Positions 1 through 64,000 of a stretch of DNA of 64,000 bases are shown here, piece by piece. The notes under the pieces were generated by a model that made no database searches, was not told the origin of the DNA, and saw only the letters and a program-made list of their open reading frames with translations. How positions within the stretch are numbered: the stretch's first letter is position 1; each line of letters begins with the position of its first letter. The DNA is from Prevotella sp. (GTDB taxonomy: Bacteria; Bacteroidota; Bacteroidia; Bacteroidales; Dysgonomonadaceae), in assembly GCA_031285625.1 (NCBI GenBank), contig JAITVV010000081.1, positions 1 to 64,000 on the forward strand, given 5' to 3'. Position numbers and translations under genes: made by a program.

Positions 1-192
1 TTGTGGCATCCAGAAGTTCATCCCCCATGGGCGGGCTATGGCAGGGTAGGTGTTTCCCGTTGACAGGGTGTGCTTACTCTGGGTGCCTACCAATACACTG
101 ACATAGTCTACAGGGGAAACCTCCTGGGAAAATACATTACTCAAGAAAGCAATCAGTCCCAGGAAAAGAATCCCCATTTGTTTTTTCTTCAT
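1..192 (-). CDS. GH92 family alpha-mannosidase, N-terminal part (runs off the left edge)
   Basis: This is the first 64 codons of a gene that continues beyond the window. The ATG is at 192-190 and is followed by a signal peptide of about 22 residues (three lysines, hydrophobic core, end near FSQ). The mature start, VDYVSVLVGTQSKHTLS and then TGNTYPAIARPWGM, matches the conserved N-terminal beta-sandwich of GH92 exo-alpha-mannosidases, calcium-dependent enzymes that trim alpha-mannosides from glycans outside the cytoplasm. The family call rests on recognised motif similarity over 40 residues; catalytic residues lie outside the window. A GH125 mannosidase remnant lies 9.3 kb away. Confidence 0.75.
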   Translation of the reverse strand, partial: MKKKQMGILFLGLIAFLSNVFSQEVSPVDYVSVLVGTQSKHTLSTGNTYPAIARPWGMNFWMPQ

Positions 193-333
193 TGTTAGTT
201 GATTTTAGAGTTATTTCTGATTATAATGTTTTTGCGTGAATAAGGGGCATAATAAATAAAATTTGAAATGTTTTCAAAATTACATTAATGAGAACAATTA
301 GCTTTTGGCTTTAAAATAATATTAACAAAAAGG

Positions 334-1254
334 CTATTCATTGATGTTAATTAACAAGTTTACTTTTTCTATTTTTTCTTCTGCTGGCATTTCGGCATTT
401 ATCCAATGAATATGAGTACCTCTTTTTTCCATTCCCCGAAACCATGTCATTTGTCTTTTTGCAAACTGGTGAATAGCTATTTCTAATTGTGAATACATTT
501 CTGTGTAAGTTAATTGTTTGGTGATATATAAGGTGACATATTTATATTCCAAACCGTAATATATAAGATCTTCCGGAGCAATTCCCTTGTCTAGAATACC
601 TTGTATTTCTTCTATCATGCCTTCTTTTAAACGGGTATTCAGGCGGTCTGATATTTTCTTCCGACGCAATTCACGGTCTATATCCACACCAATAACCAAA
701 CTGTTAAGAGGTGGAAATTCGTTTTGTTCAAGTGGATACGATTTTTTATATTCTTCTATTTCAATGGCCCTGATAGCCCTTTGTGCAGTATCTACATCTG
801 TTTTATTATGAAGCGTTTTGTATCCCTCCAGTATTTTAGTAAGTTCCTGCAAACTATAATTTGCATATTTTGTCCTGAGTTCTTTATTCTCCGGTACGTC
901 TACTAATGAATAACCTTTCAGTACGGATTCGATATACAGTCCTGAGCCTCCACACAAAACCGGTATTTTATTCCTGCTTTTTATATTCTGATATGCATTA
1001 TGAAAATCGTGCTGATACTCGAAAATATTGTATTTATCTCCTGCATTACGTATATCTATCAGATGATAAGGAATGTTTTTCCCGTCAATAGTATAATCGG
1101 CCAAATCCTTTCCGGTACCTATATCCATAGATTTATATACTTGCCGCGAATCCCCGCTTATAATTTCTGCATCAAGAACATATGCTAACTGACAAGCAAA
1201 AGTAGTTTTTCCGGATGCTGTAGGGCCTAATATGGTGATAAGATCGTAATTCAT
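334..1254 (-). CDS. miaA: tRNA dimethylallyltransferase MiaA
   Basis: Transfers a dimethylallyl group to N6 of A37 in tRNAs that read codons starting with U, in the cytoplasm. The 306-residue length is normal for the family. The P-loop GPTASGKT sits at residues 10-17, followed by the DSRQVY motif near 35-40 and the conserved CGGSGLY stretch near 100, all family hallmarks. The ATG at 1254 is preceded by a TATCTTTG box on the same strand at 1266-1259, so the transcript leader would be only a few bases long. The gene stands alone, divergent from rsfS. Confidence 0.97.
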   Translation of the reverse strand: MNYDLITILGPTASGKTTFACQLAYVLDAEIISGDSRQVYKSMDIGTGKDLADYTIDGKNIPYHLIDIRNAGDKYNIFEYQHDFHNAYQNIKSRNKIPVLCGGSGLYIESVLKGYSLVDVPENKELRTKYANYSLQELTKILEGYKTLHNKTDVDTAQRAIRAIEIEEYKKSYPLEQNEFPPLNSLVIGVDIDRELRRKKISDRLNTRLKEGMIEEIQGILDKGIAPEDLIYYGLEYKYVTLYITKQLTYTEMYSQLEIAIHQFAKRQMTWFRGMEKRGTHIHWINAEMPAEEKIEKVNLLININE

Positions 1255-1258
1255 TTTG

Positions 1259-1266
1259 CAAAGATA
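1259..1266 (-). promoter_or_regulatory. -7 promoter box upstream of miaA
   Basis: TATCTTTG on the minus strand fits the Bacteroidetes sigma-A -7 consensus TAnnTTTG. It ends 4 nt before the miaA ATG, which predicts an almost leaderless transcript if it is used. No clear -33 TTG was found. Confidence 0.4.
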
Positions 1267-1455
1267 ATCTGTAGAATGCTTTTTTAATTAGCCAGAGAGC
1301 CTTTTTTAATAATATTCATAAACCAATCTTCTTTGAATAGCCAGCAATCAAATTATTCTTGCAAAGAAAGCCCATTTTTCTATTTTATTTTATCTTTTAT
1401 TCATTAATTCTTTGTTCTTCTAGTAGATATAAGTTCCTAGTTCAAAAAAACGGAT

Positions 1456-1463
1456 TATATTTG
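1456..1463 (+). promoter_or_regulatory. -7 promoter box upstream of rsfS
   Basis: TATATTTG matches TAnnTTTG and lies 33 nt before the rsfS ATG. The rest of the 241-bp gap between miaA and rsfS (1255-1496) is AT-rich and holds no other feature that could be supported. Confidence 0.4.
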
Positions 1464-1496
1464 TAGCTTGAATTAATTTATACTCTAAAATTACGA

Positions 1497-1853
1497 ATGA
1501 AAGAAGGAAAAAGCTTAGTAAACCATATTGTGGCAGCATGCCAGGAAAAAAAAGCTAGAAATATTGTCGTTGTAGACATGACTGAACTACCAGGTACCAT
1601 TTGTCAATATTTTGTTATTTGCGAAGGAAACACACCTACACAAGTATCTGCAATATCAGAAGAGGTGGTTGATTACCTCAAGAAAAAGAAAGAACGCCCG
1701 ATTTCAATTGATGGATTACGTGAGAGCCGATGGGTCGGTATAGATTATGGTACGGTTATTGTACATGTTTTCTTACCCGAACTGCGTGAATTTTACAATA
1801 TAGAGCATTTATGGGCAGACGCTAAATTAGAAAATATTCCGGATATTGACTAA
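1497..1853 (+). CDS. rsfS: Ribosome silencing factor RsfS
   Basis: 118-residue RsfS/Iojap family protein. Members bind protein L14 on the large ribosomal subunit and block subunit joining when nutrients are short. The conserved core is visible: DMTELPGTICQYFVICEG at about residues 27-44, the GLRESRWVGIDYG segment near 79-91, and a C-terminal REFYNIEHLWADA motif typical of the family. It lies 71 bp upstream of ftsH on the same strand, an arrangement that suggests co-transcription. Confidence 0.95.
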   Translation: MKEGKSLVNHIVAACQEKKARNIVVVDMTELPGTICQYFVICEGNTPTQVSAISEEVVDYLKKKKERPISIDGLRESRWVGIDYGTVIVHVFLPELREFYNIEHLWADAKLENIPDID

Positions 1854-1924
1854 CAACAATTTATATAGTTGCTTGTTATATCTTGAATACGAACAAACTA
1901 AGACACACGTTGTAAAGAAATAAT

Positions 1925-3946
1925 ATGGATAATTACAATAAAGGTGATAAACCAAAAACTCCCAATATCAAAGGCCCTAAGATGCCTTTCAATCTTTATT
2001 GGGTATATCTGATTGTATTTGCTGCTATTATAGGGATGTATTTCTTCTCTGATAACACAGTAACAAAAGAAGTACCCTGGTCTGATTTTCAAGGCTATGT
2101 AAAGAATAATAGTGTAAACAAAATCATTGTAGACAGAAAGAACAGCACGTTAAAAGCATTTGTACGTGAAGACTCTGTAAAAAGCGTATTCAAAGGCGAT
2201 GCTGAACGTGCCGGTACAAATCCGGCTATTGTGGTACGTATTCCTTCTGCTGACAAATTTGCCGATTTCTATGAAAAGGTACGCGCCGAATATAAATACG
2301 ATATAGATGTAAGTTACGAAGATAGTACCAATCCACTGGAAATTCTGGTAGGCTTCCTGCCTGTAATTCTTATCTTCGGATTATTTATATATATGATGCG
2401 CCGTATGTCCGGAGGTGGCTCCGGAGGCGGAGGTGGAGTATTTAGCGTAGGTAAATCGAAAGCTCAGCTTTATGATAAAGGATCAGATCTGCGCGTTACA
2501 TTTAAAGATGTAGCCGGATTATCTGAAGCAAAAGAAGAAATAGAAGAAATCGTAGAATTCCTAAAGAACCCTTCCCGTTATACAGAAATAGGTGGTAAAA
2601 TACCGAAAGGTGCATTACTGGTTGGCCCTCCGGGAACAGGTAAAACATTATTGGCAAAAGCTGTTGCAGGTGAAGCGAATGTTCCATTCTTTTCTTTGTC
2701 AGGTTCTGACTTTGTAGAAATGTTTGTGGGGGTGGGAGCTTCACGTGTGAGAGACTTGTTTAAACAAGCTAAAGAAAAATCACCTTGTATTATATTTATT
2801 GATGAGATAGATGCTATTGGCCGTGCACGTGGACGGAACCTGAATATGGGTTCTAATGATGAGCGCGAAAATACATTGAACCAATTGTTGACAGAAATGG
2901 ATGGTTTCGGTACAAACAGTGGTATTATTATACTTGCTGCTACCAACCGTGCAGATATCCTGGATAAAGCTTTGCTTCGTGCAGGCCGTTTCGACCGTCA
3001 GATAACTGTCGATTTACCAGACCTGAATGACAGGAAAGAAATATTTAAAGTACATCTACGTCCGGTAAAAATAGATGACTCGGTGGACGTAGAATTCCTT
3101 GCCCGTCAGACTCCGGGCTTTTCGGGTGCTGATATTGCCAATGTTTGTAATGAGGCTGCCTTGATAGCTGCCCGTAAAGGCAAGAAAGTGGTGCAAAAGG
3201 ATGACTTTACCAATGCGGTAGACCGTATTATCGGTGGACTGGAAAAGAAAAATAAAGTAACCACGCTTGACGAAAGAAAAACAATCGCCATACATGAAGC
3301 CGGACATGCTACATTGAGTTGGTTCCTACAATATGCAAATCCATTGGTGAAAGTAACGATAGTACCTCGCGGAAAAGCACTTGGTGCTGCATGGTACTTA
3401 CCTGAAGAAAGACAGATAACAACAAAAGAACAAATGCTTGATGAGATGTGTGCACTACTTGGTGGACGCGCTGCAGAAGAAGTATTTGTAGGTCATATAT
3501 CTTCCGGAGCGGCAAACGATCTGGAACGTGTGACTAAGCAGGCTTATGCAATGATTTCGTATCTGGGGATGAGTGAGAAACTTCCTAACCTGAGTTATTA
3601 TGATTCATCAGGTGAAGGATATGGTTTCACCAAACCTTATAGTGAAGAAACAGCCTTGTTGATCGACAAGGAAGTTCAATCGATGATCAACGAGCAATAC
3701 GAACGAGCAAAACATTTACTACGTGAACATGCCGATGGTCATGAAAAATTGGCAAACCTATTGATAACAGAAGAAGTTATTTTTGCTGATGACTTGAAAA
3801 AAGTATTTGGAGAGCGTCAATGGGTATCGAGATCTGAGGAAATTCTTAAGGAAACAGAGGAATTACCAACTGATATAGAGATCGAAATCAAAAAAGATGA
3901 GGATGCTCCAGGCATGATAGCAGCAGGAGATCAATCGGAGGAATAG
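1925..3946 (+). CDS. ftsH: ATP-dependent zinc metalloprotease FtsH
   Basis: Membrane-anchored AAA+ protease that degrades misfolded and regulatory membrane proteins. At 673 residues it has the full layout: first TM near 25-41, a periplasmic region, second TM near 139-157, a glycine-rich linker at 162-171, Walker A GPPGTGKT at 234-241, Walker B with IIFIDEID around 289-296, and the zinc-binding HEAGH at 457-461. The C-terminal tail is acidic. It follows rsfS and precedes a transglycosylase gene, with no clear terminator in between. Confidence 0.98.
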   Translation: MDNYNKGDKPKTPNIKGPKMPFNLYWVYLIVFAAIIGMYFFSDNTVTKEVPWSDFQGYVKNNSVNKIIVDRKNSTLKAFVREDSVKSVFKGDAERAGTNPAIVVRIPSADKFADFYEKVRAEYKYDIDVSYEDSTNPLEILVGFLPVILIFGLFIYMMRRMSGGGSGGGGGVFSVGKSKAQLYDKGSDLRVTFKDVAGLSEAKEEIEEIVEFLKNPSRYTEIGGKIPKGALLVGPPGTGKTLLAKAVAGEANVPFFSLSGSDFVEMFVGVGASRVRDLFKQAKEKSPCIIFIDEIDAIGRARGRNLNMGSNDERENTLNQLLTEMDGFGTNSGIIILAATNRADILDKALLRAGRFDRQITVDLPDLNDRKEIFKVHLRPVKIDDSVDVEFLARQTPGFSGADIANVCNEAALIAARKGKKVVQKDDFTNAVDRIIGGLEKKNKVTTLDERKTIAIHEAGHATLSWFLQYANPLVKVTIVPRGKALGAAWYLPEERQITTKEQMLDEMCALLGGRAAEEVFVGHISSGAANDLERVTKQAYAMISYLGMSEKLPNLSYYDSSGEGYGFTKPYSEETALLIDKEVQSMINEQYERAKHLLREHADGHEKLANLLITEEVIFADDLKKVFGERQWVSRSEEILKETEELPTDIEIEIKKDEDAPGMIAAGDQSEE

Positions 3947-3999
3947 GCTTTTTTTTGTATTGATTTATAAATGTTAACGAGTATATTAAAATAAAAATA

Positions 4000-4007
4000 T
4001 ACTTTTG
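4000..4007 (+). promoter_or_regulatory. -7 promoter box upstream of the lytic transglycosylase gene
   Basis: TACTTTTG fits TAnnTTTG and lies 82 nt before the ATG at 4090. No convincing -33 element was seen. Confidence 0.35.
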
Positions 4008-4089
4008 TAGAAGAAAGAATGTATTTAACACGTGACATTCTGTCTTTTGCTTGTGGTCTGTAAGGGGCCATGTGATAGACTAAATACAA

Positions 4090-6084
4090 ATGCAAAACAC
4101 TATGCACATAAAGCTTACAGGGCTTTTTGTTAGCTGTGCGCTAACAGTAATGAGCCAAACGGGAATCAAAGAGATCGACAATAACACAGCTACACAACAA
4201 CCTGCTTACGAGCAGGTTTACGACCAGCGTTTGCAGGATTTTAACAAAAAAACAAAATCGTTGGATGATTGTTTTTCACTTGTAGATGGCCCTTTAACAT
4301 TTCACGATTCTGTATATATAAGCCGTCTGTATTCTTTACCTACAGAAATAAATTTGAAATTTAATCCGGTCGTGCGTGAGCACATAGAGAAGTACACCAA
4401 AAATACGCAAAATCAAGTAAGCAATTTGTTAGGAAAAAGTAAATATTATTTCCCTTTGTTTGAAGAGATCTTAGACAGGGAAGGTGTTCCTTTGGAATTA
4501 AAATATTTACCTGTTGTCGAATCGGCACTTAACCCTACAGCGCGTTCTCATGCAGGGGCATCCGGTATTTGGCAATTTATGTTAGTTACCGGAAAATCAT
4601 ACGGGCTTGAGATCAATTCACTTGTTGACGAACGTCGCGATCCGGTTAAGTCAACAACAGCTGCCGCAAAATATCTGAAAGACCTTTATTACATATACGA
4701 TGACTGGAGTCTGGTTCTTGCAGCTTATAATTGCGGTCCGGCTAATGTGAACAAAGCTATCTATCGTAGTGGAGGAAAAACAGATTACTGGGATATATAC
4801 CCATATCTGCCTAAAGAAACGCGAAATTACGTCCCTGCGTTTATTGCAGCTACTTATATAATGAATTATCATAACGAGCATAATATTTGTCCGGCAAAAT
4901 CGAGTTTCCCATTATCGATGGATTCTGTTAAGGTCAATAAGAATATTCGCCTTCAACATGTCGCAAACGTTATTAATGTTCCTCTAAATGATTTGAAACG
5001 TTATAATCCTCAGTTCAAAAGTGATGTTGTTCCCGGTAATGACAGGGAATATACACTAAACTTACCTGCTCAGAAAGTTCTGGCGTTTATCGACAATGAG
5101 GAAGCAATATATTCCAATAAAAAACCGAAGAAGACAACAAATACAAACACGCAAATATTTTTTGCTCAAAACACAACGAAAGAAGAAGTCCCTATCATAT
5201 CACAGGTAATTGAAAATGAATCGAATTCTTTGTTAGAAGCCCGAGAAGTTACAGTCATTCATGAGGTTGTAAAAGGTGATAATCTGATTAAAATAGCTAA
5301 GAGGAATGGTGTAACTGTTACCGAGTTGAAGAAATGGAATAATTTGAAGAAAAATTATATCAGGCCCGGAACTGAACTGAAAATACAGAAAATAGAATAT
5401 TTTGCAGTTGAACCAAAACTAAAAGAGCCTGAGCTTATGACCGTTTTTATCGATCCGAGTTCTAACTATGCTGTTATTGATAACTATCTGCAGCAAATAG
5501 AAAATGAAATGGATGTACAGAGAAATCTGGATAAAGTAAAAGCTTCGGATGAATTAAGATTGGTTGCTGCAACAAACAACTATCACTATAAAGCAACCGC
5601 ATATACCACCAAAAAGAAGAATACAAACATATTTAACCGTATAGCTAGTGCTGCCACCACAACCTTCCATTCTGTAAAAGGATGGGGAGAAACCCAACTG
5701 GGTAAACTTAAGGGAGAGCGTCCGATGGAATACTATGCAGACAATGTGGCGCAAATACAACCGGAGGTAAAAGAGGAGAAATCTGTAGTGCAGGTAGCAT
5801 CCGTAATAGAACCAACCCCTAAGATGCAAAGAAGCCTGTACACTTCAGTAGTTGATAATAAGAATGAAGCTTCGTATACAAATACAGTATTTGATAATAC
5901 CCGTAGTAAGGTTTATCATAAGGTAAGAATTGGAGAAACAATTACACAAATAGCAACATATTACAAGGTCTCTAAGGATGATATTATTGCCTGGAATAAC
6001 CTGACCTTTGGTATGGCTAAAATAAGTCAGCGATTATTGATTTATTTACCGAATAATGATGATCTAGCTAATGTTCCTTTATAA
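4090..6084 (+). CDS. mltD: MltD-like lytic transglycosylase with LysM repeats
   Basis: Predicted periplasmic enzyme that cleaves the MurNAc-GlcNAc bond of peptidoglycan. A hydrophobic leader covers about residues 6-22 (a second ATG at residue 5 is an alternative start). The SLT domain spans about 115-270; its catalytic glutamate is E144 in PVVESALNP, followed by ASGIWQFM and the AAYNCGPANV motif. LysM-type cell-wall-binding repeats lie near 395-435 and at the C terminus (about 613-657), with a possible weaker one after the SLT domain. The 664-residue length is long because of a linker of about 170 residues between the two LysM repeats. Confidence 0.93.
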   Translation: MQNTMHIKLTGLFVSCALTVMSQTGIKEIDNNTATQQPAYEQVYDQRLQDFNKKTKSLDDCFSLVDGPLTFHDSVYISRLYSLPTEINLKFNPVVREHIEKYTKNTQNQVSNLLGKSKYYFPLFEEILDREGVPLELKYLPVVESALNPTARSHAGASGIWQFMLVTGKSYGLEINSLVDERRDPVKSTTAAAKYLKDLYYIYDDWSLVLAAYNCGPANVNKAIYRSGGKTDYWDIYPYLPKETRNYVPAFIAATYIMNYHNEHNICPAKSSFPLSMDSVKVNKNIRLQHVANVINVPLNDLKRYNPQFKSDVVPGNDREYTLNLPAQKVLAFIDNEEAIYSNKKPKKTTNTNTQIFFAQNTTKEEVPIISQVIENESNSLLEAREVTVIHEVVKGDNLIKIAKRNGVTVTELKKWNNLKKNYIRPGTELKIQKIEYFAVEPKLKEPELMTVFIDPSSNYAVIDNYLQQIENEMDVQRNLDKVKASDELRLVAATNNYHYKATAYTTKKKNTNIFNRIASAATTTFHSVKGWGETQLGKLKGERPMEYYADNVAQIQPEVKEEKSVVQVASVIEPTPKMQRSLYTSVVDNKNEASYTNTVFDNTRSKVYHKVRIGETITQIATYYKVSKDDIIAWNNLTFGMAKISQRLLIYLPNNDDLANVPL

Positions 6085-6118
6085 AGGAAAAACCACTCGA
6101 ATATTTATTAATAAACAA

Positions 6119-6151
6119 CCTGCCTGAATTTTCCTTTAGGCGGGTTTTTTT
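6119..6151 (+). terminator. Rho-independent terminator after the transglycosylase gene
   Basis: CCTGCCTGAA (6119-6128) pairs with TTTAGGCGGG (6135-6144) across a 6-nt loop and is followed by seven T (6145-6151). It lies 35 nt after the stop codon. Confidence 0.85.
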
Positions 6152-6183
6152 ATTTATCATAGCTTTGATATTTCTATTTTTAC

Positions 6184-6191
6184 TACTTTTG
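6184..6191 (+). promoter_or_regulatory. -7 promoter box upstream of cdsA
   Basis: TACTTTTG fits TAnnTTTG and sits 26 nt before the cdsA start. A TTTG at 6164-6167 could be the -33 element, though the 16-nt gap is short for this class. Being downstream of a terminator supports a new promoter here. Confidence 0.5.
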
Positions 6192-6217
6192 CTTCAGAAT
6201 AATAAAACGCTATTACC

Positions 6218-7048
6218 TTGAAATTACCTAATATTGCTGTCCGTATTATTGCAGGAGCTATTTTTGTAGGTTTACTGCTCGGAGGAATCCTGATTAATGA
6301 ATATACATTTGCTATTATATTTTCATTGATAACAGTTCTGTCGCTATATGAATTCTATGGCTTGATTGAAAAAGATACTAAAGTCCCTGTCATTAGGGTA
6401 TGGAATGTTTTGGGAGGTTTTTTCCTTTTTCTGGGTAGTTTCTATTTCTGTGTTTTTGATTCCTCAGCTTTAGCATTTGTCCCCTACATTATATATGTAT
6501 TAATCCTTTTCATCAGCGAATTGTATCTTAAGCGGACTAATCCGATACAGTCCATTGCATATTCATTATTAGGACAATTCTATATCGCTATCCCTTATGC
6601 ACTGACTAATTATCTTGTATTTGCATATGAGCCGGGAAAATATCATTATGTATATATTCTGGCCTTGCTGGTATTTATATGGGTAAATGATTCCTTTGCT
6701 TATCTTTCGGGAATGGCATTTGGCAAACACCGTTTATTTGAACGTATATCACCAAAAAAATCATGGGAAGGATTTATCGGAGGTGCTGCTGTTTCTATCG
6801 GTTCATCATTAATATTTGCCCATTTCTTCACTAATTTACCTGTTTGGGCATGGATAGGGTTTGCTGTTGTCACGATTGTATTCGGTACATGGGGCGATTT
6901 ATTTGAGTCACTGATAAAACGGACTTTAGGTGTTAAGGATTCAGGAAATATGATACCCGGACACGGAGGAATTCTTGATCGCTTTGATAGCACGATATTA
7001 GCTATTCCGGCCATTTTCTTATACCTTATATTAATTAGTAATATCTAG
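6218..7048 (+). CDS. cdsA: Phosphatidate cytidylyltransferase CdsA
   Basis: Inner-membrane enzyme making CDP-diacylglycerol from phosphatidate and CTP, the branch point of phospholipid synthesis. The family signature is intact near the C terminus: SLIKRTLGVKDSGNMIPGHG and then GILDRFD. About eight hydrophobic segments are visible. The start is TTG at 6218-6220; no in-frame ATG lies near, and the protein begins sensibly at MKLPNIAVRIIAG. 276 residues is a normal length. Confidence 0.95.
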   Translation: MKLPNIAVRIIAGAIFVGLLLGGILINEYTFAIIFSLITVLSLYEFYGLIEKDTKVPVIRVWNVLGGFFLFLGSFYFCVFDSSALAFVPYIIYVLILFISELYLKRTNPIQSIAYSLLGQFYIAIPYALTNYLVFAYEPGKYHYVYILALLVFIWVNDSFAYLSGMAFGKHRLFERISPKKSWEGFIGGAAVSIGSSLIFAHFFTNLPVWAWIGFAVVTIVFGTWGDLFESLIKRTLGVKDSGNMIPGHGGILDRFDSTILAIPAIFLYLILISNI

Positions 7049-7137
7049 CAGATAATCTTGCTGGCAAACTATTTTATTCCGATTTTTGTTGTTAACTTTA
7101 CTATAACTTAATAGGACTATAAATCAAACATGATGAT

Positions 7138-7257
7138 ATGACAAAAAAAGTTTTAGCTGTAACTTTAGTAGCTGCTGTAGCCAGTGTTACAGTATATGCA
7201 TATATACAAAAGAAAAAAAAGGAAAGGCGTAGGAATCTACCTATGAACTTTATTTGA
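7138..7257 (+). CDS. Small single-pass membrane protein (39 aa)
   Basis: An ORF of 39 codons starts at ATG 7138 and ends at TGA 7255-7257, followed at once by a strong terminator, which supports it as a real unit. The peptide has two N-terminal lysines, a hydrophobic stretch of about 19 residues (VLAVTLVAAVASVTVYAYI), then a very basic segment KKKKERRR and a short tail. This predicts one membrane helix, possibly an uncleaved anchor. No family was recognised and function is unknown. It lies 89 bp after cdsA. Confidence 0.6.
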   Translation: MTKKVLAVTLVAAVASVTVYAYIQKKKKERRRNLPMNFI

Positions 7258-7267
7258 ATTAGAATAG

Positions 7268-7294
7268 GCGTCTTCCAATCAAGACGCTTTTTTT
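7268..7294 (+). terminator. Rho-independent terminator after the 39-aa ORF
   Basis: GCGTCTT (7268-7274) pairs with AAGACGC (7281-7287) over a 6-nt loop, followed by seven T. It isolates the upstream cdsA/39-aa unit from the radical SAM gene. Confidence 0.85.
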
Positions 7295-7391
7295 GCTGTT
7301 ATCCTTACTTCATTTTTTACCAATATTTCAAAGTCTAACTGCATAAATGTTAAGAATAGTCGGCATAGAATTACCACAATAAAAAAAGATA

Positions 7392-7399
7392 TACCTTTG
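7392..7399 (+). promoter_or_regulatory. -7 promoter box at the ygiQ start
   Basis: TACCTTTG fits TAnnTTTG and includes the TTG that would otherwise be read as an upstream start codon at 7397. This favours ATG 7409 as the true start, with a leader of only a few bases. Confidence 0.5.
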
Positions 7400-7408
7400 C
7401 AGCTGATT

Positions 7409-9220
7409 ATGAAAGAATACCGTCTTACAGATTGGCTACCTACAACAAAAAAAGAAGTTGAATTAAGAGGATGGAATGAGCTTGATGTTATTCTGTTCTC
7501 CGGTGATGCATATATTGACCATCCATCTTTCGGAGCGGCAGTAATAGGACGATTACTTGAAGCCGAAGGACTAAAAGTAGCTATTGTGCCCCAACCCAAC
7601 TGGCGGGATGATTTACGTGATTTCAAAAAGCTTGGCAAACCGCGCCTATTCTTTGGAGTAACGGCCGGGGCTATGGACTCTATGATAAATCATTATACGG
7701 CAAATAAACGATTGCGTTCCGACGATGCATATACACCTGATGGCAGAGCCGATATGCGCCCCGACAGACCATCGATAGTTTATACAAATATATTAAAGGA
7801 ATTATTTCCTGATATCCCGGTTATCTTGGGTGGTATAGAGGCATCTTTACGTCGTGTCACACATTACGACTATTGGGATGATAAACTCCATAAATCTATT
7901 TTAGTAGATTCCAAAGCTGATCTCTTAGTGTATGGAATGGGCGAGCTCCCGCTTAAATCGATTATTTCGAGCTTGAACAATGGAAAATCATTTGACCAAT
8001 TAAATGATATACCTCAAACAGCATATTTACTGAATAAGGGCCAAATAAAAGAAGAGAAAGATATTCACCTCTTTTCGCATGAGGAATGTTTGGTTGATAA
8101 ACTAAAACAAGCTAAAAATTTTAAGATTGTAGAAGAGCAGTCGAATATGATGAATGCTTCACGGATCGTACAATCGTGCGGAGAACAAGTGGTAGTTATA
8201 AATCCACCGTATCCTCCCATGTCGGAGAAAGAAATCGATACATCTTTCGATTTGCCATATACACGTTTGCCTCATCCCAAATATAAGGGGAAAGCAATCC
8301 CTGCATTTGAGATGATAAAATTTTCTTTAAATATGCATCGCGGATGCTTCGGGGGGTGTGCATTCTGTACTATATCGGCACATCAGGGAAAATTTATAGC
8401 TTCACGGTCTAAAGAATCCATACTGAAAGAGGTGAAGCAAATAACAGAAATGCCCGATTTCAAGGGATATTTGAGTGATCTTGGAGGGCCGTCTGCCAAT
8501 ATGTATAAAATGAAAGGTAAGGATGAGGATATATGCAGTAAATGTAAACGCCCATCTTGTATCCATCCCAGGATATGCAAAAATTTGAACGTCGATCATT
8601 CCTATCTTCTTGATATTTATAAGGCTGTTGACAGTATGCCTCAGATCAAAAAATCATTTATTGGGAGTGGAGTGCGTTATGATATGCTCCTCCACCGGAA
8701 TGATGATAATAAACTGAACAAAGTATCTGAAGAGTATACGAAAGAGTTAATCATTAATCATGTATCAGGCAGATTGAAAGTTGCTCCGGAGCATACATCG
8801 GACAAAGTCCTCAATTACATGAGAAAACCAAATTTTGACCAATTCTATTCATTCAAAAAGATTTTTGATAAAATAAATAAAGAATCGGGAATGAAGCAAC
8901 AGCTTATACCTTATTTTATATCTTCCCATCCCGGATGTACAGAGATAGATATGGCAGAACTTGCTGTTGCAACCAAACCTCTCGGTTTTAAGCTGGAACA
9001 GATTCAGGATTTTACTCCTTCTCCTATGACTGTAGCCACCGAAATATATTATACCGGATATCATCCATACACATTGGAGAAAGTATATACTGCACGTACA
9101 AAAGAGCAAAAGTTGGCACAACGCCAATTTTTCTTCTGGTACGATAAGAATTACCGTCCTCAGATCATAAAAGAATTGAGAAAGCTAAAGAGGGAAGACT
9201 TGCTGAAAAAATTATATTAG
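7409..9220 (+). CDS. ygiQ: YgiQ family radical SAM protein
   Basis: Member of the YgiQ (UPF0313) family of radical SAM proteins; the substrate is not known. The [4Fe-4S]-binding motif RGCFGGCAFC is intact (cysteines at about 313, 317 and 320 of the 603-residue form). The N-terminal domain contains the family-typical SGDAYIDHPSFG near residue 33 and PVILGGIEASLRR near 137. I chose ATG 7409 rather than TTG 7397, because the TTG overlaps a promoter box and the protein then starts at MKEYRLTDWLP, as in the family. It is flanked by a terminator upstream and decayed genes downstream. Confidence 0.93.
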   Translation: MKEYRLTDWLPTTKKEVELRGWNELDVILFSGDAYIDHPSFGAAVIGRLLEAEGLKVAIVPQPNWRDDLRDFKKLGKPRLFFGVTAGAMDSMINHYTANKRLRSDDAYTPDGRADMRPDRPSIVYTNILKELFPDIPVILGGIEASLRRVTHYDYWDDKLHKSILVDSKADLLVYGMGELPLKSIISSLNNGKSFDQLNDIPQTAYLLNKGQIKEEKDIHLFSHEECLVDKLKQAKNFKIVEEQSNMMNASRIVQSCGEQVVVINPPYPPMSEKEIDTSFDLPYTRLPHPKYKGKAIPAFEMIKFSLNMHRGCFGGCAFCTISAHQGKFIASRSKESILKEVKQITEMPDFKGYLSDLGGPSANMYKMKGKDEDICSKCKRPSCIHPRICKNLNVDHSYLLDIYKAVDSMPQIKKSFIGSGVRYDMLLHRNDDNKLNKVSEEYTKELIINHVSGRLKVAPEHTSDKVLNYMRKPNFDQFYSFKKIFDKINKESGMKQQLIPYFISSHPGCTEIDMAELAVATKPLGFKLEQIQDFTPSPMTVATEIYYTGYHPYTLEKVYTARTKEQKLAQRQFFFWYDKNYRPQIIKELRKLKREDLLKKLY

Positions 9221-9249
9221 CTAAACTCGTAAAATTAACCACTCATTAG

Positions 9250-9398
9250 ATGAAGAAACTTATTCTGCTTGTTTTATGCCTACCACTACTGTATGCCTGT
9301 TCAGAAAACCCGAGGCAAAAGTAAAACCGACTCAGACAGGATGCAATTCACTAAATCTAACAGCTGCATCTGCAAATAATTCCTCATCATATAAATAG
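9250..9398 (+). pseudogene. Frameshifted small lipoprotein gene (or a 24-aa lipoprotein leader remnant)
   Basis: ATG 9250 opens a textbook lipoprotein signal (MKKLILLVLCLPLLYAC, lipobox LYAC) but the frame stops at TAA 9322-9324 after 24 codons. From 9312 a second frame continues for 28 codons (EAKVKPTQTGCNSLNLTAAS and on) to TAG 9396-9398. One missing base near 9310 would join them into a protein of about 53 residues. Its identity is not recognised. It may be the leader of the GH125 gene whose C-terminal end survives 70 bp downstream, or an independent small lipoprotein. Confidence 0.5.
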
Positions 9399-9469
9399 TT
9401 ATATCCTAACGATTTAATCGAAGTTATTGAAACAAACTCATTTTTATCCAAAGTGCCAAAGTTAATGTT

Positions 9470-9709
9470 TCACCCATGAGCATTATGATGAAAGCATTTA
9501 CAAATCAGGATGATAAAGAAATTCAGGCTTGTGTGAAAATGCTGCTCGAAACAGATGCCGACACAGGATTTATGCACGAATCATTCAACAAAGATAATCC
9601 TAAGAAATTTACTCGCGAGTGGTTTGCATGGCAAAATACATTATTTGGCGAACTAATTCTTAAATTGGTAAATGAAGGAAAGGTAGATTTATTGAATGAA
9701 ATAAAATAA
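9470..9709 (+). pseudogene. C-terminal remnant of a GH125 exo-alpha-1,6-mannosidase
   Basis: The frame encodes a 77-residue piece from ATG 9476 whose sequence MSIMMKAFT, then ETDADTGFMHESFNKDNPKK and FTREWFAWQNTLFGELIL, matches the extreme C terminus of GH125 (DUF1237) exo-alpha-1,6-mannosidases, which are normally over 400 residues. The codons just before 9470 do not continue the family sequence and run to a TGA at 9428-9430. The bulk of the gene, including the catalytic acids, is therefore missing here. No functional product is expected. The family call comes from recognised motifs, not a search. Confidence 0.75.
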
Positions 9710-9728
9710 AGGAAATAGATTAAAAAGG

Positions 9729-9871
9729 GTGTGTCAAAAGTAAAACTGCACTATCAAAGTGTAACCCTCTTTGTCATCCTGAGTGCAACGAAGGATCTCG
9801 ACCCTCCGGACATGAGATGTTTCACTTCGTTCAACATGACAAAAAGATAGCGAAAAATACTTTTGACACAC
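9729..9871. repeat. 143-bp repeat with 14-bp inverted ends, copy 1
   Basis: The ends are GTGTGTCAAAAGTA and its exact reverse complement. An inverted copy of identical length lies at 27574-27716 and differs at only about four positions. The core holds a smaller palindrome that starts TTGTCATCCTGAG and ends CAACATGACAA, related to the repeats at 22716 and 24985. No clear target-site duplication is seen. It lies between two convergent gene ends (GH125 remnant and the 9878-11614 gene), so it could also act as a terminator. Confidence 0.85.
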
Positions 9872-9877
9872 CTCTTT

Positions 9878-11614
9878 TTACTTTAAAACCCATTCCGGTT
9901 TATATTCTTTAAACAATCCTATTATCCTCTCCTTTTCACTGACAGTTAATATATGAGTCATGGTGCTTTGAACTGCAGTAAGTATCGACAGGATATTATC
10001 GGATAACATAAAATTCATCATCTGAAAATCGTATTTTCCCGGCTCTACTTCTTTGTTGCAACTTATGGAAATAATATGTCCTGCTTTCGACAGAAGCATA
10101 TCACTAAAGTTTGGTATATCTGCAATAAACTGTTTGAGTACAAGATTTTCATTGCTATTCCAATCCTCACTTTCCAGTAGTATTGTTAATATCCTATTTA
10201 TTAATGGGGTATTATGAGAAATTTCAAGGTCTTCGGTTTTGTGATCAGTTGTGGTATCACTAAAGTCCGTATCTTCAGGCAACTTTATATTATCTATATC
10301 CAATCCATTCTTCACGTTATATTGAACGTATGTTCCCGGTTGTGTGTTCACCTCTTCTATATTATAATCATAAGAGGATAAAAAATCTGATACTTTTTCA
10401 AATACTGCAGGAGGAAAATCAAATTCATAATTCTCATTCTTATGATTATTAATACCGGCAGACTGTGAAGGCAAATCTATATACAGTGATGTATATGGTT
10501 TCGTGATAAATACCTTGTTTCCTTCCTGATTTGTTAAGACTCCCAGAAATCCGTTATCAAATAACATAAATTGATGTGCGCACTTTGCTCGCTCCTCATC
10601 TAATTGCATCAATTGCTTCTTATCATCTCTATTTACTCTTTTTGTATTCAGGAGTATTTCTATCAACTTATCCCAATCCCCACTAAAAGTATCTGATACA
10701 TCGATATATATGTCTGTGAAATATCCTTCCGGAGCTAATTCGGGATATGCCTCGAAAGTTAGGGGCAGATTAGGAATGTTCGTTTTATCCCAACAGTTAT
10801 AAATAGACCGAAGTAGGCGGGATATATTTTCAGCTGATTCAATTTCAATATCCCTTATAAATTCAAGCAAAATGGGATCATATTTCTGAGGATCGCAAGC
10901 TGCAAAATGGGCCATAATAGAATATCCTGTATAATATCTCCAACAACTGGACGAATTACCATACTCTTTAAATAACGGGTATATTCTATTGGCTTCTATT
11001 ATTTTTTGTAAAATGATCTCAAGTATAGGGTGAAATTCCGGAAAAGAAACAGCAGCAGAAAACAATCCATCTTCATCAGTTGCCCATGCTCTGACTCCTT
11101 TAGGCGGATCTATACGATAACGGACTTCGTGTATACCCCATTTTTCAATATATGTGTCTATATCTTCTACTATAGGAATTAATAATTTTCTTACTTGTTC
11201 TACATCCGTTAAGTCCGCAATTACCTCCTTTATTATTCGTTCATCCGGAATATTTCCCTCATAAACTTTTTCAGGGTCAGGAATCGGTTCATTGGTATTC
11301 TTTAAGATATCTACCAGTTTTTCTACTCTGGCAAAAGAAAGTGGCTGTGATAAATCATCCAGTATATGATAAACATTGTGAAGAAGCGTCTGATACCTTA
11401 CCTTCTTTTCGGGTATTACCCTTATACATTCAAATAAGACTGGCATATCCTCATATTCTAATTCACCATCAAATGGCCAAGGATCGTTTATAGTTCCTCC
11501 ATATGCATTTATTACTTTATTATACCAATGGGAATCACATTCTGAATAATTTACTAATACTTTATTAAAGATTGATTTCAGATTTTTGTGTTTTTTTTCA
11601 GTTGCTTCGTTCAT
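9878..11614 (-). CDS. Unrecognised 578-aa cytoplasmic protein
   Basis: I do not recognise a family. The protein has no signal peptide or membrane helix, is acidic and rich in aromatic residues, and looks largely helical in its first 300 residues. A segment near 175-200 (RYRIDPPKGVRAWATDEDGL) and the region around 220-240, SSSCWRYYTGYSIMAHFAAC, look like the most structured motifs. The C-terminal third has a low-complexity acidic stretch near 435-460. A TATCTTTG box lies upstream on the same strand (11666-11659). It is a single-gene unit between the repeat and pyrC. Confidence 0.75.
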   Translation of the reverse strand: MNEATEKKHKNLKSIFNKVLVNYSECDSHWYNKVINAYGGTINDPWPFDGELEYEDMPVLFECIRVIPEKKVRYQTLLHNVYHILDDLSQPLSFARVEKLVDILKNTNEPIPDPEKVYEGNIPDERIIKEVIADLTDVEQVRKLLIPIVEDIDTYIEKWGIHEVRYRIDPPKGVRAWATDEDGLFSAAVSFPEFHPILEIILQKIIEANRIYPLFKEYGNSSSCWRYYTGYSIMAHFAACDPQKYDPILLEFIRDIEIESAENISRLLRSIYNCWDKTNIPNLPLTFEAYPELAPEGYFTDIYIDVSDTFSGDWDKLIEILLNTKRVNRDDKKQLMQLDEERAKCAHQFMLFDNGFLGVLTNQEGNKVFITKPYTSLYIDLPSQSAGINNHKNENYEFDFPPAVFEKVSDFLSSYDYNIEEVNTQPGTYVQYNVKNGLDIDNIKLPEDTDFSDTTTDHKTEDLEISHNTPLINRILTILLESEDWNSNENLVLKQFIADIPNFSDMLLSKAGHIISISCNKEVEPGKYDFQMMNFMLSDNILSILTAVQSTMTHILTVSEKERIIGLFKEYKPEWVLK

Positions 11615-11952
11615 AAGCAGGAATTTTGTATAGGTTTGTGTGTTTAAATTGATCTTTACAAAGATAGAAGAAAATTGATCACTATTTAAAACATGAATTA
11701 TCTAATTAAAAGATCTTTGACATAGTTTTCAGGAATAAAAAGTAACATGTAAGAACAATAAAAAAGTTGTTACTTTTGTTACCTTTTGGCCATAATCATC
11801 TATTTATTAATTATTTATATTTATATCATTCTATTGGTTGTGACTTTATTTAATATACTTGTTTTTCTTATCTTTGTAGAAACATCTGGTTATGAAGTAA
11901 ACCTACTTGAGGGAGTAAAGAATATTAAAACATTCATATAAAAAATATAGAT
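11615..11952. promoter_or_regulatory. Divergent intergenic region with two promoter boxes
   Basis: This 338-bp AT-rich gap separates the minus-strand 578-aa gene from pyrC. It holds TATCTTTG on the minus strand at 11666-11659, 45 nt before the 578-aa ORF, and TATCTTTG on the plus strand at 11869-11876, 77 nt before pyrC. No ORF, RNA or strong hairpin was seen otherwise. Confidence 0.5.
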
Positions 11953-13287
11953 ATGATACTTATTCACAGAGCAACAATCATTAACGAAAATACATCTTTT
12001 ACCGGTTCAGTATTAATTGAGAAAGACATAATATCAGAGATATACAGAGGAGATGTCCCTGAAGCCATACTAAACAAGGCAATAGTAATAGATGCAAAAG
12101 ACTTATGGTTAATCCCCGGGGTAATTGATGACCAGGTACATTTCCGTGAGCCGGGGCTAACCCACAAAGGCGATATTGCCAGCGAAAGCCGTGCCGCTAT
12201 TGCCGGAGGTGTCACCTCCTTTATGGAAATGCCCAATACAAAGCCACAAACTACAACCATAGAACTACTGGAAGATAAGTTTGAATTAGGTGCGCAAAAA
12301 TCCTATGCCAACTATTCTTTTTATATGGGGGCGACCAATGATAATATTGCCGAACTGAAAAAAGTAAATCCGAAAGAAGTTTGTGGAGTAAAAGTATTTA
12401 TGGGATCATCTACAGGCAACATGCTTGTGGATGATAAGAAGGTCTTGCAGGCAATATTTGCAGAGATAGACATGCTGATAGCTACCCATTGCGAGAAAGA
12501 AGAAATAATCAGGGAAAATATTGCTAAATATAAAGCCGAATTCGGAGAGGATATCCCAATTCAGTATCATCCTCTTATCCGTAGTGCCGAAGCATGCTAT
12601 CGTTCTTCCGCTGAAGCAGTGGAACTAGCTGATAGATATCAGACCCGGTTGCATATTTTGCACCTTTCCACCGAGAAAGAAATCAGTTTATTCGATATAA
12701 AACCTCTTGCTGAAAAGAAAATCACAGGTGAAGTATGTGTACACCACCTTTGGTTCTCCGATGAAGATTACTCAAAATATGGCACTCGTATAAAGTGGAA
12801 TCCTGCGGTGAAAACGAGACAAGACAGAGGTGCATTAATGCAGGGGTTACTCAAAGGGAAGCTTGATGTAATAGCTACTGACCACGCCCCACATCTACTG
12901 GAAGAAAAACAGGGAGACGCCCTAAAAGCTGCATCCGGAGGCCCACTTGTACAACATTCATTACAGATGATGCTCGAGCTGGCAAAAAAAGGGAAAATAA
13001 CAAAAGAACAAGTAGTAAACAAGATGTGCCATGCGCCTGCATCTATGTTTAAAATAAATAAACGAGGTTATATCCGTACAGGCTATTTTGCCGATCTGGT
13101 GTTGGTAAATCCGAACAAACCATATACTATTACACAGGATAATATCTTGTATAAATGCAAATGGGCACCGTTAGAGGGTGAAACATTCTCTACATCCATA
13201 GACAAAACATTTCTGAATGGAAAAATAGCCTTCGAGAATGGCATTGTAAATGAAGTGAAAGGCGAGAGGCTGCAATTTGACAGATAA
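11953..13287 (+). CDS. pyrC: Dihydroorotase PyrC
   Basis: Catalyses the reversible cyclisation of carbamoyl-aspartate to dihydroorotate in pyrimidine synthesis. 444 residues with the amidohydrolase metal-site motifs of a class I type enzyme: [10 protein letters not shown] with H63 and R65, ATHCEKEE near 178, LHILHLST near 234, and the catalytic-aspartate motif IATDHAPH near 310. The ATG at 11953 is the natural start. It ends 4 bp before the convergent stop of the DUF4251 pseudogene. Confidence 0.95.
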
Positions 13288-13291
13288 TCGT

Positions 13292-13828
13292 TTATAATGC
13301 ACGTCCTTTAAAGACATCTGAATCATCCTCCTGATATAAGTTACCAGTAAAGTCTATCCTGTTGCTGTTAAAATTTGGAGTAACTGTCGCACGGCATTTA
13401 TTATCACCTTTAGTCATCTGGATAATAACATTTGCAGAGATACCTATACCTTGTACCATCATGCTCAGTGTGACATTGCCTCTCTTATCTGTTTCCATTT
13501 TCACATTCGAAGCTCTTCCGTCCAGTGTAATCCCTCCTATTCCATTAGGTCCGGCATATGGAGAGTTGAATGCCATTTGAATGGTTGCCTTATCATCATG
13601 CATGGATATAAAGTTTGTACTGGCATTTACATAGGCAAATCTTCCGTATTTAAAATCAATGCGGTCAGCCTCTAATACAAACTTCCTGTCAGTCAATGCT
13701 TGAAATGCTTTTTCTCCCCAAGCAGCTTATTCAGCCTGTTGTGCAAGTTTTTTCTGAGGATCCTGTTGCGTCTTACAACCTGTAATGAACAACATAATTG
13801 CGATTAATATAAATACAATTTTCTTCAT
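13292..13828 (-). pseudogene. DUF4251 lipoprotein gene interrupted by an in-frame TAA
   Basis: From ATG 13828 the frame encodes a lipoprotein signal (MKKIVFILIAIMLFITGC, lipobox ITGC) and reads KTQQDPQKKLAQQAE, then meets TAA at 13729-13727 (codon 34). The same frame resumes with AAWGEKAFQALTDRKFVLEA and runs uninterrupted for a DUF4251-like domain to 13292. A single base change (for example from CAA or GAA) would restore a 178-residue protein, the normal size for these Bacteroidetes outer-surface or periplasmic lipoproteins of unknown role. A TTG at 13696 could only give an unexported fragment. Likely a recent pseudogene, or a sequencing error. Confidence 0.8.
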
Positions 13829-13921
13829 AGCCTTCTTTTTTAAATATAACAGAAAAGAAATGATTATAGTTTATTTTTAGGATGGGATATTTAACGGCTT
13901 CGCTAAGTTTTGAAAAAGAAA

Positions 13922-13994
13922 CCGGATAGGTCGGACTCGAACCGACAACTTCCTGCTTGACAGGCAGGTGTTCTTCCTATTGAGCTACTATCCG
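13922..13994 (-). tRNA. tRNA-Asp-like gene (anticodon GTC), atypical
   Basis: Cloverleaf by eye: acceptor CGGATAG/CTATCCG, D arm GCTC-AATAGGAA-GAAC with one mismatch (C-A), anticodon stem CCTGC/GCAGG with loop CTGTCAA, variable loop AAGTT, T stem GTCGG/CCGAC with TTCGAGT, discriminator G, no encoded CCA. Anticodon GTC reads Asp. The C1-G72 end pair is unusual for tRNA-Asp. It is the last of three related genes on this strand. Confidence 0.75.
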
Positions 13995-14012
13995 GCTGTA
14001 TTTTTGAGATAA

Positions 14013-14085
14013 CCAGACGAGCAGGACTTGAACCTGCGACCTCTCACTTAGCAGGCGAGAGCTCTTCCGGCTGAGCTATCGTCTG
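14013..14085 (-). tRNA. tRNA-like gene with Ser anticodon GCT but a class I (short variable loop) body
   Basis: Acceptor CAGACGA/TCGTCTG, D arm GCTC-AGCCGGAA-GAGC, anticodon stem CTCGC/GTGAG with loop CTGCTAA, five-base variable loop AGGTC, T stem GCAGG/CCTGC with TTCAAGT, discriminator G, 73 nt, no CCA. GCT is the anticodon for Ser codons AGC/AGU, yet bacterial tRNA-Ser needs a long variable arm for SerRS, and this gene has none. Its charging identity is therefore unclear. Confidence 0.7.
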
Positions 14086-14147
14086 GTCAGATGCAAATAT
14101 ATAAATTTAAGAGTAAGAACCGGAACGTAATCAAATTATTTTAAAAA

Positions 14148-14218
14148 TCAGACAGATTGGACTCGAACCAATGACCTCCGGATGTGGGTCCGGGCTCTTC
14201 CAACTGAGCTACTGTCTG
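14148..14218 (-). tRNA. tRNA-like gene with abnormal anticodon loop
   Basis: Acceptor CAGACAG/CTGTCTG, D arm GCTC-AGTTGGAA-GAGC and T arm ATTGG-TTCGAGT-CCAAT are all perfect, discriminator A. The anticodon hairpin is CCGGA-CCCACA-TCCGG, a perfect 5-bp stem with a 6-base loop and no U33, so no anticodon can be assigned with confidence. The gene is 71 nt, two shorter than its neighbours. It starts 8 nt after the stop codon of the SDR gene on the same strand. Confidence 0.6.
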
Positions 14219-14226
14219 ATTATATT

Positions 14227-15582
14227 CTACCAGTTTGTTTCCTTATAGTTCTTCAATAATTTACCAAATATCTTATTCCCAGTAATAATTTCACGTATAG
14301 GATGTAAGATTCGTGCAGCTCCATCGACAGAATCCAGAGGGGGAATATAGCCTTGTTCAAACTGTTTTTTTCGTAATTCTTCTTTTGCACCTGTTGATAC
14401 CCAGCCTACATCTACACAGTTCATATAGATAGAATCTTCAGCAAATTCCTCTGCTGATGTACGTGTCATCATATTTAGAGCAGCCTTGGTCATATTAGTA
14501 TGAGGATGGAAAATGGTTTTATTCGTATAGCTAAACTGACCTTCCGATGAAGTTACATTGATTATGAATCTGTCCGGATATTGGGATTTTAAGAAAAGGG
14601 ACTTCAACCCTTTAATTAACAAATACGGTGAGATCTGATTAATCAAGTTTACTTCTAATAATTCGTACATTGAGATTTCATCGAGTTTCGAATTCCAACT
14701 GTTCTTCTCTCTATTGTCTACTGGCTGTCCAAATCGGTTCTTGTCGAATGTAATGGGCATATCCTTTAATTCTAGAAAGTTTGTTTGGTTAGTAACAGGT
14801 GTTTTATTCGGTAGCAGCTTATTTTGGCCTCCTAATTTTTTTAAAGCCAGTGCTTCGTTATTAATTAACGGAACATAGTAATTGTCCGGATATTTGATTG
14901 TTTGAGCTGCATTATTTATCAGAATATCCAGAGTCTCGAATTCGGTCTTTACATAGCTGACAAAATCTTCTACTGCCCGCAAGTTCCTTAAATCCAAACC
15001 ATATACAATAAGCCTATCCTTCCATTCCGGGTAATCTGGCTCATTACTTAACTGATCTAAGGCCAGAGACGGAAAACGTGAAGATACTATAAGGTTTGCT
15101 TCGGATCGGAGAATTTTAAGGGCCGTGGCATATCCTATTTTTACTCTACCTCCGGTAAGAATAACATTTCGCCCTGTAAGATCAATTGATTCGAATCGTT
15201 GCTGGTAATTATATTCAGCACATTCAGGGCATAATCTGCTATAAAAGAAGTGCATCTTATCAAAAGGCTGATTGCATGCATAGCAGTTGTCGAATGAATT
15301 TAGTTGTTGATAACTATTGCTTTCTATTTTATGTCCACTATATGTAGATGTATTATTTTTAGCCTGTTTAGCGATTTCGGAGCTTAACAAGATATCAATA
15401 TCTTCATTTCTACGTTCTTGTGAATTGTCTTTACGTATAGTTTTCCGGGCATTCTTATGTATCTTGGTTATTAGTGTCTTGAATGTTTCATTATCAGGAT
15501 TATCAAAAGGATTATCCTTTAATGCTGTAAGCACTTTGATACATGTATTCCATTCTTCTTCTGTAAACCTTTGTGCTGACAT
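14227..15582 (-). CDS. Zinc-ribbon SDR-fold oxidoreductase with altered active site
   Basis: 451 residues. An N-terminal helical, charged region (1-95) is followed by a CxxC-x14-CxxC zinc-ribbon-like motif (C100, C103, C118, C121), then a short-chain dehydrogenase/reductase Rossmann domain from about 135 with the cofactor motif TGGRVKIG (143-150) and NNAAQT. The usual YxxxK catalytic pair is changed: the sequence HTNMTKAALN has Thr where Tyr is expected, while the Ser (NVTSSEG) and Lys remain. A 30-40 residue insertion lies in mid-domain. Its ATG directly follows the TGA of the SIS gene, so the two are translationally coupled. Substrate unknown. Confidence 0.85.
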   Translation of the reverse strand: MSAQRFTEEEWNTCIKVLTALKDNPFDNPDNETFKTLITKIHKNARKTIRKDNSQERRNEDIDILLSSEIAKQAKNNTSTYSGHKIESNSYQQLNSFDNCYACNQPFDKMHFFYSRLCPECAEYNYQQRFESIDLTGRNVILTGGRVKIGYATALKILRSEANLIVSSRFPSLALDQLSNEPDYPEWKDRLIVYGLDLRNLRAVEDFVSYVKTEFETLDILINNAAQTIKYPDNYYVPLINNEALALKKLGGQNKLLPNKTPVTNQTNFLELKDMPITFDKNRFGQPVDNREKNSWNSKLDEISMYELLEVNLINQISPYLLIKGLKSLFLKSQYPDRFIINVTSSEGQFSYTNKTIFHPHTNMTKAALNMMTRTSAEEFAEDSIYMNCVDVGWVSTGAKEELRKKQFEQGYIPPLDSVDGAARILHPIREIITGNKIFGKLLKNYKETNW

Positions 15583-16188
15583 TCATTTACTTATTTCTCT
15601 TGATTTTTCGCCCAGATAGCCCCCATGATGGCGTTTCGCATAATCTGAGATTGTAAAGCCGATTCTTTTCATAGTGCCTACAACCAGTATGTCTCCTATC
15701 ACAGTCATTACAGTAGTGGAAGTAGTGGGGGTAAGCCCCAATCCACAAACTTCGTCAGGACGTCCGGTCAAAAGACATACATCTGCTTTTTGCGCCAAAA
15801 GGCTGTCGGGATCACTTGTGATAACTATAAACTGAATGCCGGGAATAAGATTTTTAGCTAATGTGATAAGTTCTATAATTTCCCTGGTTTTTCCGGAATT
15901 GGAAATTGCCAGTACAATATCATTCTCCTGTAAAATACCTAAATCTCCGTGTTGTGCTTCACTGGGATGCAGGAATACGGCAGGGGTGCCTGTTGAGCTA
16001 AATGTAGTTGCCATATTTTGTGCTATTTGCCCAGCCTTTCCCATACCGCTGGTGACCAGTTTTCCCTTCTTTTTATTGACTTGTTCTACAATAAGGTCAA
16101 TAGCTTTACCATAGGCATCACTAATGGGAATATTCATTATTGCCGAGGCTTCATGCGCCAGAATAGAACGTATATCGTCAGTATTCAT
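15583..16188 (-). CDS. SIS-domain sugar-phosphate isomerase, KpsF/GutQ type without CBS domains
   Basis: 201 residues from ATG 16188; an upstream in-frame ATG at 16224 is unlikely because it would precede the promoter box. The SIS fold shows SGMGKAGQIAQNMATTFSSTG, then HPSEAQHGDLG and AISNSGKTREI, the signature of arabinose-5-phosphate isomerases (Ru5P to A5P, for Kdo synthesis). The C-terminal CBS pair found in full KdsD/KpsF proteins is absent; the protein ends after DYAKRHHGGYLG. Its TGA abuts the ATG of the SDR gene. It may act on A5P or on another sugar phosphate. Confidence 0.88.
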   Translation of the reverse strand: MNTDDIRSILAHEASAIMNIPISDAYGKAIDLIVEQVNKKKGKLVTSGMGKAGQIAQNMATTFSSTGTPAVFLHPSEAQHGDLGILQENDIVLAISNSGKTREIIELITLAKNLIPGIQFIVITSDPDSLLAQKADVCLLTGRPDEVCGLGLTPTTSTTVMTVIGDILVVGTMKRIGFTISDYAKRHHGGYLGEKSREISK

Positions 16189-16202
16189 TTTTATTTTTTT
16201 GC

Positions 16203-16210
16203 CAAAGATA
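16203..16210 (-). promoter_or_regulatory. -7 promoter box upstream of the SIS-SDR-tRNA unit
   Basis: TATCTTTG on the minus strand, 14 nt before ATG 16188 and just after the purE terminator. It would start a transcript through SIS, SDR and the three tRNA-like genes. Confidence 0.5.
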
Positions 16211-16235
16211 CAATATTTATCCAAATTTAAACAAT

Positions 16236-16267
16236 AAGGATCTGAACAGATAATTGCTCAGATCCTT
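16236..16267 (-). terminator. Terminator-like hairpin after purE
   Basis: AAGGATCTGA and TCAGATCCTT form a 10-bp stem with a 12-nt loop; the minus-strand exit reads ATTGTTTAAATTT, a weak T-rich tract. It lies 20 nt downstream of the purE stop. Confidence 0.65.
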
Positions 16268-16286
16268 TATTATAACAGAAATTAAT

Positions 16287-16793
16287 TTAGTTCGTTTTGA
16301 ATTTGAACTGCACCTTAGCCAGGTCTTCATTCGCTTTTTCTATCTTCCCTTTCAGGTTGTCTTTATAAGCTTCCAGTTTCTTTTGTAAGCCCTCATCGCC
16401 TGTTGCAATCATTTGAAGCGCTAATATAGCTGCGTTTAAAGATCCGTTTATACCAACAGTGGCTACCGGTATCCCCGGAGGCATCTGTACAATGGCAAGC
16501 AAAGCATCCATACCATCCAGTGATGCATCGATAGGAACTCCGATAACGGGTATAGGAGTCATTGAAGCGATCACACCAGGAAGATGAGCAGCCATACCGG
16601 CAGCAGCAATAATAACTTTTATACCTCTGCCTTTTGCGGCTTTAGCAAAAACTTCAACGCGCTCAGGGGTACGGTGTGCGGATAAGGCATTTATTTCGAA
16701 GGTAACTTCCATTTCATCGAAAAATTTTGCTGCCTTTTCCATTACGGGAAGATCAGAAGTACTTCCCATTATAATACTAACAACAGGTTTCAT
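16287..16793 (-). CDS. purE: N5-carboxyaminoimidazole ribonucleotide mutase PurE
   Basis: Class I PurE rearranges N5-CAIR to CAIR in purine synthesis. 168 residues with the family motifs MGSTSDLPVMEKA (residues 9-21), ALSAHRTPER (36-45), AAGMAAHLPGVIAS (64-77) and MPPGIPVATVGING. The C-terminal 25 residues are a charged lysine-rich tail. It is the last gene of the rpoN-gcvH-purE run, 6 bp after gcvH. Confidence 0.97.
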   Translation of the reverse strand: MKPVVSIIMGSTSDLPVMEKAAKFFDEMEVTFEINALSAHRTPERVEVFAKAAKGRGIKVIIAAAGMAAHLPGVIASMTPIPVIGVPIDASLDGMDALLAIVQMPPGIPVATVGINGSLNAAILALQMIATGDEGLQKKLEAYKDNLKGKIEKANEDLAKVQFKFKTN

Positions 16794-16799
16794 TTTTAT

Positions 16800-17180
16800 T
16801 TATTTACCAATTAGGTTTTTGTAATCTGCAGCAGAAAGTAGTTTATCTAATTCTGAAACATCATTAACGGTTATTTTAATTATCCATCCTTTTCCGTATG
16901 GATCTTCATTTATTAATTCCGGTTTATCTTCGAGTTCAGCATTCACTTCCAATACTTCTCCTGAAACAGGCATTAGAAGGTCTGAAACAGTTTTTACAGC
17001 TTCCACACTACCAAACACTCCATCTTTAGCAATTGTATCGCCCTCTGTGGTTACATCTACATAAACGATTTCGCCCAGTTCACTTTGAGCAAACTCAGTA
17101 ATACCTATAAAAGCTGTATCACCTTCAACTCTGATCCATTCGTGGTCTTTAGAATACTTTAAATTTTCAGGAAAGTTCAT
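16800..17180 (-). CDS. gcvH: Glycine cleavage system H protein
   Basis: Lipoyl carrier that shuttles the aminomethyl group between the P, T and L proteins of glycine cleavage. ATG 17180 gives 126 residues starting [15 protein letters not shown]; the TTG two codons upstream is less likely. The lipoylated lysine is in the motif [12 protein letters not shown] near residue 63. No gcvT, gcvP or lpd is in the window, so the rest of the system is elsewhere. Confidence 0.96.
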
Positions 17181-17209
17181 AATCAATCTTTTTATTATTT
17201 TACATTAGT

Positions 17210-17929
17210 TTATAGATTCTTCAAAAAGATAACAAAGCCCCAATAGGCTCCAACATATACTGTCAAATAAGAAATAACAATGCCTATAAGAAATCCTATA
17301 TAAACCTGTGCCGGAGTACTTTTATTCATGGCTAACCGAGATACACCCAAACACCCTGCTAAGATAAACAAAATGATGAATAAAACATACAGATTCAGCC
17401 CTTTAATATGATAACAAACTGACATAATGCAACCGATTAGTCCACCTATCCCCATCATATATGCACTTATATTCCAAAAACGAGATACAATCGTATAAAC
17501 AATAAGCAATATAACAGGAATAGCAACTACTGCAAGAAACCAGATGTAGAGTTTAGCCGAAAAGAAATAATAAAATAACAGCCCATAGGATAGAAAAAAT
17601 ATAGAGAAAGGTAATAACCATTCATTTCTATTATTCAATCTAAAATTTTGAATGATCCCGGAAATTTTCAGGAAGTATATACCCGATGCCGGAATTATAC
17701 AGGAAAAGAACAGAACGGGTGCCATGAACTGTACAAACTGATTTGCAAATAGAAACTTGAAATCAGTATGAACAAATATCAGGATAACGGCATACAGTAC
17801 CATAAAAAGGGGATGCAATATTATAGAAAAAATCCTAGCAAGAATGGGTTCCTTTTCTTTTGGAGGTTTGTAGAATATAGAACTATTTGAATAGCCCATA
17901 TCCTGCACATTTTCTGTTTCTTCTATCAT
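17210..17929 (-). CDS. Polytopic membrane protein, possibly PAP2-phosphatase related
   Basis: 239 residues with about six hydrophobic helices from residue 35 on, after a polar N-terminal tail. The C-terminal motif SRLAMNKSTPAQVYIGFLIG resembles the last conserved block of PAP2-type phosphatases (SR plus H), but the histidine is replaced and no other PAP2 phosphate-site motif is seen, so enzymatic activity is doubtful. Its ATG overlaps the rpoN stop by 4 nt and it precedes gcvH. Confidence 0.8.
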   Translation of the reverse strand: MIEETENVQDMGYSNSSIFYKPPKEKEPILARIFSIILHPLFMVLYAVILIFVHTDFKFLFANQFVQFMAPVLFFSCIIPASGIYFLKISGIIQNFRLNNRNEWLLPFSIFFLSYGLLFYYFFSAKLYIWFLAVVAIPVILLIVYTIVSRFWNISAYMMGIGGLIGCIMSVCYHIKGLNLYVLFIILFILAGCLGVSRLAMNKSTPAQVYIGFLIGIVISYLTVYVGAYWGFVIFLKNL

Positions 17930-19386
17930 ATTTCTTTTCTTAGTCGTGCCACAGGCAGGTTCATTTGTTCTCTATATTTTGCCACTGTACGTCTTGCAAT
18001 AATATATCCTTTATCTTTCAGTATTTCTGACAATTTATCGTCTGTTAAGGGTTTCTTTTTATCCTCATTCTCAATACATTCTTTAAGAATTGCTTTTACT
18101 TCGCGCGATGAAATTTCTTCACCCGTATCAGTCTGCATTGATTCTGAGAAAAAGTATTTCAATGGATACACTCCAAAATTCGTCTGCACATATTTGCTAT
18201 TACTTACCCGCGATATAGTAGAAATATCATAGCCCGTACGCTGGGCTACATCTTTCAGTATCATAGGTTTTAACTGAGCCTCATCTCCGGTAAGAAAGAA
18301 GTCATACTGCATATCTATAATAGCCTGCATAGTCCGTTGTAAAGTGTCCTGCCGCTGTTTGATCGCTTCAATAAACCAACGGGCAGAATCTAATTTTTGT
18401 TTCACAAACAAAACTGCATTCTTACTATCTGCCGACATACTTTCCTTATTATCAGAATATCCTTTCAGCATATCGGAATATTCGCGACTGACCCTCAAAT
18501 CGGGTATATTGCGATTGTTGAGACTTAAAAATAATTCTCCATTATAGGTCTCAACGGTGAAATCGGGAACAATAGTACTCAAAGTAATAGAAAGGGAATC
18601 ACCCCAGTTATTTCCCGGTTTAGGATTTAGGGTTGTTATTTCCTGAATTACTTCTTTTAGTCCTTGTTCGTCAATCCCCAGTTGTCTGATAATCTTATCA
18701 TAATGCCTTTTCGAAAATTCCTCAAAATAATCAGCAATTATTCGAATAGCTGCATCTACTATATTTGACTTTTCTTTTCTTTCGAGCTGTAATAACAAAC
18801 ATTCCTGTAAATTTCTGGCTGCGATTCCCGCCGGTTCAAAGTCCTGAATTGTCTTGAGAATTCTTTCCAGTTTCGATACAGGTACATCTATATTCTGCTG
18901 GAAGATAAGATCATCGGAGATAGCAGATAAAGAACGGTCTAAATAACCGCTTTCATCAATGTTTCCGATAATATACTCAGCTACTTTGTCATCTTCTTCA
19001 CTAAACTCACACTCTCCAAGTTGTTCCAAAAGATATTCATGAAGAGATGCTGCTACAGAAAATGGTATTTCATCCTGTTTGCCTGAGGCTTGTTTATTAT
19101 TACTACGAAGCTGATAATCCGGAATTTCATCCTCATTCATATAGTCACCCAAAGTGATATCTTCCTGCGTAATATTTGTATCGTCATCAGAAGTGTAATC
19201 ATCGTCATATTCTGATGAGCCGTCGAGAGGTTCAAGACCTTCATCAAGGGCAGGATTATCTTCAAGCTCTTGTTTTATGCGCTCCTCCAATTCCAGCACA
19301 GGTAATTCAGTTAACTTAATAACCTGCATTTGCAAAGGCGAAAGCTTTTGCTGCTGTTTTAACTGTAGTTGTTGTTTTAGAGCCAT
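17926..19386 (-). CDS. rpoN: RNA polymerase sigma-54 factor RpoN
   Basis: Alternative sigma factor that needs AAA+ activators. From ATG 19386 (486 residues) it shows the glutamine-rich region I (LKQQLQLKQQQKLSPLQMQV), an acidic region II with many Asp/Glu near 60-100, the core-binding and HTH domains, and the C-terminal RpoN box ARRTVAKYREQMNLP. The TTG three codons upstream is rejected, because region I begins at MALKQQ. It overlaps the next gene by 4 nt, and no sigma-54 activator is encoded in the window. Confidence 0.97.
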   Translation of the reverse strand: MALKQQLQLKQQQKLSPLQMQVIKLTELPVLELEERIKQELEDNPALDEGLEPLDGSSEYDDDYTSDDDTNITQEDITLGDYMNEDEIPDYQLRSNNKQASGKQDEIPFSVAASLHEYLLEQLGECEFSEEDDKVAEYIIGNIDESGYLDRSLSAISDDLIFQQNIDVPVSKLERILKTIQDFEPAGIAARNLQECLLLQLERKEKSNIVDAAIRIIADYFEEFSKRHYDKIIRQLGIDEQGLKEVIQEITTLNPKPGNNWGDSLSITLSTIVPDFTVETYNGELFLSLNNRNIPDLRVSREYSDMLKGYSDNKESMSADSKNAVLFVKQKLDSARWFIEAIKQRQDTLQRTMQAIIDMQYDFFLTGDEAQLKPMILKDVAQRTGYDISTISRVSNSKYVQTNFGVYPLKYFFSESMQTDTGEEISSREVKAILKECIENEDKKKPLTDDKLSEILKDKGYIIARRTVAKYREQMNLPVARLRKEI

Positions 19387-19603
19387 AGATATCAAGTTCT
19401 TTCTATTGAAACAAATTTACATGAAATTTTACGAATTTCCGACAGACTAACAAAAATTGTTCCATAAACTTATTACTTCCATTATTTAGTAAGAGTTCTT
19501 TAACATTATAAAAAAACAGCTAACTTTGAATTATAATACAAACGATGTAACAAAATTACTATAAATAGGTTCAATATTAGAGCTATGAATATCTATAATC
19601 TTT

Positions 19604-19933
19604 ATGAAAATAACATATATACCTCTTATAATATGTTTCATACTATTGTTAGGATGCAATAATAAACATACAGTTACAAAACCTCAAATTCCTGCTGATA
19701 CTTTAGTTTCAGAAACTTCAGATAACTATAATAAGATAAACGAAAAAAATATAAATTTATTTACCTCTATTGTATGGAATAAGATCGAGTCTTTATCGAA
19801 GCATTTTGCCCTCTTCGTCAATAAGAAATATAACCAGCTCTCCATCAGGAAACAAAGGAGAGCACACCTTATAGCAATTATGGATAATCAGATCAAAAAA
19901 TGCAGACTCCTTTTCTGTAATGATCTCCCATAG
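19604..19933 (+). CDS. Small putative lipoprotein whose C-terminal half is antisense to cbiJ-cbiD
   Basis: The first 63 codons (19604-19792) lie in free sequence and encode a convincing lipoprotein leader (MKITYIPLIICFILLLGC, lipobox LLGC) plus a polar, Lys/Asn-rich segment. From 19793 the frame runs for another 46 codons antisense through the 3' end of the CbiJ-CbiD gene and becomes basic, which looks like read-through of non-native sequence. Either a truncated lipoprotein gene cut at about 19793 by rearrangement, or a true overlapping gene. No family recognised. Confidence 0.45.
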   Translation: MKITYIPLIICFILLLGCNNKHTVTKPQIPADTLVSETSDNYNKINEKNINLFTSIVWNKIESLSKHFALFVNKKYNQLSIRKQRRAHLIAIMDNQIKKCRLLFCNDLP

Positions 19934-21616
19934 CTGGCGTGCCATGATCATTTCCGATATGCTTTTTATTGTATCCTCCGAACAATCCGATTGACGTGCC
20001 ATTTCCATCAGGAATTCCTTATTCATTACTATTTTCTTACTATGCGTCTCTAATGAACCTTCGGCCAACTTAACAGCCTTACCTATCATAATACCCAGTG
20101 TCAGTTTCTTGAAGCCGAGATCAGCAGCTATCTTTATTGTCTCCCCTATAAAGTTTCCATAATGGATAAATGCCTGAGAAGGCAGATCAGGATATTGCGC
20201 TTTCACATATCTTTCACTTTTTGCTCCTGAATTTATAACAACCCTTTCACAATTTAAAGCTTTTGCTACTTGCATTTCACGATGTATGGAAGCAACGAAA
20301 GCTTCGGATGAAAACGGTTTTACAATGCCCGAAGTTCCAATAATGGATATGCCACCCACAATGCCCAGCTTGGGATTGAATGTCTTTAAGGCTAGTTCCT
20401 CCCCATTAGGCACAGAGATAGTTATGTCCACTCCTGTTTTCAAATTCATACCCGGCAACCGATCCTGAAGATGACGAAAGACTTTAAACACCTCTCTTTT
20501 CATCATCATACGAGGGGTTTTGTTTATCGAAGGTTCACCTATAGCAGCATCCAATCCAGGTAAAGTTACCTTTCCAACGCCTTTTCCTTGTAAGAATCGA
20601 ACGCCTTTGTGACTGTTATTCAGACAGACAGTAGAAACAATCTCCTGCCCGTTTGTTATATCCGGATCATCTCCCGAATCTTTCAACACTGTACTGCTTA
20701 CTTTATTATCATCCACTCTTGTAGAATGAATCGGTATTCGAACCCACTCCCCATTTGGTAATGTAAGACTAACATCTGTCTGCTCTTCCCCTGTCAGTAA
20801 AGTTATCAAGGCTGCTTTAGTTGCAGCAGTAGCACACGTTCCGGTAGTATATCCGGTTTTCAATTCAAAAAAATCAGGCAAAAGCTTTTCTATTTGTTTT
20901 CTCAAACCATTTTCACCATAAACAGATATAAAAAATGGAGATAAAGTAGGACGTTTCACTACAAGAACAGGAATATTCAGTTTTTGTGCAGCCTTAATTT
21001 TCTCGTTGAACCCGCCCGATTCACCGCTTTCCTTAGTTATAATAGCTTTTGGCTTTAACTCTTCAAATAAAGGAGCTTCATCCTCTCCTTGATTATAGTA
21101 CAGTATCCGTTCAAAAGGAAATCCCTCCTTAGTTACGATTGATCGGGATTCTTCTCTGTCCAGAATACGAAACCAGCAAGTATGTTTTTCCCAATACGGC
21201 TTGAGTTTAGAAATAGTATTCACTCCTGTAAGAGCTAAAAGATTGTCAACCTTATTATTTTCAAGATATCCGATTGCATCATTGTAGGAATCGAACCACA
21301 GCAGATTATCTTCATGCTCGGAATAGTTGCGTTCAAGCCTGATTACAGGAATATTCAGATTATGAGAAACGGTTGCAATATTCTGATGTAATGCTTCAGC
21401 AAAAGGATGGGCTGCGTCTATTATCAATTTTATGTCTTCCTCTTTACAAAAGCTAACCATAGAATCCTGATCCATAGCACCTGTCAGACGAATACCATGT
21501 ACGGTTTCCACCTTTTGTAGATCGCCTTTGGTAGCATAATAGTAAGGCTTGGCGGCCTCATCACAAACCGAAATTGCCTTACGTCCTTCTGTTGTACCTC
21601 CAAATACCAGAATCAT
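19793..21616 (-). CDS. CbiJ-CbiD fusion: precorrin-6A reductase plus cobalt-precorrin-5B C1-methyltransferase
   Basis: Two corrin-ring enzymes in one 607-residue chain. Residues 1-250 are a CobK/CbiJ reductase (ILVFGGTTEGRKAI at the N terminus, DAAHPFAEALHQN near 67-79, LLALTGVNTISKLKPYW). Residues 253-607 are CbiD, with the hallmark TGYTTGTCATAATKAAL from 254 and SGDDPDITNGQEI near 315. The start overlaps the btuD stop by 4 nt. Such fusions are known in Bacteroidetes. It is the last gene of the riboswitch-controlled operon; the other ring-contraction enzymes are not in the window. Confidence 0.93.
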   Translation of the reverse strand: MILVFGGTTEGRKAISVCDEAAKPYYYATKGDLQKVETVHGIRLTGAMDQDSMVSFCKEEDIKLIIDAAHPFAEALHQNIATVSHNLNIPVIRLERNYSEHEDNLLWFDSYNDAIGYLENNKVDNLLALTGVNTISKLKPYWEKHTCWFRILDREESRSIVTKEGFPFERILYYNQGEDEAPLFEELKPKAIITKESGESGGFNEKIKAAQKLNIPVLVVKRPTLSPFFISVYGENGLRKQIEKLLPDFFELKTGYTTGTCATAATKAALITLLTGEEQTDVSLTLPNGEWVRIPIHSTRVDDNKVSSTVLKDSGDDPDITNGQEIVSTVCLNNSHKGVRFLQGKGVGKVTLPGLDAAIGEPSINKTPRMMMKREVFKVFRHLQDRLPGMNLKTGVDITISVPNGEELALKTFNPKLGIVGGISIIGTSGIVKPFSSEAFVASIHREMQVAKALNCERVVINSGAKSERYVKAQYPDLPSQAFIHYGNFIGETIKIAADLGFKKLTLGIMIGKAVKLAEGSLETHSKKIVMNKEFLMEMARQSDCSEDTIKSISEMIMARQLWEIITEKESAFFDLIIHNCYKVCSPLFPDGELVIFLIDEEGKMLR

Positions 21617-22614
21617 AACACCTTATCTAAAAGTTCTTCAATCGTATGCACAAATATATCTTCCTCGTTTGGTTTACATATCCTTATATAATTACGCATT
21701 ATTTCTATATGGTGATCCGATTCTACTTTGCGCGATGCTCTTATGCCATTTCTAAGTAGTGCCTTTCTTATCATTGCATATTTAGGCCCGTGTCCTATAA
21801 GCTTTATCTCCATGCTATAATCACTCTCAATACGAAAGAGACCAGTATCCTGATCAAATATAATTCCCTTTCGGGCAAAGAAATTACTCAGGCTTCCGTT
21901 TAATGACAAGTCTTCGGGTGTACCTATACGTATTCCGGTATGTTTATCCATCAGCCATATTTTGTCGGCTATCTGCAATGCAAGTTCCAGATCATGAGTA
22001 GAAAGAAAAATCGTTTTATTGGTTTTACGCGACAGCTGATGCAATAGTTGCATAATCTCCACCTTACTTGGGAAATCAAGAAATGCAGTCGGCTCATCCA
22101 ACAGGATAATCGGGGTTTCCTGTGCAAGTGCTTTTGCAATCATCACTTTCTGACGTTCGCCATCGCTCAGGGTATGAATCATTCGTTGAGCCAGATCCTC
22201 TATCTTGACCAGTGAAATCGATTTGTCCACTATCTTCTCATCTTCTTTAGCAAGCTTTCCCCAGAAACCAGTATAAGGGCTTCGACCTAATCCGATAAGC
22301 TCACGGACAGTCATATTTTTTATATCGAATTTCTCAGTTAATACAACACTGACTAGCATCGACAGGCTTTTTTCGGTATAATTTCCGATCTCTTTCTCTT
22401 TAATATAAATATTACCTGCCAATTTCGGTTGAAAGGCCGACAAAGTCCTCAAAAGAGTAGACTTACCAATACCATTTACCCCCAACAAACAGGTCAACTC
22501 ACCACTGAATATGGAACAGTTTATATCTTCAGCAATAGCCTTCTTATTTCCTTTAGAAGTGTAGCCTATGGTAAGATTTTTTATATCTATCGTTTTCTCT
22601 CTCAAAAGTGACAC
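21613..22614 (-). CDS. btuD: Cobalamin/corrinoid ABC transporter ATP-binding protein
   Basis: ATPase of a BtuCDF-type importer. Walker A GVNGIGKST is at 45-53, the signature LSDGERQKVMIAKAL near 145, Walker B IILLDEPTAFLD near 165 and the H-loop STHD near 200. After about residue 255 there is an extra domain of about 75 residues, with HGPKYAMIRKALLRNGIRAS, not part of the core ABC fold; its role is unknown. It overlaps the CbiJ-CbiD start by 4 nt. It is separated from btuC by 205 bp containing a palindromic repeat. Confidence 0.9.
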   Translation of the reverse strand: MSLLREKTIDIKNLTIGYTSKGNKKAIAEDINCSIFSGELTCLLGVNGIGKSTLLRTLSAFQPKLAGNIYIKEKEIGNYTEKSLSMLVSVVLTEKFDIKNMTVRELIGLGRSPYTGFWGKLAKEDEKIVDKSISLVKIEDLAQRMIHTLSDGERQKVMIAKALAQETPIILLDEPTAFLDFPSKVEIMQLLHQLSRKTNKTIFLSTHDLELALQIADKIWLMDKHTGIRIGTPEDLSLNGSLSNFFARKGIIFDQDTGLFRIESDYSMEIKLIGHGPKYAMIRKALLRNGIRASRKVESDHHIEIMRNYIRICKPNEEDIFVHTIEELLDKVL

Positions 22615-22715
22615 TTTATATATTATATAATATTTTGTTTACAAGACATTTATTTTAAAAGGTGACAAAAGTTACAGTTTTCAGCGTGTTTTTATTGTTA
22701 CCTTTTTGCTCTTTC

Positions 22716-22797
22716 TTGTCATGCTGACGAAGGAAGCATCCTGACCCATATTTCAAGGAAACAAGCTAAGAGATTCTTCACTCCGTTCAGAATGACA
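22716..22797. repeat. Palindromic interspersed repeat between btuC and btuD
   Basis: Starts TTGTCATGCTGACGAAGGAAG and ends ACTCCGTTCAGAATGACA, so its two ends are imperfect inverted repeats. The first end is nearly identical to one end of the 24985-25100 repeat, the second to the core of the 143-bp repeats. It sits in the btuC-btuD gap of the cobalamin operon, on the transcribed path. Confidence 0.75.
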
Positions 22798-22819
22798 TCG
22801 TCTATTATAGATAAATATC

Positions 22820-23854
22820 TCATTCACTTATTTCATTTTTACGTTTACCAAATAAAACAGAGATAACTATCGGTGCTCCGATAAGTGCTGTTACCGAATT
22901 GATAGGCAAGGCTCCTTCGAATCCCGGCAAACGCGCTATCAGGTTACATAACAAAGCTAATGAAGCCCCAGTCAACGTTACGGCAGGCATCAAAATACGA
23001 TGATCGGAAGACACAAATATAGTGCGGCACAAATGCGGCACTGCCAGTCCCAAAAAGACAATAGGTCCGCAATATGCTGTTACAATAGCTGTAATCACGC
23101 ATGAACAGGCTATTACGGACAGGCGTGCACGCTTAACATTCAACCCCAGATTACGTGCATACCCCTCTCCCAACAACATAAGATTTAATGTCTTGATAAG
23201 CAGGAACGATAATGGAATCAAAACTATCATGATACACACAAATGAATAGACCTGATTACCTGATACCTTCGAAAAACTACCTAATCCCCAGATAACATAT
23301 GCACGTACATCCTCATCGTTGCTAAAAAACTTGAGAACCCCGATAATAGCCGTAGCTATATAACCTATCATAACCCCGATAATAAGCAGAATGACATTTC
23401 CCCTTACCCGTTGAGATATAGCAATAATAATAGCCATAACAGCCATTGCTCCGGCTATGGCAGCTGCAGATATAGCAACTTCACCGAAAAAACCCAGTTT
23501 GCTGAGTGCTGTTCCTGCAATGCTTCCGGATAGGAGTATAATAAACGCGACTCCCAGACTAGCGCCCGAACTGATTCCTAATTCTGAAGGGCCAGCTAAT
23601 GGATTTCTAAAAACAGTTTGCATCTGTAATCCGCTAATAGATAGCCCTGCTCCGGCAAACAGGGCAGTAATCGTTTGAGGAAAACGTGATTTCCATATAA
23701 TATTTTGCCAGATTATGGATTCTTCTTCACCACCAAACAGGATATTCCAGATGGAACGTACAGGTATAGCAATTGTCCCCAAAATCAGGTTTAGCAGAAA
23801 AAATATTAGGATAGATATAAAAATCAGTGTCAGGAATAATATATATCGTTTCAT
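22820..23854 (-). CDS. btuC: Cobalamin/corrinoid ABC transporter permease
   Basis: FecCD/BtuC family inner-membrane permease, 344 residues and about ten helices. The typical motifs are present: an N-terminal LNLILGTIAIP, the MQTVFRNPLAGPSELGISSGASLG block near 79-102, and GPIVFLGLAVPHLCR near 265, the segment that contacts the ATPase, ending with GALPINSVTALIGAPIVISVLF. It overlaps the btuF stop by 4 nt. Substrate is inferred from the B12 riboswitch and flanking corrin genes; the fold alone would also fit siderophore uptake. Confidence 0.9.
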   Translation of the reverse strand: MKRYILFLTLIFISILIFFLLNLILGTIAIPVRSIWNILFGGEEESIIWQNIIWKSRFPQTITALFAGAGLSISGLQMQTVFRNPLAGPSELGISSGASLGVAFIILLSGSIAGTALSKLGFFGEVAISAAAIAGAMAVMAIIIAISQRVRGNVILLIIGVMIGYIATAIIGVLKFFSNDEDVRAYVIWGLGSFSKVSGNQVYSFVCIMIVLIPLSFLLIKTLNLMLLGEGYARNLGLNVKRARLSVIACSCVITAIVTAYCGPIVFLGLAVPHLCRTIFVSSDHRILMPAVTLTGASLALLCNLIARLPGFEGALPINSVTALIGAPIVISVLFGKRKNEISE

Positions 23855-24990
23855 CTTAGCAATTCATAATATACAGGTACATGTTCCGGTAATAAGTGAG
23901 GATGAAATATTTTGATAAGATCGGCTAATACCACTTCGGGTTCCACAGGTGTGTTCTCATAAAATGACTTTTCCCTCAGATTACAATAAATAAGCCTTTT
24001 ATTTTTAAAAGCAGAAAAATCAGCATACCGGGCATCACTTTGCTTTAATGCATCGTAGCTGAAAGTACCGTTGTGACTGTTTACCATTCGCCAGTAGTCT
24101 GCATTAGCCCCCTGAGAATACACTGTTTCGAAATCAACATAAAATCCACCCGATTCGTTGTCATTCTTCATAAAATAAGAGGCTCCCGCATCCCGGAACA
24201 ACTGCGCCAGGTAGCTGTTTCCTCCTACTACATACCAATTACCAGAATGTAGTTCCCCACTTAATACAGTCGGTCTTTGCGTTATAGATTCAGCTAAAGC
24301 CTTGAGGTCATTGTATTTGTGTTCTATTTCTTCAAATTGCTTGTTGGCCTGCTCTTCGATACCTAAAAGCATCGCAGTAAACTTAATCCACTCCGCCTGC
24401 CCCAGAGGGGAACTTTCTTTATATCCCAAAAAGCTAATCAAAGGAATATCCAGATTGCGTATCGATTCATATCCTCCACGTTTGAACGGGGAAACAAAAA
24501 TAACATCGGGATTAAGTGCCATGATTACTTCATTATCAAATTCACCTTCGATACCGATCCTGCTGGTTTTTCCGTTCTTTAATTGTTCATTCATTTGCTT
24601 ATTAAACAAAAACCGGGTACTGGTTATACCCACTACTTTATCTATTGCATTCAGCTTTATAAAATTAGATAGCTGAAGAGTAGTCATGCAGATAACACTG
24701 CGCACAGGAGTTTCTATTATCTGGTAACCTGATGGTACATCTGTTTTATCGGCACCTCTTTCTATTAATGCATAATGATATTCCAGATCGCTTTCTCCCG
24801 AAGGGTCGTGAATATCTATAAGCCTGTAATTCCCATGACTGGACACTTTAAATCCTTTAGCATATTTAATAGTAGTCGAATCAATGCCACTCGTTATGTT
24901 TTTTTCTGATTTCTTGTTGTTGCATGATGCAAAAGCTATTAGAATGGCAATGAAGTATAAATAATTGATAGGAATTATATTTCTTGTCAT
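23851..24990 (-). CDS. btuF: Corrinoid ABC transporter substrate-binding lipoprotein
   Basis: BtuF/FhuD-type periplasmic binding protein. ATG 24990 gives 379 residues beginning with a proper lipoprotein signal (MTRNIIPINYLYFIAILIAF, lipobox FASC). A longer frame to 25125 exists, but its 45 extra residues are a translation of the repeat at 24985-25100 and would bury the signal, so it is rejected. The binding domain spans about 90-370 with helix-hinge motifs such as NPDVIFVSPF and AGASYFMKNDNESGGFYVD. The ATG itself lies inside the repeat's terminal ATGACA. Confidence 0.88.
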   Translation of the reverse strand: MTRNIIPINYLYFIAILIAFASCNNKKSEKNITSGIDSTTIKYAKGFKVSSHGNYRLIDIHDPSGESDLEYHYALIERGADKTDVPSGYQIIETPVRSVICMTTLQLSNFIKLNAIDKVVGITSTRFLFNKQMNEQLKNGKTSRIGIEGEFDNEVIMALNPDVIFVSPFKRGGYESIRNLDIPLISFLGYKESSPLGQAEWIKFTAMLLGIEEQANKQFEEIEHKYNDLKALAESITQRPTVLSGELHSGNWYVVGGNSYLAQLFRDAGASYFMKNDNESGGFYVDFETVYSQGANADYWRMVNSHNGTFSYDALKQSDARYADFSAFKNKRLIYCNLREKSFYENTPVEPEVVLADLIKIFHPHLLPEHVPVYYELLR

Positions 24991-25100
24991 CCTGAGGAAC
25001 GAAGGATCTCTTCCCTTTTTTCCTTGACAACCAACGGTCACAGGAGCACAGCGTATGTAAATGGGTCGGGATGCTTCCTTCGTCAGCATGACAATATGTT
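24985..25100. repeat. Interspersed repeat overlapping the btuF start
   Basis: The left end TTGTCATCCTGAGGAACGAAGG and the right end, read inward on the other strand as TTGTCATGCTGACGAAGG, are inverted versions of one module shared with 22716-22797 and the 143-bp repeats. The middle (about 25015-25065) is not shared. It separates cbiL from btuF and donates btuF's start codon. Confidence 0.75.
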
Positions 25101-25131
25101 TTTCAGAACTTGGTATATTTTTCATACAGAT

Positions 25132-25833
25132 TTATTTTATTATAATAAGGGAAAAGTATGGAAATTTACGAATGAGTATTTCGTTTTTGTCCTGTGTATA
25201 GAATTCTTTATCCGCAACACCGACATTTTCGAAATAATGGATTGTAATATCTTTTATATCCGATACCGCTTTTTTAATGACATCTTCACATAGGGAACCT
25301 TTCATTATTGCAAGAGTCTTGTTTTCGGATAATTTATCAGTCAGTTCCTCAAAAGAAATAATACCTGGGATTACATTCAATTCTTCTTCCTGTTTTACAA
25401 TATGCATATTAGCAAGCGCACCACAGGCTATAAAGGCAGGGATACCGGCTATCTGCCGTGTAGGTATATGTTGCCTCATCAGATTTTCTTCTATATAATA
25501 GCTTGACGAATAAAAACCTGCATGCCCTTCTGCCATAACTGCAATGTTACAACCTTTCTGATATTGTAATGTTATTTCATATGTAACGGCCTGATAACTG
25601 CTAATAGCAAGAGAGCGCTCTTTACTCATGGGCACATTGAATAGTTTCACCTTAGATTGGGCAATACCCAGATCTGATAATATATCCAATGCACGGGATG
25701 CCGTTTTGCCATTGGGCATAGAGGTAGCAGGACAAAATATAATATCCGCCTTTTGCAAAGCTTTCAACCCCTTAAGGGTTATCAGTTCGGGATCTCCCGG
25801 ACCTAAAGAAATAAATGTAACATGATCAGACAT
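25132..25833 (-). CDS. cbiL: Precorrin-2 / cobalt-factor II C20-methyltransferase
   Basis: SAM-dependent corrin-ring methylase acting at C20, early in cobalamin synthesis. 233 residues of the tetrapyrrole methylase fold: N-terminal SLGPGDPELITLKGLKAL (9-26), the AEGHAGFYSSSYYI loop and GIPAFIACGALA near 128-139, which are the CobI/CbiL-type motifs. It is the first gene after the B12 riboswitch. Whether the pathway is aerobic or anaerobic cannot be decided from this gene, but the CbiD partner implies the anaerobic one. Confidence 0.92.
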   Translation of the reverse strand: MSDHVTFISLGPGDPELITLKGLKALQKADIIFCPATSMPNGKTASRALDILSDLGIAQSKVKLFNVPMSKERSLAISSYQAVTYEITLQYQKGCNIAVMAEGHAGFYSSSYYIEENLMRQHIPTRQIAGIPAFIACGALANMHIVKQEEELNVIPGIISFEELTDKLSENKTLAIMKGSLCEDVIKKAVSDIKDITIHYFENVGVADKEFYTQDKNEILIRKFPYFSLIIIK

Positions 25834-25949
25834 CTCAAACTCACTTTTTTAGAGTAACCAGATGCTTTTAGTGTAGGATTAAATAGACAACATTTTTAAG
25901 AGTAGTCAGTATAAGTATTAAGCCTAAACCTCGAGCTTTAACTAAAATA

Positions 25950-26179
25950 ATCTTGGCAGGTCTTCTGACTTACTCTATCTTTGAACGCCTTCCCATTTTA
26001 TTAGCCTTTAGCTTATAAAACAGTGGTATTTGGTTTTGTTCAAAGATTTTTCAGTAAAGCTGTTAACTGATGACTGTCAACTGCTCACTGAAAAGAGCTT
26101 ACAGCAGCGGGTCTGTTCAGGATTTACACCTGATTCCCTTTTCATCATTCATCCGATGCGGACTAATGACACCAAAATT
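25950..26179 (-). ncRNA. Cobalamin (B12) riboswitch
   Basis: On the minus strand the element starts at P1 strand AATTTTGG (26179-26172) and closes with CCAAGATT (25957-25950). Inside are the conserved GGGAATCAGGTGTAAATCC segment with CAGACCCGC after it, the CCACTG motif, GGGAAGGCG, and the B12 box AGTCAGAAGACCTGCC just before P1 closes. All are class I hallmarks in correct order. It precedes cbiL by about 115 nt and should shut the operon down when adenosylcobalamin is plentiful. Confidence 0.95.
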
Positions 26180-26185
26180 TCAGGA

Positions 26186-26193
26186 CAAAGATA
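26186..26193 (-). promoter_or_regulatory. -7 promoter box for the riboswitch-controlled operon
   Basis: TATCTTTG on the minus strand ends 6 nt before the P1 stem of the riboswitch, exactly where transcription should begin. The remainder of the gap to the DUF418 stop is AT-rich. Confidence 0.65.
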
Positions 26194-26224
26194 TGTAATT
26201 TATTAAAATAGTTGATACAGATAT

Positions 26225-27424
26225 TTAAGACTTTCCGATTTTAATCCATGTTAGCTTATGCCAGATTGTTTCAAATGGCCCATGCTTGAATCTAGTCAGC
26301 CACCATTTACAAAATTGAAGTTGTATAAAGAAGATTGCAATACCTATAAACAGGCTTAACGTATATCCAGTATATGGAGCAAGATATAAGCCAAATGGGA
26401 AATATATAAGTGCACCAAACATAGACTGGGTTATATAATTTGACAGGCTCATTTTGCCATAGACTTTTAAACTCGATGTCAGTTTCTGAAATTTATTTGT
26501 TTGGTATAATAGCACAAAAGAAGAAACCAGAACAAATGTGAAGGCAAATTTTTGCCACATATCAAGAACAACTCCAGCAGACTGCTTTATAATTTCTGAA
26601 TTTGCATTATCCAGCAGTTGTACCTTTAACCAATACAACGGATTAAATAATATAGCTGAAACGATAAGTACTTTTATCCAAAAGCGGATATTTTCTTTGG
26701 TAGAAATGAATAACCCTTTTCTTCCTATCAGCATACCAATCATAAACAGACCTGCCGTTTGAAAATAACGACCGGCACCGACTGCCCACATCAAACTGGC
26801 TTTCTGCCCTAATGTTACATTTCCTATAATAAATTTCCAAAAATTTCCTTCTTTCGTATATTCCGCCACTTCAGCATACATTTCGCCAACTCCCAGGTTA
26901 GGTAATGTATACGACGGATTAATAATACTTGCAATATAGTGGAACCACTCTACTGGCTGCAGTAATAAGATAATAGCAATTACAAATACCACTTTATTAC
27001 TCGATTTGCGTACGATAAAGAGGGTGATCCCAACTATAGCATACAACAATAAAACATCTCCGGCAGGAAAGAATGCAGCGTTAATCGTGGCAAAACCTGC
27101 CAGCAATAGCAAACGCCAAAGAAACCGATAACCAAAATCATCACCTTTCTGTTGCCTGTTATTGTATTGTATGAAAAACGTAAAGCCAAATAACAAAGCA
27201 AAAATGGAATAGGATTTTCCGGCAAACAACCCAAATATAACACCAAAGACACCCTGATCTAAAACATTGAGCCACTGTGGGCAATTTGCGGGATCGGGAT
27301 ATACCGGAAAAATAAAGTGTTCTATACTATGTACCACTAATATAGCCATTACAGCAAAACCACGGAGGGCATCTACTACTTCAATTCTTGGTCTTTTCTC
27401 AGAAAGGGATTGTTGCATTTTCAA
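26225..27424 (-). CDS. DUF418-type multipass membrane protein
   Basis: 399 residues with about ten helices. The N-terminal ALRGFAVMAILVVHSIEHF is the DUF418/acyltransferase-3-like opening motif (DxLRGxA), and the C-terminal part contains KMSLSNYITQS and WWLTRFKHGPFETIWHKLTW, the conserved end of DUF418 (YeiB-like) proteins. Molecular function is not established for the family; a role in transferring acyl or similar groups across the membrane is a guess from the related fold. A TATTTTTG box lies just upstream on the same strand. Confidence 0.87.
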   Translation of the reverse strand: MKMQQSLSEKRPRIEVVDALRGFAVMAILVVHSIEHFIFPVYPDPANCPQWLNVLDQGVFGVIFGLFAGKSYSIFALLFGFTFFIQYNNRQQKGDDFGYRFLWRLLLLAGFATINAAFFPAGDVLLLYAIVGITLFIVRKSSNKVVFVIAIILLLQPVEWFHYIASIINPSYTLPNLGVGEMYAEVAEYTKEGNFWKFIIGNVTLGQKASLMWAVGAGRYFQTAGLFMIGMLIGRKGLFISTKENIRFWIKVLIVSAILFNPLYWLKVQLLDNANSEIIKQSAGVVLDMWQKFAFTFVLVSSFVLLYQTNKFQKLTSSLKVYGKMSLSNYITQSMFGALIYFPFGLYLAPYTGYTLSLFIGIAIFFIQLQFCKWWLTRFKHGPFETIWHKLTWIKIGKS

Positions 27425-27573
27425 GTTGTATTAGAAATCAATGAGGTACAAAAATAGAGAAAACAAATTATCCTCCCGCCCATTTTGTTATTGTTAACAG
27501 ATAAGTTTTCATAATTGATAACCAAATCGTTGAATGAAAAAATATCATTCTATTTTGTATATTACTAAAGAGA

Positions 27574-27716
27574 GTGTGTCAAAAGTATTTTTCGCTATCT
27601 TTTTGTCATGTTGAACGGAGTGAAACATCTCATGTCCGGAGGGTCGAGATCCTTCGTTGCACTCGGGATGACAAAGAGGGTCGCACTTTGATAGTGCAGT
27701 TTTACTTTTGACACAC
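27574..27716. repeat. 143-bp repeat with 14-bp inverted ends, copy 2 (inverted)
   Basis: Reverse complement of the copy at 9729-9871, same length, about four differences, same terminal GTGTGTCAAAAGTA. It fills most of the 316-bp gap between the GH123 stop (27741) and the DUF418 start (27424); apart from a DUF418 promoter box, nothing else was seen in that gap. Confidence 0.85.
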
Positions 27717-27740
27717 CCTCCTGCTCTATTATGTATTCTT

Positions 27741-29501
27741 TTATTCGGATAACCTATTCAGTACTTCTTTTGCCTGATGAATCATATCAACATATGATCG
27801 TGCCGGTTCAATAGTATTGAATTTTGCAACTTCATCATCCAGTGTTTTTAATTTATCCGGATTATTTGCAAATTCTTTGCGTAACAAACGAATCTTTTCT
27901 GCATCTTGTATCCCTTCTATAAGTCTTTCGAAACGCATGGAGCTCCTTGCCTCCGGATAAACAATATAAGTATCTCCGGCAGGCCATGTTACAAAACGGG
28001 AATCGGTCAAAGGATTTTCTACCCACGAATTATATGCCCATCGAAGGAATCCGTCATATCCGGCAGCCATACAGTACCAGGCTGCATAAACACCTTCGGG
28101 CAGTTCAGAACATGTAAACATATTAGGGAACTTATCTGAGCAACATACATAGTATGTAGTTGTCAATCCTTTCTCTCTGCGGAATTGAATATCTGTACTA
28201 TCAACCTTAGCATTAGCCGATACACTCATATCCCGTATATACGGATATTCCTTATAGCTTTTGTGATTATCGGCAAGAGAAACCCCTAGCTCAGGAGCTA
28301 CCTTGTGCAAGAAATCCATTGTCAGCTTCATCTCCTTAGGTCCACGCTCATCCATTGCTATATTCGTTATTTGTAACCAGCCTTTTTCCTCCAGATGTTT
28401 CTTAAAATCTTTCAGAAACGGTGTCCACATTTCTTCAAATACTTTTGTTCCGGGGATAACCTCCACATCAACCATTTCTTTGGTAGAAGCATCTTTATAA
28501 TGAATTCCGCTTTTCCAAGGAATAACAGAATAACAATTGATCATCTTATTGATGCCTAAATCCATCATAAATTCGACCCATTTGTCAAAGATCGTATAAT
28601 CATAAACCCATGTACCGTCGGTATTCTTAGTCCATGTAATCATATCTTCATATTTATCGAACGTCTGAACCCAAGGATCTTTATTTACGGTTGCAGTAAT
28701 TACCTTCTGACCAGCATCAGCCAGCATCCTGTATAGCGGTTTCATCGCTTCGAAATGCGCATCACTCCACAGTTCCAGATTCTGGGTACGGGCAACTGCC
28801 GCCGGATGTTGCCACAAATCGAGATGATACTGCCACTCAGTAGCCGGAGGTAACGTCTTATTCTGAACATTCAGTTCAACCTCAAATGTCTGAGCTTTTT
28901 GCCCCCGTGCAGTTACAGTCAATTCACTTTTGTATACCCCGGGTGTAGCATCAGAAGGGATATTTATGGTGAGCCATACCGGACGCACAGTTTTAGCGGA
29001 GATATCGAAGCAATCAAGATTATCAAGCATATCCGGCACCAGTGAAGATGGGAAGTCCTCAGGTTTACGGTATCCGCATCCGGGTTCAAAAATATCGGTT
29101 ATCACATAACGCACAAAACGTGTACTGGCAATATCAGCCGGAAGTTTTCCCGAAGGAGAAACAAAATCAGAAAATGTGCATTCTGCCTGTTTTATATCTT
29201 CTGCTGTCCATAAGAGTAATTGTCCGGATACTCTTTCTCCTTTCCACCCTGTCAGGCTGGTCATTTTTACCGTCTCAATCTGAGGTGCAACTGATTTCCG
29301 GTACTTTACATCGATACTTACCAGAGAGGCATGAAGCCCCGCAGGAATATTACTCCAGTCTGACAATGTATCAGCTGTAGGATCCGGTAACTCGGTGAAT
29401 GTCGGGCATTCCATCTTCGGCCTTTCGTTGTTACATGCTGCAAACAGGCAGAAAGATAACATACAAATGAGGCTGACTCTTAAAATAACATGTTTATTCA
29501 T
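27741..29501 (-). CDS. GH123-type beta-N-acetylgalactosaminidase lipoprotein
   Basis: 586 residues with lipobox LFAAC (C23), so exported and lipid-anchored. It has an N-terminal beta-sandwich (about 40-215) and a TIM-barrel. The Asp-Glu pair D384-E385 in IAMDERGP fits the neighbouring catalytic acids of GH123, which uses the substrate acetamido group in catalysis. The end (WAYNSWVENPLTDSRF, then YPEARSSMRFERLIEGIQD) is the DUF4091-type C terminus seen in this family. It is the last gene of the SusCD locus and suggests a GalNAc-containing glycan as substrate. Family recognised from motifs. Confidence 0.85.
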   Translation of the reverse strand: MNKHVILRVSLICMLSFCLFAACNNERPKMECPTFTELPDPTADTLSDWSNIPAGLHASLVSIDVKYRKSVAPQIETVKMTSLTGWKGERVSGQLLLWTAEDIKQAECTFSDFVSPSGKLPADIASTRFVRYVITDIFEPGCGYRKPEDFPSSLVPDMLDNLDCFDISAKTVRPVWLTINIPSDATPGVYKSELTVTARGQKAQTFEVELNVQNKTLPPATEWQYHLDLWQHPAAVARTQNLELWSDAHFEAMKPLYRMLADAGQKVITATVNKDPWVQTFDKYEDMITWTKNTDGTWVYDYTIFDKWVEFMMDLGINKMINCYSVIPWKSGIHYKDASTKEMVDVEVIPGTKVFEEMWTPFLKDFKKHLEEKGWLQITNIAMDERGPKEMKLTMDFLHKVAPELGVSLADNHKSYKEYPYIRDMSVSANAKVDSTDIQFRREKGLTTTYYVCCSDKFPNMFTCSELPEGVYAAWYCMAAGYDGFLRWAYNSWVENPLTDSRFVTWPAGDTYIVYPEARSSMRFERLIEGIQDAEKIRLLRKEFANNPDKLKTLDDEVAKFNTIEPARSYVDMIHQAKEVLNRLSE

Positions 29502-29522
29502 AAGTTGATATTAGGTGAAATT

Positions 29523-29545
29523 AAGGTCACAGACCTATTTATTAC
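29523..29545 (-). repeat. Short palindromic leader repeat, copy 1
   Basis: On the minus strand GTAATAAATAGGTCTGTGAC then CTT; AGGTC and GACCT form a 5-bp stem with a 3-nt loop. It covers the GH31 stop codon and ends 21 nt before the GH123 ATG. A copy with one difference lies at 49069-49091, and diverged ones at 57869 and 61161. Confidence 0.65.
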
Positions 29546-31128
29546 AATTTCTCAAAATAAGGCAATCTATTTAAAGGGACATTTATTGTAATCGTTTTTC
29601 CTCCTTTATGTTTTTTGCCTTCATCATCTTTCCATGTCCCTTTAGGCAGTTTGACTGTGCGCACGTCTTCTGCTGTTGTCACAGGAGCCACAAGGTACTT
29701 ATCTCCGAGCATAAACTGATCTTTACACAACTCGAAGCCTTGCCCCGGAAATGAGTATTCCATATGCCTGACAATAGGTTCTCCGGTTTTGGATGCTTCC
29801 TTTGCATATGTGATAATATAGTTTCCAAACTGCTCATGTAACCGGCTCATACCCTGTACTATTTTCAAGTTTTCTTCATTGAGTATTCGCCAAGGAGCCA
29901 CCGAAAACTGCATCATAGGCATCAGTGTGTGAATTTGTGCCGAACGAACGATCAGTCTTTGATTGAAACCTTTATCATCGATATTAAGGAAAGAAGAAAA
30001 CTGTCCTCCACCAATCATATCAGGGCAGGTATAAGCATAACCTAATAATCCCGCAGCAATCATTTCAGGAATCAGCGATTGGACCGCACCCCACGAATAG
30101 TTTTTATCTCCCAAACGCTGTACCAGGGGCTGACCTCCCATTTTCCATCCTGCTCTGTATTCATTGAATGGAAATTCGAGCCCTATTCTCAACCAGGCAA
30201 GCGTATGATCTACCGAAGTGGCATCTTTCTTATAACTGTCGATACGCTTAGGATCATAGAATGAGTTATCTCCTGCATCCAGTTTAAAGCCATCGACACC
30301 ATACTCGGTTTGTAACTTTCTTAATAATCCTACATAATGGTTGAAAGCATCAGGGTTAGTAAAGTCGTAACAGGCACTTTGCCCATTCCACCAATTGATA
30401 ATTGCAGGAGAATCAGATCCTTTTTGCTTAACAAGATAGCCTTTTGCTCTCAGCTCCCTGTATTCGGGGCTATCGGCACTTACAAACGGACATATCCACA
30501 ACATTACCTTGAATCCCATTGTATGAAGTTTTTCGATCATACCCTTAGGATCTGAGAACTTCTCAGGACGGAAGTCAAAATTCCCATAATATTTTTGCCA
30601 GTTATCGTCTATCATTAACACACCCTGTGGAAAATCGTTATCGATAATTGCCTGAGCATATTTTAGAATATCTTCCTGATTCTGGTTATACATAAGTTCT
30701 ATCCATGTATTATACTGCGGCATAGTGAAAAACAACTCATCAGGTAAAGTTCCCGAAGGAGGAAAATGCTTCATACAAGCTACCTGATAGGCCTCGCGCA
30801 AAGTAGAACCAGCTTGCTGCACATTTATTTTCTCATATTCAGATCTCACAATCAGTGCATTGTCTTTCACTTCAAATTTGAAAGGTTCATCACTCCATAC
30901 ATAGCGGCCCTTGTTGGATACAAAAAGAGGAACAACCTGGTTATTATAGTTTTGCAGAGACAAATCAAATTCATTGACAGCCTGTAAATAAGGCATACGT
31001 GACCCAAATGCTACGACACCTCCCCACCAATACTCTCCCGGCTCTGATGAGATCACTGTTTCTTTAACCTGACCGTACGATAATACAGTCAATAATAAAC
31101 ATATAAAACTGAATGCTATCTTTCTCAT
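29542..31128 (-). CDS. GH31 family alpha-glycosidase
   Basis: 528 residues from ATG 31128, which gives a clean signal peptide (MRKIAFSFICLLLTVLSYGQ). The upstream ATG at 31155 is rejected because it lies inside an intercistronic hairpin. It has the N-terminal beta-sandwich and a GH31 TIM-barrel: PQGVLMIDDNWQ near 166-177, FKVMLWICPFVS near 206-217, and the likely nucleophile D284 in GVDGFKLDAGD. The LDAGD form is like the MYORG-related branch rather than classical DMNE enzymes. The substrate could be an alpha-GalNAc, alpha-galactoside or other sugar; this cannot be set from sequence. Confidence 0.85.
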   Translation of the reverse strand: MRKIAFSFICLLLTVLSYGQVKETVISSEPGEYWWGGVVAFGSRMPYLQAVNEFDLSLQNYNNQVVPLFVSNKGRYVWSDEPFKFEVKDNALIVRSEYEKINVQQAGSTLREAYQVACMKHFPPSGTLPDELFFTMPQYNTWIELMYNQNQEDILKYAQAIIDNDFPQGVLMIDDNWQKYYGNFDFRPEKFSDPKGMIEKLHTMGFKVMLWICPFVSADSPEYRELRAKGYLVKQKGSDSPAIINWWNGQSACYDFTNPDAFNHYVGLLRKLQTEYGVDGFKLDAGDNSFYDPKRIDSYKKDATSVDHTLAWLRIGLEFPFNEYRAGWKMGGQPLVQRLGDKNYSWGAVQSLIPEMIAAGLLGYAYTCPDMIGGGQFSSFLNIDDKGFNQRLIVRSAQIHTLMPMMQFSVAPWRILNEENLKIVQGMSRLHEQFGNYIITYAKEASKTGEPIVRHMEYSFPGQGFELCKDQFMLGDKYLVAPVTTAEDVRTVKLPKGTWKDDEGKKHKGGKTITINVPLNRLPYFEKL

Positions 31129-31144
31129 GTTATTAATAAAATAA

Positions 31145-31190
31145 GTAAGCTTCATAAAAGTAAGAAATATTCTCGGTTTATGAAGCTTAC
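31145..31190 (-). promoter_or_regulatory. Intercistronic stem-loop between susD and the GH31 gene
   Basis: GTAAGCTTCATAAA (31145-31158) and its exact complement (31177-31190) form a 14-bp stem with an 18-nt loop and no T-tract. It lies 16 nt after the susD stop. Such hairpins can protect upstream mRNA or attenuate transcription, favouring susCD over the enzyme genes. Confidence 0.6.
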
Positions 31191-31206
31191 CTGGTTATAT
31201 GATATT

Positions 31207-32709
31207 TTAATATCCTGTGTTCTGTATTACCTGTCCTTGTCCTTCAACTATAAATTTATTTCCGATAGGGAACAACACTTTATAATCTGCCGTTTGGCTA
31301 TTCGGAAATTTCTTGTTGAATTCAATATATTTCCCAAAACGGATCAGATCGGTACGCCTGTGTCCTTCACAATACAACTCATGCCCTCTTTCGAGTAGAA
31401 GCATATCATAAAATTTCTGAAGATCGCCATAATCTGATAATTTCAGTGGGTCCAGACCTGATCTGCCACGAACTTGATTTATCAGATCCATTGCTTCCTG
31501 AGTTGGTGCACCATTTTTGCTACGCGCAATACATTCAGCCAAAGATAATAATACATCAGAATAGCGGAATATAGGAACATCTATGGCTCCACGGTCTCCC
31601 TTTTGTCCCGGATCTACCATGTATTTCAGCGGTAACGCACCCTTAACCAACTCTGTAGTCGGATTTGCCTCATTGATAATCTCTCCGTCCTTAGTAGATA
31701 CATATTCAGCTATAATATTATCCAGACGTTTATCCTTACCCTGCTCGAAAGTATGATAAAATGCCCACGACATACGGTATCCACTCCATTTTTCTATATT
31801 AGCATTCGGATAAGGGCAAGTACCTGTCATCACATGTGTAACCCAGCCATTAACCCCATAGTCATAAGTACAGATTATCGACCACATGTTTTCACCATTA
31901 CTCTTCTCGGTATCTAAAGAGAAGCAGTCATAATAATCATCAAGAAGTTTGTATCCGTACTCAGGTTTCTGAAGTTCTCTGGCTATTTTTTCAGCTTCGC
32001 CCCATTGTCCGTCTATCATGTACACTTTCAATAGCATCATATTGGCAATACCTCTATCCATACGTCCCCATTCTGTATCTTTAGGTAAAGGCAAATCAGC
32101 TATAGCTAATTTCAATTCGCTAACCATTTGGGCTACATATTCCTCTTTAGACGGGCGAGGTATAATAACTTTCTGTTCAGGGTCACCTTTCAGTATCTCA
32201 TCACTGGCAATAGGTACCGGCCCAAACAGATCGTACATTAAATACATCAGCCAGGCTCTTAAAGCCCTTACCTGAGATACATATTTAACCTTTACCTCAT
32301 CACTGACAGATGATGCTTCAATATTTAACATTATATTCCTGAACTGACTTATATACTTATAGTGTCCATATTTTTCAGTTGCCTGGTCATTATTGGCAGC
32401 AGTCCATCCGTGTGTATGATACATATTCCAGGTACCACCATCTCCCCACTGGCAATCCATAATGTCTGTACACATTTCTGTAAAGATATTGATGCCTCCT
32501 CTACCATGAGAATATATTCCGCCACCACCATATGTATTGATTCGGAATCTATGATAAGCCGTTGTTGCAGCAGCATTTACATCCGACTCGTTTTTATAGA
32601 AATTTTCGGGATATATCTGATCATAATTCTCACCCTCCAGGTCTCCATAGCAGCTATGAAATGAAAGAAGAATAATGCATCCCATTAATATTAATATATT
32701 CGTTTTCAT
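31207..32709 (-). CDS. SusD/RagB family glycan-binding lipoprotein
   Basis: Surface lipoprotein that captures oligosaccharide over its SusC partner. 500 residues, lipobox SFHSC (C20). SusD-like features include an N-terminal YYPENFYKNE-type segment (here IYPENFYKNESDV), the TPR-like region with QVRALRAWLMYLMYDLFGPVP near 146-166, and the C-terminal GRSGLDPL and ERGHELYCEGHRRTDLIRFG motifs. It lies 25 bp after susC. Confidence 0.95.
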   Translation of the reverse strand: MKTNILILMGCIILLSFHSCYGDLEGENYDQIYPENFYKNESDVNAAATTAYHRFRINTYGGGGIYSHGRGGINIFTEMCTDIMDCQWGDGGTWNMYHTHGWTAANNDQATEKYGHYKYISQFRNIMLNIEASSVSDEVKVKYVSQVRALRAWLMYLMYDLFGPVPIASDEILKGDPEQKVIIPRPSKEEYVAQMVSELKLAIADLPLPKDTEWGRMDRGIANMMLLKVYMIDGQWGEAEKIARELQKPEYGYKLLDDYYDCFSLDTEKSNGENMWSIICTYDYGVNGWVTHVMTGTCPYPNANIEKWSGYRMSWAFYHTFEQGKDKRLDNIIAEYVSTKDGEIINEANPTTELVKGALPLKYMVDPGQKGDRGAIDVPIFRYSDVLLSLAECIARSKNGAPTQEAMDLINQVRGRSGLDPLKLSDYGDLQKFYDMLLLERGHELYCEGHRRTDLIRFGKYIEFNKKFPNSQTADYKVLFPIGNKFIVEGQGQVIQNTGY

Positions 32710-32734
32710 ATTTGATCTGATTTAATGATTATTC

Positions 32735-35700
32735 TTAGAACTTAATGTCTACACCAAATGAAATAGACCGTTGTTGTGGATAAGCGCCCAAGGCATCTGT
32801 TTCAGGATCTGTTCCCTTATAAGGACTTATTAAGAATAAGTTCTGAGCATCCACAAATACTCTGGCACTGCTACATACTTTCTTTAGCCATGATTGATCG
32901 AATGTATATCCCAGAGTTATATTCTTGAAACGGATAAACCATGCTTTTTCCAAAAAGTAATTTCCTGTTCCTATCTTAGAGTCAACCTGGAAAATTGAAG
33001 GAAGATCGGAATCCATATTTTTATAAGACCATCTGTCAACCACTTCGTTGTACATATTAGATCCATTCTCTAATCGATATGCTTCTGTCAGATAATATGA
33101 CCTTGTATCATTGATTTTCCATCTGTTAAACATTCCATATACATACACATTCAGGTCGAATCCTTTGTATGTAAAGCTATTATTCAAACCAATTGTATAC
33201 GGAGTGTTTACTCCAAATTTGATCTTATCAGCATCATCAAGAATTCCGTCAGGAGCACCTGTACGTTGTGGTATACCATTCGCATCTACTATGATTTTAC
33301 CATCGGCATCTTTCAGGTATCCGTCCACATCCAATACTTTTACTGTTCCCGGTATTGCTCCGTATTTGCTTATATATTCTGTATCTTCAGGACTAACAAT
33401 ACCTGATGATTTATAATACCACAACTCATTGAAAGGTTGTTTCACACTACTCATAATATTTGGAGACCAGTTACCATCACGTTTTTTCCAACGGTCACGA
33501 TAATAAGTGAATGTTGCATCGGTAGTCCACGAGAAGTCCTTGTTACTTATATTGCGGCTAGTAAAATTAATCTCAAGACCACGGGTTTGTTTCTCCGAAT
33601 CCAGATTTGCAATACGGGTAGTAATTTCCTGATACGACATCAAATCCCTTGCTCCAATGATATCAGATATTGTTCTGTCAAATACCTCAATAGATCCTGC
33701 AAAACGATAGTTCATAAAGCTGAAATCCAATCCCAGATTTATGTCGGTCTGAGTTTCCCATTTAAGATCCGGATTTCCTAAGAATTTAAGTTCAATGCCA
33801 TTATTCAAAGTTCCGTCGAATATATAATTTGTACCGACACCATAATATGGGTTAGTTGTATAATATTCAACGTCATTCATTATGAATTTATCGTTACCTG
33901 TTTGTCCGTATCCAGCGCGTAGCTTCAATTCAGACAACCAACCTGATGTACCTTTCATAAAGCTTTCTTCATGTATTTTCCAGCCCAACGATACCCCCGG
34001 GAAATACCCCCATTTATGATTTTTCGCAAAATTGGAAGATCCATCAGCACGGAAATTGGCAGTCAGCATATACTTATTCTTGAATACATAGTTGAGACGG
34101 CCGATATAAGAAGCCATAATAGTGGTACTTCCTCCTGATGCTACATCCGGTCTGTCTTTAGAACCTGCACCTAAATTAAACCAAAGCATACCATCATAAG
34201 GGAATTTCGAGTTACCGGCGCTAAAATTACTTCTGGTCAGTTTCTGATAATCATATCCCCCCATTACAGAGATATCATGATCGTTAATTACCTTATGCCA
34301 GTTAGCAACCAGATTTACATTATAATCCTGCCTTTCGTTCTGCGATTGTACTGCATATCCGCCTTCACGTGCACCGAAAAGTACTGTTGTAGGCATATAG
34401 TAATCACGCTTACCTTGATTACGGTCTACACCGAATTGCGCCTTAAGAGTCAAATCCTTGATTGGCTGTGCTTCTACATATGCCAGCAATAGAGCACGCT
34501 GTGTTGTCGTATGATCCCGTATATCTAATAATGAAACCGGATTTGCGAGGAAACCCTGATCAGGATCAAGAGCATATTCTCCTTTTTCATTCCGAACCGG
34601 GATCAATGGATTAAACTGTTGTGCAGCTCTTATAATACCTGCATTTTCATATCCATTACCGCCAATAGGGACATTGCGGTTCTTCACCTGGTTTATATTC
34701 AAACTAACACCACCTGATATTATATTCGAAAATTTCTGGTCGAGGTTAATCCTCATATTGAAACGTTCAAGATCATTAGTCTTTATTACACCATTCTGTT
34801 TGTAGTAGTTTAAGGATGTAAGATATTTAGTACTCTCCGTACCACCTTGCACGCTTAAATTATGTTCGTTGATAAATCCTGCGCGTGTAATTTCATCAAG
34901 CCAATCTGTTTGATTCGCAGGATTTGCTATATCACTTTCACTGTATTTAGGCTGCCATTTGCTCACGCCCAAATTGTTCCAGACTTCATCATAGGTTTTT
35001 GATCCATATGGGTATACGCCATTTGTACGCATCCATTTCTCTTTGATAACCTCATTTGCTTCTGTCATGAATTCTCTTGCCCCCAGCATATTAGGCAATC
35101 CATACAGATGCTGAGTGGTAACAGAAGCTTTATAATTGACCTGTACTTTACCGGCTTTTCCTCTCTTGGTTGTAATAAGGATTACTCCTCCTGCAGCACG
35201 CGATCCGTAAATAGCTGTAGCTGACGCATCTTTTAATATCTCTATAGATTCTACATCATTCGGATTAATAGAGTTAAGGCCTGTTTCTACTTTGTTATCT
35301 TTATTGATACTTCCATATCCGCCACTCGGTACCGAAAAATCAGCTTGAGGGAATCCGTCAATCACTATCAAAGGAGAACGATTAGAGGCAGTACCACGAA
35401 TCTGTAAGTTCATACCTCCTCCGGGTTGTGCACTTTGCATTGTGGCTGTCAATCCGGTAGCTTTACCAGAAAGCATATGTGCTACAGATGTGTTTGCAGC
35501 GGGTGGCAGATCCTTCTGCTTAACTACTGCAATGGCTCCGGTCAGATCCGATTTTTTCTGGATACCATATCCCACCACAACAACTTCGTCAAGTAGCTTT
35601 GCATCTTCCCGCATACGAATATTGAACTGAGAATTGTTCCCTACTTCAATCTCTTGTGTCTCAAATCCTACAAAAGAGAATGATAATATTGAAGATGAAG

Positions 35701-36178
35701 TAACATCCAAAGAAAACTTCCCGTCAATGTCGCTAATTGTTCCATTTGTGGTATTTTTCTCTGATATACTAACCCCTGTAATAGGTTCATTATTATCATC
35801 GACGATTGTACCCGTAACTTTACGTGATTGTTGTGTTACTTTTTTTACAATAAGGATTTGCTTATTTTTTATATTAAATGTGGTATTTGTGTTTTTAAGT
35901 ATTTCGGTCAAAGCTTCCGATAGTGACTTATTACTGATATTGACAGAAACAGTCTGTTTGACGTTTATCAGCGATTCATTGTAAGCAATGGTCATGCCTG
36001 TTTGTTTTTCTACTTCTTCAAATGCATCCTTTATTGTCAGTTGATAGCCCGATATTGTTACTTTTTGTTTTTGGTCTTGTGCTATAATATTTGCAGTTAT
36101 AGAGAAAAATGCAGATAAAATAACAATTCGATACAAAATAGTCCTTACTATTGTAAAGAATAAAATTTTTATTTTCAT
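32735..36178 (-). CDS. SusC/RagA TonB-dependent transporter with STN signalling domain
   Basis: 1147-residue outer-membrane importer. After the signal peptide it has an STN domain (about 36-110), which contacts a FecR-type anti-sigma factor, a carboxypeptidase-like beta-sandwich (TGTIVDDNNEPITGVSISEK from about 121), the TonB plug with SusC marker EVVVVGYGIQKKSDLTGAI near 197-215 and SIEILKDASATAIYGSRAAG near 310, and a C-terminal 22-strand barrel. The STN plus adjacent FecR/ECF genes mean substrate arrival can turn on this locus. Confidence 0.96.
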   Translation of the reverse strand: MKIKILFFTIVRTILYRIVILSAFFSITANIIAQDQKQKVTISGYQLTIKDAFEEVEKQTGMTIAYNESLINVKQTVSVNISNKSLSEALTEILKNTNTTFNIKNKQILIVKKVTQQSRKVTGTIVDDNNEPITGVSISEKNTTNGTISDIDGKFSLDVTSSSILSFSFVGFETQEIEVGNNSQFNIRMREDAKLLDEVVVVGYGIQKKSDLTGAIAVVKQKDLPPAANTSVAHMLSGKATGLTATMQSAQPGGGMNLQIRGTASNRSPLIVIDGFPQADFSVPSGGYGSINKDNKVETGLNSINPNDVESIEILKDASATAIYGSRAAGGVILITTKRGKAGKVQVNYKASVTTQHLYGLPNMLGAREFMTEANEVIKEKWMRTNGVYPYGSKTYDEVWNNLGVSKWQPKYSESDIANPANQTDWLDEITRAGFINEHNLSVQGGTESTKYLTSLNYYKQNGVIKTNDLERFNMRINLDQKFSNIISGGVSLNINQVKNRNVPIGGNGYENAGIIRAAQQFNPLIPVRNEKGEYALDPDQGFLANPVSLLDIRDHTTTQRALLLAYVEAQPIKDLTLKAQFGVDRNQGKRDYYMPTTVLFGAREGGYAVQSQNERQDYNVNLVANWHKVINDHDISVMGGYDYQKLTRSNFSAGNSKFPYDGMLWFNLGAGSKDRPDVASGGSTTIMASYIGRLNYVFKNKYMLTANFRADGSSNFAKNHKWGYFPGVSLGWKIHEESFMKGTSGWLSELKLRAGYGQTGNDKFIMNDVEYYTTNPYYGVGTNYIFDGTLNNGIELKFLGNPDLKWETQTDINLGLDFSFMNYRFAGSIEVFDRTISDIIGARDLMSYQEITTRIANLDSEKQTRGLEINFTSRNISNKDFSWTTDATFTYYRDRWKKRDGNWSPNIMSSVKQPFNELWYYKSSGIVSPEDTEYISKYGAIPGTVKVLDVDGYLKDADGKIIVDANGIPQRTGAPDGILDDADKIKFGVNTPYTIGLNNSFTYKGFDLNVYVYGMFNRWKINDTRSYYLTEAYRLENGSNMYNEVVDRWSYKNMDSDLPSIFQVDSKIGTGNYFLEKAWFIRFKNITLGYTFDQSWLKKVCSSARVFVDAQNLFLISPYKGTDPETDALGAYPQQRSISFGVDIKF

Positions 36179-36249
36179 AACTTTGTTTATTAGATTTCAA
36201 TGAATGTCAACAATTTCTATGTGATTATTTTTGAGGTCTATCGATTTCA

Positions 36250-36284
36250 AACCGGAGAGTTAACCCTAAAAAAACTCTTCGGTT
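36250..36284. terminator. Hairpin between fecR and susC
   Basis: AACCGGAGAGTT (36250-36261) pairs with AACTCTTCGGTT (36273-36284) with one mismatch. A T-tract follows on the plus strand only; on the minus strand, which carries the genes, the exit is not T-rich. It may attenuate read-through from fecR into susC. Confidence 0.45.
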
Positions 36285-36315
36285 CTTTTTTGCATGATCA
36301 TAGTATTTTTCCAGA

Positions 36316-37296
36316 TTAATATATATAGACTTTATTCTCTTTTATTTTGTAGTTTAATTCAGGTATAATCTGCTTCAATATCTGAAGAGATTCTTCCAGT
36401 GTTTCACCATGAACGAATTTTGCTGTTATTAGTTCACTATAATATTTATTAGAGTTTATATAGATCGAAACATCGTATCGATGTTCAAATGTTCTGACAA
36501 TATCAGCTATCGATGCACTGAAGAATAACAAATGTCCGTTTTTCCATGCACCAATATGTTCATCTTTTACTATTTCCTTATTTATGTTATCGGATATCTT
36601 ATTATAAACAATCTGTTCGTTCCTATTAAGTATTATACTGGCTAGTTCACTTTTATTAAAATTCAGCTGTACTTTGCCTTCTTGCAGGGTGGTTATAATA
36701 TTGGGATTATCAGAATAAGCCGAAACATTAAACTTAGTACCCAATACTTCCACATCTATTCCATCAGTCTTTACAATAAATGGTTTGTCATTCCTGTGAG
36801 TAACTTCAAAATAGGCTTCACCATTTAAATAAACATAACGAGCTTCGGGGCTATGATCTTCTTCAGGATATATTACAACACTTCCCGAATTGATAGTCAC
36901 TTTGGTACTGTCAGGTAACATTAGTGTCCGGTATTCTCCATTTGGAGCAAAACATTCAGCAAATTGAACAGGTTTGTCAGCCGAAGTACGATCGCTCAGA
37001 TAATATACTGATAATGCGGAGAGAATGGGTAAAAGGATTACTGCTGCAGCTATTTTGTAGTATTTTCTTATTGTAAACCGTTTCCCGGTACCATAAAGTT
37101 TTCTTTCGACCTCCTTTAATGAATCCAGGGTAGATGAATCTGCTGATATATCGATCTTATTCCAGATTTCTTTTAATGCCTCATCTTTTTCATCAGAGTG
37201 CGATGAGTCCAAATACCATTCACGAAATTTTGTTTGAATATCTTTGGGATATTCATTTTTGAAGAATATATTTAAAATGTGTTTTAGTATTTGCAT
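36316..37296 (-). CDS. FecR family anti-sigma factor
   Basis: Membrane protein that holds the ECF sigma factor until the SusC STN domain signals. 326 residues: cytoplasmic N-terminal domain with helices (1-75), one TM at about 80-97, periplasmic FecR domain (about 110-220, with FAECFAPNGEYRTLMLPDST and GEAYFEVTHRNDKPF) and the C-terminal DUF4974 domain (from about 255, HLLFFSASIADIVRTFEHRY). It follows the sigma gene by 73 bp. Confidence 0.94.
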   Translation of the reverse strand: MQILKHILNIFFKNEYPKDIQTKFREWYLDSSHSDEKDEALKEIWNKIDISADSSTLDSLKEVERKLYGTGKRFTIRKYYKIAAAVILLPILSALSVYYLSDRTSADKPVQFAECFAPNGEYRTLMLPDSTKVTINSGSVVIYPEEDHSPEARYVYLNGEAYFEVTHRNDKPFIVKTDGIDVEVLGTKFNVSAYSDNPNIITTLQEGKVQLNFNKSELASIILNRNEQIVYNKISDNINKEIVKDEHIGAWKNGHLLFFSASIADIVRTFEHRYDVSIYINSNKYYSELITAKFVHGETLEESLQILKQIIPELNYKIKENKVYIY

Positions 37297-37369
37297 ATTA
37301 TCACCTTTTAATACAAGACAATCAAAAGGCGGATTGCACCCAATCGAATCTTAAAAAAAATATTATTTT

Positions 37370-37927
37370 CTAAATAAAAAACAAAAGCATAAAAGAAATT
37401 GTCTTCCTTATTTCTTTGAGTGCCAAGTTTATATGGTTCTCTACCGTTTTCTTTGTAATTCCTAATTTTTTTGCAATGTCTTCATTTTTTATGCCTTCCA
37501 TACGGCTCATCTCATAGATCTTTCGACGTTGTTCGGGCATTTTACTTACAGTCAATTCTGTTAACAGCCGTATTTCTTTGGCAAAAAGTTCTTCTTCTAT
37601 TGATATATAGTTTTCTTGAGAAGAAGAGTAATTGTAGTTATAATACTTTTCTTCCAGATCTTTTTTCTTAAACTCGTTTATCACAGCATTTTTTGCCATT
37701 TTATATATATAGGCATCAAATGATTGTATTTCTTTCAGACTTACCCTGTTCTCCCAAATCTTAATGAAAATATCCTGACTGATATCTTCTGCAGCAGCTT
37801 CTTCTTTTATTAAATGGACTATAAAATATTTGACTTTTGGGAAGTATGACAAAAACACTGATCGAAAAGCATTTCTATCCCCGTCGGATATCAATTCTAT
37901 TAGTTCTATTGTTTTCAGTGAATTCAT
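37370..37927 (-). CDS. ECF sigma factor (SusCD-associated, RpoE-like)
   Basis: 185 residues from ATG 37927 (a TTG one codon upstream is rejected). Sigma-70 region 2 is near 20-90 (AAAEDISQDIFIKIWENR) and region 4 HTH near 125-180 (MPEQRRKIYEMSRMEGIKNE, then IAKKLGITKKTVENH). With FecR and the STN-SusC it forms the cell-surface switch that activates the polysaccharide locus. The C terminus, ISFMLLFFI, is hydrophobic, as in other members. Confidence 0.94.
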   Translation of the reverse strand: MNSLKTIELIELISDGDRNAFRSVFLSYFPKVKYFIVHLIKEEAAAEDISQDIFIKIWENRVSLKEIQSFDAYIYKMAKNAVINEFKKKDLEEKYYNYNYSSSQENYISIEEELFAKEIRLLTELTVSKMPEQRRKIYEMSRMEGIKNEDIAKKLGITKKTVENHINLALKEIRKTISFMLLFFI

Positions 37928-38486
37928 CAATATGGCGATCAGAGGTGAAACTTGTGGAATGAAAAATCTTTTTTTAAGGTTAAAGGCAAAAAGTTTTTCA
38001 TATAATTATTCAATTCAGATTAACATCATAGTCCCAAAAATGGTATTCGATGAGGATATCACTTCAATGAAACTATTAAATAAGGAAAATAAATCTTTCA
38101 CAACACTATGACAAAAATAATAATATTATTATCTAATCTGACTATAAAAAGATTTTTTGTGCGGATATTATCCGCAACTTTAATAAATCTCTTTCCTTTT
38201 ATCCGAAGCACATTCAATAATATCATTTCGAAACCATTATACTACGAATTATATAAATAAAATTCAGGAAATAGCTGTTCGCTTAAAAATCGTCAACAAA
38301 CACAATGGAAATAATACAAGCAGAATATGAAATAGGAAAGCCGCTTTTTTAATAAAAATTCTAAATAAAACAAGATTAGCTATTTACAGAAACATCTTTA
38401 CCATACAAATAAATCCCCAATAATTTCAAAAAAATGATGTATCTTTGTGCGCATTAAAATAATAAACTCTCACTTATTTTATTCCT
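37928..38486. other. 559-bp intergenic region between the ECF sigma gene and guaA
   Basis: Very AT-rich, with no supportable gene. It holds a perfect 8-bp inverted repeat TGCGGATA-T-TATCCGCA at 38160-38176, 233 nt upstream of the sigma gene, which could be an operator or just a hairpin, and the guaA -7 box at 38440-38447. Confidence 0.5.
38440..38447 (+). promoter_or_regulatory. -7 promoter box for guaA
   Basis: TATCTTTG, 39 nt before the guaA ATG, fits TAnnTTTG exactly. No clear -33 TTG was found at the expected distance. Confidence 0.5.
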
Positions 38487-40007
38487 ATGCACGAGAAAAT
38501 CATTATCCTCGATTTCGGGTCACAAACCACCCAACTTATTGGTCGCAGAGTCAGAGAATTAAATGTCTATTGCGAAATTGTTCCTTATGATAAATTTCCT
38601 TTTGGAGATGAGTCTGTAAAAGGTGTTATCCTGTCAGGAAGTCCTTTTTCTGTAAACGATGCTGATGCATTTAAGCCTGACCTGACTCAGATAAGAGGTA
38701 AATATCCGGTATTGGGTATCTGTTATGGAGCACAATATTTGGCATATACATCAGGCGGCAAAGTTGAAAAAAGTGACACTCGGGAATACGGACGGGCGCA
38801 CCTGGCTAAAATAAATGCTTCGGAACCCCTATTTGATGGTATCCAGGAAGAAACACAGGTATGGATGTCACATGGGGATACAATCACCCTATTACCAGAC
38901 AGTTTTAAAGTAATAGCAAGTACTACCGATGTAGCTGTTGCAGCATACAAAATAGAAGGAGAACCTACCTGGGCGGTACAGTTCCACCCTGAAGTGTTTC
39001 ACACGACAGACGGGACACGTCTACTCAGTAACTTCCTGAATATATGCAAAATGAAACGCGACTGGTCACCTGCATCATTCATTGATACTACCGTAGCAGA
39101 GTTGAAAATGCAATTAGGTGACGACAAAGTTATACTAGCTCTTTCGGGAGGAGTAGACTCGTCCGTTACTGCAGTTTTATTAAACAGAGCCATTGGTAAA
39201 AATCTAACCTGTGTATTTGTTGATCATGGATTACTTCGCAAAAATGAATTTGAGAATGTACTGAAAGACTATGAACATCTTGGGTTGAATGTAATTGGAG
39301 TAAATGCCAAGGAACGGTTTTACAAAGCGTTAGCAGGAGTAACAGACCCTGAGCAAAAACGTAAGATCATAGGAAAAGGCTTTATTGATGTATTTGATGA
39401 AGAAGCGCACAAGCTAAAAGACATAAAATGGCTGGGGCAGGGAACTATCTATCCCGATATTATTGAGTCGTTATCCATCACAGGACATGTAATCAAATCA
39501 CACCACAATGTAGGTGGTCTACCTGAGAAAATGAATCTGAAACTGGTAGAGCCTCTGCGTCTGCTGTTCAAAGATGAAGTTCGACGTGTCGGGCTCGAGC
39601 TAGGCATGAAAGAAACACTTATAAAACGCCATCCATTCCCAGGTCCCGGGTTAGGAATCCGGATACTTGGAGATATTACTCCCGAAAAAGTGGAAATAGC
39701 TCAGAATGCGGATGATATCTACATTCGTATGCTCCGCGAATACGGGTTCTATGATAAAGTATGGCAGGCAGGTGCAATACTGTTGCCTATTCGCTCGGTA
39801 GGGGTAATGGGTGACGAGCGTACTTATGAAAATACTGTGGCTTTACGTGCAGTAACTTCAACAGATGCTATGACTGCAGACTGGGCACACCTGCCTTACG
39901 AGTTTCTTGCAAAAGTATCAAATGAGATCATCAATAAGGTGAAAGGAGTAAACCGTGTAGTTTACGATATATCTTCGAAACCGCCTGCTACCATAGAGTG
40001 GGAATGA
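38487..40007 (+). CDS. guaA: GMP synthase (glutamine-hydrolysing)
   Basis: Converts XMP to GMP with glutamine and ATP. 506 residues: class I glutaminase domain (catalytic Cys in [12 protein letters not shown] near 77, His and Glu in [10 protein letters not shown] near 168), ATP-pyrophosphatase domain with the P-loop [10 protein letters not shown] near 220, and the C-terminal dimerisation domain ending [20 protein letters not shown]. Single-gene unit with its own promoter and terminator. Confidence 0.98.
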
Positions 40008-40020
40008 TCATAAATAAAAA

Positions 40021-40046
40021 AGTATCCCAGTTGGGATACTTTTTTA
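40021..40046. terminator. Bidirectional terminator between guaA and the MEKHLA gene
   Basis: AGTATCCC (40021-40028), loop AGTT, GGGATACT (40033-40040), flanked by A-run on the left and T-run on the right, so it serves both converging genes. Confidence 0.85.
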
Positions 40047-40505
40047 TTTATACCAATCAGGCCTATTATATTCCTCAGTCCAAAAGAGGGCACCTTGCCC
40101 CCAAACAGATTCCTCATCTTTTAGTTGCCAGACAATACCGTCATAGATATTAAAGCTGCTGCCATATTTATCAATTCGCGGTCCCGAATAATTATATGCA
40201 ATACCATCACAGGTAACAATCTGTAGTAACTGTGCCCGCTCTGCCCTGTCTTCATCAGCAGCACTCAATCTTGAATGTAGCGATAGCATTTCCTCTAGGG
40301 TGTATTTGAAGCAGGATAAAGCATACTTATTTGCGTAAATAAAGTGAGGATCTGCGTTTGCATTATGAGCCAATATACTATAGGGGGCTTCTTCATCAAG
40401 CCATTGATAGCGGTCTGTGATATCATGAGGAGTAGGCAGCCTTTTTCCACTCAATTTGTAAAAGCAATCGTCAATCTGTCTAATTAGAAGTGATTTTTCT
40501 TCCAT
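40044..40505 (-). CDS. MEKHLA domain protein
   Basis: 153 residues, essentially one MEKHLA domain, a PAS-like fold first noted in plant HD-ZIP III proteins and cyanobacterial/bacterial stand-alone proteins. Typical features: YSILAHNANADPHFIYANKYAL near 57-78, then a charged helix, ITRTCDGIAYNYSG-like (here VTCDGIAYNYSGPRID) and a final AVVWQ-type strand (GIVWQLKD). Ligand and role are unknown. It sits 9 bp after the TPP enzyme gene, same strand, so is probably its partner. Confidence 0.85.
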   Translation of the reverse strand: MEEKSLLIRQIDDCFYKLSGKRLPTPHDITDRYQWLDEEAPYSILAHNANADPHFIYANKYALSCFKYTLEEMLSLHSRLSAADEDRAERAQLLQIVTCDGIAYNYSGPRIDKYGSSFNIYDGIVWQLKDEESVWGQGALFWTEEYNRPDWYK

Positions 40506-40514
40506 AATATTCTT

Positions 40515-42227
40515 CTATAAATTTCGAAGCCGTGGGTTAGCCCCTAATAGCTGATGTGGATCAACAGCCACTTCAATAAGCAATGAGCGACATGAGCGAC
40601 TTCTCTTTTTTACCAATAATTCATTAAAATTAGAAAGATCCGGATTAAGTTTCTCGGCATCCCAACCATAAGCTCTAGCTATGGAGCAATAATCAACCGG
40701 CTTCAGAGCAGAATGATATCTTTCTTCTGGTACATCCGGAAGGATCTTTATCAAACCTTGTTCTACAATTGATAACGTTTCATTATTTAGTAAAAAGACA
40801 ACCAGACCAAGATCAGACACCTCTCCTAAAGAACCGGAAAAAAGACGAAAACACCCATCTCCCGTAAATAGGAATACCGGTTGCTCGGGCTTGGAGAGTT
40901 TGGCCCCCACAGCAACACCAAATGCGCCTCCCATTGCTGAACCCCTATAAAGAGAGTAAAAATGGATATTATTGTTAGGCCTTTGTGTTACATATTGCCG
41001 GTCTTTATATGACAGGCATACATCATCAAATCCAATGGAACCTGCCGGCCACCATTTGTCAAGTTGTTGATATAACTTAACCATATCAACATAACCTTTG
41101 CCCGGAATGGGAAATGAACTATTATTTAAATCCTCGGGAGCAGGCTCTACAGGTATATTTGCAAAAGGTTGTTGCTTAGCAGTATCTATCAGGCTCCTTA
41201 ATACCATATCAATGGCACCATGCATATGATAGTATTTACCTTTTGCAATATGAAACAAGCTATTCTTTACCAACCCGTAAGCTTTTGGTATATTACCCAC
41301 AAAGAAAGTATGTGAGGCCGTAAATAAATTCAGATTGACGGTATATTCGTCAGGACAAGCACCAAGTACCATCAGGACATCATCATCCCCCAATGAATCA
41401 TACATATTCAAAGCTTTATCATTTCCTCCAAAAGCAATATATCCATATCCATAAGGATTGTCTCGGCTAACAGCATTCGCTCCGTTTATACTCCATATAA
41501 CGGCAGCTTGGAATTGTTTACTAAATGCGCTGGTTAACTCCAAAGCATCAGTATAGCGAGCCATCTCCTCTCCAACAAGGATCACCAAACGTTTTCCATC
41601 AATAGCCTGGCGGAATATTGCTGTAAAATCATCAAAACGACCGTTTTCCACTGTATAAGGAGCAACTGCTGGTATAGCCGGCACTTCATCAACTGTTATA
41701 TTAAGCGATTCATTCACCAAAACAAAAACAACAGGTTTTGAATTATCCAATAAAGCCTTTGCCAATGCCAGCTGTTCAGCTAATATAGATGGATCATCAA
41801 GAACAAATACAGAATTAGGGAGTTCTGCCCGTAACTGTTCTATCATGTTACTCCCATAGATTGAAGTATCCTGAAGAGGAGAACATCCCAGTGTATTTTT
41901 AGCCGAGACAGGCACTATGTATACTGCAGGTATGTCATGTAGTTTAGCATCACTAAGGCCACAAGCCAGAAGTTTAGTGGCAGCGCCTGTCGTCGCAACA
42001 GCTGCTGCTATTTTTCCACTTGCCAGATAATATCCCAACGGAACAAAACCGGCATTATACTCACCAAATGTAAAGAATTCCGGTTTACCGGAAGATGTAT
42101 CATGCAAGGTATCGAGATATTTGAGGTAATGAATAACTCCCCCTCCCGTTACACCTGTATACAATGTTATCCCCCAACTTTTAAGTGTATCTATCAAAAA
42201 TTGATAATAATCATATTTTTCAGCCAT
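40515..42227 (-). CDS. Thiamine diphosphate-dependent decarboxylase/synthase-like enzyme
   Basis: 570 residues with the full acetolactate-synthase/pyruvate-decarboxylase fold: N-terminal PYR domain with the activating glutamate E56 (FFTFGEYNAGF), a central domain near 200-340, and a C-terminal PP domain with the ThDP/Mg motif TGDGCFRLFSGSLGEVSDLG and then NN about 27 residues on. Closest in feel to phosphonopyruvate or indolepyruvate decarboxylase-type proteins, but no substrate can be assigned. It pairs with a MEKHLA gene. Confidence 0.85.
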   Translation of the reverse strand: MAEKYDYYQFLIDTLKSWGITLYTGVTGGGVIHYLKYLDTLHDTSSGKPEFFTFGEYNAGFVPLGYYLASGKIAAAVATTGAATKLLACGLSDAKLHDIPAVYIVPVSAKNTLGCSPLQDTSIYGSNMIEQLRAELPNSVFVLDDPSILAEQLALAKALLDNSKPVVFVLVNESLNITVDEVPAIPAVAPYTVENGRFDDFTAIFRQAIDGKRLVILVGEEMARYTDALELTSAFSKQFQAAVIWSINGANAVSRDNPYGYGYIAFGGNDKALNMYDSLGDDDVLMVLGACPDEYTVNLNLFTASHTFFVGNIPKAYGLVKNSLFHIAKGKYYHMHGAIDMVLRSLIDTAKQQPFANIPVEPAPEDLNNSSFPIPGKGYVDMVKLYQQLDKWWPAGSIGFDDVCLSYKDRQYVTQRPNNNIHFYSLYRGSAMGGAFGVAVGAKLSKPEQPVFLFTGDGCFRLFSGSLGEVSDLGLVVFLLNNETLSIVEQGLIKILPDVPEERYHSALKPVDYCSIARAYGWDAEKLNPDLSNFNELLVKKRSRSCRSLLIEVAVDPHQLLGANPRLRNL

Positions 42228-42408
42228 ATTTTTCTTTATTAAAGTTATTAAGGCAATCAGTCATGAAAAAAACTGACATCCTCAGAAGAACAGCCATAAG
42301 GGCAATAGGTTCAAGCCTTTAATAAAGGTTTAGTTAATATAGGTTCTTTAAAAAGAAAATAAGGTTTCTCTTAAAACCTTTACTGTGGTTTTGTATTTAT
42401 TTAATAAT

Positions 42409-42416
42409 TACCTTTG
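42409..42416 (+). promoter_or_regulatory. -7 promoter box for tag
   Basis: TACCTTTG, 19 nt before the tag ATG at 42436. The upstream TTTTG at 42389-42393 is rather close to be the -33 element. Confidence 0.45.
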
Positions 42417-42435
42417 AAAAATAAATTTTAGAAAG

Positions 42436-43014
42436 ATGGAAGATATTATAAACAAACGTTGTGGCTGGGCTGGAACCGACGAGTTATATGTGAAATATCA
42501 TGATGAAGAATGGGGACAATTGGTAAACGATGATAAAACTTTATTCGAATTTCTTGTTTTGGAAAGCGCTCAGGCCGGATTGTCATGGATTACGATTCTT
42601 CGAAAACGCGAAGGATACAGAAAAGCCTTTTACAATTTTGACGTTGAAAAAGTAGCTGGGATGACTCCGAATGATATCGAGAGACTGATGAAGTTTGACG
42701 GAATTGTAAAGAACCGGCTAAAGATTGCATCCACCATTACGAATGCTCAATATTTTATCGCGATTCAAAAGGAATTCGGCAGTTTCTATAATTATACATT
42801 ATCATTCTTTCCTAAACAGCAACCGGTCAAGAATAACTTCAAATCGTTAAGTGAGGTTCCCGCCTCGTCTCCTGAATCAGATGCAATGAGTAAGGATATG
42901 AAAAAACGAGGATTTAAATTTTTTGGCTCCACTATTTGTTATGCTTATATGCAGGCTGCAGGGTTTGTGAATGATCATTTGGATAGTTGTTTCTGTAGAG
43001 AAAAGAAAATATAA
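42436..43014 (+). CDS. tag: DNA-3-methyladenine glycosylase I
   Basis: Removes 3-methyladenine from alkylated DNA. 192 residues with the TagI zinc ligands and catalytic core: RCGWAGTDELYVKYHDEEWG at residues 8-27, then LFEFLVLESAQAGLSWITIL near 39-58, and the C-terminal KKRGFKFFGSTICYAYMQA and H-x3-C stretch (NDHLDSCFC). Single-gene unit, with a terminator directly after it. Confidence 0.96.
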   Translation: MEDIINKRCGWAGTDELYVKYHDEEWGQLVNDDKTLFEFLVLESAQAGLSWITILRKREGYRKAFYNFDVEKVAGMTPNDIERLMKFDGIVKNRLKIASTITNAQYFIAIQKEFGSFYNYTLSFFPKQQPVKNNFKSLSEVPASSPESDAMSKDMKKRGFKFFGSTICYAYMQAAGFVNDHLDSCFCREKKI

Positions 43015-43020
43015 ACATAT

Positions 43021-43052
43021 AAAAAGAGATGTCCGACTGGACATCTCTTTTT
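43021..43052. terminator. Bidirectional terminator between tag and the marR-like gene
   Basis: AAAAAGAGATGTCC (43021-43034) and its exact complement (43039-43052) form a 14-bp stem with loop GACT; A- and T-runs at the two ends suit both converging genes. Confidence 0.88.
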
Positions 43053-43068
43053 ATATAACTAACTGATT

Positions 43069-43425
43069 CTAGTTTTTACCTCTTATTTCGGAGAGGACAG
43101 CATTTAATTTTGCATCTTCACACTTAATCTCTTTCAGTTTATCTTTACCTTCATTTGTAATACAGAAATACATTTGCCGTTTATCGCCCTCTCCAAGCAT
43201 TCTTTTTATAAAACCTTTATCTTCTACCGACTTGATCACTTTCGAAGCGTTAGAGTTCGTTAAACCGAGCATATCGGCTATTTCTCCGGAGGAGTGCTTG
43301 CCTTCCTTCAAACTACAGAGAAGCATACCCTCATTTAAAGAAAGATCATGTTCCTTTTGGAAATCCAGTTCAAAGTTTCTGATTGAACGGTATATATCCC
43401 TGATTGAGCATAATGTTTCTTCCAT
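43069..43425 (-). CDS. MarR family transcriptional regulator
   Basis: 118 residues with a winged-helix domain: HSSGEIADMLGLTNSNASKV (recognition helix) near 43-62 and the wing KRMLGEGDKRQMYFCITNEG near 73-92. It probably controls its own operon, whose upstream members are a thioredoxin, a 52-aa lipoprotein and a DUF6132 protein, and may sense redox or a small molecule. Its ATG lies 4 bp after the thioredoxin stop. Confidence 0.88.
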   Translation of the reverse strand: MEETLCSIRDIYRSIRNFELDFQKEHDLSLNEGMLLCSLKEGKHSSGEIADMLGLTNSNASKVIKSVEDKGFIKRMLGEGDKRQMYFCITNEGKDKLKEIKCEDAKLNAVLSEIRGKN

Positions 43426-43429
43426 TCTC

Positions 43430-43900
43430 TTATTTTTTATTTAATAGAACTTTATCAATAGCTTCCTTTAGTGTTGGTTTAGGTAATGCACCCTGAGCCA
43501 TTTGCGGAGTACCTTCCATTGGCACAAACAGCAAACTAGGTATACTTCTTATACCAAATACAGCGGCAAGTTCCTGTTCTGCTTCAGTATCTATTTTATA
43601 GATGTAGATCTCTCCGTCATACTCTTTGGCAAGCTCTTCCAGTACCGGGGCCACAGCTTTACATGGCCCACACCAGTCCGCATAGAAGTCTATCAGTGCA
43701 GGTTTGTCACCCAGATATTTCCATTCGCTAGGATTGGCTTCATAGTTAGCTACTTTTTTTAAAAAATCGATTTTATTTAAATGTATTGTTTTCATTTTAC
43801 TCTCCTTTTTTACTGGTTCTGTTGTTTGTTTCTTTTTCGTTTGTCCACAAGCATTTAATGAAAGGCCTGCAATTAATAACAATAATAAAAATTGTTTCAT
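43430..43900 (-). CDS. Thioredoxin-family lipoprotein
   Basis: Periplasm-facing thioredoxin fold, 156 residues, lipobox LNAC (C18), then a lysine-rich linker. The active site is WCGPC (C77, C80) inside ALIDFYADWCGPCKAVAP, and the cis-Pro region GIRSIPSLLF is present, so it should be redox active. An in-frame Met at 36 could give a cytoplasmic form, but the lipoprotein start overlaps the preceding stop (ATGA) and is preferred. Confidence 0.92.
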   Translation of the reverse strand: MKQFLLLLLIAGLSLNACGQTKKKQTTEPVKKESKMKTIHLNKIDFLKKVANYEANPSEWKYLGDKPALIDFYADWCGPCKAVAPVLEELAKEYDGEIYIYKIDTEAEQELAAVFGIRSIPSLLFVPMEGTPQMAQGALPKPTLKEAIDKVLLNKK

Positions 43901-44055
43901 TCTTGGTTCGTATTATATTTTACCTGATTTTCATTTTTACCTTGCGGATTATCTATCTGACAATATCCTGTTATACAACACGAAACATTAAGCATCGCAA
44001 TAACAACAATAGCAAGATATTGTATAGTATACTTTCTAAGATACTTATTCTTCAT
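43897..44055 (-). CDS. 52-aa small lipoprotein in the thioredoxin operon
   Basis: A 52-codon ORF with ATG 44055 and TGA at 43899-43897, overlapping the DUF6132 stop (11 nt) and the thioredoxin ATG (4 nt), which is strong support for translation. It has a basic N terminus (MKNKYLRKYTIQY), a hydrophobic core and a lipobox-like NVSC with adjacent cysteines (CC, and another C nearby at GYC), then a polar tail rich in Asn and Gln. No family recognised. Confidence 0.7.
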   Translation of the reverse strand: MKNKYLRKYTIQYLAIVVIAMLNVSCCITGYCQIDNPQGKNENQVKYNTNQE

Positions 44056-44257
44056 TCCCGCCTTTTTTAAAAAAGCTGAGTAATAAACTACCCATAGCAG
44101 CTCCCCAGATAATACTCATTGTTGGCGATGCTGTTATCGGACAGGTACCACTTGAACATCCTATATAAAACCAATATAAATATCCTCCTATTCCGCCGAT
44201 AATGGCTCCCACCAGATATGTCCAGTTCTGTTTTAATATATTGATCATTCTATCCAC
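44045..44257 (-). CDS. DUF6132 family small membrane protein
   Basis: 70 residues with two predicted helices: TYLVGAIIGGIGGYLYWFYIG and a second one near SIIWGAAMGSLLLSF. Two cysteines (GCSSGTCPIT) lie in the loop between them; this GCxxGxCxIT motif is the mark of the DUF6132 family, often found next to thioredoxin or rhodanese genes. First gene of the operon, with a TATTTTTG box upstream on the same strand. Function unknown; the cysteine pair suggests redox or sulfur handling. Confidence 0.85.
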   Translation of the reverse strand: MDRMINILKQNWTYLVGAIIGGIGGYLYWFYIGCSSGTCPITASPTMSIIWGAAMGSLLLSFFKKGGNEE

Positions 44258-44370
44258 AATATTTTTTTTAAATCAGAAACAAAAATATAATTTATTTTCC
44301 AATGGAACAAATTTCTATTGTAAATAAAATATAATATTTATTATTATACATAATCCAAAGGGAAAAAATA

Positions 44371-44398
44371 AGCCCGGCATATTTAAATATGCCGGGCT
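44371..44398 (-). terminator. Terminator after the C1 peptidase gene
   Basis: A perfect 28-bp palindrome (GCCCGGCATATTT half) is followed on the minus strand by TATTTTTTC. It lies 20 nt after the peptidase stop and in the gap before the DUF6132 operon. Confidence 0.88.
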
Positions 44399-44417
44399 AA
44401 ATATTCTATATCTTTTA

Positions 44418-45599
44418 TTAGAAGCCTAGTTTATTAGCTATACCTTTAGGCAAAGCAGCCTTATTTACCATGATATTTGTAGTCTTATATTTAACAAAAG
44501 CTTCGGATGCATACCAAATACCTTTATAGTTACCAGCCTCACCCCATGAGTTTTTTACAAGATAATATTTAGTACCGTTTTGGTCTTTTACAATACCGTA
44601 AATTTGCATTCCGTGGTCATCTGTGGTTTCCTGATTATCAAAAGCTATTTGCCGCATTTCCTGAGTGATAGTTTTTTCTTTCACCGGGCCTTGGTCAACC
44701 ATTGCTTTCATACGATTGTTTTTCTCATTACGTGATAGACCTAACCAATGTGCCTGATCTGAACCCACGTTTTCAGGAGCTTCATCATCCGGAATAACAG
44801 CAATACCATTACGTGTAAAGCCTATTTCACTCACGTCTGTTGCCCAAGCGACTGTATACCCGTTGTTGATTGCATTATCTATTATCTGTATCATTTCGTC
44901 TACAGGCACGTTGTATGACAATGCCCAACGCCAGTTGTCTGGAATTTCAAGTGCAAAAGGAGCATAGAAAGGATGATGCGTAAAGGAAGTAACTGATACA
45001 TAATTCTTACTATCCAATCCCAAAGACTGAGCTAAAGACTGTGGAGTATAAGTTTTTCCCTGATATTGAAAATCTTTTGGTATAGCTCCAAAATAAGCAT
45101 CCAAAGCCCCATTGAAACCGATAGCCCAGACAGGAGAGATACGTCTGTTCTTATTAGCCGAAATACCTTTTACATATCCACTAAGAGCAGCTTCTACTTC
45201 TCCATGGTTGTGCAATGTTTCACCATAATTAAGTCCTGCATAGGTATCATTAGGGATAACACCATATTCATTCAGGGTCTCTACCACATCTGCAAATGCT
45301 CCTCCCTGTGCAAAATTCAGGTTTCCTCCTACTCTTACATATTTATCTGCTTTATCTGCATAGTTGCGACGAACAATATACATTTCCGACAGGTCATGCT
45401 CCCCTTTGTTCATCCTCAATAGTTCCGATTCAAGGAATGCTACTCCAGAGAAACTCCAGCACGTACCACTATTTCCCTGATTTTTGATAGAAGTGATTGG
45501 ATTCTCTTTAACAACTGTAAATTGATAACCTGCATTATCCTGAGCATATATGCTTAATGTAATGAGCAGGAATAAAGGTAGAATGAATAATTTTTTCAT
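44418..45599 (-). CDS. Secreted C1 (papain-fold, bleomycin hydrolase-like) cysteine peptidase
   Basis: 393 residues with a signal peptide of about 19 residues (ends IYAQ). The catalytic set of the C1B/PepC type is present: Gln41 in KNQGNSGTCWSF, Cys47, His in DDHGMQIYG near 335 and Asn in LVKNSWGE near 355. Bacteroidetes carry many such exported aminopeptidase-C homologues, thought to process peptides in the periplasm. Monocistronic, with its own terminator. Confidence 0.92.
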   Translation of the reverse strand: MKKLFILPLFLLITLSIYAQDNAGYQFTVVKENPITSIKNQGNSGTCWSFSGVAFLESELLRMNKGEHDLSEMYIVRRNYADKADKYVRVGGNLNFAQGGAFADVVETLNEYGVIPNDTYAGLNYGETLHNHGEVEAALSGYVKGISANKNRRISPVWAIGFNGALDAYFGAIPKDFQYQGKTYTPQSLAQSLGLDSKNYVSVTSFTHHPFYAPFALEIPDNWRWALSYNVPVDEMIQIIDNAINNGYTVAWATDVSEIGFTRNGIAVIPDDEAPENVGSDQAHWLGLSRNEKNNRMKAMVDQGPVKEKTITQEMRQIAFDNQETTDDHGMQIYGIVKDQNGTKYYLVKNSWGEAGNYKGIWYASEAFVKYKTTNIMVNKAALPKGIANKLGF

Positions 45600-45642
45600 A
45601 TACGTTTAATGATTGGTTTTTATGATTTAAGTTTTACTCTAT

Positions 45643-47739
45643 TTACATTGAATCTTTCTCCGGTGTAGCTTCCACATCCTTTTTCAACTCCGGATATGCA
45701 ACACGTAAGTGGCGCATGCTTACCAGCTTCTCACAAAAGACCTCTTTCACCAGTTCTATATCTTTAAAGGTTATAGGTGCATTCTTGAACAGTCCATCGC
45801 TCAGCTGTGTATCTATCAACCGGTTTACAAGTTCTGTTATGGCTTCTTTGCTATTATCTTTCAGACTTCTTGAGGCGGCTTCAACCGTGTCTGCCATCAT
45901 CAAGATAGCTGTTTCGCGGGTAAAAGGATTTGGGCCGGGATAAGTGAAATCAGCTTCATCGACCTCCTCTTCAGGATGATTATTTACATAAGAATTGTAG
46001 AAATATTTAGCCTTACCTTTTCCATGATGTGTTTCTATAAAATCAATAATCTGCTGTGGCAAGTTATTCTTTTTGGCAATACGGACACCCTCAGCTACAT
46101 GATCGATAATGATACGTGCACTTTCTTTTTCAGTAAGTCCGGCATGAGGATCTATGCCTTCCATCTGATTTTCGGTAAAGAATATAGGATTCACCATTTT
46201 ACCGATATCATGGTACAGAGCACCGGTACGTACAAGGGTAGCATTTGCCCCAATACGATGCGCTGCCGATACAACAAGGGTAGATACCTGCATTGAGTGC
46301 TGGAATGTACCCGGAGCCACTTCTGACAGCTGCTGAAGCAAAGGCCTGTTAGTATTGGATAATTCGATCATGCTCACTTCCGACATAAAACCAAAAACCC
46401 TTTCGCAGATATAGACCAAAAGATATGCAAATGTGACAAATACAAAATTGATACAGAAATAAATATATAATCTTGAATTTTCTTTTATCAATGAAATATC
46501 ACCTTCTGTACACAATATCCATCCTGTAAATGTCACAAAATACGTAGCGAGTATAAATAAAGCACAATATATCAGCTGCGAACGTTCAGATAAATTGCGA
46601 AGGCTATAAATACACATATAGCCCACAAGAATCTGAACTACTATAAACTGAGCCATTTGAGCCAGAGGAAGCATCAAAGAACAAATGAGCACAGTGACAA
46701 CATGGGTGGTAACAGCTGTACGCGAATCTATAAATGTACGGATAAGGATCGTTGGTATGGCAAAAGGGATCACATACATCAGTGTAAACAACTTTGAGTC
46801 TGCCATTATTCCGGTGATAATCGGAAAGATCATTACCATCAATAATATAAAGACAATGCTTTTCTTATCCTTGTATTCTTTAATACGATAAAACTTCAGG
46901 TAAACCATCAAGGTCATAATGAGAAGCGTTATCATGATCAGTTCACCAAAAATAAGCCACCCTGGTTTCGATTTCGTTCCTACTTTTCCTTCTGCTTCCT
47001 TACTATATGAGTCCAGGATATTTTTTAACCTAGCATCAACAATCTCCCCGCGGTCAATGATCTTTTCACCATACTGAATTTCACCTTCATATAATGATAC
47101 CTGCTGTAACAGATCATTCTTCATATTCGAAGAAGTCTTTTCATCAGACATTATATTAGGATTGAGATAATCATTCAGATTTATGGATTTAAGGTGAGCT
47201 ATATCAATATGAGCAGGGGCATCATCAATTATCTTTTCGTATGCCTGACGCGGAGTATAGAAAGAAGCTATATGCTTGGCCGAGGCAATATTATTGCCAT
47301 TTTCGCTTCTCAGCAACAGCTGCTTCTTAGTTAATTGCTGGATACGATCATAATTTTCTGCTGAGATAATACCTGCTTTGTAAATCTCTGTAAATTTCCG
47401 GTTTATATAGCTGATGTAATCATCCGGAATACTTTTTGCACGGGCATCCTGAGTGAATTGTGTAGACGATTTTTTTGCTATCGTTCCGTCTACCATATAG
47501 TATGGCAGAAAAGATTGCATGATGCTATCTTTTTCCTGCTTTATCTGTGCATCCGATTTATGAATATGGAACTTGAACGGGGCTGTAAGTAAACCATATT
47601 GCCATGGTTTATTTTCATCATAACTGTATTTATATTTCCCCTCGCGAGGTAAAAAATACATAATGATTAAAATTGCAGCTATGAAGAATACGAATGTAGG
47701 TACTTTGACCTTGCCTATAAATTTGTCGATTTTTGCCAT
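45643..47739 (-). CDS. 7TM-HD family membrane phosphohydrolase (PgpH-like)
   Basis: 698 residues: N-terminal TM (about 13-30), a large extracytoplasmic 7TMR-HDED domain (about 60-250), about seven helices (265-460), then a cytoplasmic HD domain from about 480 with TLVVSAAHRIGANATLVRTG and the metal motif LYHDIGKM, plus DHVAEGVRIAKK and HHGKGKAKYF. PgpH homologues hydrolyse cyclic-di-AMP; this activity is inferred. The gene is followed by the C1 peptidase in the same direction. Confidence 0.93.
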   Translation of the reverse strand: MAKIDKFIGKVKVPTFVFFIAAILIIMYFLPREGKYKYSYDENKPWQYGLLTAPFKFHIHKSDAQIKQEKDSIMQSFLPYYMVDGTIAKKSSTQFTQDARAKSIPDDYISYINRKFTEIYKAGIISAENYDRIQQLTKKQLLLRSENGNNIASAKHIASFYTPRQAYEKIIDDAPAHIDIAHLKSINLNDYLNPNIMSDEKTSSNMKNDLLQQVSLYEGEIQYGEKIIDRGEIVDARLKNILDSYSKEAEGKVGTKSKPGWLIFGELIMITLLIMTLMVYLKFYRIKEYKDKKSIVFILLMVMIFPIITGIMADSKLFTLMYVIPFAIPTILIRTFIDSRTAVTTHVVTVLICSLMLPLAQMAQFIVVQILVGYMCIYSLRNLSERSQLIYCALFILATYFVTFTGWILCTEGDISLIKENSRLYIYFCINFVFVTFAYLLVYICERVFGFMSEVSMIELSNTNRPLLQQLSEVAPGTFQHSMQVSTLVVSAAHRIGANATLVRTGALYHDIGKMVNPIFFTENQMEGIDPHAGLTEKESARIIIDHVAEGVRIAKKNNLPQQIIDFIETHHGKGKAKYFYNSYVNNHPEEEVDEADFTYPGPNPFTRETAILMMADTVEAASRSLKDNSKEAITELVNRLIDTQLSDGLFKNAPITFKDIELVKEVFCEKLVSMRHLRVAYPELKKDVEATPEKDSM

Positions 47740-47814
47740 AATCCATTATGGTTTAGAATACAAATCTACAAGTTTATTTTTTATTTGAAGAAAAATAGAG
47801 ATTAAAAGGGGAGT

Positions 47815-49056
47815 TTATAAGCCTAAAACCGCCATCACCCGCTGAACTACTCCGGCATTTGACCGCACATAATTACCGGCATGCAGGCCAGCCGCATCAA
47901 GTGACTCTTTGTATTGAAGAAATTCGTCCATGAGTCCTCTGAAAGACTGATAGTCTGAAATAGAGTATCCCCCTCCCTGTTCTATAAGCTGTTGTGCTTC
48001 ACGAAACTTTTTAAAATTAGGGCCGAATATAACAGGAATATCGTATACGGCAGCCTCTAAAACATTGTGTATGCCTACCCCAAAACCACCACCTACATAG
48101 GCCAGTTGCCCGTATCTGTATAGTGAAGAAAGCAGCCCGAAATTATCGATTATCAAACAATCATAATCACCCATCATTTCAGGGATTGCTCTAGAATAGC
48201 GGATATGTGGGCGTTGCAGATTACTTTCGATATATTTTAAATGAGCCTCATCGATTTCGTGAGGTGCAATTATTAGTTTTAGATCTGTTGTAATATTAAA
48301 ATAAGGGATAAGGATATCTTCATCTTTAGGCCATGTACTTCCGGCTATAAATATTTGTTCGTTTTCCATTTTTGCTTTTTTCTCAAAAGCTTCGGCAACA
48401 GGCAATTGTTTTGCTTGTTCCTGTATATCCAGAACTCTATCGAAACGGGTATCGCCACATACTTCCACATTGGTAATATTGATACCTGCTAATAATTTGG
48501 CTGAACTGCTATCCTGAACGCAAATAGATTCATATCTCCTCAGTAATTTTCGCATATCACTGCCATACCATTTGAAGAATATCTGCGAAGGGCGAAAAAT
48601 AGCTGACACCATATAAACAGGTATATTCTTCTTGTACAAACGGTTTACGAAGTTATACCAGAACTCATATTTTATAAAGATAGCCATTTTAGGCTCAACT
48701 AATTTCAGAAATTTCTTAACATTTCGCTTTTTATCAAACGGAAGGTAACAAATAACATCTGCTAAAGGATAATCTTTTCTGACCTCATATCCTGAAGGAG
48801 AGAAGAAAGTAAGTAATATTTTATATTCGGGATGTCTCCGCTTCACTTCTTCCATGATTGGCCTTCCTTGCTCAAATTCGCCCAAAGATGCGGCATGGAA
48901 CCAGATATATTCAGCGTCCTTTTCTATTTTTTGTTTTAAAATTTTATAGGTCTGTTTATGACCAACGATCATTTTTCTTGCTTTCTTATGGAAAGGTGAA
49001 ACGATACGAACCGCAAGGGCGTATAAGTATATAGCAAGATTATAAAAAAACAGCAT
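47815..49056 (-). CDS. waaA: 3-deoxy-D-manno-octulosonic acid (Kdo) transferase
   Basis: Adds Kdo from CMP-Kdo to lipid A precursors at the inner membrane. 413 residues, N-terminal membrane anchor (1-22), GT-B fold with the conserved AASLGEFEQGRPIMEEVKRR near 54-73, FSPSGYEVRKDYPLADVICYLPFD near 86-109, the VSAIFRPSQIFFKWYG segment, and the GGGFGVGIHNVLEAAVYDIPVIFGPN block near 320-345. A short leader repeat lies 12 nt before the ATG. Confidence 0.95.
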   Translation of the reverse strand: MLFFYNLAIYLYALAVRIVSPFHKKARKMIVGHKQTYKILKQKIEKDAEYIWFHAASLGEFEQGRPIMEEVKRRHPEYKILLTFFSPSGYEVRKDYPLADVICYLPFDKKRNVKKFLKLVEPKMAIFIKYEFWYNFVNRLYKKNIPVYMVSAIFRPSQIFFKWYGSDMRKLLRRYESICVQDSSSAKLLAGINITNVEVCGDTRFDRVLDIQEQAKQLPVAEAFEKKAKMENEQIFIAGSTWPKDEDILIPYFNITTDLKLIIAPHEIDEAHLKYIESNLQRPHIRYSRAIPEMMGDYDCLIIDNFGLLSSLYRYGQLAYVGGGFGVGIHNVLEAAVYDIPVIFGPNFKKFREAQQLIEQGGGYSISDYQSFRGLMDEFLQYKESLDAAGLHAGNYVRSNAGVVQRVMAVLGL

Positions 49057-49068
49057 TCCTTACAATTT

Positions 49069-49091
49069 AAGGTCGCAGACCTATTTATTAC
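49069..49091 (-). repeat. Short palindromic leader repeat, copy 2
   Basis: Minus strand GTAATAAATAGGTCTGCGAC then CTT, one base different from copy 1 (29523-29545). It sits in the gap between gltX and waaA and ends 12 nt before the waaA ATG. Confidence 0.65.
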
Positions 49092-49137
49092 TTTTGTATG
49101 TATAACAACTATAGCTAGTTGCGTTAAATACTTTCTT

Positions 49138-50652
49138 TTACTTAATATTTAAAACAGCCTTTTCGAGACGTGCAATTGTTTCTTCTTTTCCAATAGTAGC
49201 TGTTATATCAAACATATGAGGACCTTTAGATTCTCCTACAATGGCAAGGCGGAAAGCATTCATTACATTTCCCAGATGGTACCCTTTAGATTCGATCCAG
49301 CCTTTCACGATCTCTTCCTGATTATGTGCTGAAAAATCATTGATTCCTTTAATAACCTCAATCAGTTCTGTTATTTGAGCAGGAGATTCTTCCTTCCAGC
49401 GCTTCTTCACCACTTTTTCATCATAAGCTGTAGGAGCTACAAAGAAGAAGAAAGATTGATCCCACAATTCTTTCACAAAGCTAACCCTCTCTTTAACAAG
49501 ACCAACTACAGTCTCTACATATTCGATAGGAGTATCAATCCCTTTATCTTCAAGAACCGGATAAAAGATATTAGCTATCTCACTATTCGGACGTAGTTGG
49601 ATATATTGATGGTTAAACCATTTTCCTTTTTCATAATCAAACTTAGCACCACTTTTACTACATTTTTCAAGTGAGAAGAGGTCGATAAGTTCCGGCAGGG
49701 TCATTATTTCCTGATCATTTCCTGGATTCCATCCGAGAAGGGCAAGAAAATTAATAACAGCTTCGGGTAGATAGCCGCTCTCACGATAGCCCGAAGAAAT
49801 TTCTCCACTATTCGGATCTTTCCATTCTAAAGGGAATACAGGGAATCCCAAACGGTCACCATCACGCTTACTAAGCTTTCCGTTTCCTTCCGGCTTCAGT
49901 AATAACGGAAGATGAGCAAACTGTGGCATAGTATCCTCCCAACCAAAAGCACGGTATAATAACACATGCAGAGGTGCAGAAGGCAACCATTCCTCTCCAC
50001 GTATTACATGAGTGATTTCCATCAGGTGGTCATCCACTATGTTTGCCAGATGATATGTAGGTAGTTGATCTGCAGATTTATATAAAACTTTATCATCGAG
50101 CACTGAAGAATTGTATTTTACTTCGCCACGAATGACATCGTTTACAAGAACTTCCTGATTTGATTCTATTTTGAAACGCACAACATATTGATTTCCTGCA
50201 TCAATCAGAGATTGTACCTCTTCCTTACTAAGGGTGAGTGAGTTTCTCATATCTCCACGGGTAGATGCATCATACTGAAAGTTGTTCACAACTTCACGTT
50301 TTGCAGTCAGCTCTTCGGGAGTATCAAAAGCGATATAAGCAGCTCCTTTGTCGAGAAGTATGTCTACATATTTTTTATAAATATCTTTTCTTTCCGACTG
50401 CCGGTATGGGGCATATGCACCTCCCACATGGGTTCCTTCATCGAACTGAAGACCTAACCATGTAAAAGCTTCTATTATATATTCCTCTGCTCCGGGAACG
50501 AAACGTTGAGAATCGGTATCTTCGATACGGAGAATAAAATCACCATTATTCTTTTTAGCAAAAAGATAATTATATAGTGCTGTACGCACTCCTCCAATGT
50601 GCAAAGGCCCTGTCGGACTCGGAGCAAATCGCACCCTAACTTTTTGAGACAT
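49138..50652 (-). CDS. gltX: Glutamyl-tRNA synthetase
   Basis: Charges tRNA-Glu. 504 residues, class I synthetase with the HIGH-type motif [20 protein letters not shown] at residues 13-32 and the KMSKS-type motif [16 protein letters not shown] near 255-270. Bacteroidetes also have GlnRS, so it is expected to be discriminating, which cannot be told from motifs alone. Start at ATG 50652. Confidence 0.97.
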
Positions 50653-50728
50653 ACTGTATTTTTTAAAGAGGCTACAAAATTATACAAAATATTGCAAACT
50701 AGTGAGGATATAACCAGAATAAATAAAA

Positions 50729-50752
50729 ACAGCCGGACAGAAATCCGGCTGT
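50729..50752 (-). terminator. Terminator after the adhesin-like operon
   Basis: ACAGCCGGA (50729-50737) and TCCGGCTGT (50744-50752) form a 9-bp stem with a 6-nt loop, followed on the minus strand by TTTTTATTT. It lies 20 nt after the DUF2807 stop. Confidence 0.85.
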
Positions 50753-50771
50753 ACTCACTAAACTTAATATA

Positions 50772-51449
50772 TTATTTTCTGATGCTGCCTCTTCCAGACA
50801 TATTTGTATTGATATTATCATATTTGAGATTTACAACATTAACATCTGCACTACCCGAAGCACTAACAGATATATTATCTACTCTACCGCTAACTGTTAT
50901 GTTAGATCCACCGCTGGCAGCCACATTTGCATTCTTAGCTTTCTCAATCCTAATATTGGTATTGCTCCCTCCTGAAGCAGCAATATTAATCTTTTCACTC
51001 TTTGTTTGTCGTATTGTGCAATCTGCTCCTCCCGAAAGGGCTACATTACAATTGTCGGACTTTACTTTATTTATATCTATATTGGCCCCACCAGAAGCTG
51101 TAATAGAAATTTTATCACTATTTTTCAATTCCTCGGAAAAGAATCTCGATCCGCCTGACAGAATAACCGCATCCAGTTTGCTTGCTGATAAATATACCTT
51201 TGCACTGCCTTTTCGTCCTCCTTTTCTGCTTAGTATCAATGAACCATCTTTCACATTTACATTCACATTGTCATACTTATCTATATCTGCAGTATGGGAT
51301 TTACCCTGCGAATAATAGACTTCAATCCCAGAGCTGGAGACAATAGTACTGTACGGACTTACCGCTATTTTTTCCCTGTTTGCTGTTTTGCTCGACCCGC
51401 AAGATATAAAAAGGATCATGCTTAATATAAGAACACTCATAAATTTCAT
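50772..51449 (-). CDS. DUF2807-type lipoprotein (putative auto-transporter adhesin, head-GIN-like)
   Basis: 225 residues, lipobox FISC (C17). The mature chain is a series of short beta-repeats rich in Ser/Gly/Ala/Asn (repeated SGGSNTNI and AASGGSN patterns from about 130), typical of a beta-helix, as in the head-GIN domain family. Likely displayed at the outer membrane. It is the last of a four-gene operon controlled by an ECF sigma factor. Confidence 0.85.
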   Translation of the reverse strand: MKFMSVLILSMILFISCGSSKTANREKIAVSPYSTIVSSSGIEVYYSQGKSHTADIDKYDNVNVNVKDGSLILSRKGGRKGSAKVYLSASKLDAVILSGGSRFFSEELKNSDKISITASGGANIDINKVKSDNCNVALSGGADCTIRQTKSEKINIAASGGSNTNIRIEKAKNANVAASGGSNITVSGRVDNISVSASGSADVNVVNLKYDNINTNMSGRGSIRK

Positions 51450-51473
51450 CTGTATATGTTTTATAACGTTTAC

Positions 51474-52715
51474 TTATCTAATTTTCACATCAGCATAGTT
51501 ACTCGTAACGTTTATTACTGCTGTTGCTTTCTTATTCCCGACTTGTCCTTTCTTTATCACAGAACCCGCCTTTTCAATGTGTTCTGTATATTTTACAGAA
51601 TATTTGTTAGACACATTTATATCTCCATGGTTTAATGATACACTAAAAGTAGCACCAATATTTGCAGGAATACTTAATATTATATCAGAGTAATTACTAT
51701 TGACATTTATGTTTGCATTAGATGATATAGAATTGATTTGGATATCGGAATAATTACATTTGGTAGTCAGGTCAGAATTCAAATTATCAATCTTTATATC
51801 AGCATAATTCAAATTTCCACTTATATTACCTATTGTTCCTATCTTGAAATCTCCGGAAGATGTACCCTTAATTACAAGATTTTGTACATTACTAAAAACA
51901 TTATCACTATAGTTGCTCAACAAGTCAATCCGGTTAGCCTTTGCTATATTAACTTTTGAATAAGATGCATCAATATCTATATCCTGAGCCTGACCTATAG
52001 TAATTTTCCCATATCTGTCTTTGATTACCGGCTTTACTCCCGAAAAGCCTTCTGCATTAAGACTACTATAAGATAAATTTGATGAGAATGGGGCATGGAA
52101 CTCATCCATCCTTACTTTTCCATATCTCAGGTTGATATTCAGTTTAGTATTTCGTGGAATATTTATTATAAAATCTATCTCAGCTCCGCTGGTACTTTTG
52201 CTATCTATTGTCAATTGTCCTTTTGTTGTCGAAATATTTACCGGATTTTTTTGATTACGGCTACTAAAGTATTGAATCTGTAGTTCCACCTGTTTCGATT
52301 TGGATTCCTTGACAATGATATTACCATATTGATGCCGGAAATCAATTTCTGATATATTGGAAAAGGATTTTGTCTCTGTTCTTTTAGGTGTTTTATTTTT
52401 TTGATTGAATTTGTATACCCTTACATCTCTCCACTTATCTGCTTTAAGGTCCTTAAAGTTTTCTTCTATTTGTTTTTGTGTGGCTTTTAGGGATTCTTTC
52501 CAATCTTCAATATCCGCCTTATTTGCCCCAAACTTCTCTCTGAGAGCAAGCAGATCGCTAGTATCCATATCTGGAAAATTAAAATCAAAACCACTCATAT
52601 CAATATTCGGGTCTATTTTTCCTTTATAGATATAGATCGAATCTTGTGGAATATTAATAGCGCTTAGTTGCGTGGATATTAAACAACATAAGCTGATAAA
52701 TATATACTTTTTCAT
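51474..52715 (-). CDS. DUF4097-type exported beta-repeat protein
   Basis: 413 residues with a signal peptide (MKKYIFISLCCLISTQLSA), then a charged helical region (about 40-105) rich in Asp and Lys. From about 115 the protein is a right-handed beta-helix type repeat, with recurring SNYSDI and NYADIKI units (about 20-residue spacing) like the DUF4097 fold. Role probably envelope-associated; the family is often tied to sigma/anti-sigma operons. Third gene of its operon. Confidence 0.82.
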   Translation of the reverse strand: MKKYIFISLCCLISTQLSAINIPQDSIYIYKGKIDPNIDMSGFDFNFPDMDTSDLLALREKFGANKADIEDWKESLKATQKQIEENFKDLKADKWRDVRVYKFNQKNKTPKRTETKSFSNISEIDFRHQYGNIIVKESKSKQVELQIQYFSSRNQKNPVNISTTKGQLTIDSKSTSGAEIDFIINIPRNTKLNINLRYGKVRMDEFHAPFSSNLSYSSLNAEGFSGVKPVIKDRYGKITIGQAQDIDIDASYSKVNIAKANRIDLLSNYSDNVFSNVQNLVIKGTSSGDFKIGTIGNISGNLNYADIKIDNLNSDLTTKCNYSDIQINSISSNANINVNSNYSDIILSIPANIGATFSVSLNHGDINVSNKYSVKYTEHIEKAGSVIKKGQVGNKKATAVINVTSNYADVKIR

Positions 52716-52728
52716 ATCAATTGTATAA

Positions 52729-53259
52729 TTAGCATTTTGTGTATTTTCCTAACTTTTCATTTATATTTTCCAGTGCGTGAATGTTTGCTTTATAATGCTT
52801 AACCAAAAAACGTATTGCTGTTTCCTGATCCTCATTCTGTGCCATTTCATTAATAAAATCGGAATTGTTATCCATTATTTTTTGTAAGTCTTTTGTCAGT
52901 TGCGCCTGATTGTCAGTGTCTGTATAAGCAAGCTTACACATTATGTCCGCGATTTGCTCTTCCATTTGCTGACTGTAATAGCTATTTGTTGTTTTAAATT
53001 CCTCAGAAGCCTCAATAGTCGCAGTTGGAGGAATATTATCGTTCATTGTTTCGGGATTGTAAAACTTAATAGCAACAGCAATCAAAACCGCAATAGATGC
53101 TGCCACAGACAATATACTTATCAATCTTACCTTTTTAGTAGATTTAGGCTTTTGTTCTTTTTTCAAAAGAGCTTCAAACCTATCCATATGCCCTGCCGAA
53201 GGCTCTTTGTCATCGAATAAATCCCTATTTTCCTGTATTTTCTTTCTTAAGTCATTCAT
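52729..53259 (-). CDS. Putative anti-sigma factor, single-pass membrane protein
   Basis: 176 residues. A cytoplasmic N-terminal region with MNDLRKKIQENRDLFDDKEPS and GHMDRFEALLKKEQ (1-38), a TM helix near 45-65, and an extracytoplasmic helical tail with many Asn/Gln/Glu. It follows the ECF sigma gene by 11 bp, the usual anti-sigma position, and has the GHMDRFEALL motif seen in Bacteroidetes sigma-partner proteins. Function by position and topology only. Confidence 0.75.
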   Translation of the reverse strand: MNDLRKKIQENRDLFDDKEPSAGHMDRFEALLKKEQKPKSTKKVRLISILSVAASIAVLIAVAIKFYNPETMNDNIPPTATIEASEEFKTTNSYYSQQMEEQIADIMCKLAYTDTDNQAQLTKDLQKIMDNNSDFINEMAQNEDQETAIRFLVKHYKANIHALENINEKLGKYTKC

Positions 53260-53270
53260 ATCCCCTCCTT

Positions 53271-53801
53271 TCAGATGAGTTCGATTAATCTTTGTTTTGC
53301 TCTCATATACTGTATACGTACGGTACCCGGTGCTATATTTAATATTTCACTTATCTCTTCATGGTCATAGCCCTCTATCAGGTAAAGGTTAATGACCAAA
53401 CGGCTTGCTTCGGGCAATTTTTGTATTGCTGCTTTTACCTGTTCCACTTTATCCAAAATTGCATCCCAATCTTCATTATCATCGGAATCAATTACATCAT
53501 ATTTTATATTTTCATTCAGGTTGATTACATCAAGACTTTTCTTCCTCAATTTATCAATCGATGTATTGATGGCAATTCTCACCAGCCATGCCTCGAAAGG
53601 TACAGAATCTTTATAATCATTCAAACTGGAAAATACTTTTAGAAAACTTTCCTGCATTGCATCTTCCGCCTCAAAAGAATCATATAAAACCCGATAACAG
53701 GCATTGTAAACCCTCTTATAGAAAGTTGTATACAGTTGCATCTGGGACTTATGCTCCCCTCTCTTGCACCGCTCTAATATAGTAGAATCAAAGCCTATCA
53801 T
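53271..53801 (-). CDS. ECF sigma factor heading the adhesin-like operon
   Basis: 176 residues with region 2 (YDSFEAEDAMQESFLKVFSS near 40-60, plus VPFEAWLVRIAINTSIDKLR near 66-85) and region 4 (KLPEASRLVINLYLIEGYDH and EISEILNIAPGTVRIQY near 130-165). First gene of the operon sigma, anti-sigma, DUF4097 and DUF2807 proteins. An envelope-stress or surface-display role is inferred. Confidence 0.94.
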   Translation of the reverse strand: MIGFDSTILERCKRGEHKSQMQLYTTFYKRVYNACYRVLYDSFEAEDAMQESFLKVFSSLNDYKDSVPFEAWLVRIAINTSIDKLRKKSLDVINLNENIKYDVIDSDDNEDWDAILDKVEQVKAAIQKLPEASRLVINLYLIEGYDHEEISEILNIAPGTVRIQYMRAKQRLIELI

Positions 53802-53926
53802 TAAATTTTGGTTACCCTTCTATCTATATGTACGAAAGAAAAAAAGATGTGTTACAAAAGGAGAAACTATTTTCAGTAAAATATCAGATTATCTTCTTTT
53901 TTATCATTATAAGTCGCTAAAATTGC

Positions 53927-54304
53927 TTACATCTCTGAAATTACACCCCAATAACAAACAGCAATAATAAAGGACAAAGGGGTCATCATCCATCTTTCTT
54001 TATGGCTTTTTGAGAATATATTCATAACTACATTTATAGATAAATATATTGCAAATACATAGCAGCTAATCTTAATTATTCCATATGAAAAAACCGAAGC
54101 AATCAATCCTCCGGCCTGAAGTAATGCAAAAATCCCGAATATCTGCAAAATTATTGCCAAAGTAACAGCAACTCTGTTTTTACCCGATAAGATCTTCTGT
54201 TGGCCACCCATAGCATATTCGCCCAGTGGTACTCCAAAAACGAGTAACAGATAAAATATTACTATTAGTCCGAAAAAAATACTTCCAATAAGTGCAAAAA
54301 TCAT
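53927..54304 (-). CDS. Small polytopic membrane protein (125 aa)
   Basis: Four hydrophobic helices can be seen: residues 1-25, 46-66, 68-90 and 106-123, joined by short basic loops (QQKILSGKNR, FSKSHKERW). No family was recognised with certainty. A TATTTTTG box lies 25 nt upstream on the minus strand. Monocistronic, divergent from the Ntn amidase gene. Confidence 0.75.
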   Translation of the reverse strand: MIFALIGSIFFGLIVIFYLLLVFGVPLGEYAMGGQQKILSGKNRVAVTLAIILQIFGIFALLQAGGLIASVFSYGIIKISCYVFAIYLSINVVMNIFSKSHKERWMMTPLSFIIAVCYWGVISEM

Positions 54305-54434
54305 AATGAATATACTTTACCTGCAAAAATACGAGTAAATAATCAAAAAACAGAAAAGGTTTCCTTTTTATCTCTTTAAACCAAAGCGGATACTCAATTG
54401 TTACAAATGATAATATTCACAAATCTCATTTAAT

Positions 54435-55478
54435 ATGAAAAAATTTTGCCTCGCATTATTTGCTATTGTTTTAACTGCCCATTTTAATGTAATAGAAGCT
54501 TGTACAAGAATTGTTTATCAAGGACCTAACAATACCATCCTCACAGCCCGTTCGATGGATTGGAAAGAAGACAGCCGTAGTAATCTATGGATTTTTCCCA
54601 GAGGTATGGAACGTAATGGGGAAGTGGGTAAGAGTCCTATGAAATGGACTTCTAAGTACGGAAGTGTCATAGCCTCAGCTTATGATATTTGTAGTACTGA
54701 TGGTATGAACGAAAAAGGGCTGGTAGCTAACTTGCTCTGGCTCGCTGAGTCTGCATACCCTCAATGGGATGGAAAGAAACCCGGTCTTTCGATAGCTGCA
54801 TGGGTACAATATATGCTCGATAATTTTGCTGATGTAAATGAAGCCGTAGCAGCAATGGAGAAAAGAAATTTTGAAGTAGTCTCTGATATGATGCCCGACG
54901 GGTCGCGTATGGCAACCCTGCATTTATCAATTTCCGATGCATCCGGTGACAATGCCATATTTGAATACGTAAACGGTGAATTAAGAATTCACCATGATAA
55001 ATCTTATCAGGTAATGACTAACTCTCCTATATTTGACCAGCAATTAGCACTTAACGATTATTGGAAGAATATCGGAGGCTTAACATTCCTTCCCGGAACC
55101 AATCGTGCAGCAGACCGTTTTGTGAGGGCCTCTTATTATATCAATGCTATTCCAAAAACAGAAGATACACGCATTGCCGTAGCCAGTGTATTCAGTGTAA
55201 TACGCAATACATCTGTTCCTTATGGAATAAGTACCCCGAATGAACCTAATATTTCATCCACAAGATGGAGAACAGTCTCAGATCAGAAGAACAAAGTATA
55301 TTATTTCGAATCTGCTTTATATCCGAATGTCTTTTGGGTTGATTTCGCAAATATAGATTTCACTAAAAATGCACCTGTGAAAAAACTGGATCTGGTAGGA
55401 GGTAAAACTTATGCAGGAAATACTATTAATGAATTTGTGAATTCTGAAGCATTTAAATTTTTGGGAGTAGATCAGTAA
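54435..55478 (+). CDS. Choloylglycine hydrolase/penicillin V acylase-type Ntn hydrolase
   Basis: 347 residues of the linear amide C-N hydrolase family. A signal peptide ends just before C23 (EACTRIVYQG), which becomes the N-terminal nucleophile after cleavage. The family pattern ARSMDWKEDSRSNLWIFPRG follows, then conserved Asp and Asn near NLLWLAES and IFEYVNGE. The export signal points to a periplasmic or surface enzyme, as in other Bacteroidetes. Bile-salt, penicillin or N-acyl-homoserine lactone amides are possible substrates. Confidence 0.9.
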   Translation: MKKFCLALFAIVLTAHFNVIEACTRIVYQGPNNTILTARSMDWKEDSRSNLWIFPRGMERNGEVGKSPMKWTSKYGSVIASAYDICSTDGMNEKGLVANLLWLAESAYPQWDGKKPGLSIAAWVQYMLDNFADVNEAVAAMEKRNFEVVSDMMPDGSRMATLHLSISDASGDNAIFEYVNGELRIHHDKSYQVMTNSPIFDQQLALNDYWKNIGGLTFLPGTNRAADRFVRASYYINAIPKTEDTRIAVASVFSVIRNTSVPYGISTPNEPNISSTRWRTVSDQKNKVYYFESALYPNVFWVDFANIDFTKNAPVKKLDLVGGKTYAGNTINEFVNSEAFKFLGVDQ

Positions 55479-55502
55479 TTTCAGTATTTTTTTAAAGCAA
55501 AG

Positions 55503-55528
55503 AAAAGCCAGTTTTTTAACTGGCTTTT
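55503..55528. terminator. Bidirectional terminator after the Ntn amidase gene
   Basis: AAAAGCCAGTT (55503-55513) pairs with AACTGGCTTTT (55518-55528) over loop TTTT. It serves both this gene and the convergent TamA-like gene. Confidence 0.85.
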
Positions 55529-55542
55529 CTTGTTTATTATTT

Positions 55543-57861
55543 TTAGAATGGATATCCTATACCAAAATGCCATGCCATACGATTTAGGCGAGGCTTAAAT
55601 AACACAAAGCGTTTTGACTGGTCACGTCCGGGATCATAGGCTTGCATTCCCGCATCGAAACGGAGCAACAGGAAACCAAGATCGAAACGTATACCTAATC
55701 CATAGGAAACGGCTATTTCCTTATAGAAATCTTTAAATTGGAATTGTCCATCTGGTTGATTTTCATAATCTTTCAGTGTCCAAATATTTCCTGCATCTAT
55801 AAATTGTGCAAATTCAAAAAGTGAAGTCAGTTTATATCTATTTTCGATACTGAATTCAAGTTTCATATCTCCTGTTTGGTTTACAAAATCGCTTCTTGTA
55901 CCTTCCGGTCGTTTGTATGAACCAGGTCCAAGCGATCGGGTACTCCATCCCCTGATACTATTTGCCCCTCCTGCAAAAAACCGCCTTTCGAAAGGGAGTA
56001 CATCTGAGTTTCCATACGGATGTGCCATACCTAGACCAATCCTATATGCCACTGAATGAATTTTAGAGAAATAGAATGTGCGTGAGTATTCTATACTTCC
56101 CTTTATATATTCAGCATAGGCAACCCCTAGTATTTTTTTCTGTCCGGTTTCTTCATCGGGCTTGGCTCCATTTATAGTTGTAGCCAGTCGTGGCAATGCT
56201 CCGGCAACCTCTATCGATCCGCGTAAGGTGTAAGTCGGATGTAATGAGTTTAATCGGCGCGAATTTACAAGAGTTGCTGTGTATGCGGTACGTGATACAA
56301 GTTGATCCCGATAGCTTTCCCGTAATAAAGGATTGTTTGAGTTGCTGAGATAAAGGCTATCAAACCTGTGAGATACCCAAGGCATGCGGATATAGTTAAT
56401 ATCTAATAAGTCGAGAGCATGTCTCAGCCTGTTCCTTTTGGTTGCCCATCCATAGTTTAATGTAGTATTAAAAAACTGGCGGGTATATTCTGCACGATGC
56501 TGATTGGTCAGACCAATAGAAATGCGGGTAGACGCCGAAGGCTGCTCACGCCAGCTTTTCTTTAGCCAGGGGAAGAGGAACATAGGGAATGTAAGTCCTG
56601 TCTCTATACCATACTCATAGTAGTTTTGGTTCATCAGGTCGTCATCCTTCTTTCCGGCAATAAATTCGTAGGCTCCTTTTAACTTTATATTGAATTGTTC
56701 CCCTCCGTTGAAGAGATTCTGATGCTGATAAGATACACTTGGCGCAACCCCTATATCACCGGCAGAGTTTGTACCATCCAATCCAGCCTTGAACCAGTGG
56801 GCATTGGCAGGGAGAAGGATAATAGTTGCATCTAATAATCGTGTACTGTCTTCGGGGGAAGGAGTAATTGAAATATTTGCCTGTTTGATCGCACCCATTT
56901 TGCTATACGCTTCAAAGGTTCCATTCAGTGCATAATCAGAGAACCAGCTCCCTTTACGCATATAATTATTACGTGCTATAGTAGAATTACGAAGGAAGTT
57001 ATTCCGCCCGTGTATAATTTTAATTCCTTTATATTCAGTTGTATCCGCATTTCTGAAAAACCATCTGTTGGTGCTCAACTGCCCGCTATCATCTCCTCCC
57101 CGTCTACTGGTCAGGGAGTTTATACCTGAAATAACGGTTACATTGTTAATCCTATAGCGCGGATATGGCAAACTATCTTTTGCCGGATAAATATCGAGGA
57201 ACAGATCGACTTCGTGAGAATTGTGTGTTGTGTCAGCTTTGAAGTACACATATTCTTTCGAGAAATTGTAATACCCTACATTACGCATTATGCTATTTAC
57301 CCTCACTCTTTCCTCTTCCAGCATATCCATATCGAACATATCCCCTTTAGCTATATAGGGCTTCATCGGGATCAAATTTATAATACGCTGCATTGTAGTA
57401 TCGCTAAGGGTATATTTATAATCGCGTATAAGATAGGGAGTGCCTCCCCTTAGATTATATGTTACGGATACTTTTTTGTCATTAAACTTTAAGGTAGTAT
57501 CTGCTTCGGCATTCAGATATCCCTGATTATTCAATTGTTTTAGCAATTGATTTTTAGACAACTGTGTCTGTGAAGCGCTGTAAATAACAGGTGGTTGTCC
57601 GGCTTTTCTTATTATCTTATTCAACCATGTTGAGTCCTGTCCGGCCGTATTGTATAATTTTAGCCTGAATTTACCTAACAATGGAAGGCTTGTATTTGGT
57701 TGTTGGCGGACAAAATCTTCTAAATCGGAAGTCGCATTTTTTGTATCATGTTTTATTGTGAAGTCATCTAAAAGATAACTCCCTTCCGGAATGTTTTTAG
57801 TAGTGCTACATGCCGCAAGGATCAAAATAAAAGCAAACGGTATTAATCTATATTTCTTCAT
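55543..57861 (-). CDS. TamA/BamA-family outer membrane assembly protein
   Basis: 772 residues, lipoprotein signal with lipobox LAAC (C18). POTRA-type domains lie in about 30-230 and a 16-strand Omp85 barrel from about 370 to the end, with the C-terminal signature RFFAGGANSIRGWSTRSLGPG near 638 and the final strand ending in Phe (AWHFGIGYPF). Omp85 family lipoproteins of this type occur in Bacteroidetes in addition to BamA. Function inferred: outer membrane protein insertion or translocation. A short palindromic leader repeat lies 7 nt before the ATG. Confidence 0.9.
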   Translation of the reverse strand: MKKYRLIPFAFILILAACSTTKNIPEGSYLLDDFTIKHDTKNATSDLEDFVRQQPNTSLPLLGKFRLKLYNTAGQDSTWLNKIIRKAGQPPVIYSASQTQLSKNQLLKQLNNQGYLNAEADTTLKFNDKKVSVTYNLRGGTPYLIRDYKYTLSDTTMQRIINLIPMKPYIAKGDMFDMDMLEEERVRVNSIMRNVGYYNFSKEYVYFKADTTHNSHEVDLFLDIYPAKDSLPYPRYRINNVTVISGINSLTSRRGGDDSGQLSTNRWFFRNADTTEYKGIKIIHGRNNFLRNSTIARNNYMRKGSWFSDYALNGTFEAYSKMGAIKQANISITPSPEDSTRLLDATIILLPANAHWFKAGLDGTNSAGDIGVAPSVSYQHQNLFNGGEQFNIKLKGAYEFIAGKKDDDLMNQNYYEYGIETGLTFPMFLFPWLKKSWREQPSASTRISIGLTNQHRAEYTRQFFNTTLNYGWATKRNRLRHALDLLDINYIRMPWVSHRFDSLYLSNSNNPLLRESYRDQLVSRTAYTATLVNSRRLNSLHPTYTLRGSIEVAGALPRLATTINGAKPDEETGQKKILGVAYAEYIKGSIEYSRTFYFSKIHSVAYRIGLGMAHPYGNSDVLPFERRFFAGGANSIRGWSTRSLGPGSYKRPEGTRSDFVNQTGDMKLEFSIENRYKLTSLFEFAQFIDAGNIWTLKDYENQPDGQFQFKDFYKEIAVSYGLGIRFDLGFLLLRFDAGMQAYDPGRDQSKRFVLFKPRLNRMAWHFGIGYPF

Positions 57862-57868
57862 TAAAACT

Positions 57869-57892
57869 AAGGTCTGAAACCTATATTATTAC
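57869..57892 (-). repeat. Short palindromic leader repeat, copy 3 (diverged)
   Basis: Minus strand GTAATAATATAGGTTTCAGA then CCTT aligns with copies 1 and 2, with stem bases changed. It ends 7 nt before the Omp85-type gene's ATG. Confidence 0.5.
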
Positions 57893-57975
57893 TTTGATAA
57901 GTGAAACAACAATAGATTGTTATGATTCAAAAACAATTCATTAAATGTGTTTATAGTTACATATTAACGTTTGAC

Positions 57976-57983
57976 AAAGATAC
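57976..57983 (-). promoter_or_regulatory. -7 promoter box upstream of the Omp85-type gene
   Basis: TATCTTTG on the minus strand, about 115 nt before the ATG at 57861, would give a leader carrying leader repeat copy 3. Confidence 0.4.
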
Positions 57984-58008
57984 AATGTTTAAAAATAGAT
58001 AACATCAG

Positions 58009-59472
58009 TTAATTCAATTCACTTACATCTGCAATTCCATTACGGTCAAACAGCACACGATATTTTTTATAATATTCATCATCTTCCGATTTACATTGTA
58101 TTATAAAGTAAAGTGAATAAACTTTATTCCCCTCGATTGTTTCCAGACCTTGTTCAGGGTCTTCTAGGTATAAAGGAATATATGGATTATCCATCTTCTG
58201 GGTAAAATTGACAAGCGTAAAACGTGTTATATCATTTATCCCCGAGAGCCGGTATTCCTTATATTTTTCAATTTCTTCTTTCGAAAGATTCACCCATTTA
58301 CGGTACAATATTATTTTCTCATCATATACCTGGTTCTCGGCTTCTACAAGAGGGCTTCGGGCACGAATACTCCGCACCTCATCAGGAAGTTTGCTTTCCT
58401 CTATGAAATCGAAAGCTTCCTTTATCCATCCTATTTTCCGTTTACGAATACTCAGGTTTAACTTAGTGTCAAAATATTTTTTACCAAGTTTGGAAGTGAA
58501 GTAGTACCGCATAATATCTTTAATGCGGTCTTTAAACATATAACTAAAGACAAGGATAATGAAAAGGTCGGTAGTAAAGTTACCCAACCGTTGTGTGGCA
58601 AAAAAAGAAACCACTGTAGCAAAGAACATAGCTATACCGGCAGCGATACTATAATAAAACTGCTCGGCAAACACACCATCTTTCTTTTTAATTATTTGTA
58701 AGAAAAGGTCGCTTTCAACGAATTTTTTAAGAATATTCCGTTGAGTTATCACCAGACTGTTGTGCTTGTCATTCCCTTTCTCCAGGATCATAAAGCCTCT
58801 CTTTTTCTTATGGCTTTTCTCATCCTCTATGAGTTTGTATAGTTCAGGTTTAATGATCTCAAAAGCAGGTTTATTCTTTAACAGCCTCATTATCTGAAAA
58901 GAGTATTGCTCAATGATATTTCCTAAAAAGTCATCACCGAAAAGGAAAAAATCCCGCTGCTGTTTCGTAATGTCGGGCTTAGTAAGCTCATCCCACATTT
59001 CACGGTATTGTAATGCGATTTGTCTTACATTTTGTACATACGCCTCTACATGGGAAATTACTTTCTCATCGGTTGCCGTACCGGTAATGATCTGTACCTG
59101 TCGCCTCAGGGCACTTTTCATAATACAGACAAACATTTTTATCTGATAGACAAAACTTTCTGTAACTGTATCATTTGCAGGATCGATAGCTAATGCATCC
59201 AGTGCTTTTTGTAAGCGGGGCAAGGGGCCTCGTCCTGCTTTGAGTATTTCTTCGAGTGAATATACGGGAGTAATAAGACGCATATTACTTTTTACATCTC
59301 TGTAAAAGTCAGCTTTCTTATATGTTGAGCGATTGATATCAAGGCTGTTTGGTAAAAACATCCAGGTATTAATTCTGAACTCATTCAGGTTCTTAGAGTT
59401 TTTGCTGGTTATAAACCCAATTTTAAACTCTAAAGCAAAATTATCATGAATTTTTACTTCAGTATCGATCAT
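58009..59472 (-). CDS. Unrecognised 487-aa protein with a central membrane hairpin
   Basis: No family recognised. The first 275 residues are soluble, with a proline/glycine-containing domain near 85-100 and a helix-rich part after 120. Two close hydrophobic helices at about 280-320 (AAGIAMFFATVVSFFATQ and FTTDLFIILVFSYMF) anchor it. The remaining 160 residues are polar, with a YKEYRLSGINDITRFTLVNF stretch near 395. It is followed by a CYTH gene and DUF4831 gene on the same strand; the order in transcription is DUF4831, CYTH, this gene. Confidence 0.72.
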   Translation of the reverse strand: MIDTEVKIHDNFALEFKIGFITSKNSKNLNEFRINTWMFLPNSLDINRSTYKKADFYRDVKSNMRLITPVYSLEEILKAGRGPLPRLQKALDALAIDPANDTVTESFVYQIKMFVCIMKSALRRQVQIITGTATDEKVISHVEAYVQNVRQIALQYREMWDELTKPDITKQQRDFFLFGDDFLGNIIEQYSFQIMRLLKNKPAFEIIKPELYKLIEDEKSHKKKRGFMILEKGNDKHNSLVITQRNILKKFVESDLFLQIIKKKDGVFAEQFYYSIAAGIAMFFATVVSFFATQRLGNFTTDLFIILVFSYMFKDRIKDIMRYYFTSKLGKKYFDTKLNLSIRKRKIGWIKEAFDFIEESKLPDEVRSIRARSPLVEAENQVYDEKIILYRKWVNLSKEEIEKYKEYRLSGINDITRFTLVNFTQKMDNPYIPLYLEDPEQGLETIEGNKVYSLYFIIQCKSEDDEYYKKYRVLFDRNGIADVSELN

Positions 59473-59498
59473 ATTCAGCTCTTCCCCAATTTATTACC

Positions 59499-59966
59499 TT
59501 ACCATTTAGAGTAAGGATATTTGGTTAATGAAGCATTATAATAACGCTTGTCGCCAGTCACTTCATTACCAAGCCATTCAGGCTTTATAAAAGATTCACT
59601 CTCTTCTGAAAGTTCAATCTCTGCTATAACCAGTCCTTCATTTTCACCGTGAAATTCGTCCACTTCGAAAGTATGATTTCCGCTGTTTATATAATAACGG
59701 ACTTTATCGATGATACCGGGTTCACAGAGTTTTAATAATTCACGGGCATCATCAACAGGTATTTCCTTTTCCCACTCAAAGCGGGAAACACCGGATTCAT
59801 TCCCGGCTCCCTTTATGGTTATATATGCTTTTTGTCCTTTTATCCGGACTCTTACCACACGTTCTGCAACAGAAGACAGATAACCCTGTACAACTTCCTC
59901 ATGTGAATGAGCATATTGCTTGAAGTTACCTCTTATCAGAAATTTACGTTCTATTTCTTGAGGCAT
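59499..59966 (-). CDS. CYTH domain protein (triphosphate tunnel metalloenzyme)
   Basis: 155 residues opening with the family-defining EIERKFLI at 4-11, then tunnel strands rich in Arg/Lys/Glu (VVRVRIKGQKAYITIKGAG, VSRFEWEKEIP, KVRYYI, FEVDEFHGENEGLVIAEIEL). Such proteins hydrolyse tripolyphosphate or thiamine triphosphate, or are adenylyl cyclases; the activity here is unknown. Its stop and the next ATG are 26 bp apart, and its start is only 1 bp from the DUF4831 stop. Confidence 0.93.
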   Translation of the reverse strand: MPQEIERKFLIRGNFKQYAHSHEEVVQGYLSSVAERVVRVRIKGQKAYITIKGAGNESGVSRFEWEKEIPVDDARELLKLCEPGIIDKVRYYINSGNHTFEVDEFHGENEGLVIAEIELSEESESFIKPEWLGNEVTGDKRYYNASLTKYPYSKW

Positions 59967-59967
59967 C

Positions 59968-61089
59968 TTATTGGATTATCTGTTTTATAGCCCCCAATTC
60001 AGGATAGAAAATAACCTTTATTGGCAGCTTATTATTGTCAAACATCTTGGTTACCAGCACATCCTGAATACCATATTGAGCTACATCACATTCTTTTTTA
60101 ACAACGTCTTTTCCATTGAATGTTATTTGCAGAGCCGCCTTGTTAGGGATATTATAAATTATACCTGCCGAAAATTTCTTCTCCATGTCTTTTTCCTCTT
60201 TCGGCGTAAGTATCTGTTGTGGCCTTGGATCTTTATTCTTCAACGACAGGTATACAGGGGCTCCTGCCAAATCATTTGCATCTACAACACCTAACTTGGA
60301 AGAGAAACGGAAGATAATTCTGTTATTTATGTCTTTCTCATCGGGAATCACAGTAAATGTTTTAGATCCTGTTTCGGTAGTTTCGGTTCCTGTAAACATG
60401 GAGGTAAGTGCTTTTTCCTGTTCATCAAGTTGCGACATCACCAGTTTATAAGCATTACCATCAGGAGGCATGTTATCAGCTTCACCTGTTAGAATGTTTG
60501 TACGGCTTTCGCGCAAACGATATATCTGTTTGGCTATTAGTTCGGCTTGCTTAGCAGTGGAACCTGCTCTCAGGATTTCTTCCGACAAGAAACTCCGTGG
60601 GTTCGGTCCGGCAGCAGGAGTTATCACACTTGCCGGTATTTCTTCTTTCGGAAATGTATAATCATCGTTGATAGCACAAATCAGCCCGTCCTTAGATAAG
60701 GTTACATAAGGGGCTGTTGTATTTGTACGAAATTCTACCAAATATGATTTATCTTTATCTACAACTCCTTTTGTTGTTGCATCTATGGTTTCCAATGTAT
60801 AAGTAACAGTATTTTCAGTTATCGGATTTGTTATACTTAAATAGCGCTCTGCATATTGATAAAATTCACCTGTTTTACGGGTTGTTTTTGTGTACTGAGC
60901 AGTTATCTCAATAGATGTTTTCGGTAAAGAGTAAGCTACACCATAGTCATTTGCTTTTACCGCACTCATCTTAACGGTGTTTTGTGCCGATACCACTGAA
61001 CTGATAGTAAGAAAGGCCAACAAACAGCCAAAAGCATTCAATGGTATGTTTTTCAAATACATCGATTTGTACTTCATAAGTTTTTTCAT
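59968..61089 (-). CDS. DUF4831 family exported protein
   Basis: 373 residues from ATG 61089 (61077 is also possible), giving a signal region that ends near SSVVSAQ. A longer frame to 61137 adds no signal features and was rejected. The mature part resembles DUF4831 (YSLPKTSIEITAQYTKTTRK near 30-50 and the conserved AAGPNPRSFLSEEILRAGST). Bacteroidetes-specific and of unknown role. First gene of the DUF4831-CYTH-membrane protein cluster. Confidence 0.82.
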   Translation of the reverse strand: MKKLMKYKSMYLKNIPLNAFGCLLAFLTISSVVSAQNTVKMSAVKANDYGVAYSLPKTSIEITAQYTKTTRKTGEFYQYAERYLSITNPITENTVTYTLETIDATTKGVVDKDKSYLVEFRTNTTAPYVTLSKDGLICAINDDYTFPKEEIPASVITPAAGPNPRSFLSEEILRAGSTAKQAELIAKQIYRLRESRTNILTGEADNMPPDGNAYKLVMSQLDEQEKALTSMFTGTETTETGSKTFTVIPDEKDINNRIIFRFSSKLGVVDANDLAGAPVYLSLKNKDPRPQQILTPKEEKDMEKKFSAGIIYNIPNKAALQITFNGKDVVKKECDVAQYGIQDVLVTKMFDNNKLPIKVIFYPELGAIKQIIQ

Positions 61090-61160
61090 TTTTAAGTAAC
61101 AGTAAGTATTTAATGATATATTTCCGAATCGTAACAATTATTACTGTTTTACAGACGAAA

Positions 61161-61190
61161 ATAATAAACAGGCCTAAGACCTTATTATTC
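61161..61190. repeat. Short palindromic leader repeat, copy 4 (diverged)
   Basis: AATAATAAACAGGCCTAAGA then CCTTATTATTC is itself nearly palindromic and aligns with copies 1-3 in either strand. It lies 71 nt before the DUF4831 ATG at 61089. Confidence 0.45.
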
Positions 61191-61431
61191 ACAAAGCTAA
61201 TTATTTTTTGTGAAATTTCGATTTACTGTTTTTAAACCTTTAATTTTTCTTAGTTTTGTATCTGTACTTTGACATTTTTATTTCTACACAAAATAAAAAC
61301 ATATTATTATTGATATTATTTTCTCAAAATTCAAAATGTTGTAAAAAATAAATTTAATTATCTGTATATAAGCAGTTTTATGTGATAGCAAAGTAACAAA
61401 AAGTTACATCAAAAAATTGTATTAAAACTGT

Positions 61432-61439
61432 TACCTTTG
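61432..61439 (+). promoter_or_regulatory. -7 promoter box for the GH18 gene
   Basis: TACCTTTG fits TAnnTTTG and lies 80 nt before the GH18 ATG (61520), leaving an untranslated leader of about 75 nt. Confidence 0.45.
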
Positions 61440-61519
61440 TCACTTTTTAATGACATTTCACTGAAAAACAACACATTGTAAAATAAAGCGTTTCAAATTA
61501 CCAATTAAATAGTAAGAAT

Positions 61520-62656
61520 ATGAAAAACATCTTTAAGCTAGGAGTCCTATTTTCACTCATTCTGACGAGTTTCTTATCATGTGAAACGAAGCCAAAAGTA
61601 ACAAATAAGCCTTCCGGGCCTGTTATTATAGCATATGTTGGTGGCTATAGAGGCCTTGTGGATGCCAGTAAGATCTCTGCAAATAAAATAACTCATATAA
61701 ATTATGCTTTTGTCGATGTAAAGGACGGAAAAGCATTTCTCACCAATGAGGCTACAGATACCACCAACTTTAGAACACTAAATGCACTAAAAGAGCAGAA
61801 TCCTGATCTCAAAATTCTCATTTCAATAGGAGGGTGGACCTGGAGCCGTAATTTCTCCGATGCAGTTTTAACACCGGAAGGCCAAAAAACTTTTGCTAAA
61901 TCTGCTGTTGATATAATGAAGACCTATAATCTGGATGGAGTAGATATAGACTGGGAATATCCGGCTATGCCCGGAGACACCGGAAATGTATATCGTCCTG
62001 AAGATAAGCAAAACTATACATTGATGTTTCAGGCAATAAGGACAGAATTAGATGTTTTGGAAAAGGAAACGGATAAAAAATACCTGTTGACAACAGCTGT
62101 TGGAGGTTCTCAGAATTTTATCGATAATACTGAAATGGGAAAGGTTCAGGAGTATCTTGATTATATAAACATCATGACTTATGATTATCATCCTCACAAA
62201 CAAGCTGTACATCACACTAATCTGTTTGCATCAGACAAATATGAGCAAAAGCATGGGGCGGACATAGCAGTCAAGGCATATGTGGCAGCAGGTGTTCCTG
62301 TAGAAAAGCTTGTGATGGGAATTGCTTTTTATGGCCGTGCATTCAATCTTAAGAAAGGCGCCTCAAAAGGGCTTGGCGATCCTGTAGCAGACCAGGTACG
62401 TGGCGGTGGATATACTTATATAAAAGACAGCCTTGTTAACCAAAACGAATATTACAGATACTGGGATGATGTAGCTAAGGCTCCATATTTATTCAATTTT
62501 TATAAAGGGATTTTTGTAACCTACGATGATGAGGAATCCGTTAAAGAAAAATGCCGATACGTTCTGGATAATAAAATGGGCGGAGTAATGTTCTGGGAAT
62601 ATAGTTCTGACCCTAAAGAATACCTGTTGAATGAAATTAACAAAGCGCTGAAATAA
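61520..62656 (+). CDS. GH18 family chitinase-like lipoprotein
   Basis: 378 residues with lipobox FLSC (C21), so exported and lipid-anchored. The GH18 barrel is complete: SIGGWTWSRNFSD near 102-114 and the catalytic motif LDGVDIDWEYP near 138-148, with E147 as the proton donor. Retention of the full DxxDxDxE motif means it should be active on chitin, chitooligosaccharides or GlcNAc-linked glycans. The gene is monocistronic with its own promoter. Confidence 0.93.
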   Translation: MKNIFKLGVLFSLILTSFLSCETKPKVTNKPSGPVIIAYVGGYRGLVDASKISANKITHINYAFVDVKDGKAFLTNEATDTTNFRTLNALKEQNPDLKILISIGGWTWSRNFSDAVLTPEGQKTFAKSAVDIMKTYNLDGVDIDWEYPAMPGDTGNVYRPEDKQNYTLMFQAIRTELDVLEKETDKKYLLTTAVGGSQNFIDNTEMGKVQEYLDYINIMTYDYHPHKQAVHHTNLFASDKYEQKHGADIAVKAYVAAGVPVEKLVMGIAFYGRAFNLKKGASKGLGDPVADQVRGGGYTYIKDSLVNQNEYYRYWDDVAKAPYLFNFYKGIFVTYDDEESVKEKCRYVLDNKMGGVMFWEYSSDPKEYLLNEINKALK

Positions 62657-62699
62657 TAAAATTTAACAATATCAAATGTTGAGATTGATCTTCTGTTTG

Positions 62700-62707
62700 T
62701 ACTTTTG
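62700..62707 (+). promoter_or_regulatory. Promoter of porX
   Basis: TACTTTTG at 62700-62707 with TTG at 62679-62681, 18 nt upstream, is the best two-part match to the Bacteroidetes consensus in this window. Transcription would start about 73 nt before the porX ATG. Confidence 0.55.
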
Positions 62708-62736
62708 ATAATAAAGTGCAAAACTAATATGATACA

Positions 62737-62770
62737 ACAAGCCACTTTATTTTCGGATAATGTGGCTTGT
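62737..62770 (+). promoter_or_regulatory. Leader hairpin of porX
   Basis: ACAAGCCAC (62737-62745) pairs with GTGGCTTGT (62762-62770), and TTAT/ATAA extends the stem beyond one T-T mismatch, leaving a loop of about 6 nt. It lies between the predicted transcription start and the ATG, ending 14 nt before it, so it could affect translation. No T-tract follows. Confidence 0.5.
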
Positions 62771-62784
62771 ATAATGAGTATAAA

Positions 62785-64000
62785 ATGAGAAAAAAAAGGA
62801 TACTTTGGGCAGATGATGAAATAGATATGTTGCGTTCACATATTCTCTTCCTGCAAGAAAAGGGATATGAGGTAACTCCCGTTAACAGTGGACAAGACGC
62901 TATTGACTGTATTCGGGAAGAAACCTTTGATATCGTTTTTCTTGACGAGAATATGCCTGGTCTGTCGGGGCTTGAAACACTTAGCCTAATCAAGGAGATC
63001 AATCCCAATATTCCTGTTATAATGATTACCAAGAGTGAGGATGAAGGCATTATGACACATGCTATAGGGAAAAAAATTGCAGATTATCTTATTAAACCGG
63101 TAAATCCGAACCAGATACTCCTTTCCATCAAGAAAAACCTGCATAAGGATGACATCGTCTCTGAAGTAACATTAGAAAGCTACAGGGAGGAATTTAGCAA
63201 AATCAGTACCCAAATAAACGAAACGTCGACTTATGCTGACTGGGTAGATATTTATAAGAAGCTTGTTTATTGGGAACTAGAGCTTACAGCATCAGACAGC
63301 CCATTAATCGATTTGCTTAAGGTGCAAAAAAATGAAGCCAATGATAGCTATTGTAAGTTTATAAAAAAGAACTACGAATCATGGTTTAGAAATGAAGCAA
63401 ACAAACCATTGATGAGTCCCGAACTTTTCTCCAAAAAGGTATTTCCATTATTAGACAATGATGAGAAGGTATTCTTTATACTTATCGATAACTTTCGTTT
63501 AGACCAGTGGTGGGACGTAAAAGACCTGCTGGCAAGCGATTTCTCAATTTCGGAGGATGAATATTTCAGTATATTACCCACTGCAACACAATATGCCCGC
63601 AATGCTATTTTTGCAGGATTGATGCCTTCCCAGATAGCCAAGCTATATCCTCATCTTTGGGTAGAAGAGGAAGAAGATGAAAGTAAAAATCTAAATGAAG
63701 AAGCATTACTGCAAACGCAAATAGATCGTTACAGGAAGAAATATACTTTTTCCTACAATAAACTATTATCCTCTTTTTCGGGTGAGAAGTTAGTTCAGAA
63801 TATGAATACATTGAACAATAAGCAGTTAAATGTAATTGTAATCAATTTTGTAGATATGCTGTCCCATGCGCGTACCGAGTCGAAAATGATACGGGAACTG
63901 GCTTCTGATGAAGCTGCATACCGGTCTCTAACCCGTTCGTGGTTCAAGCATTCCAGTACAATGGATATCCTCAGGAAGGCGAAGGATATGGGATATAAGA
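62785..64000 (+). CDS. porX: PorX, response regulator with PglZ/alkaline-phosphatase-like effector (3' end outside the window)
   Basis: The first 405 codons are present. Residues 1-120 are a receiver domain with the phospho-acceptor D54 (FLDENMPG), acidic pocket D10-D11 and Lys near 103 (DYLIKPVNP). A helical linker follows and from about 200 a phosphatase-superfamily domain begins, with FFILIDNFRLDQWWDVKDLL and FSILPTATQYARNAIFAGL, as in PorX. PorX and its kinase PorY control the type IX secretion genes in Porphyromonas and relatives. The kinase gene is not in the window. Confidence 0.9.
   Translation, partial: MRKKRILWADDEIDMLRSHILFLQEKGYEVTPVNSGQDAIDCIREETFDIVFLDENMPGLSGLETLSLIKEINPNIPVIMITKSEDEGIMTHAIGKKIADYLIKPVNPNQILLSIKKNLHKDDIVSEVTLESYREEFSKISTQINETSTYADWVDIYKKLVYWELELTASDSPLIDLLKVQKNEANDSYCKFIKKNYESWFRNEANKPLMSPELFSKKVFPLLDNDEKVFFILIDNFRLDQWWDVKDLLASDFSISEDEYFSILPTATQYARNAIFAGLMPSQIAKLYPHLWVEEEEDESKNLNEEALLQTQIDRYRKKYTFSYNKLLSSFSGEKLVQNMNTLNNKQLNVIVINFVDMLSHARTESKMIRELASDEAAYRSLTRSWFKHSSTMDILRKAKDMGYK

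Follow-up and report, generated by a model that had tools for sequence, protein, structure and literature searches.

Why should genes for two enzymes stand directly next to a run of tRNA-like genes, and what could such RNAs be for if they do not resemble the tRNAs used in translation? The locus that raises this question lies in the window, by which we mean the whole analysed stretch of 64,000 nucleotides, and comprises the following elements.

16236..16267, minus strand: terminator-like hairpin in the interval between purE and the SIS gene
16203..16234, minus strand: promoter-like TTG-N21-TATCTTTG upstream of the SIS gene, present in Dysgonomonas sp. 521 too
15583..16188, minus strand: SIS-domain sugar-phosphate isomerase-like protein (KpsF/GutQ type without CBS), adjoining the SDR gene
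14227..15582, minus strand: SDR-fold protein of 451 amino acids with an N-terminal extension, a Cys4 zinc ribbon and an altered active site
15220..15285, minus strand: zinc-ribbon codons C100-x2-C103 ... C118-x2-C121, invariant across 18 aligned homologues
14485..14508, minus strand: HPHTNMTK motif (residues 359-366), with Thr362 at the place of the classical SDR catalytic Tyr (YxxxK)
14147..14219, minus strand: tRNA-like 1 (ca-type), six-nucleotide anticodon loop CCCACA, D-loop GGAA, without U33
14094..14101, minus strand: TATATTTG, putative -7 box directly upstream of tRNA-like 2, present in locus L061 too
14012..14086, minus strand: tRNA-like 2, loop CTGCTAA of the Ser-GCU type, body lacking a long variable arm, D-loop GGAA
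13921..13995, minus strand: tRNA-like 3, Asp-GUC-type loop CTGTCAA, D-loop GGAA

An earlier note, made from the sequence of this locus alone, had described two enzyme genes coupled at TGAATG and followed by three tRNA-like genes on the same strand. We could confirm this layout: the SIS and SDR genes abut at TGAATG, and the first tRNA-like gene begins 7 nt past the SDR stop. ARAGORN and Rfam both call all three RNAs (50.2, 64.5 and 63.5 bits), with the same anticodons as noted before (unassignable, GCT and GTC). The terminator and promoter seen upstream of the SIS gene were recovered as the terminator-like hairpin and the promoter-like element listed above. No promoter had been seen in between, but TATATTTG stands just upstream of the Ser-type gene and is kept in Dysgonomonas sp. 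521, so that an internal promoter is possible at this point. Both TATATTTG and the promoter-like element before the SIS gene are of the Bacteroidetes type.

The three RNAs had also been described as sharing D-loops, end pairs and T-arms. The D-loop GGAA and the C1-G72 pair (in a 7-bp register) are indeed common to all three, but their T-stems are not identical. In the Rfam alignment, acceptor and T-stem comprise 7 and 5 pairs. U33 is present in two of the three, and therefore the window RNAs alone would not exclude decoding. None of them encodes C74, although CCA could be added to them. Ordinary Asp(GTC) and long-armed Ser(GCT) tRNAs are encoded elsewhere in the host genome.

The nearest relative is Dysgonomonas sp. 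521 (G018; loci L032 and L061), a member of the same genus with an SDR 84% identical to that of the window. The order there is SIS, SDR, ca-type, Ser-type and Asp-type RNA, matching the five genes of the window, and this agreement is more than chance. A close match to the window SDR is found in 2 of the 25 genomes of the genus searched, the own genome included, and the remaining matches in these genomes are weak and concern the common SDR domain. Conservation of the five-gene order, which had been proposed as a check, is thus given in Dysgonomonas sp. 521 but not in relatives at large: besides the window, a SIS gene stands near just one of 40 related loci (L061). In general, the unit consists of the SDR gene and the tRNA-like genes, without the SIS gene. 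The suspected link between enzyme genes and non-standard tRNAs is real and specific to the SDR.

Genome contigs yielded 39 loci that encode a relative of the SDR, and ARAGORN found tRNAs beside it at 38 of them, downstream at 35 and upstream, just before the SDR gene, at three Chitinophaga loci; the remaining locus (L097) has an SDR relative and no tRNA. The first downstream tRNA begins within 13 nt of the SDR stop in 29 of the 35 cases and within 104 nt in all of them. In contrast, a related clade of SDRs (about 520 amino acids, search in the same phylum) has no tRNA at any of 19 loci, as judged by ARAGORN and by our covariance model R1, applied to flanks of about 6 kb on either side wherever the contig is long enough. 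In a tree of 51 SDR sequences, some of them on long branches, all 28 tRNA-linked proteins fall on one side of a single branch with moderate support (91/74), and tRNA linkage thus appears to be one change on this tree. Four plasmid records contain distant SDR relatives. The homologue on a Deinococcus plasmid (38% identical) has a GGAA tRNA-like gene upstream, and no tRNA-like gene was found with the three actinobacterial plasmid homologues.

The same link is apparent from whole genomes. The SDR is patchy in Flavobacterium (15 of 348 genomes, E at most 1e-180), and a DNA pattern for the GGAA tRNA-like RNAs matches 18 of 348 genomes, namely 14 of 15 SDR carriers versus 4 of the 333 genomes without the SDR (Fisher 1.3e-20, treating two draws of 348 genomes as identical). 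No match was obtained with the reversed pattern. Of the four matches in SDR-lacking genomes, two lie in longer tRNA runs, the third is a single Leu call, and ARAGORN does not call the fourth. Closer to the window, the pattern occurs in 2 of 61 genomes (the own genome and 60 relatives). Both carry the SDR, and one of them has a fourth, unlinked GGAA copy. The outcome that would have spoken against the earlier note, tRNAs standing alone in relatives, was therefore not seen with respect to the SDR, but the link to the SIS gene was seen only at the two Dysgonomonas loci. Because the related clade is free of tRNAs and the two components co-occur genome-wide, we can exclude the chance linkage that the earlier note had allowed for. 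A phage origin was also considered and discarded, with no SDR relative in phage records (tblastn) or in viral contigs (scan for close relatives).

As judged from their alignment, the RNAs of these arrays form one family. Among 40 ARAGORN-called RNAs the D-loop GGAA hardly varies, and both partners have changed in 20 of 21 consensus pairs, which preserves the cloverleaf with covarying stems of a canonical elongator tRNA. Model R1 found 141 matches over 53 sources and 41 more over 14 further Flavobacterium loci. Of these 141 matches, 128 could be parsed and carry GGAA (114), GAAA (5, two of which are Leu-type tRNAs of a second cluster), AGAA (5) or GGTA (4); the other 13 include ordinary tRNAs and one GGAA RNA (L082). 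A strict GGAA-only recount, which omits one spurious match, gives 121 distinct GGAA-carrying RNAs. This D-loop is found in none of 75 distinct ordinary tRNAs from the own genome and the complete Flavobacterium genome G733, a set that draws on part of the 73 Rfam matches in G733.

The members of this family do not look like decoders. Seven-nucleotide anticodon loops contain U33 in 48 of 106 cases, compared to 42 of 42 distinct ordinary loops, and 15 of the 121 GGAA RNAs have loops of five or six nucleotides (arms were parsed by a simple script, which may place loops on 4-bp stems one position off). C74 is encoded in 44 of 113 GGAA RNAs (2 of 115 have no readable base at this position), compared to 28 of 28 and 30 of 30 ordinary tRNAs. 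SerRS requires a long variable arm, and the listed Ser-type RNAs have none. Bases -1 and 73 could pair in 95 of 115 GGAA RNAs, a feature that is merely enriched, since 14 of 28 ordinary tRNAs have it as well.

What surrounds these units? We searched 40 loci by phmmer with queries that were drawn from tRNA-linked loci, carry Pfam-based names and do not include T4-type ligases. These searches detected RtcB (6 loci), PNKP (6), an RLIG1-like ligase (4), RNase T (4), a DUF5724/DUF4132 protein (6), DUF434/DUF5616 (21), TatD (16), Sir2 (4) and an unnamed protein of 230 amino acids (21). Each query found nothing at the 19 loci of the tRNA-free clade, a comparison that leans towards the tRNA-linked loci because the queries originate from them. 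RtcB, PNKP or RLIG1 occurs at 14 of the 40 loci: at 12 of 13 from Flavobacterium, at 2 of 2 from Aquimarina and at none of 25 others. One Tenacibaculum locus (L084) has a T4 Rnl2-type ligase, so that RNA-ligase or end-healing genes accompany the unit in three genera. The island in G733 (L203) combines a T4 Rnl1-type ligase, PNKP and a NACHT-type protein, and in Dysgonomonas sp. 521 an AbiL-like pair (RloB and an AAA ATPase) lies upstream. Some islands contain clusters of ordinary-looking tRNAs near the RLIG1-like ligase. None of the searched repair genes is located within the 64-kb window; the RtcB gene of the host is on another contig.

We consider that the SDR and its RNAs may form a dedicated protein-RNA system in which SDR-bound tRNA decoys protect against anticodon-directed RNases, and assign this reading a probability of about 0.45. 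The main rival is a ribonucleoprotein that serves as scaffold or sensor for RNA repair or decay, similar to Ro with Y RNA. The tRNA-like RNA would then guide enzymes or report damage, and the variation of its loops would reflect relaxed constraint. The RNA-repair neighbours, the shared GGAA mark, the conserved body in Flavobacterium and the non-decoding features of the RNAs are all compatible with such a particle. We nevertheless judge it unlikely, because relaxed constraint alone leaves three properties of the arrays unexplained, namely the recurrence of certain loops, the fact that more loops than expected match an ordinary one, and the presence of several different RNAs per locus.

These properties emerged from a comparison of the anticodon loops, which in a normal tRNA lineage are among the most constrained parts. 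For 35 pairs of loci with SDRs at least 85% identical, the SDR-proximal RNA shows mismatches at 74 of 239 loop positions, 49 of 294 anticodon-stem positions and 230 of 1969 positions elsewhere; the pairs are not independent, and some loop differences may be concealed by gaps in the alignment. In the 21 pairs from seven Flavobacterium loci, five different loops stand on bodies that differ at 0 to 4 of 53 sites and have no stem mismatch, and a 17-row alignment likewise shows a largely fixed body. In this genus the anticodon loop is thus the changing part on a nearly fixed body. Two Tenacibaculum loci differ at 3 of 7 loop sites and at 1 of 62 sites in the remainder. The contrast is weak in Chryseobacterium, because the body also differs, at 0 to 30 of about 60 sites over 13 pairs, and 4 of the 13 pairs have no loop mismatch as aligned.

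Most arrays contain several tRNA-like RNAs with differing anticodon loops, and loops of the form NNGCTAA recur at 24 of the 47 loci counted after removal of identical sequences. Loops equal to an ordinary anticodon loop were found 27 times in 105, compared to 6.8 expected and at most 14 in 1000 column shuffles. With every distinct loop counted once, 8 of 68 equal an ordinary loop versus 2.7 expected, a value reached by 0.25% of 2000 shuffles. The other 60 match no ordinary loop, and many array RNAs are therefore poor copies of the reference tRNAs.

A variable loop on a nearly fixed body, as in Flavobacterium, could also be a short antisense guide to a target RNA, with the constant body held by the SDR. 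Such a seed would be very short, and reverse complements of ordinary anticodon loops, the only targets compared, are not enriched (1 of 105 versus 2.4 expected). We rejected antisense pairing to ordinary anticodon loops on this count, and consider the guide model as a whole very improbable.

The protein itself bears on the proposal of the earlier note that the locus encodes tRNA-dependent chemistry. Pfam recognizes adh_short and adh_short_C2 and no other domains. The alignment shows the glycine motif TGGRVKIG and the NNAAQ motif of an SDR Rossmann domain, and the Cys4 ribbon and HPHTNM(T/A)K are common to the homologues. The classical catalytic YxxxK is absent: Thr occupies the position of the Tyr in 18 of 18 and 29 of 29 aligned homologues (overlapping sets), in agreement with a PDB alignment, and the motif HPHTNM.K is present at all 24 loci scanned, four of which are shared with the set of 18. 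Since the tRNA-free clade has the same altered motif, this change extends beyond the tRNA-linked proteins, and the basic role of the protein may be independent of the RNAs.

That an NAD(P)-fold protein is physically linked to tRNA-like genes would suit a metabolism in which the RNAs are charged and the SDR, together with the SIS protein, acts on the aminoacyl group or on a sugar. This proposal finds no support, because the loops vary both within arrays and between close relatives, many RNAs have no U33, C74 is not conserved, the Ser-type RNA has no arm for SerRS and Thr replaces the catalytic Tyr in all homologues looked at. As a general pathway of SIS and SDR we reject it on account of the single SIS gene among the related loci, and in any form we give it little credence. 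Equally implausible are ordinary or degenerating backup tRNAs that hitch-hike with the SDR in a mobile island, for which the patchy SDR and the ordinary-looking clusters near the RLIG1-like ligase would speak, but against which stand the GGAA signature, the covarying stems and a distribution that follows a single SDR clade across families and includes the Deinococcus plasmid.

We return to the reading of SDR-bound decoys. An SDR-fold protein with a zinc ribbon and without the classical catalytic Tyr is encoded beside a short array of tRNA-like genes. The GGAA D-loop on nearly all array RNAs would presumably be read by this protein; their shared mark and the genetic linkage both suggest that the SDR binds them. 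The RNAs would remain uncharged, take no part in decoding and display varied anticodon arms. The mimicry and change of their loops suggest that they may serve as decoys or baits that lure anticodon-directed RNases, such as toxins or phage-triggered or competitor nucleases. A bank of this kind would divert the nucleases from the real tRNAs, or report an attack on them, and the end-healing and ligase genes nearby in several genera could reseal the cut RNA. More tentatively, and with some doubt, we propose that the bank diversifies fast, with kept bodies and with loops that track the anticodon-cutting enzymes, and that in many islands it is coupled to RNA-sealing enzymes.

If confirmed, this system would be a modular bacterial answer to anticodon nucleases, show that an SDR, from which tRNA binding is not expected, can take on a new role in binding RNA, and explain odd tRNA calls in public genomes. 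In the literature searched (mostly outside subscription papers, and without the 2016 RNA-repair review), we found no description of SDR-linked tRNA arrays.

Several known systems resemble parts of this arrangement. Burroughs and Aravind reportedly described in 2016 RNA-repair modules in which an SPFH/Band-7 protein occurs with a tRNA-like RNA. These modules also pair a scaffold-type protein with a tRNA-like molecule beside RNA ligases, but the protein fold differs, and among the subset of neighbours scanned by Pfam we found no SPFH/Band-7 protein. Allo-tRNAs have a 12-bp acceptor branch that is split 8/4 or 9/3. They are likewise non-canonical bacterial tRNAs with odd anticodons, but in the RNAs described here the branch divides 7/5, frequently joined by a possible extra pair -1:73, and allo-tRNAs are not known to be linked to an SDR.

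Phage-borne tRNA arrays replace tRNAs cut by host nucleases (PMC7824862) and are likewise arrays of tRNA genes in conflict with anticodon nucleases, a conflict that is proposed for the present arrays. The phage tRNAs are described as substitutes for cut host tRNAs, whereas many members of the present family lack U33 and C74. A further parallel is Rsr (Ro60/TROVE) with the Y RNA YrlA in rtcBA operons, where RNA repair is likewise the context in which a non-ligase protein and a tRNA-like non-coding RNA are encoded side by side. The protein here is an SDR instead of a TROVE protein (no TROVE domain was found in the SDR or among the subset of neighbours scanned by Pfam), and most arrays offer several tRNA-like RNAs with different anticodon loops. 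It has been proposed that the tRNA-like domain of YrlA competitively inhibits an anticodon nuclease (PMC7790460), and the SDR-linked arrays would make the role of Y RNAs and other tRNA-like RNAs in RNA-repair operons testable.

The gene for a 230-aa protein (L077:5283-5972) lies upstream of the SDR gene in many loci, and homologues of this protein occur in 21 of the 40 loci whose neighbor genes were compared by phmmer. A search of Pfam gave no match above the cut-off for this protein, which together with its homologues may be a further component of the unit formed by the SDR gene and the adjoining tRNA-like genes. Also encoded upstream of the SDR is a DUF434/DUF5616 protein (L074:5192-5902; homologues in 21/40 loci), whose motifs appear by eye to resemble those of NYN/PIN nucleases.

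Upstream of a Tenacibaculum unit we found tRNA-like matches carrying long inserts (L091:1233-1364 and 2363-2500). Dysgonomonas sp. 521, the nearest relative, contains a fourth GGAA tRNA-like gene that is unlinked (L223:6557-6629, contig C236), near one gene that by eye resembles threonine synthase and one that resembles serine recombinase. Some Flavobacterium islands contain a second, more ordinary-looking tRNA cluster near the RLIG1-like ligase gene, with calls for Arg, Asp, His, Pro, and Leu:

L203:17520-17819, second tRNA cluster, Flavobacterium
L224:14064-14671, second tRNA cluster, Flavobacterium

This cluster is also present in L065, L067, L069, and L070.

Elsewhere in the window, Rfam places a cobalamin riboswitch at 25938-26191 (minus strand), and an ORF at 19793-21616 appears cobalamin-biosynthetic on visual inspection.

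Finally, a related clade of SDR proteins (L108-L126, approximately 520 aa) shares the zinc ribbon and the altered active site of the tRNA-linked SDR. No tRNAs were found at these loci. This clade provides a natural comparison for the core activity of the SDR protein.
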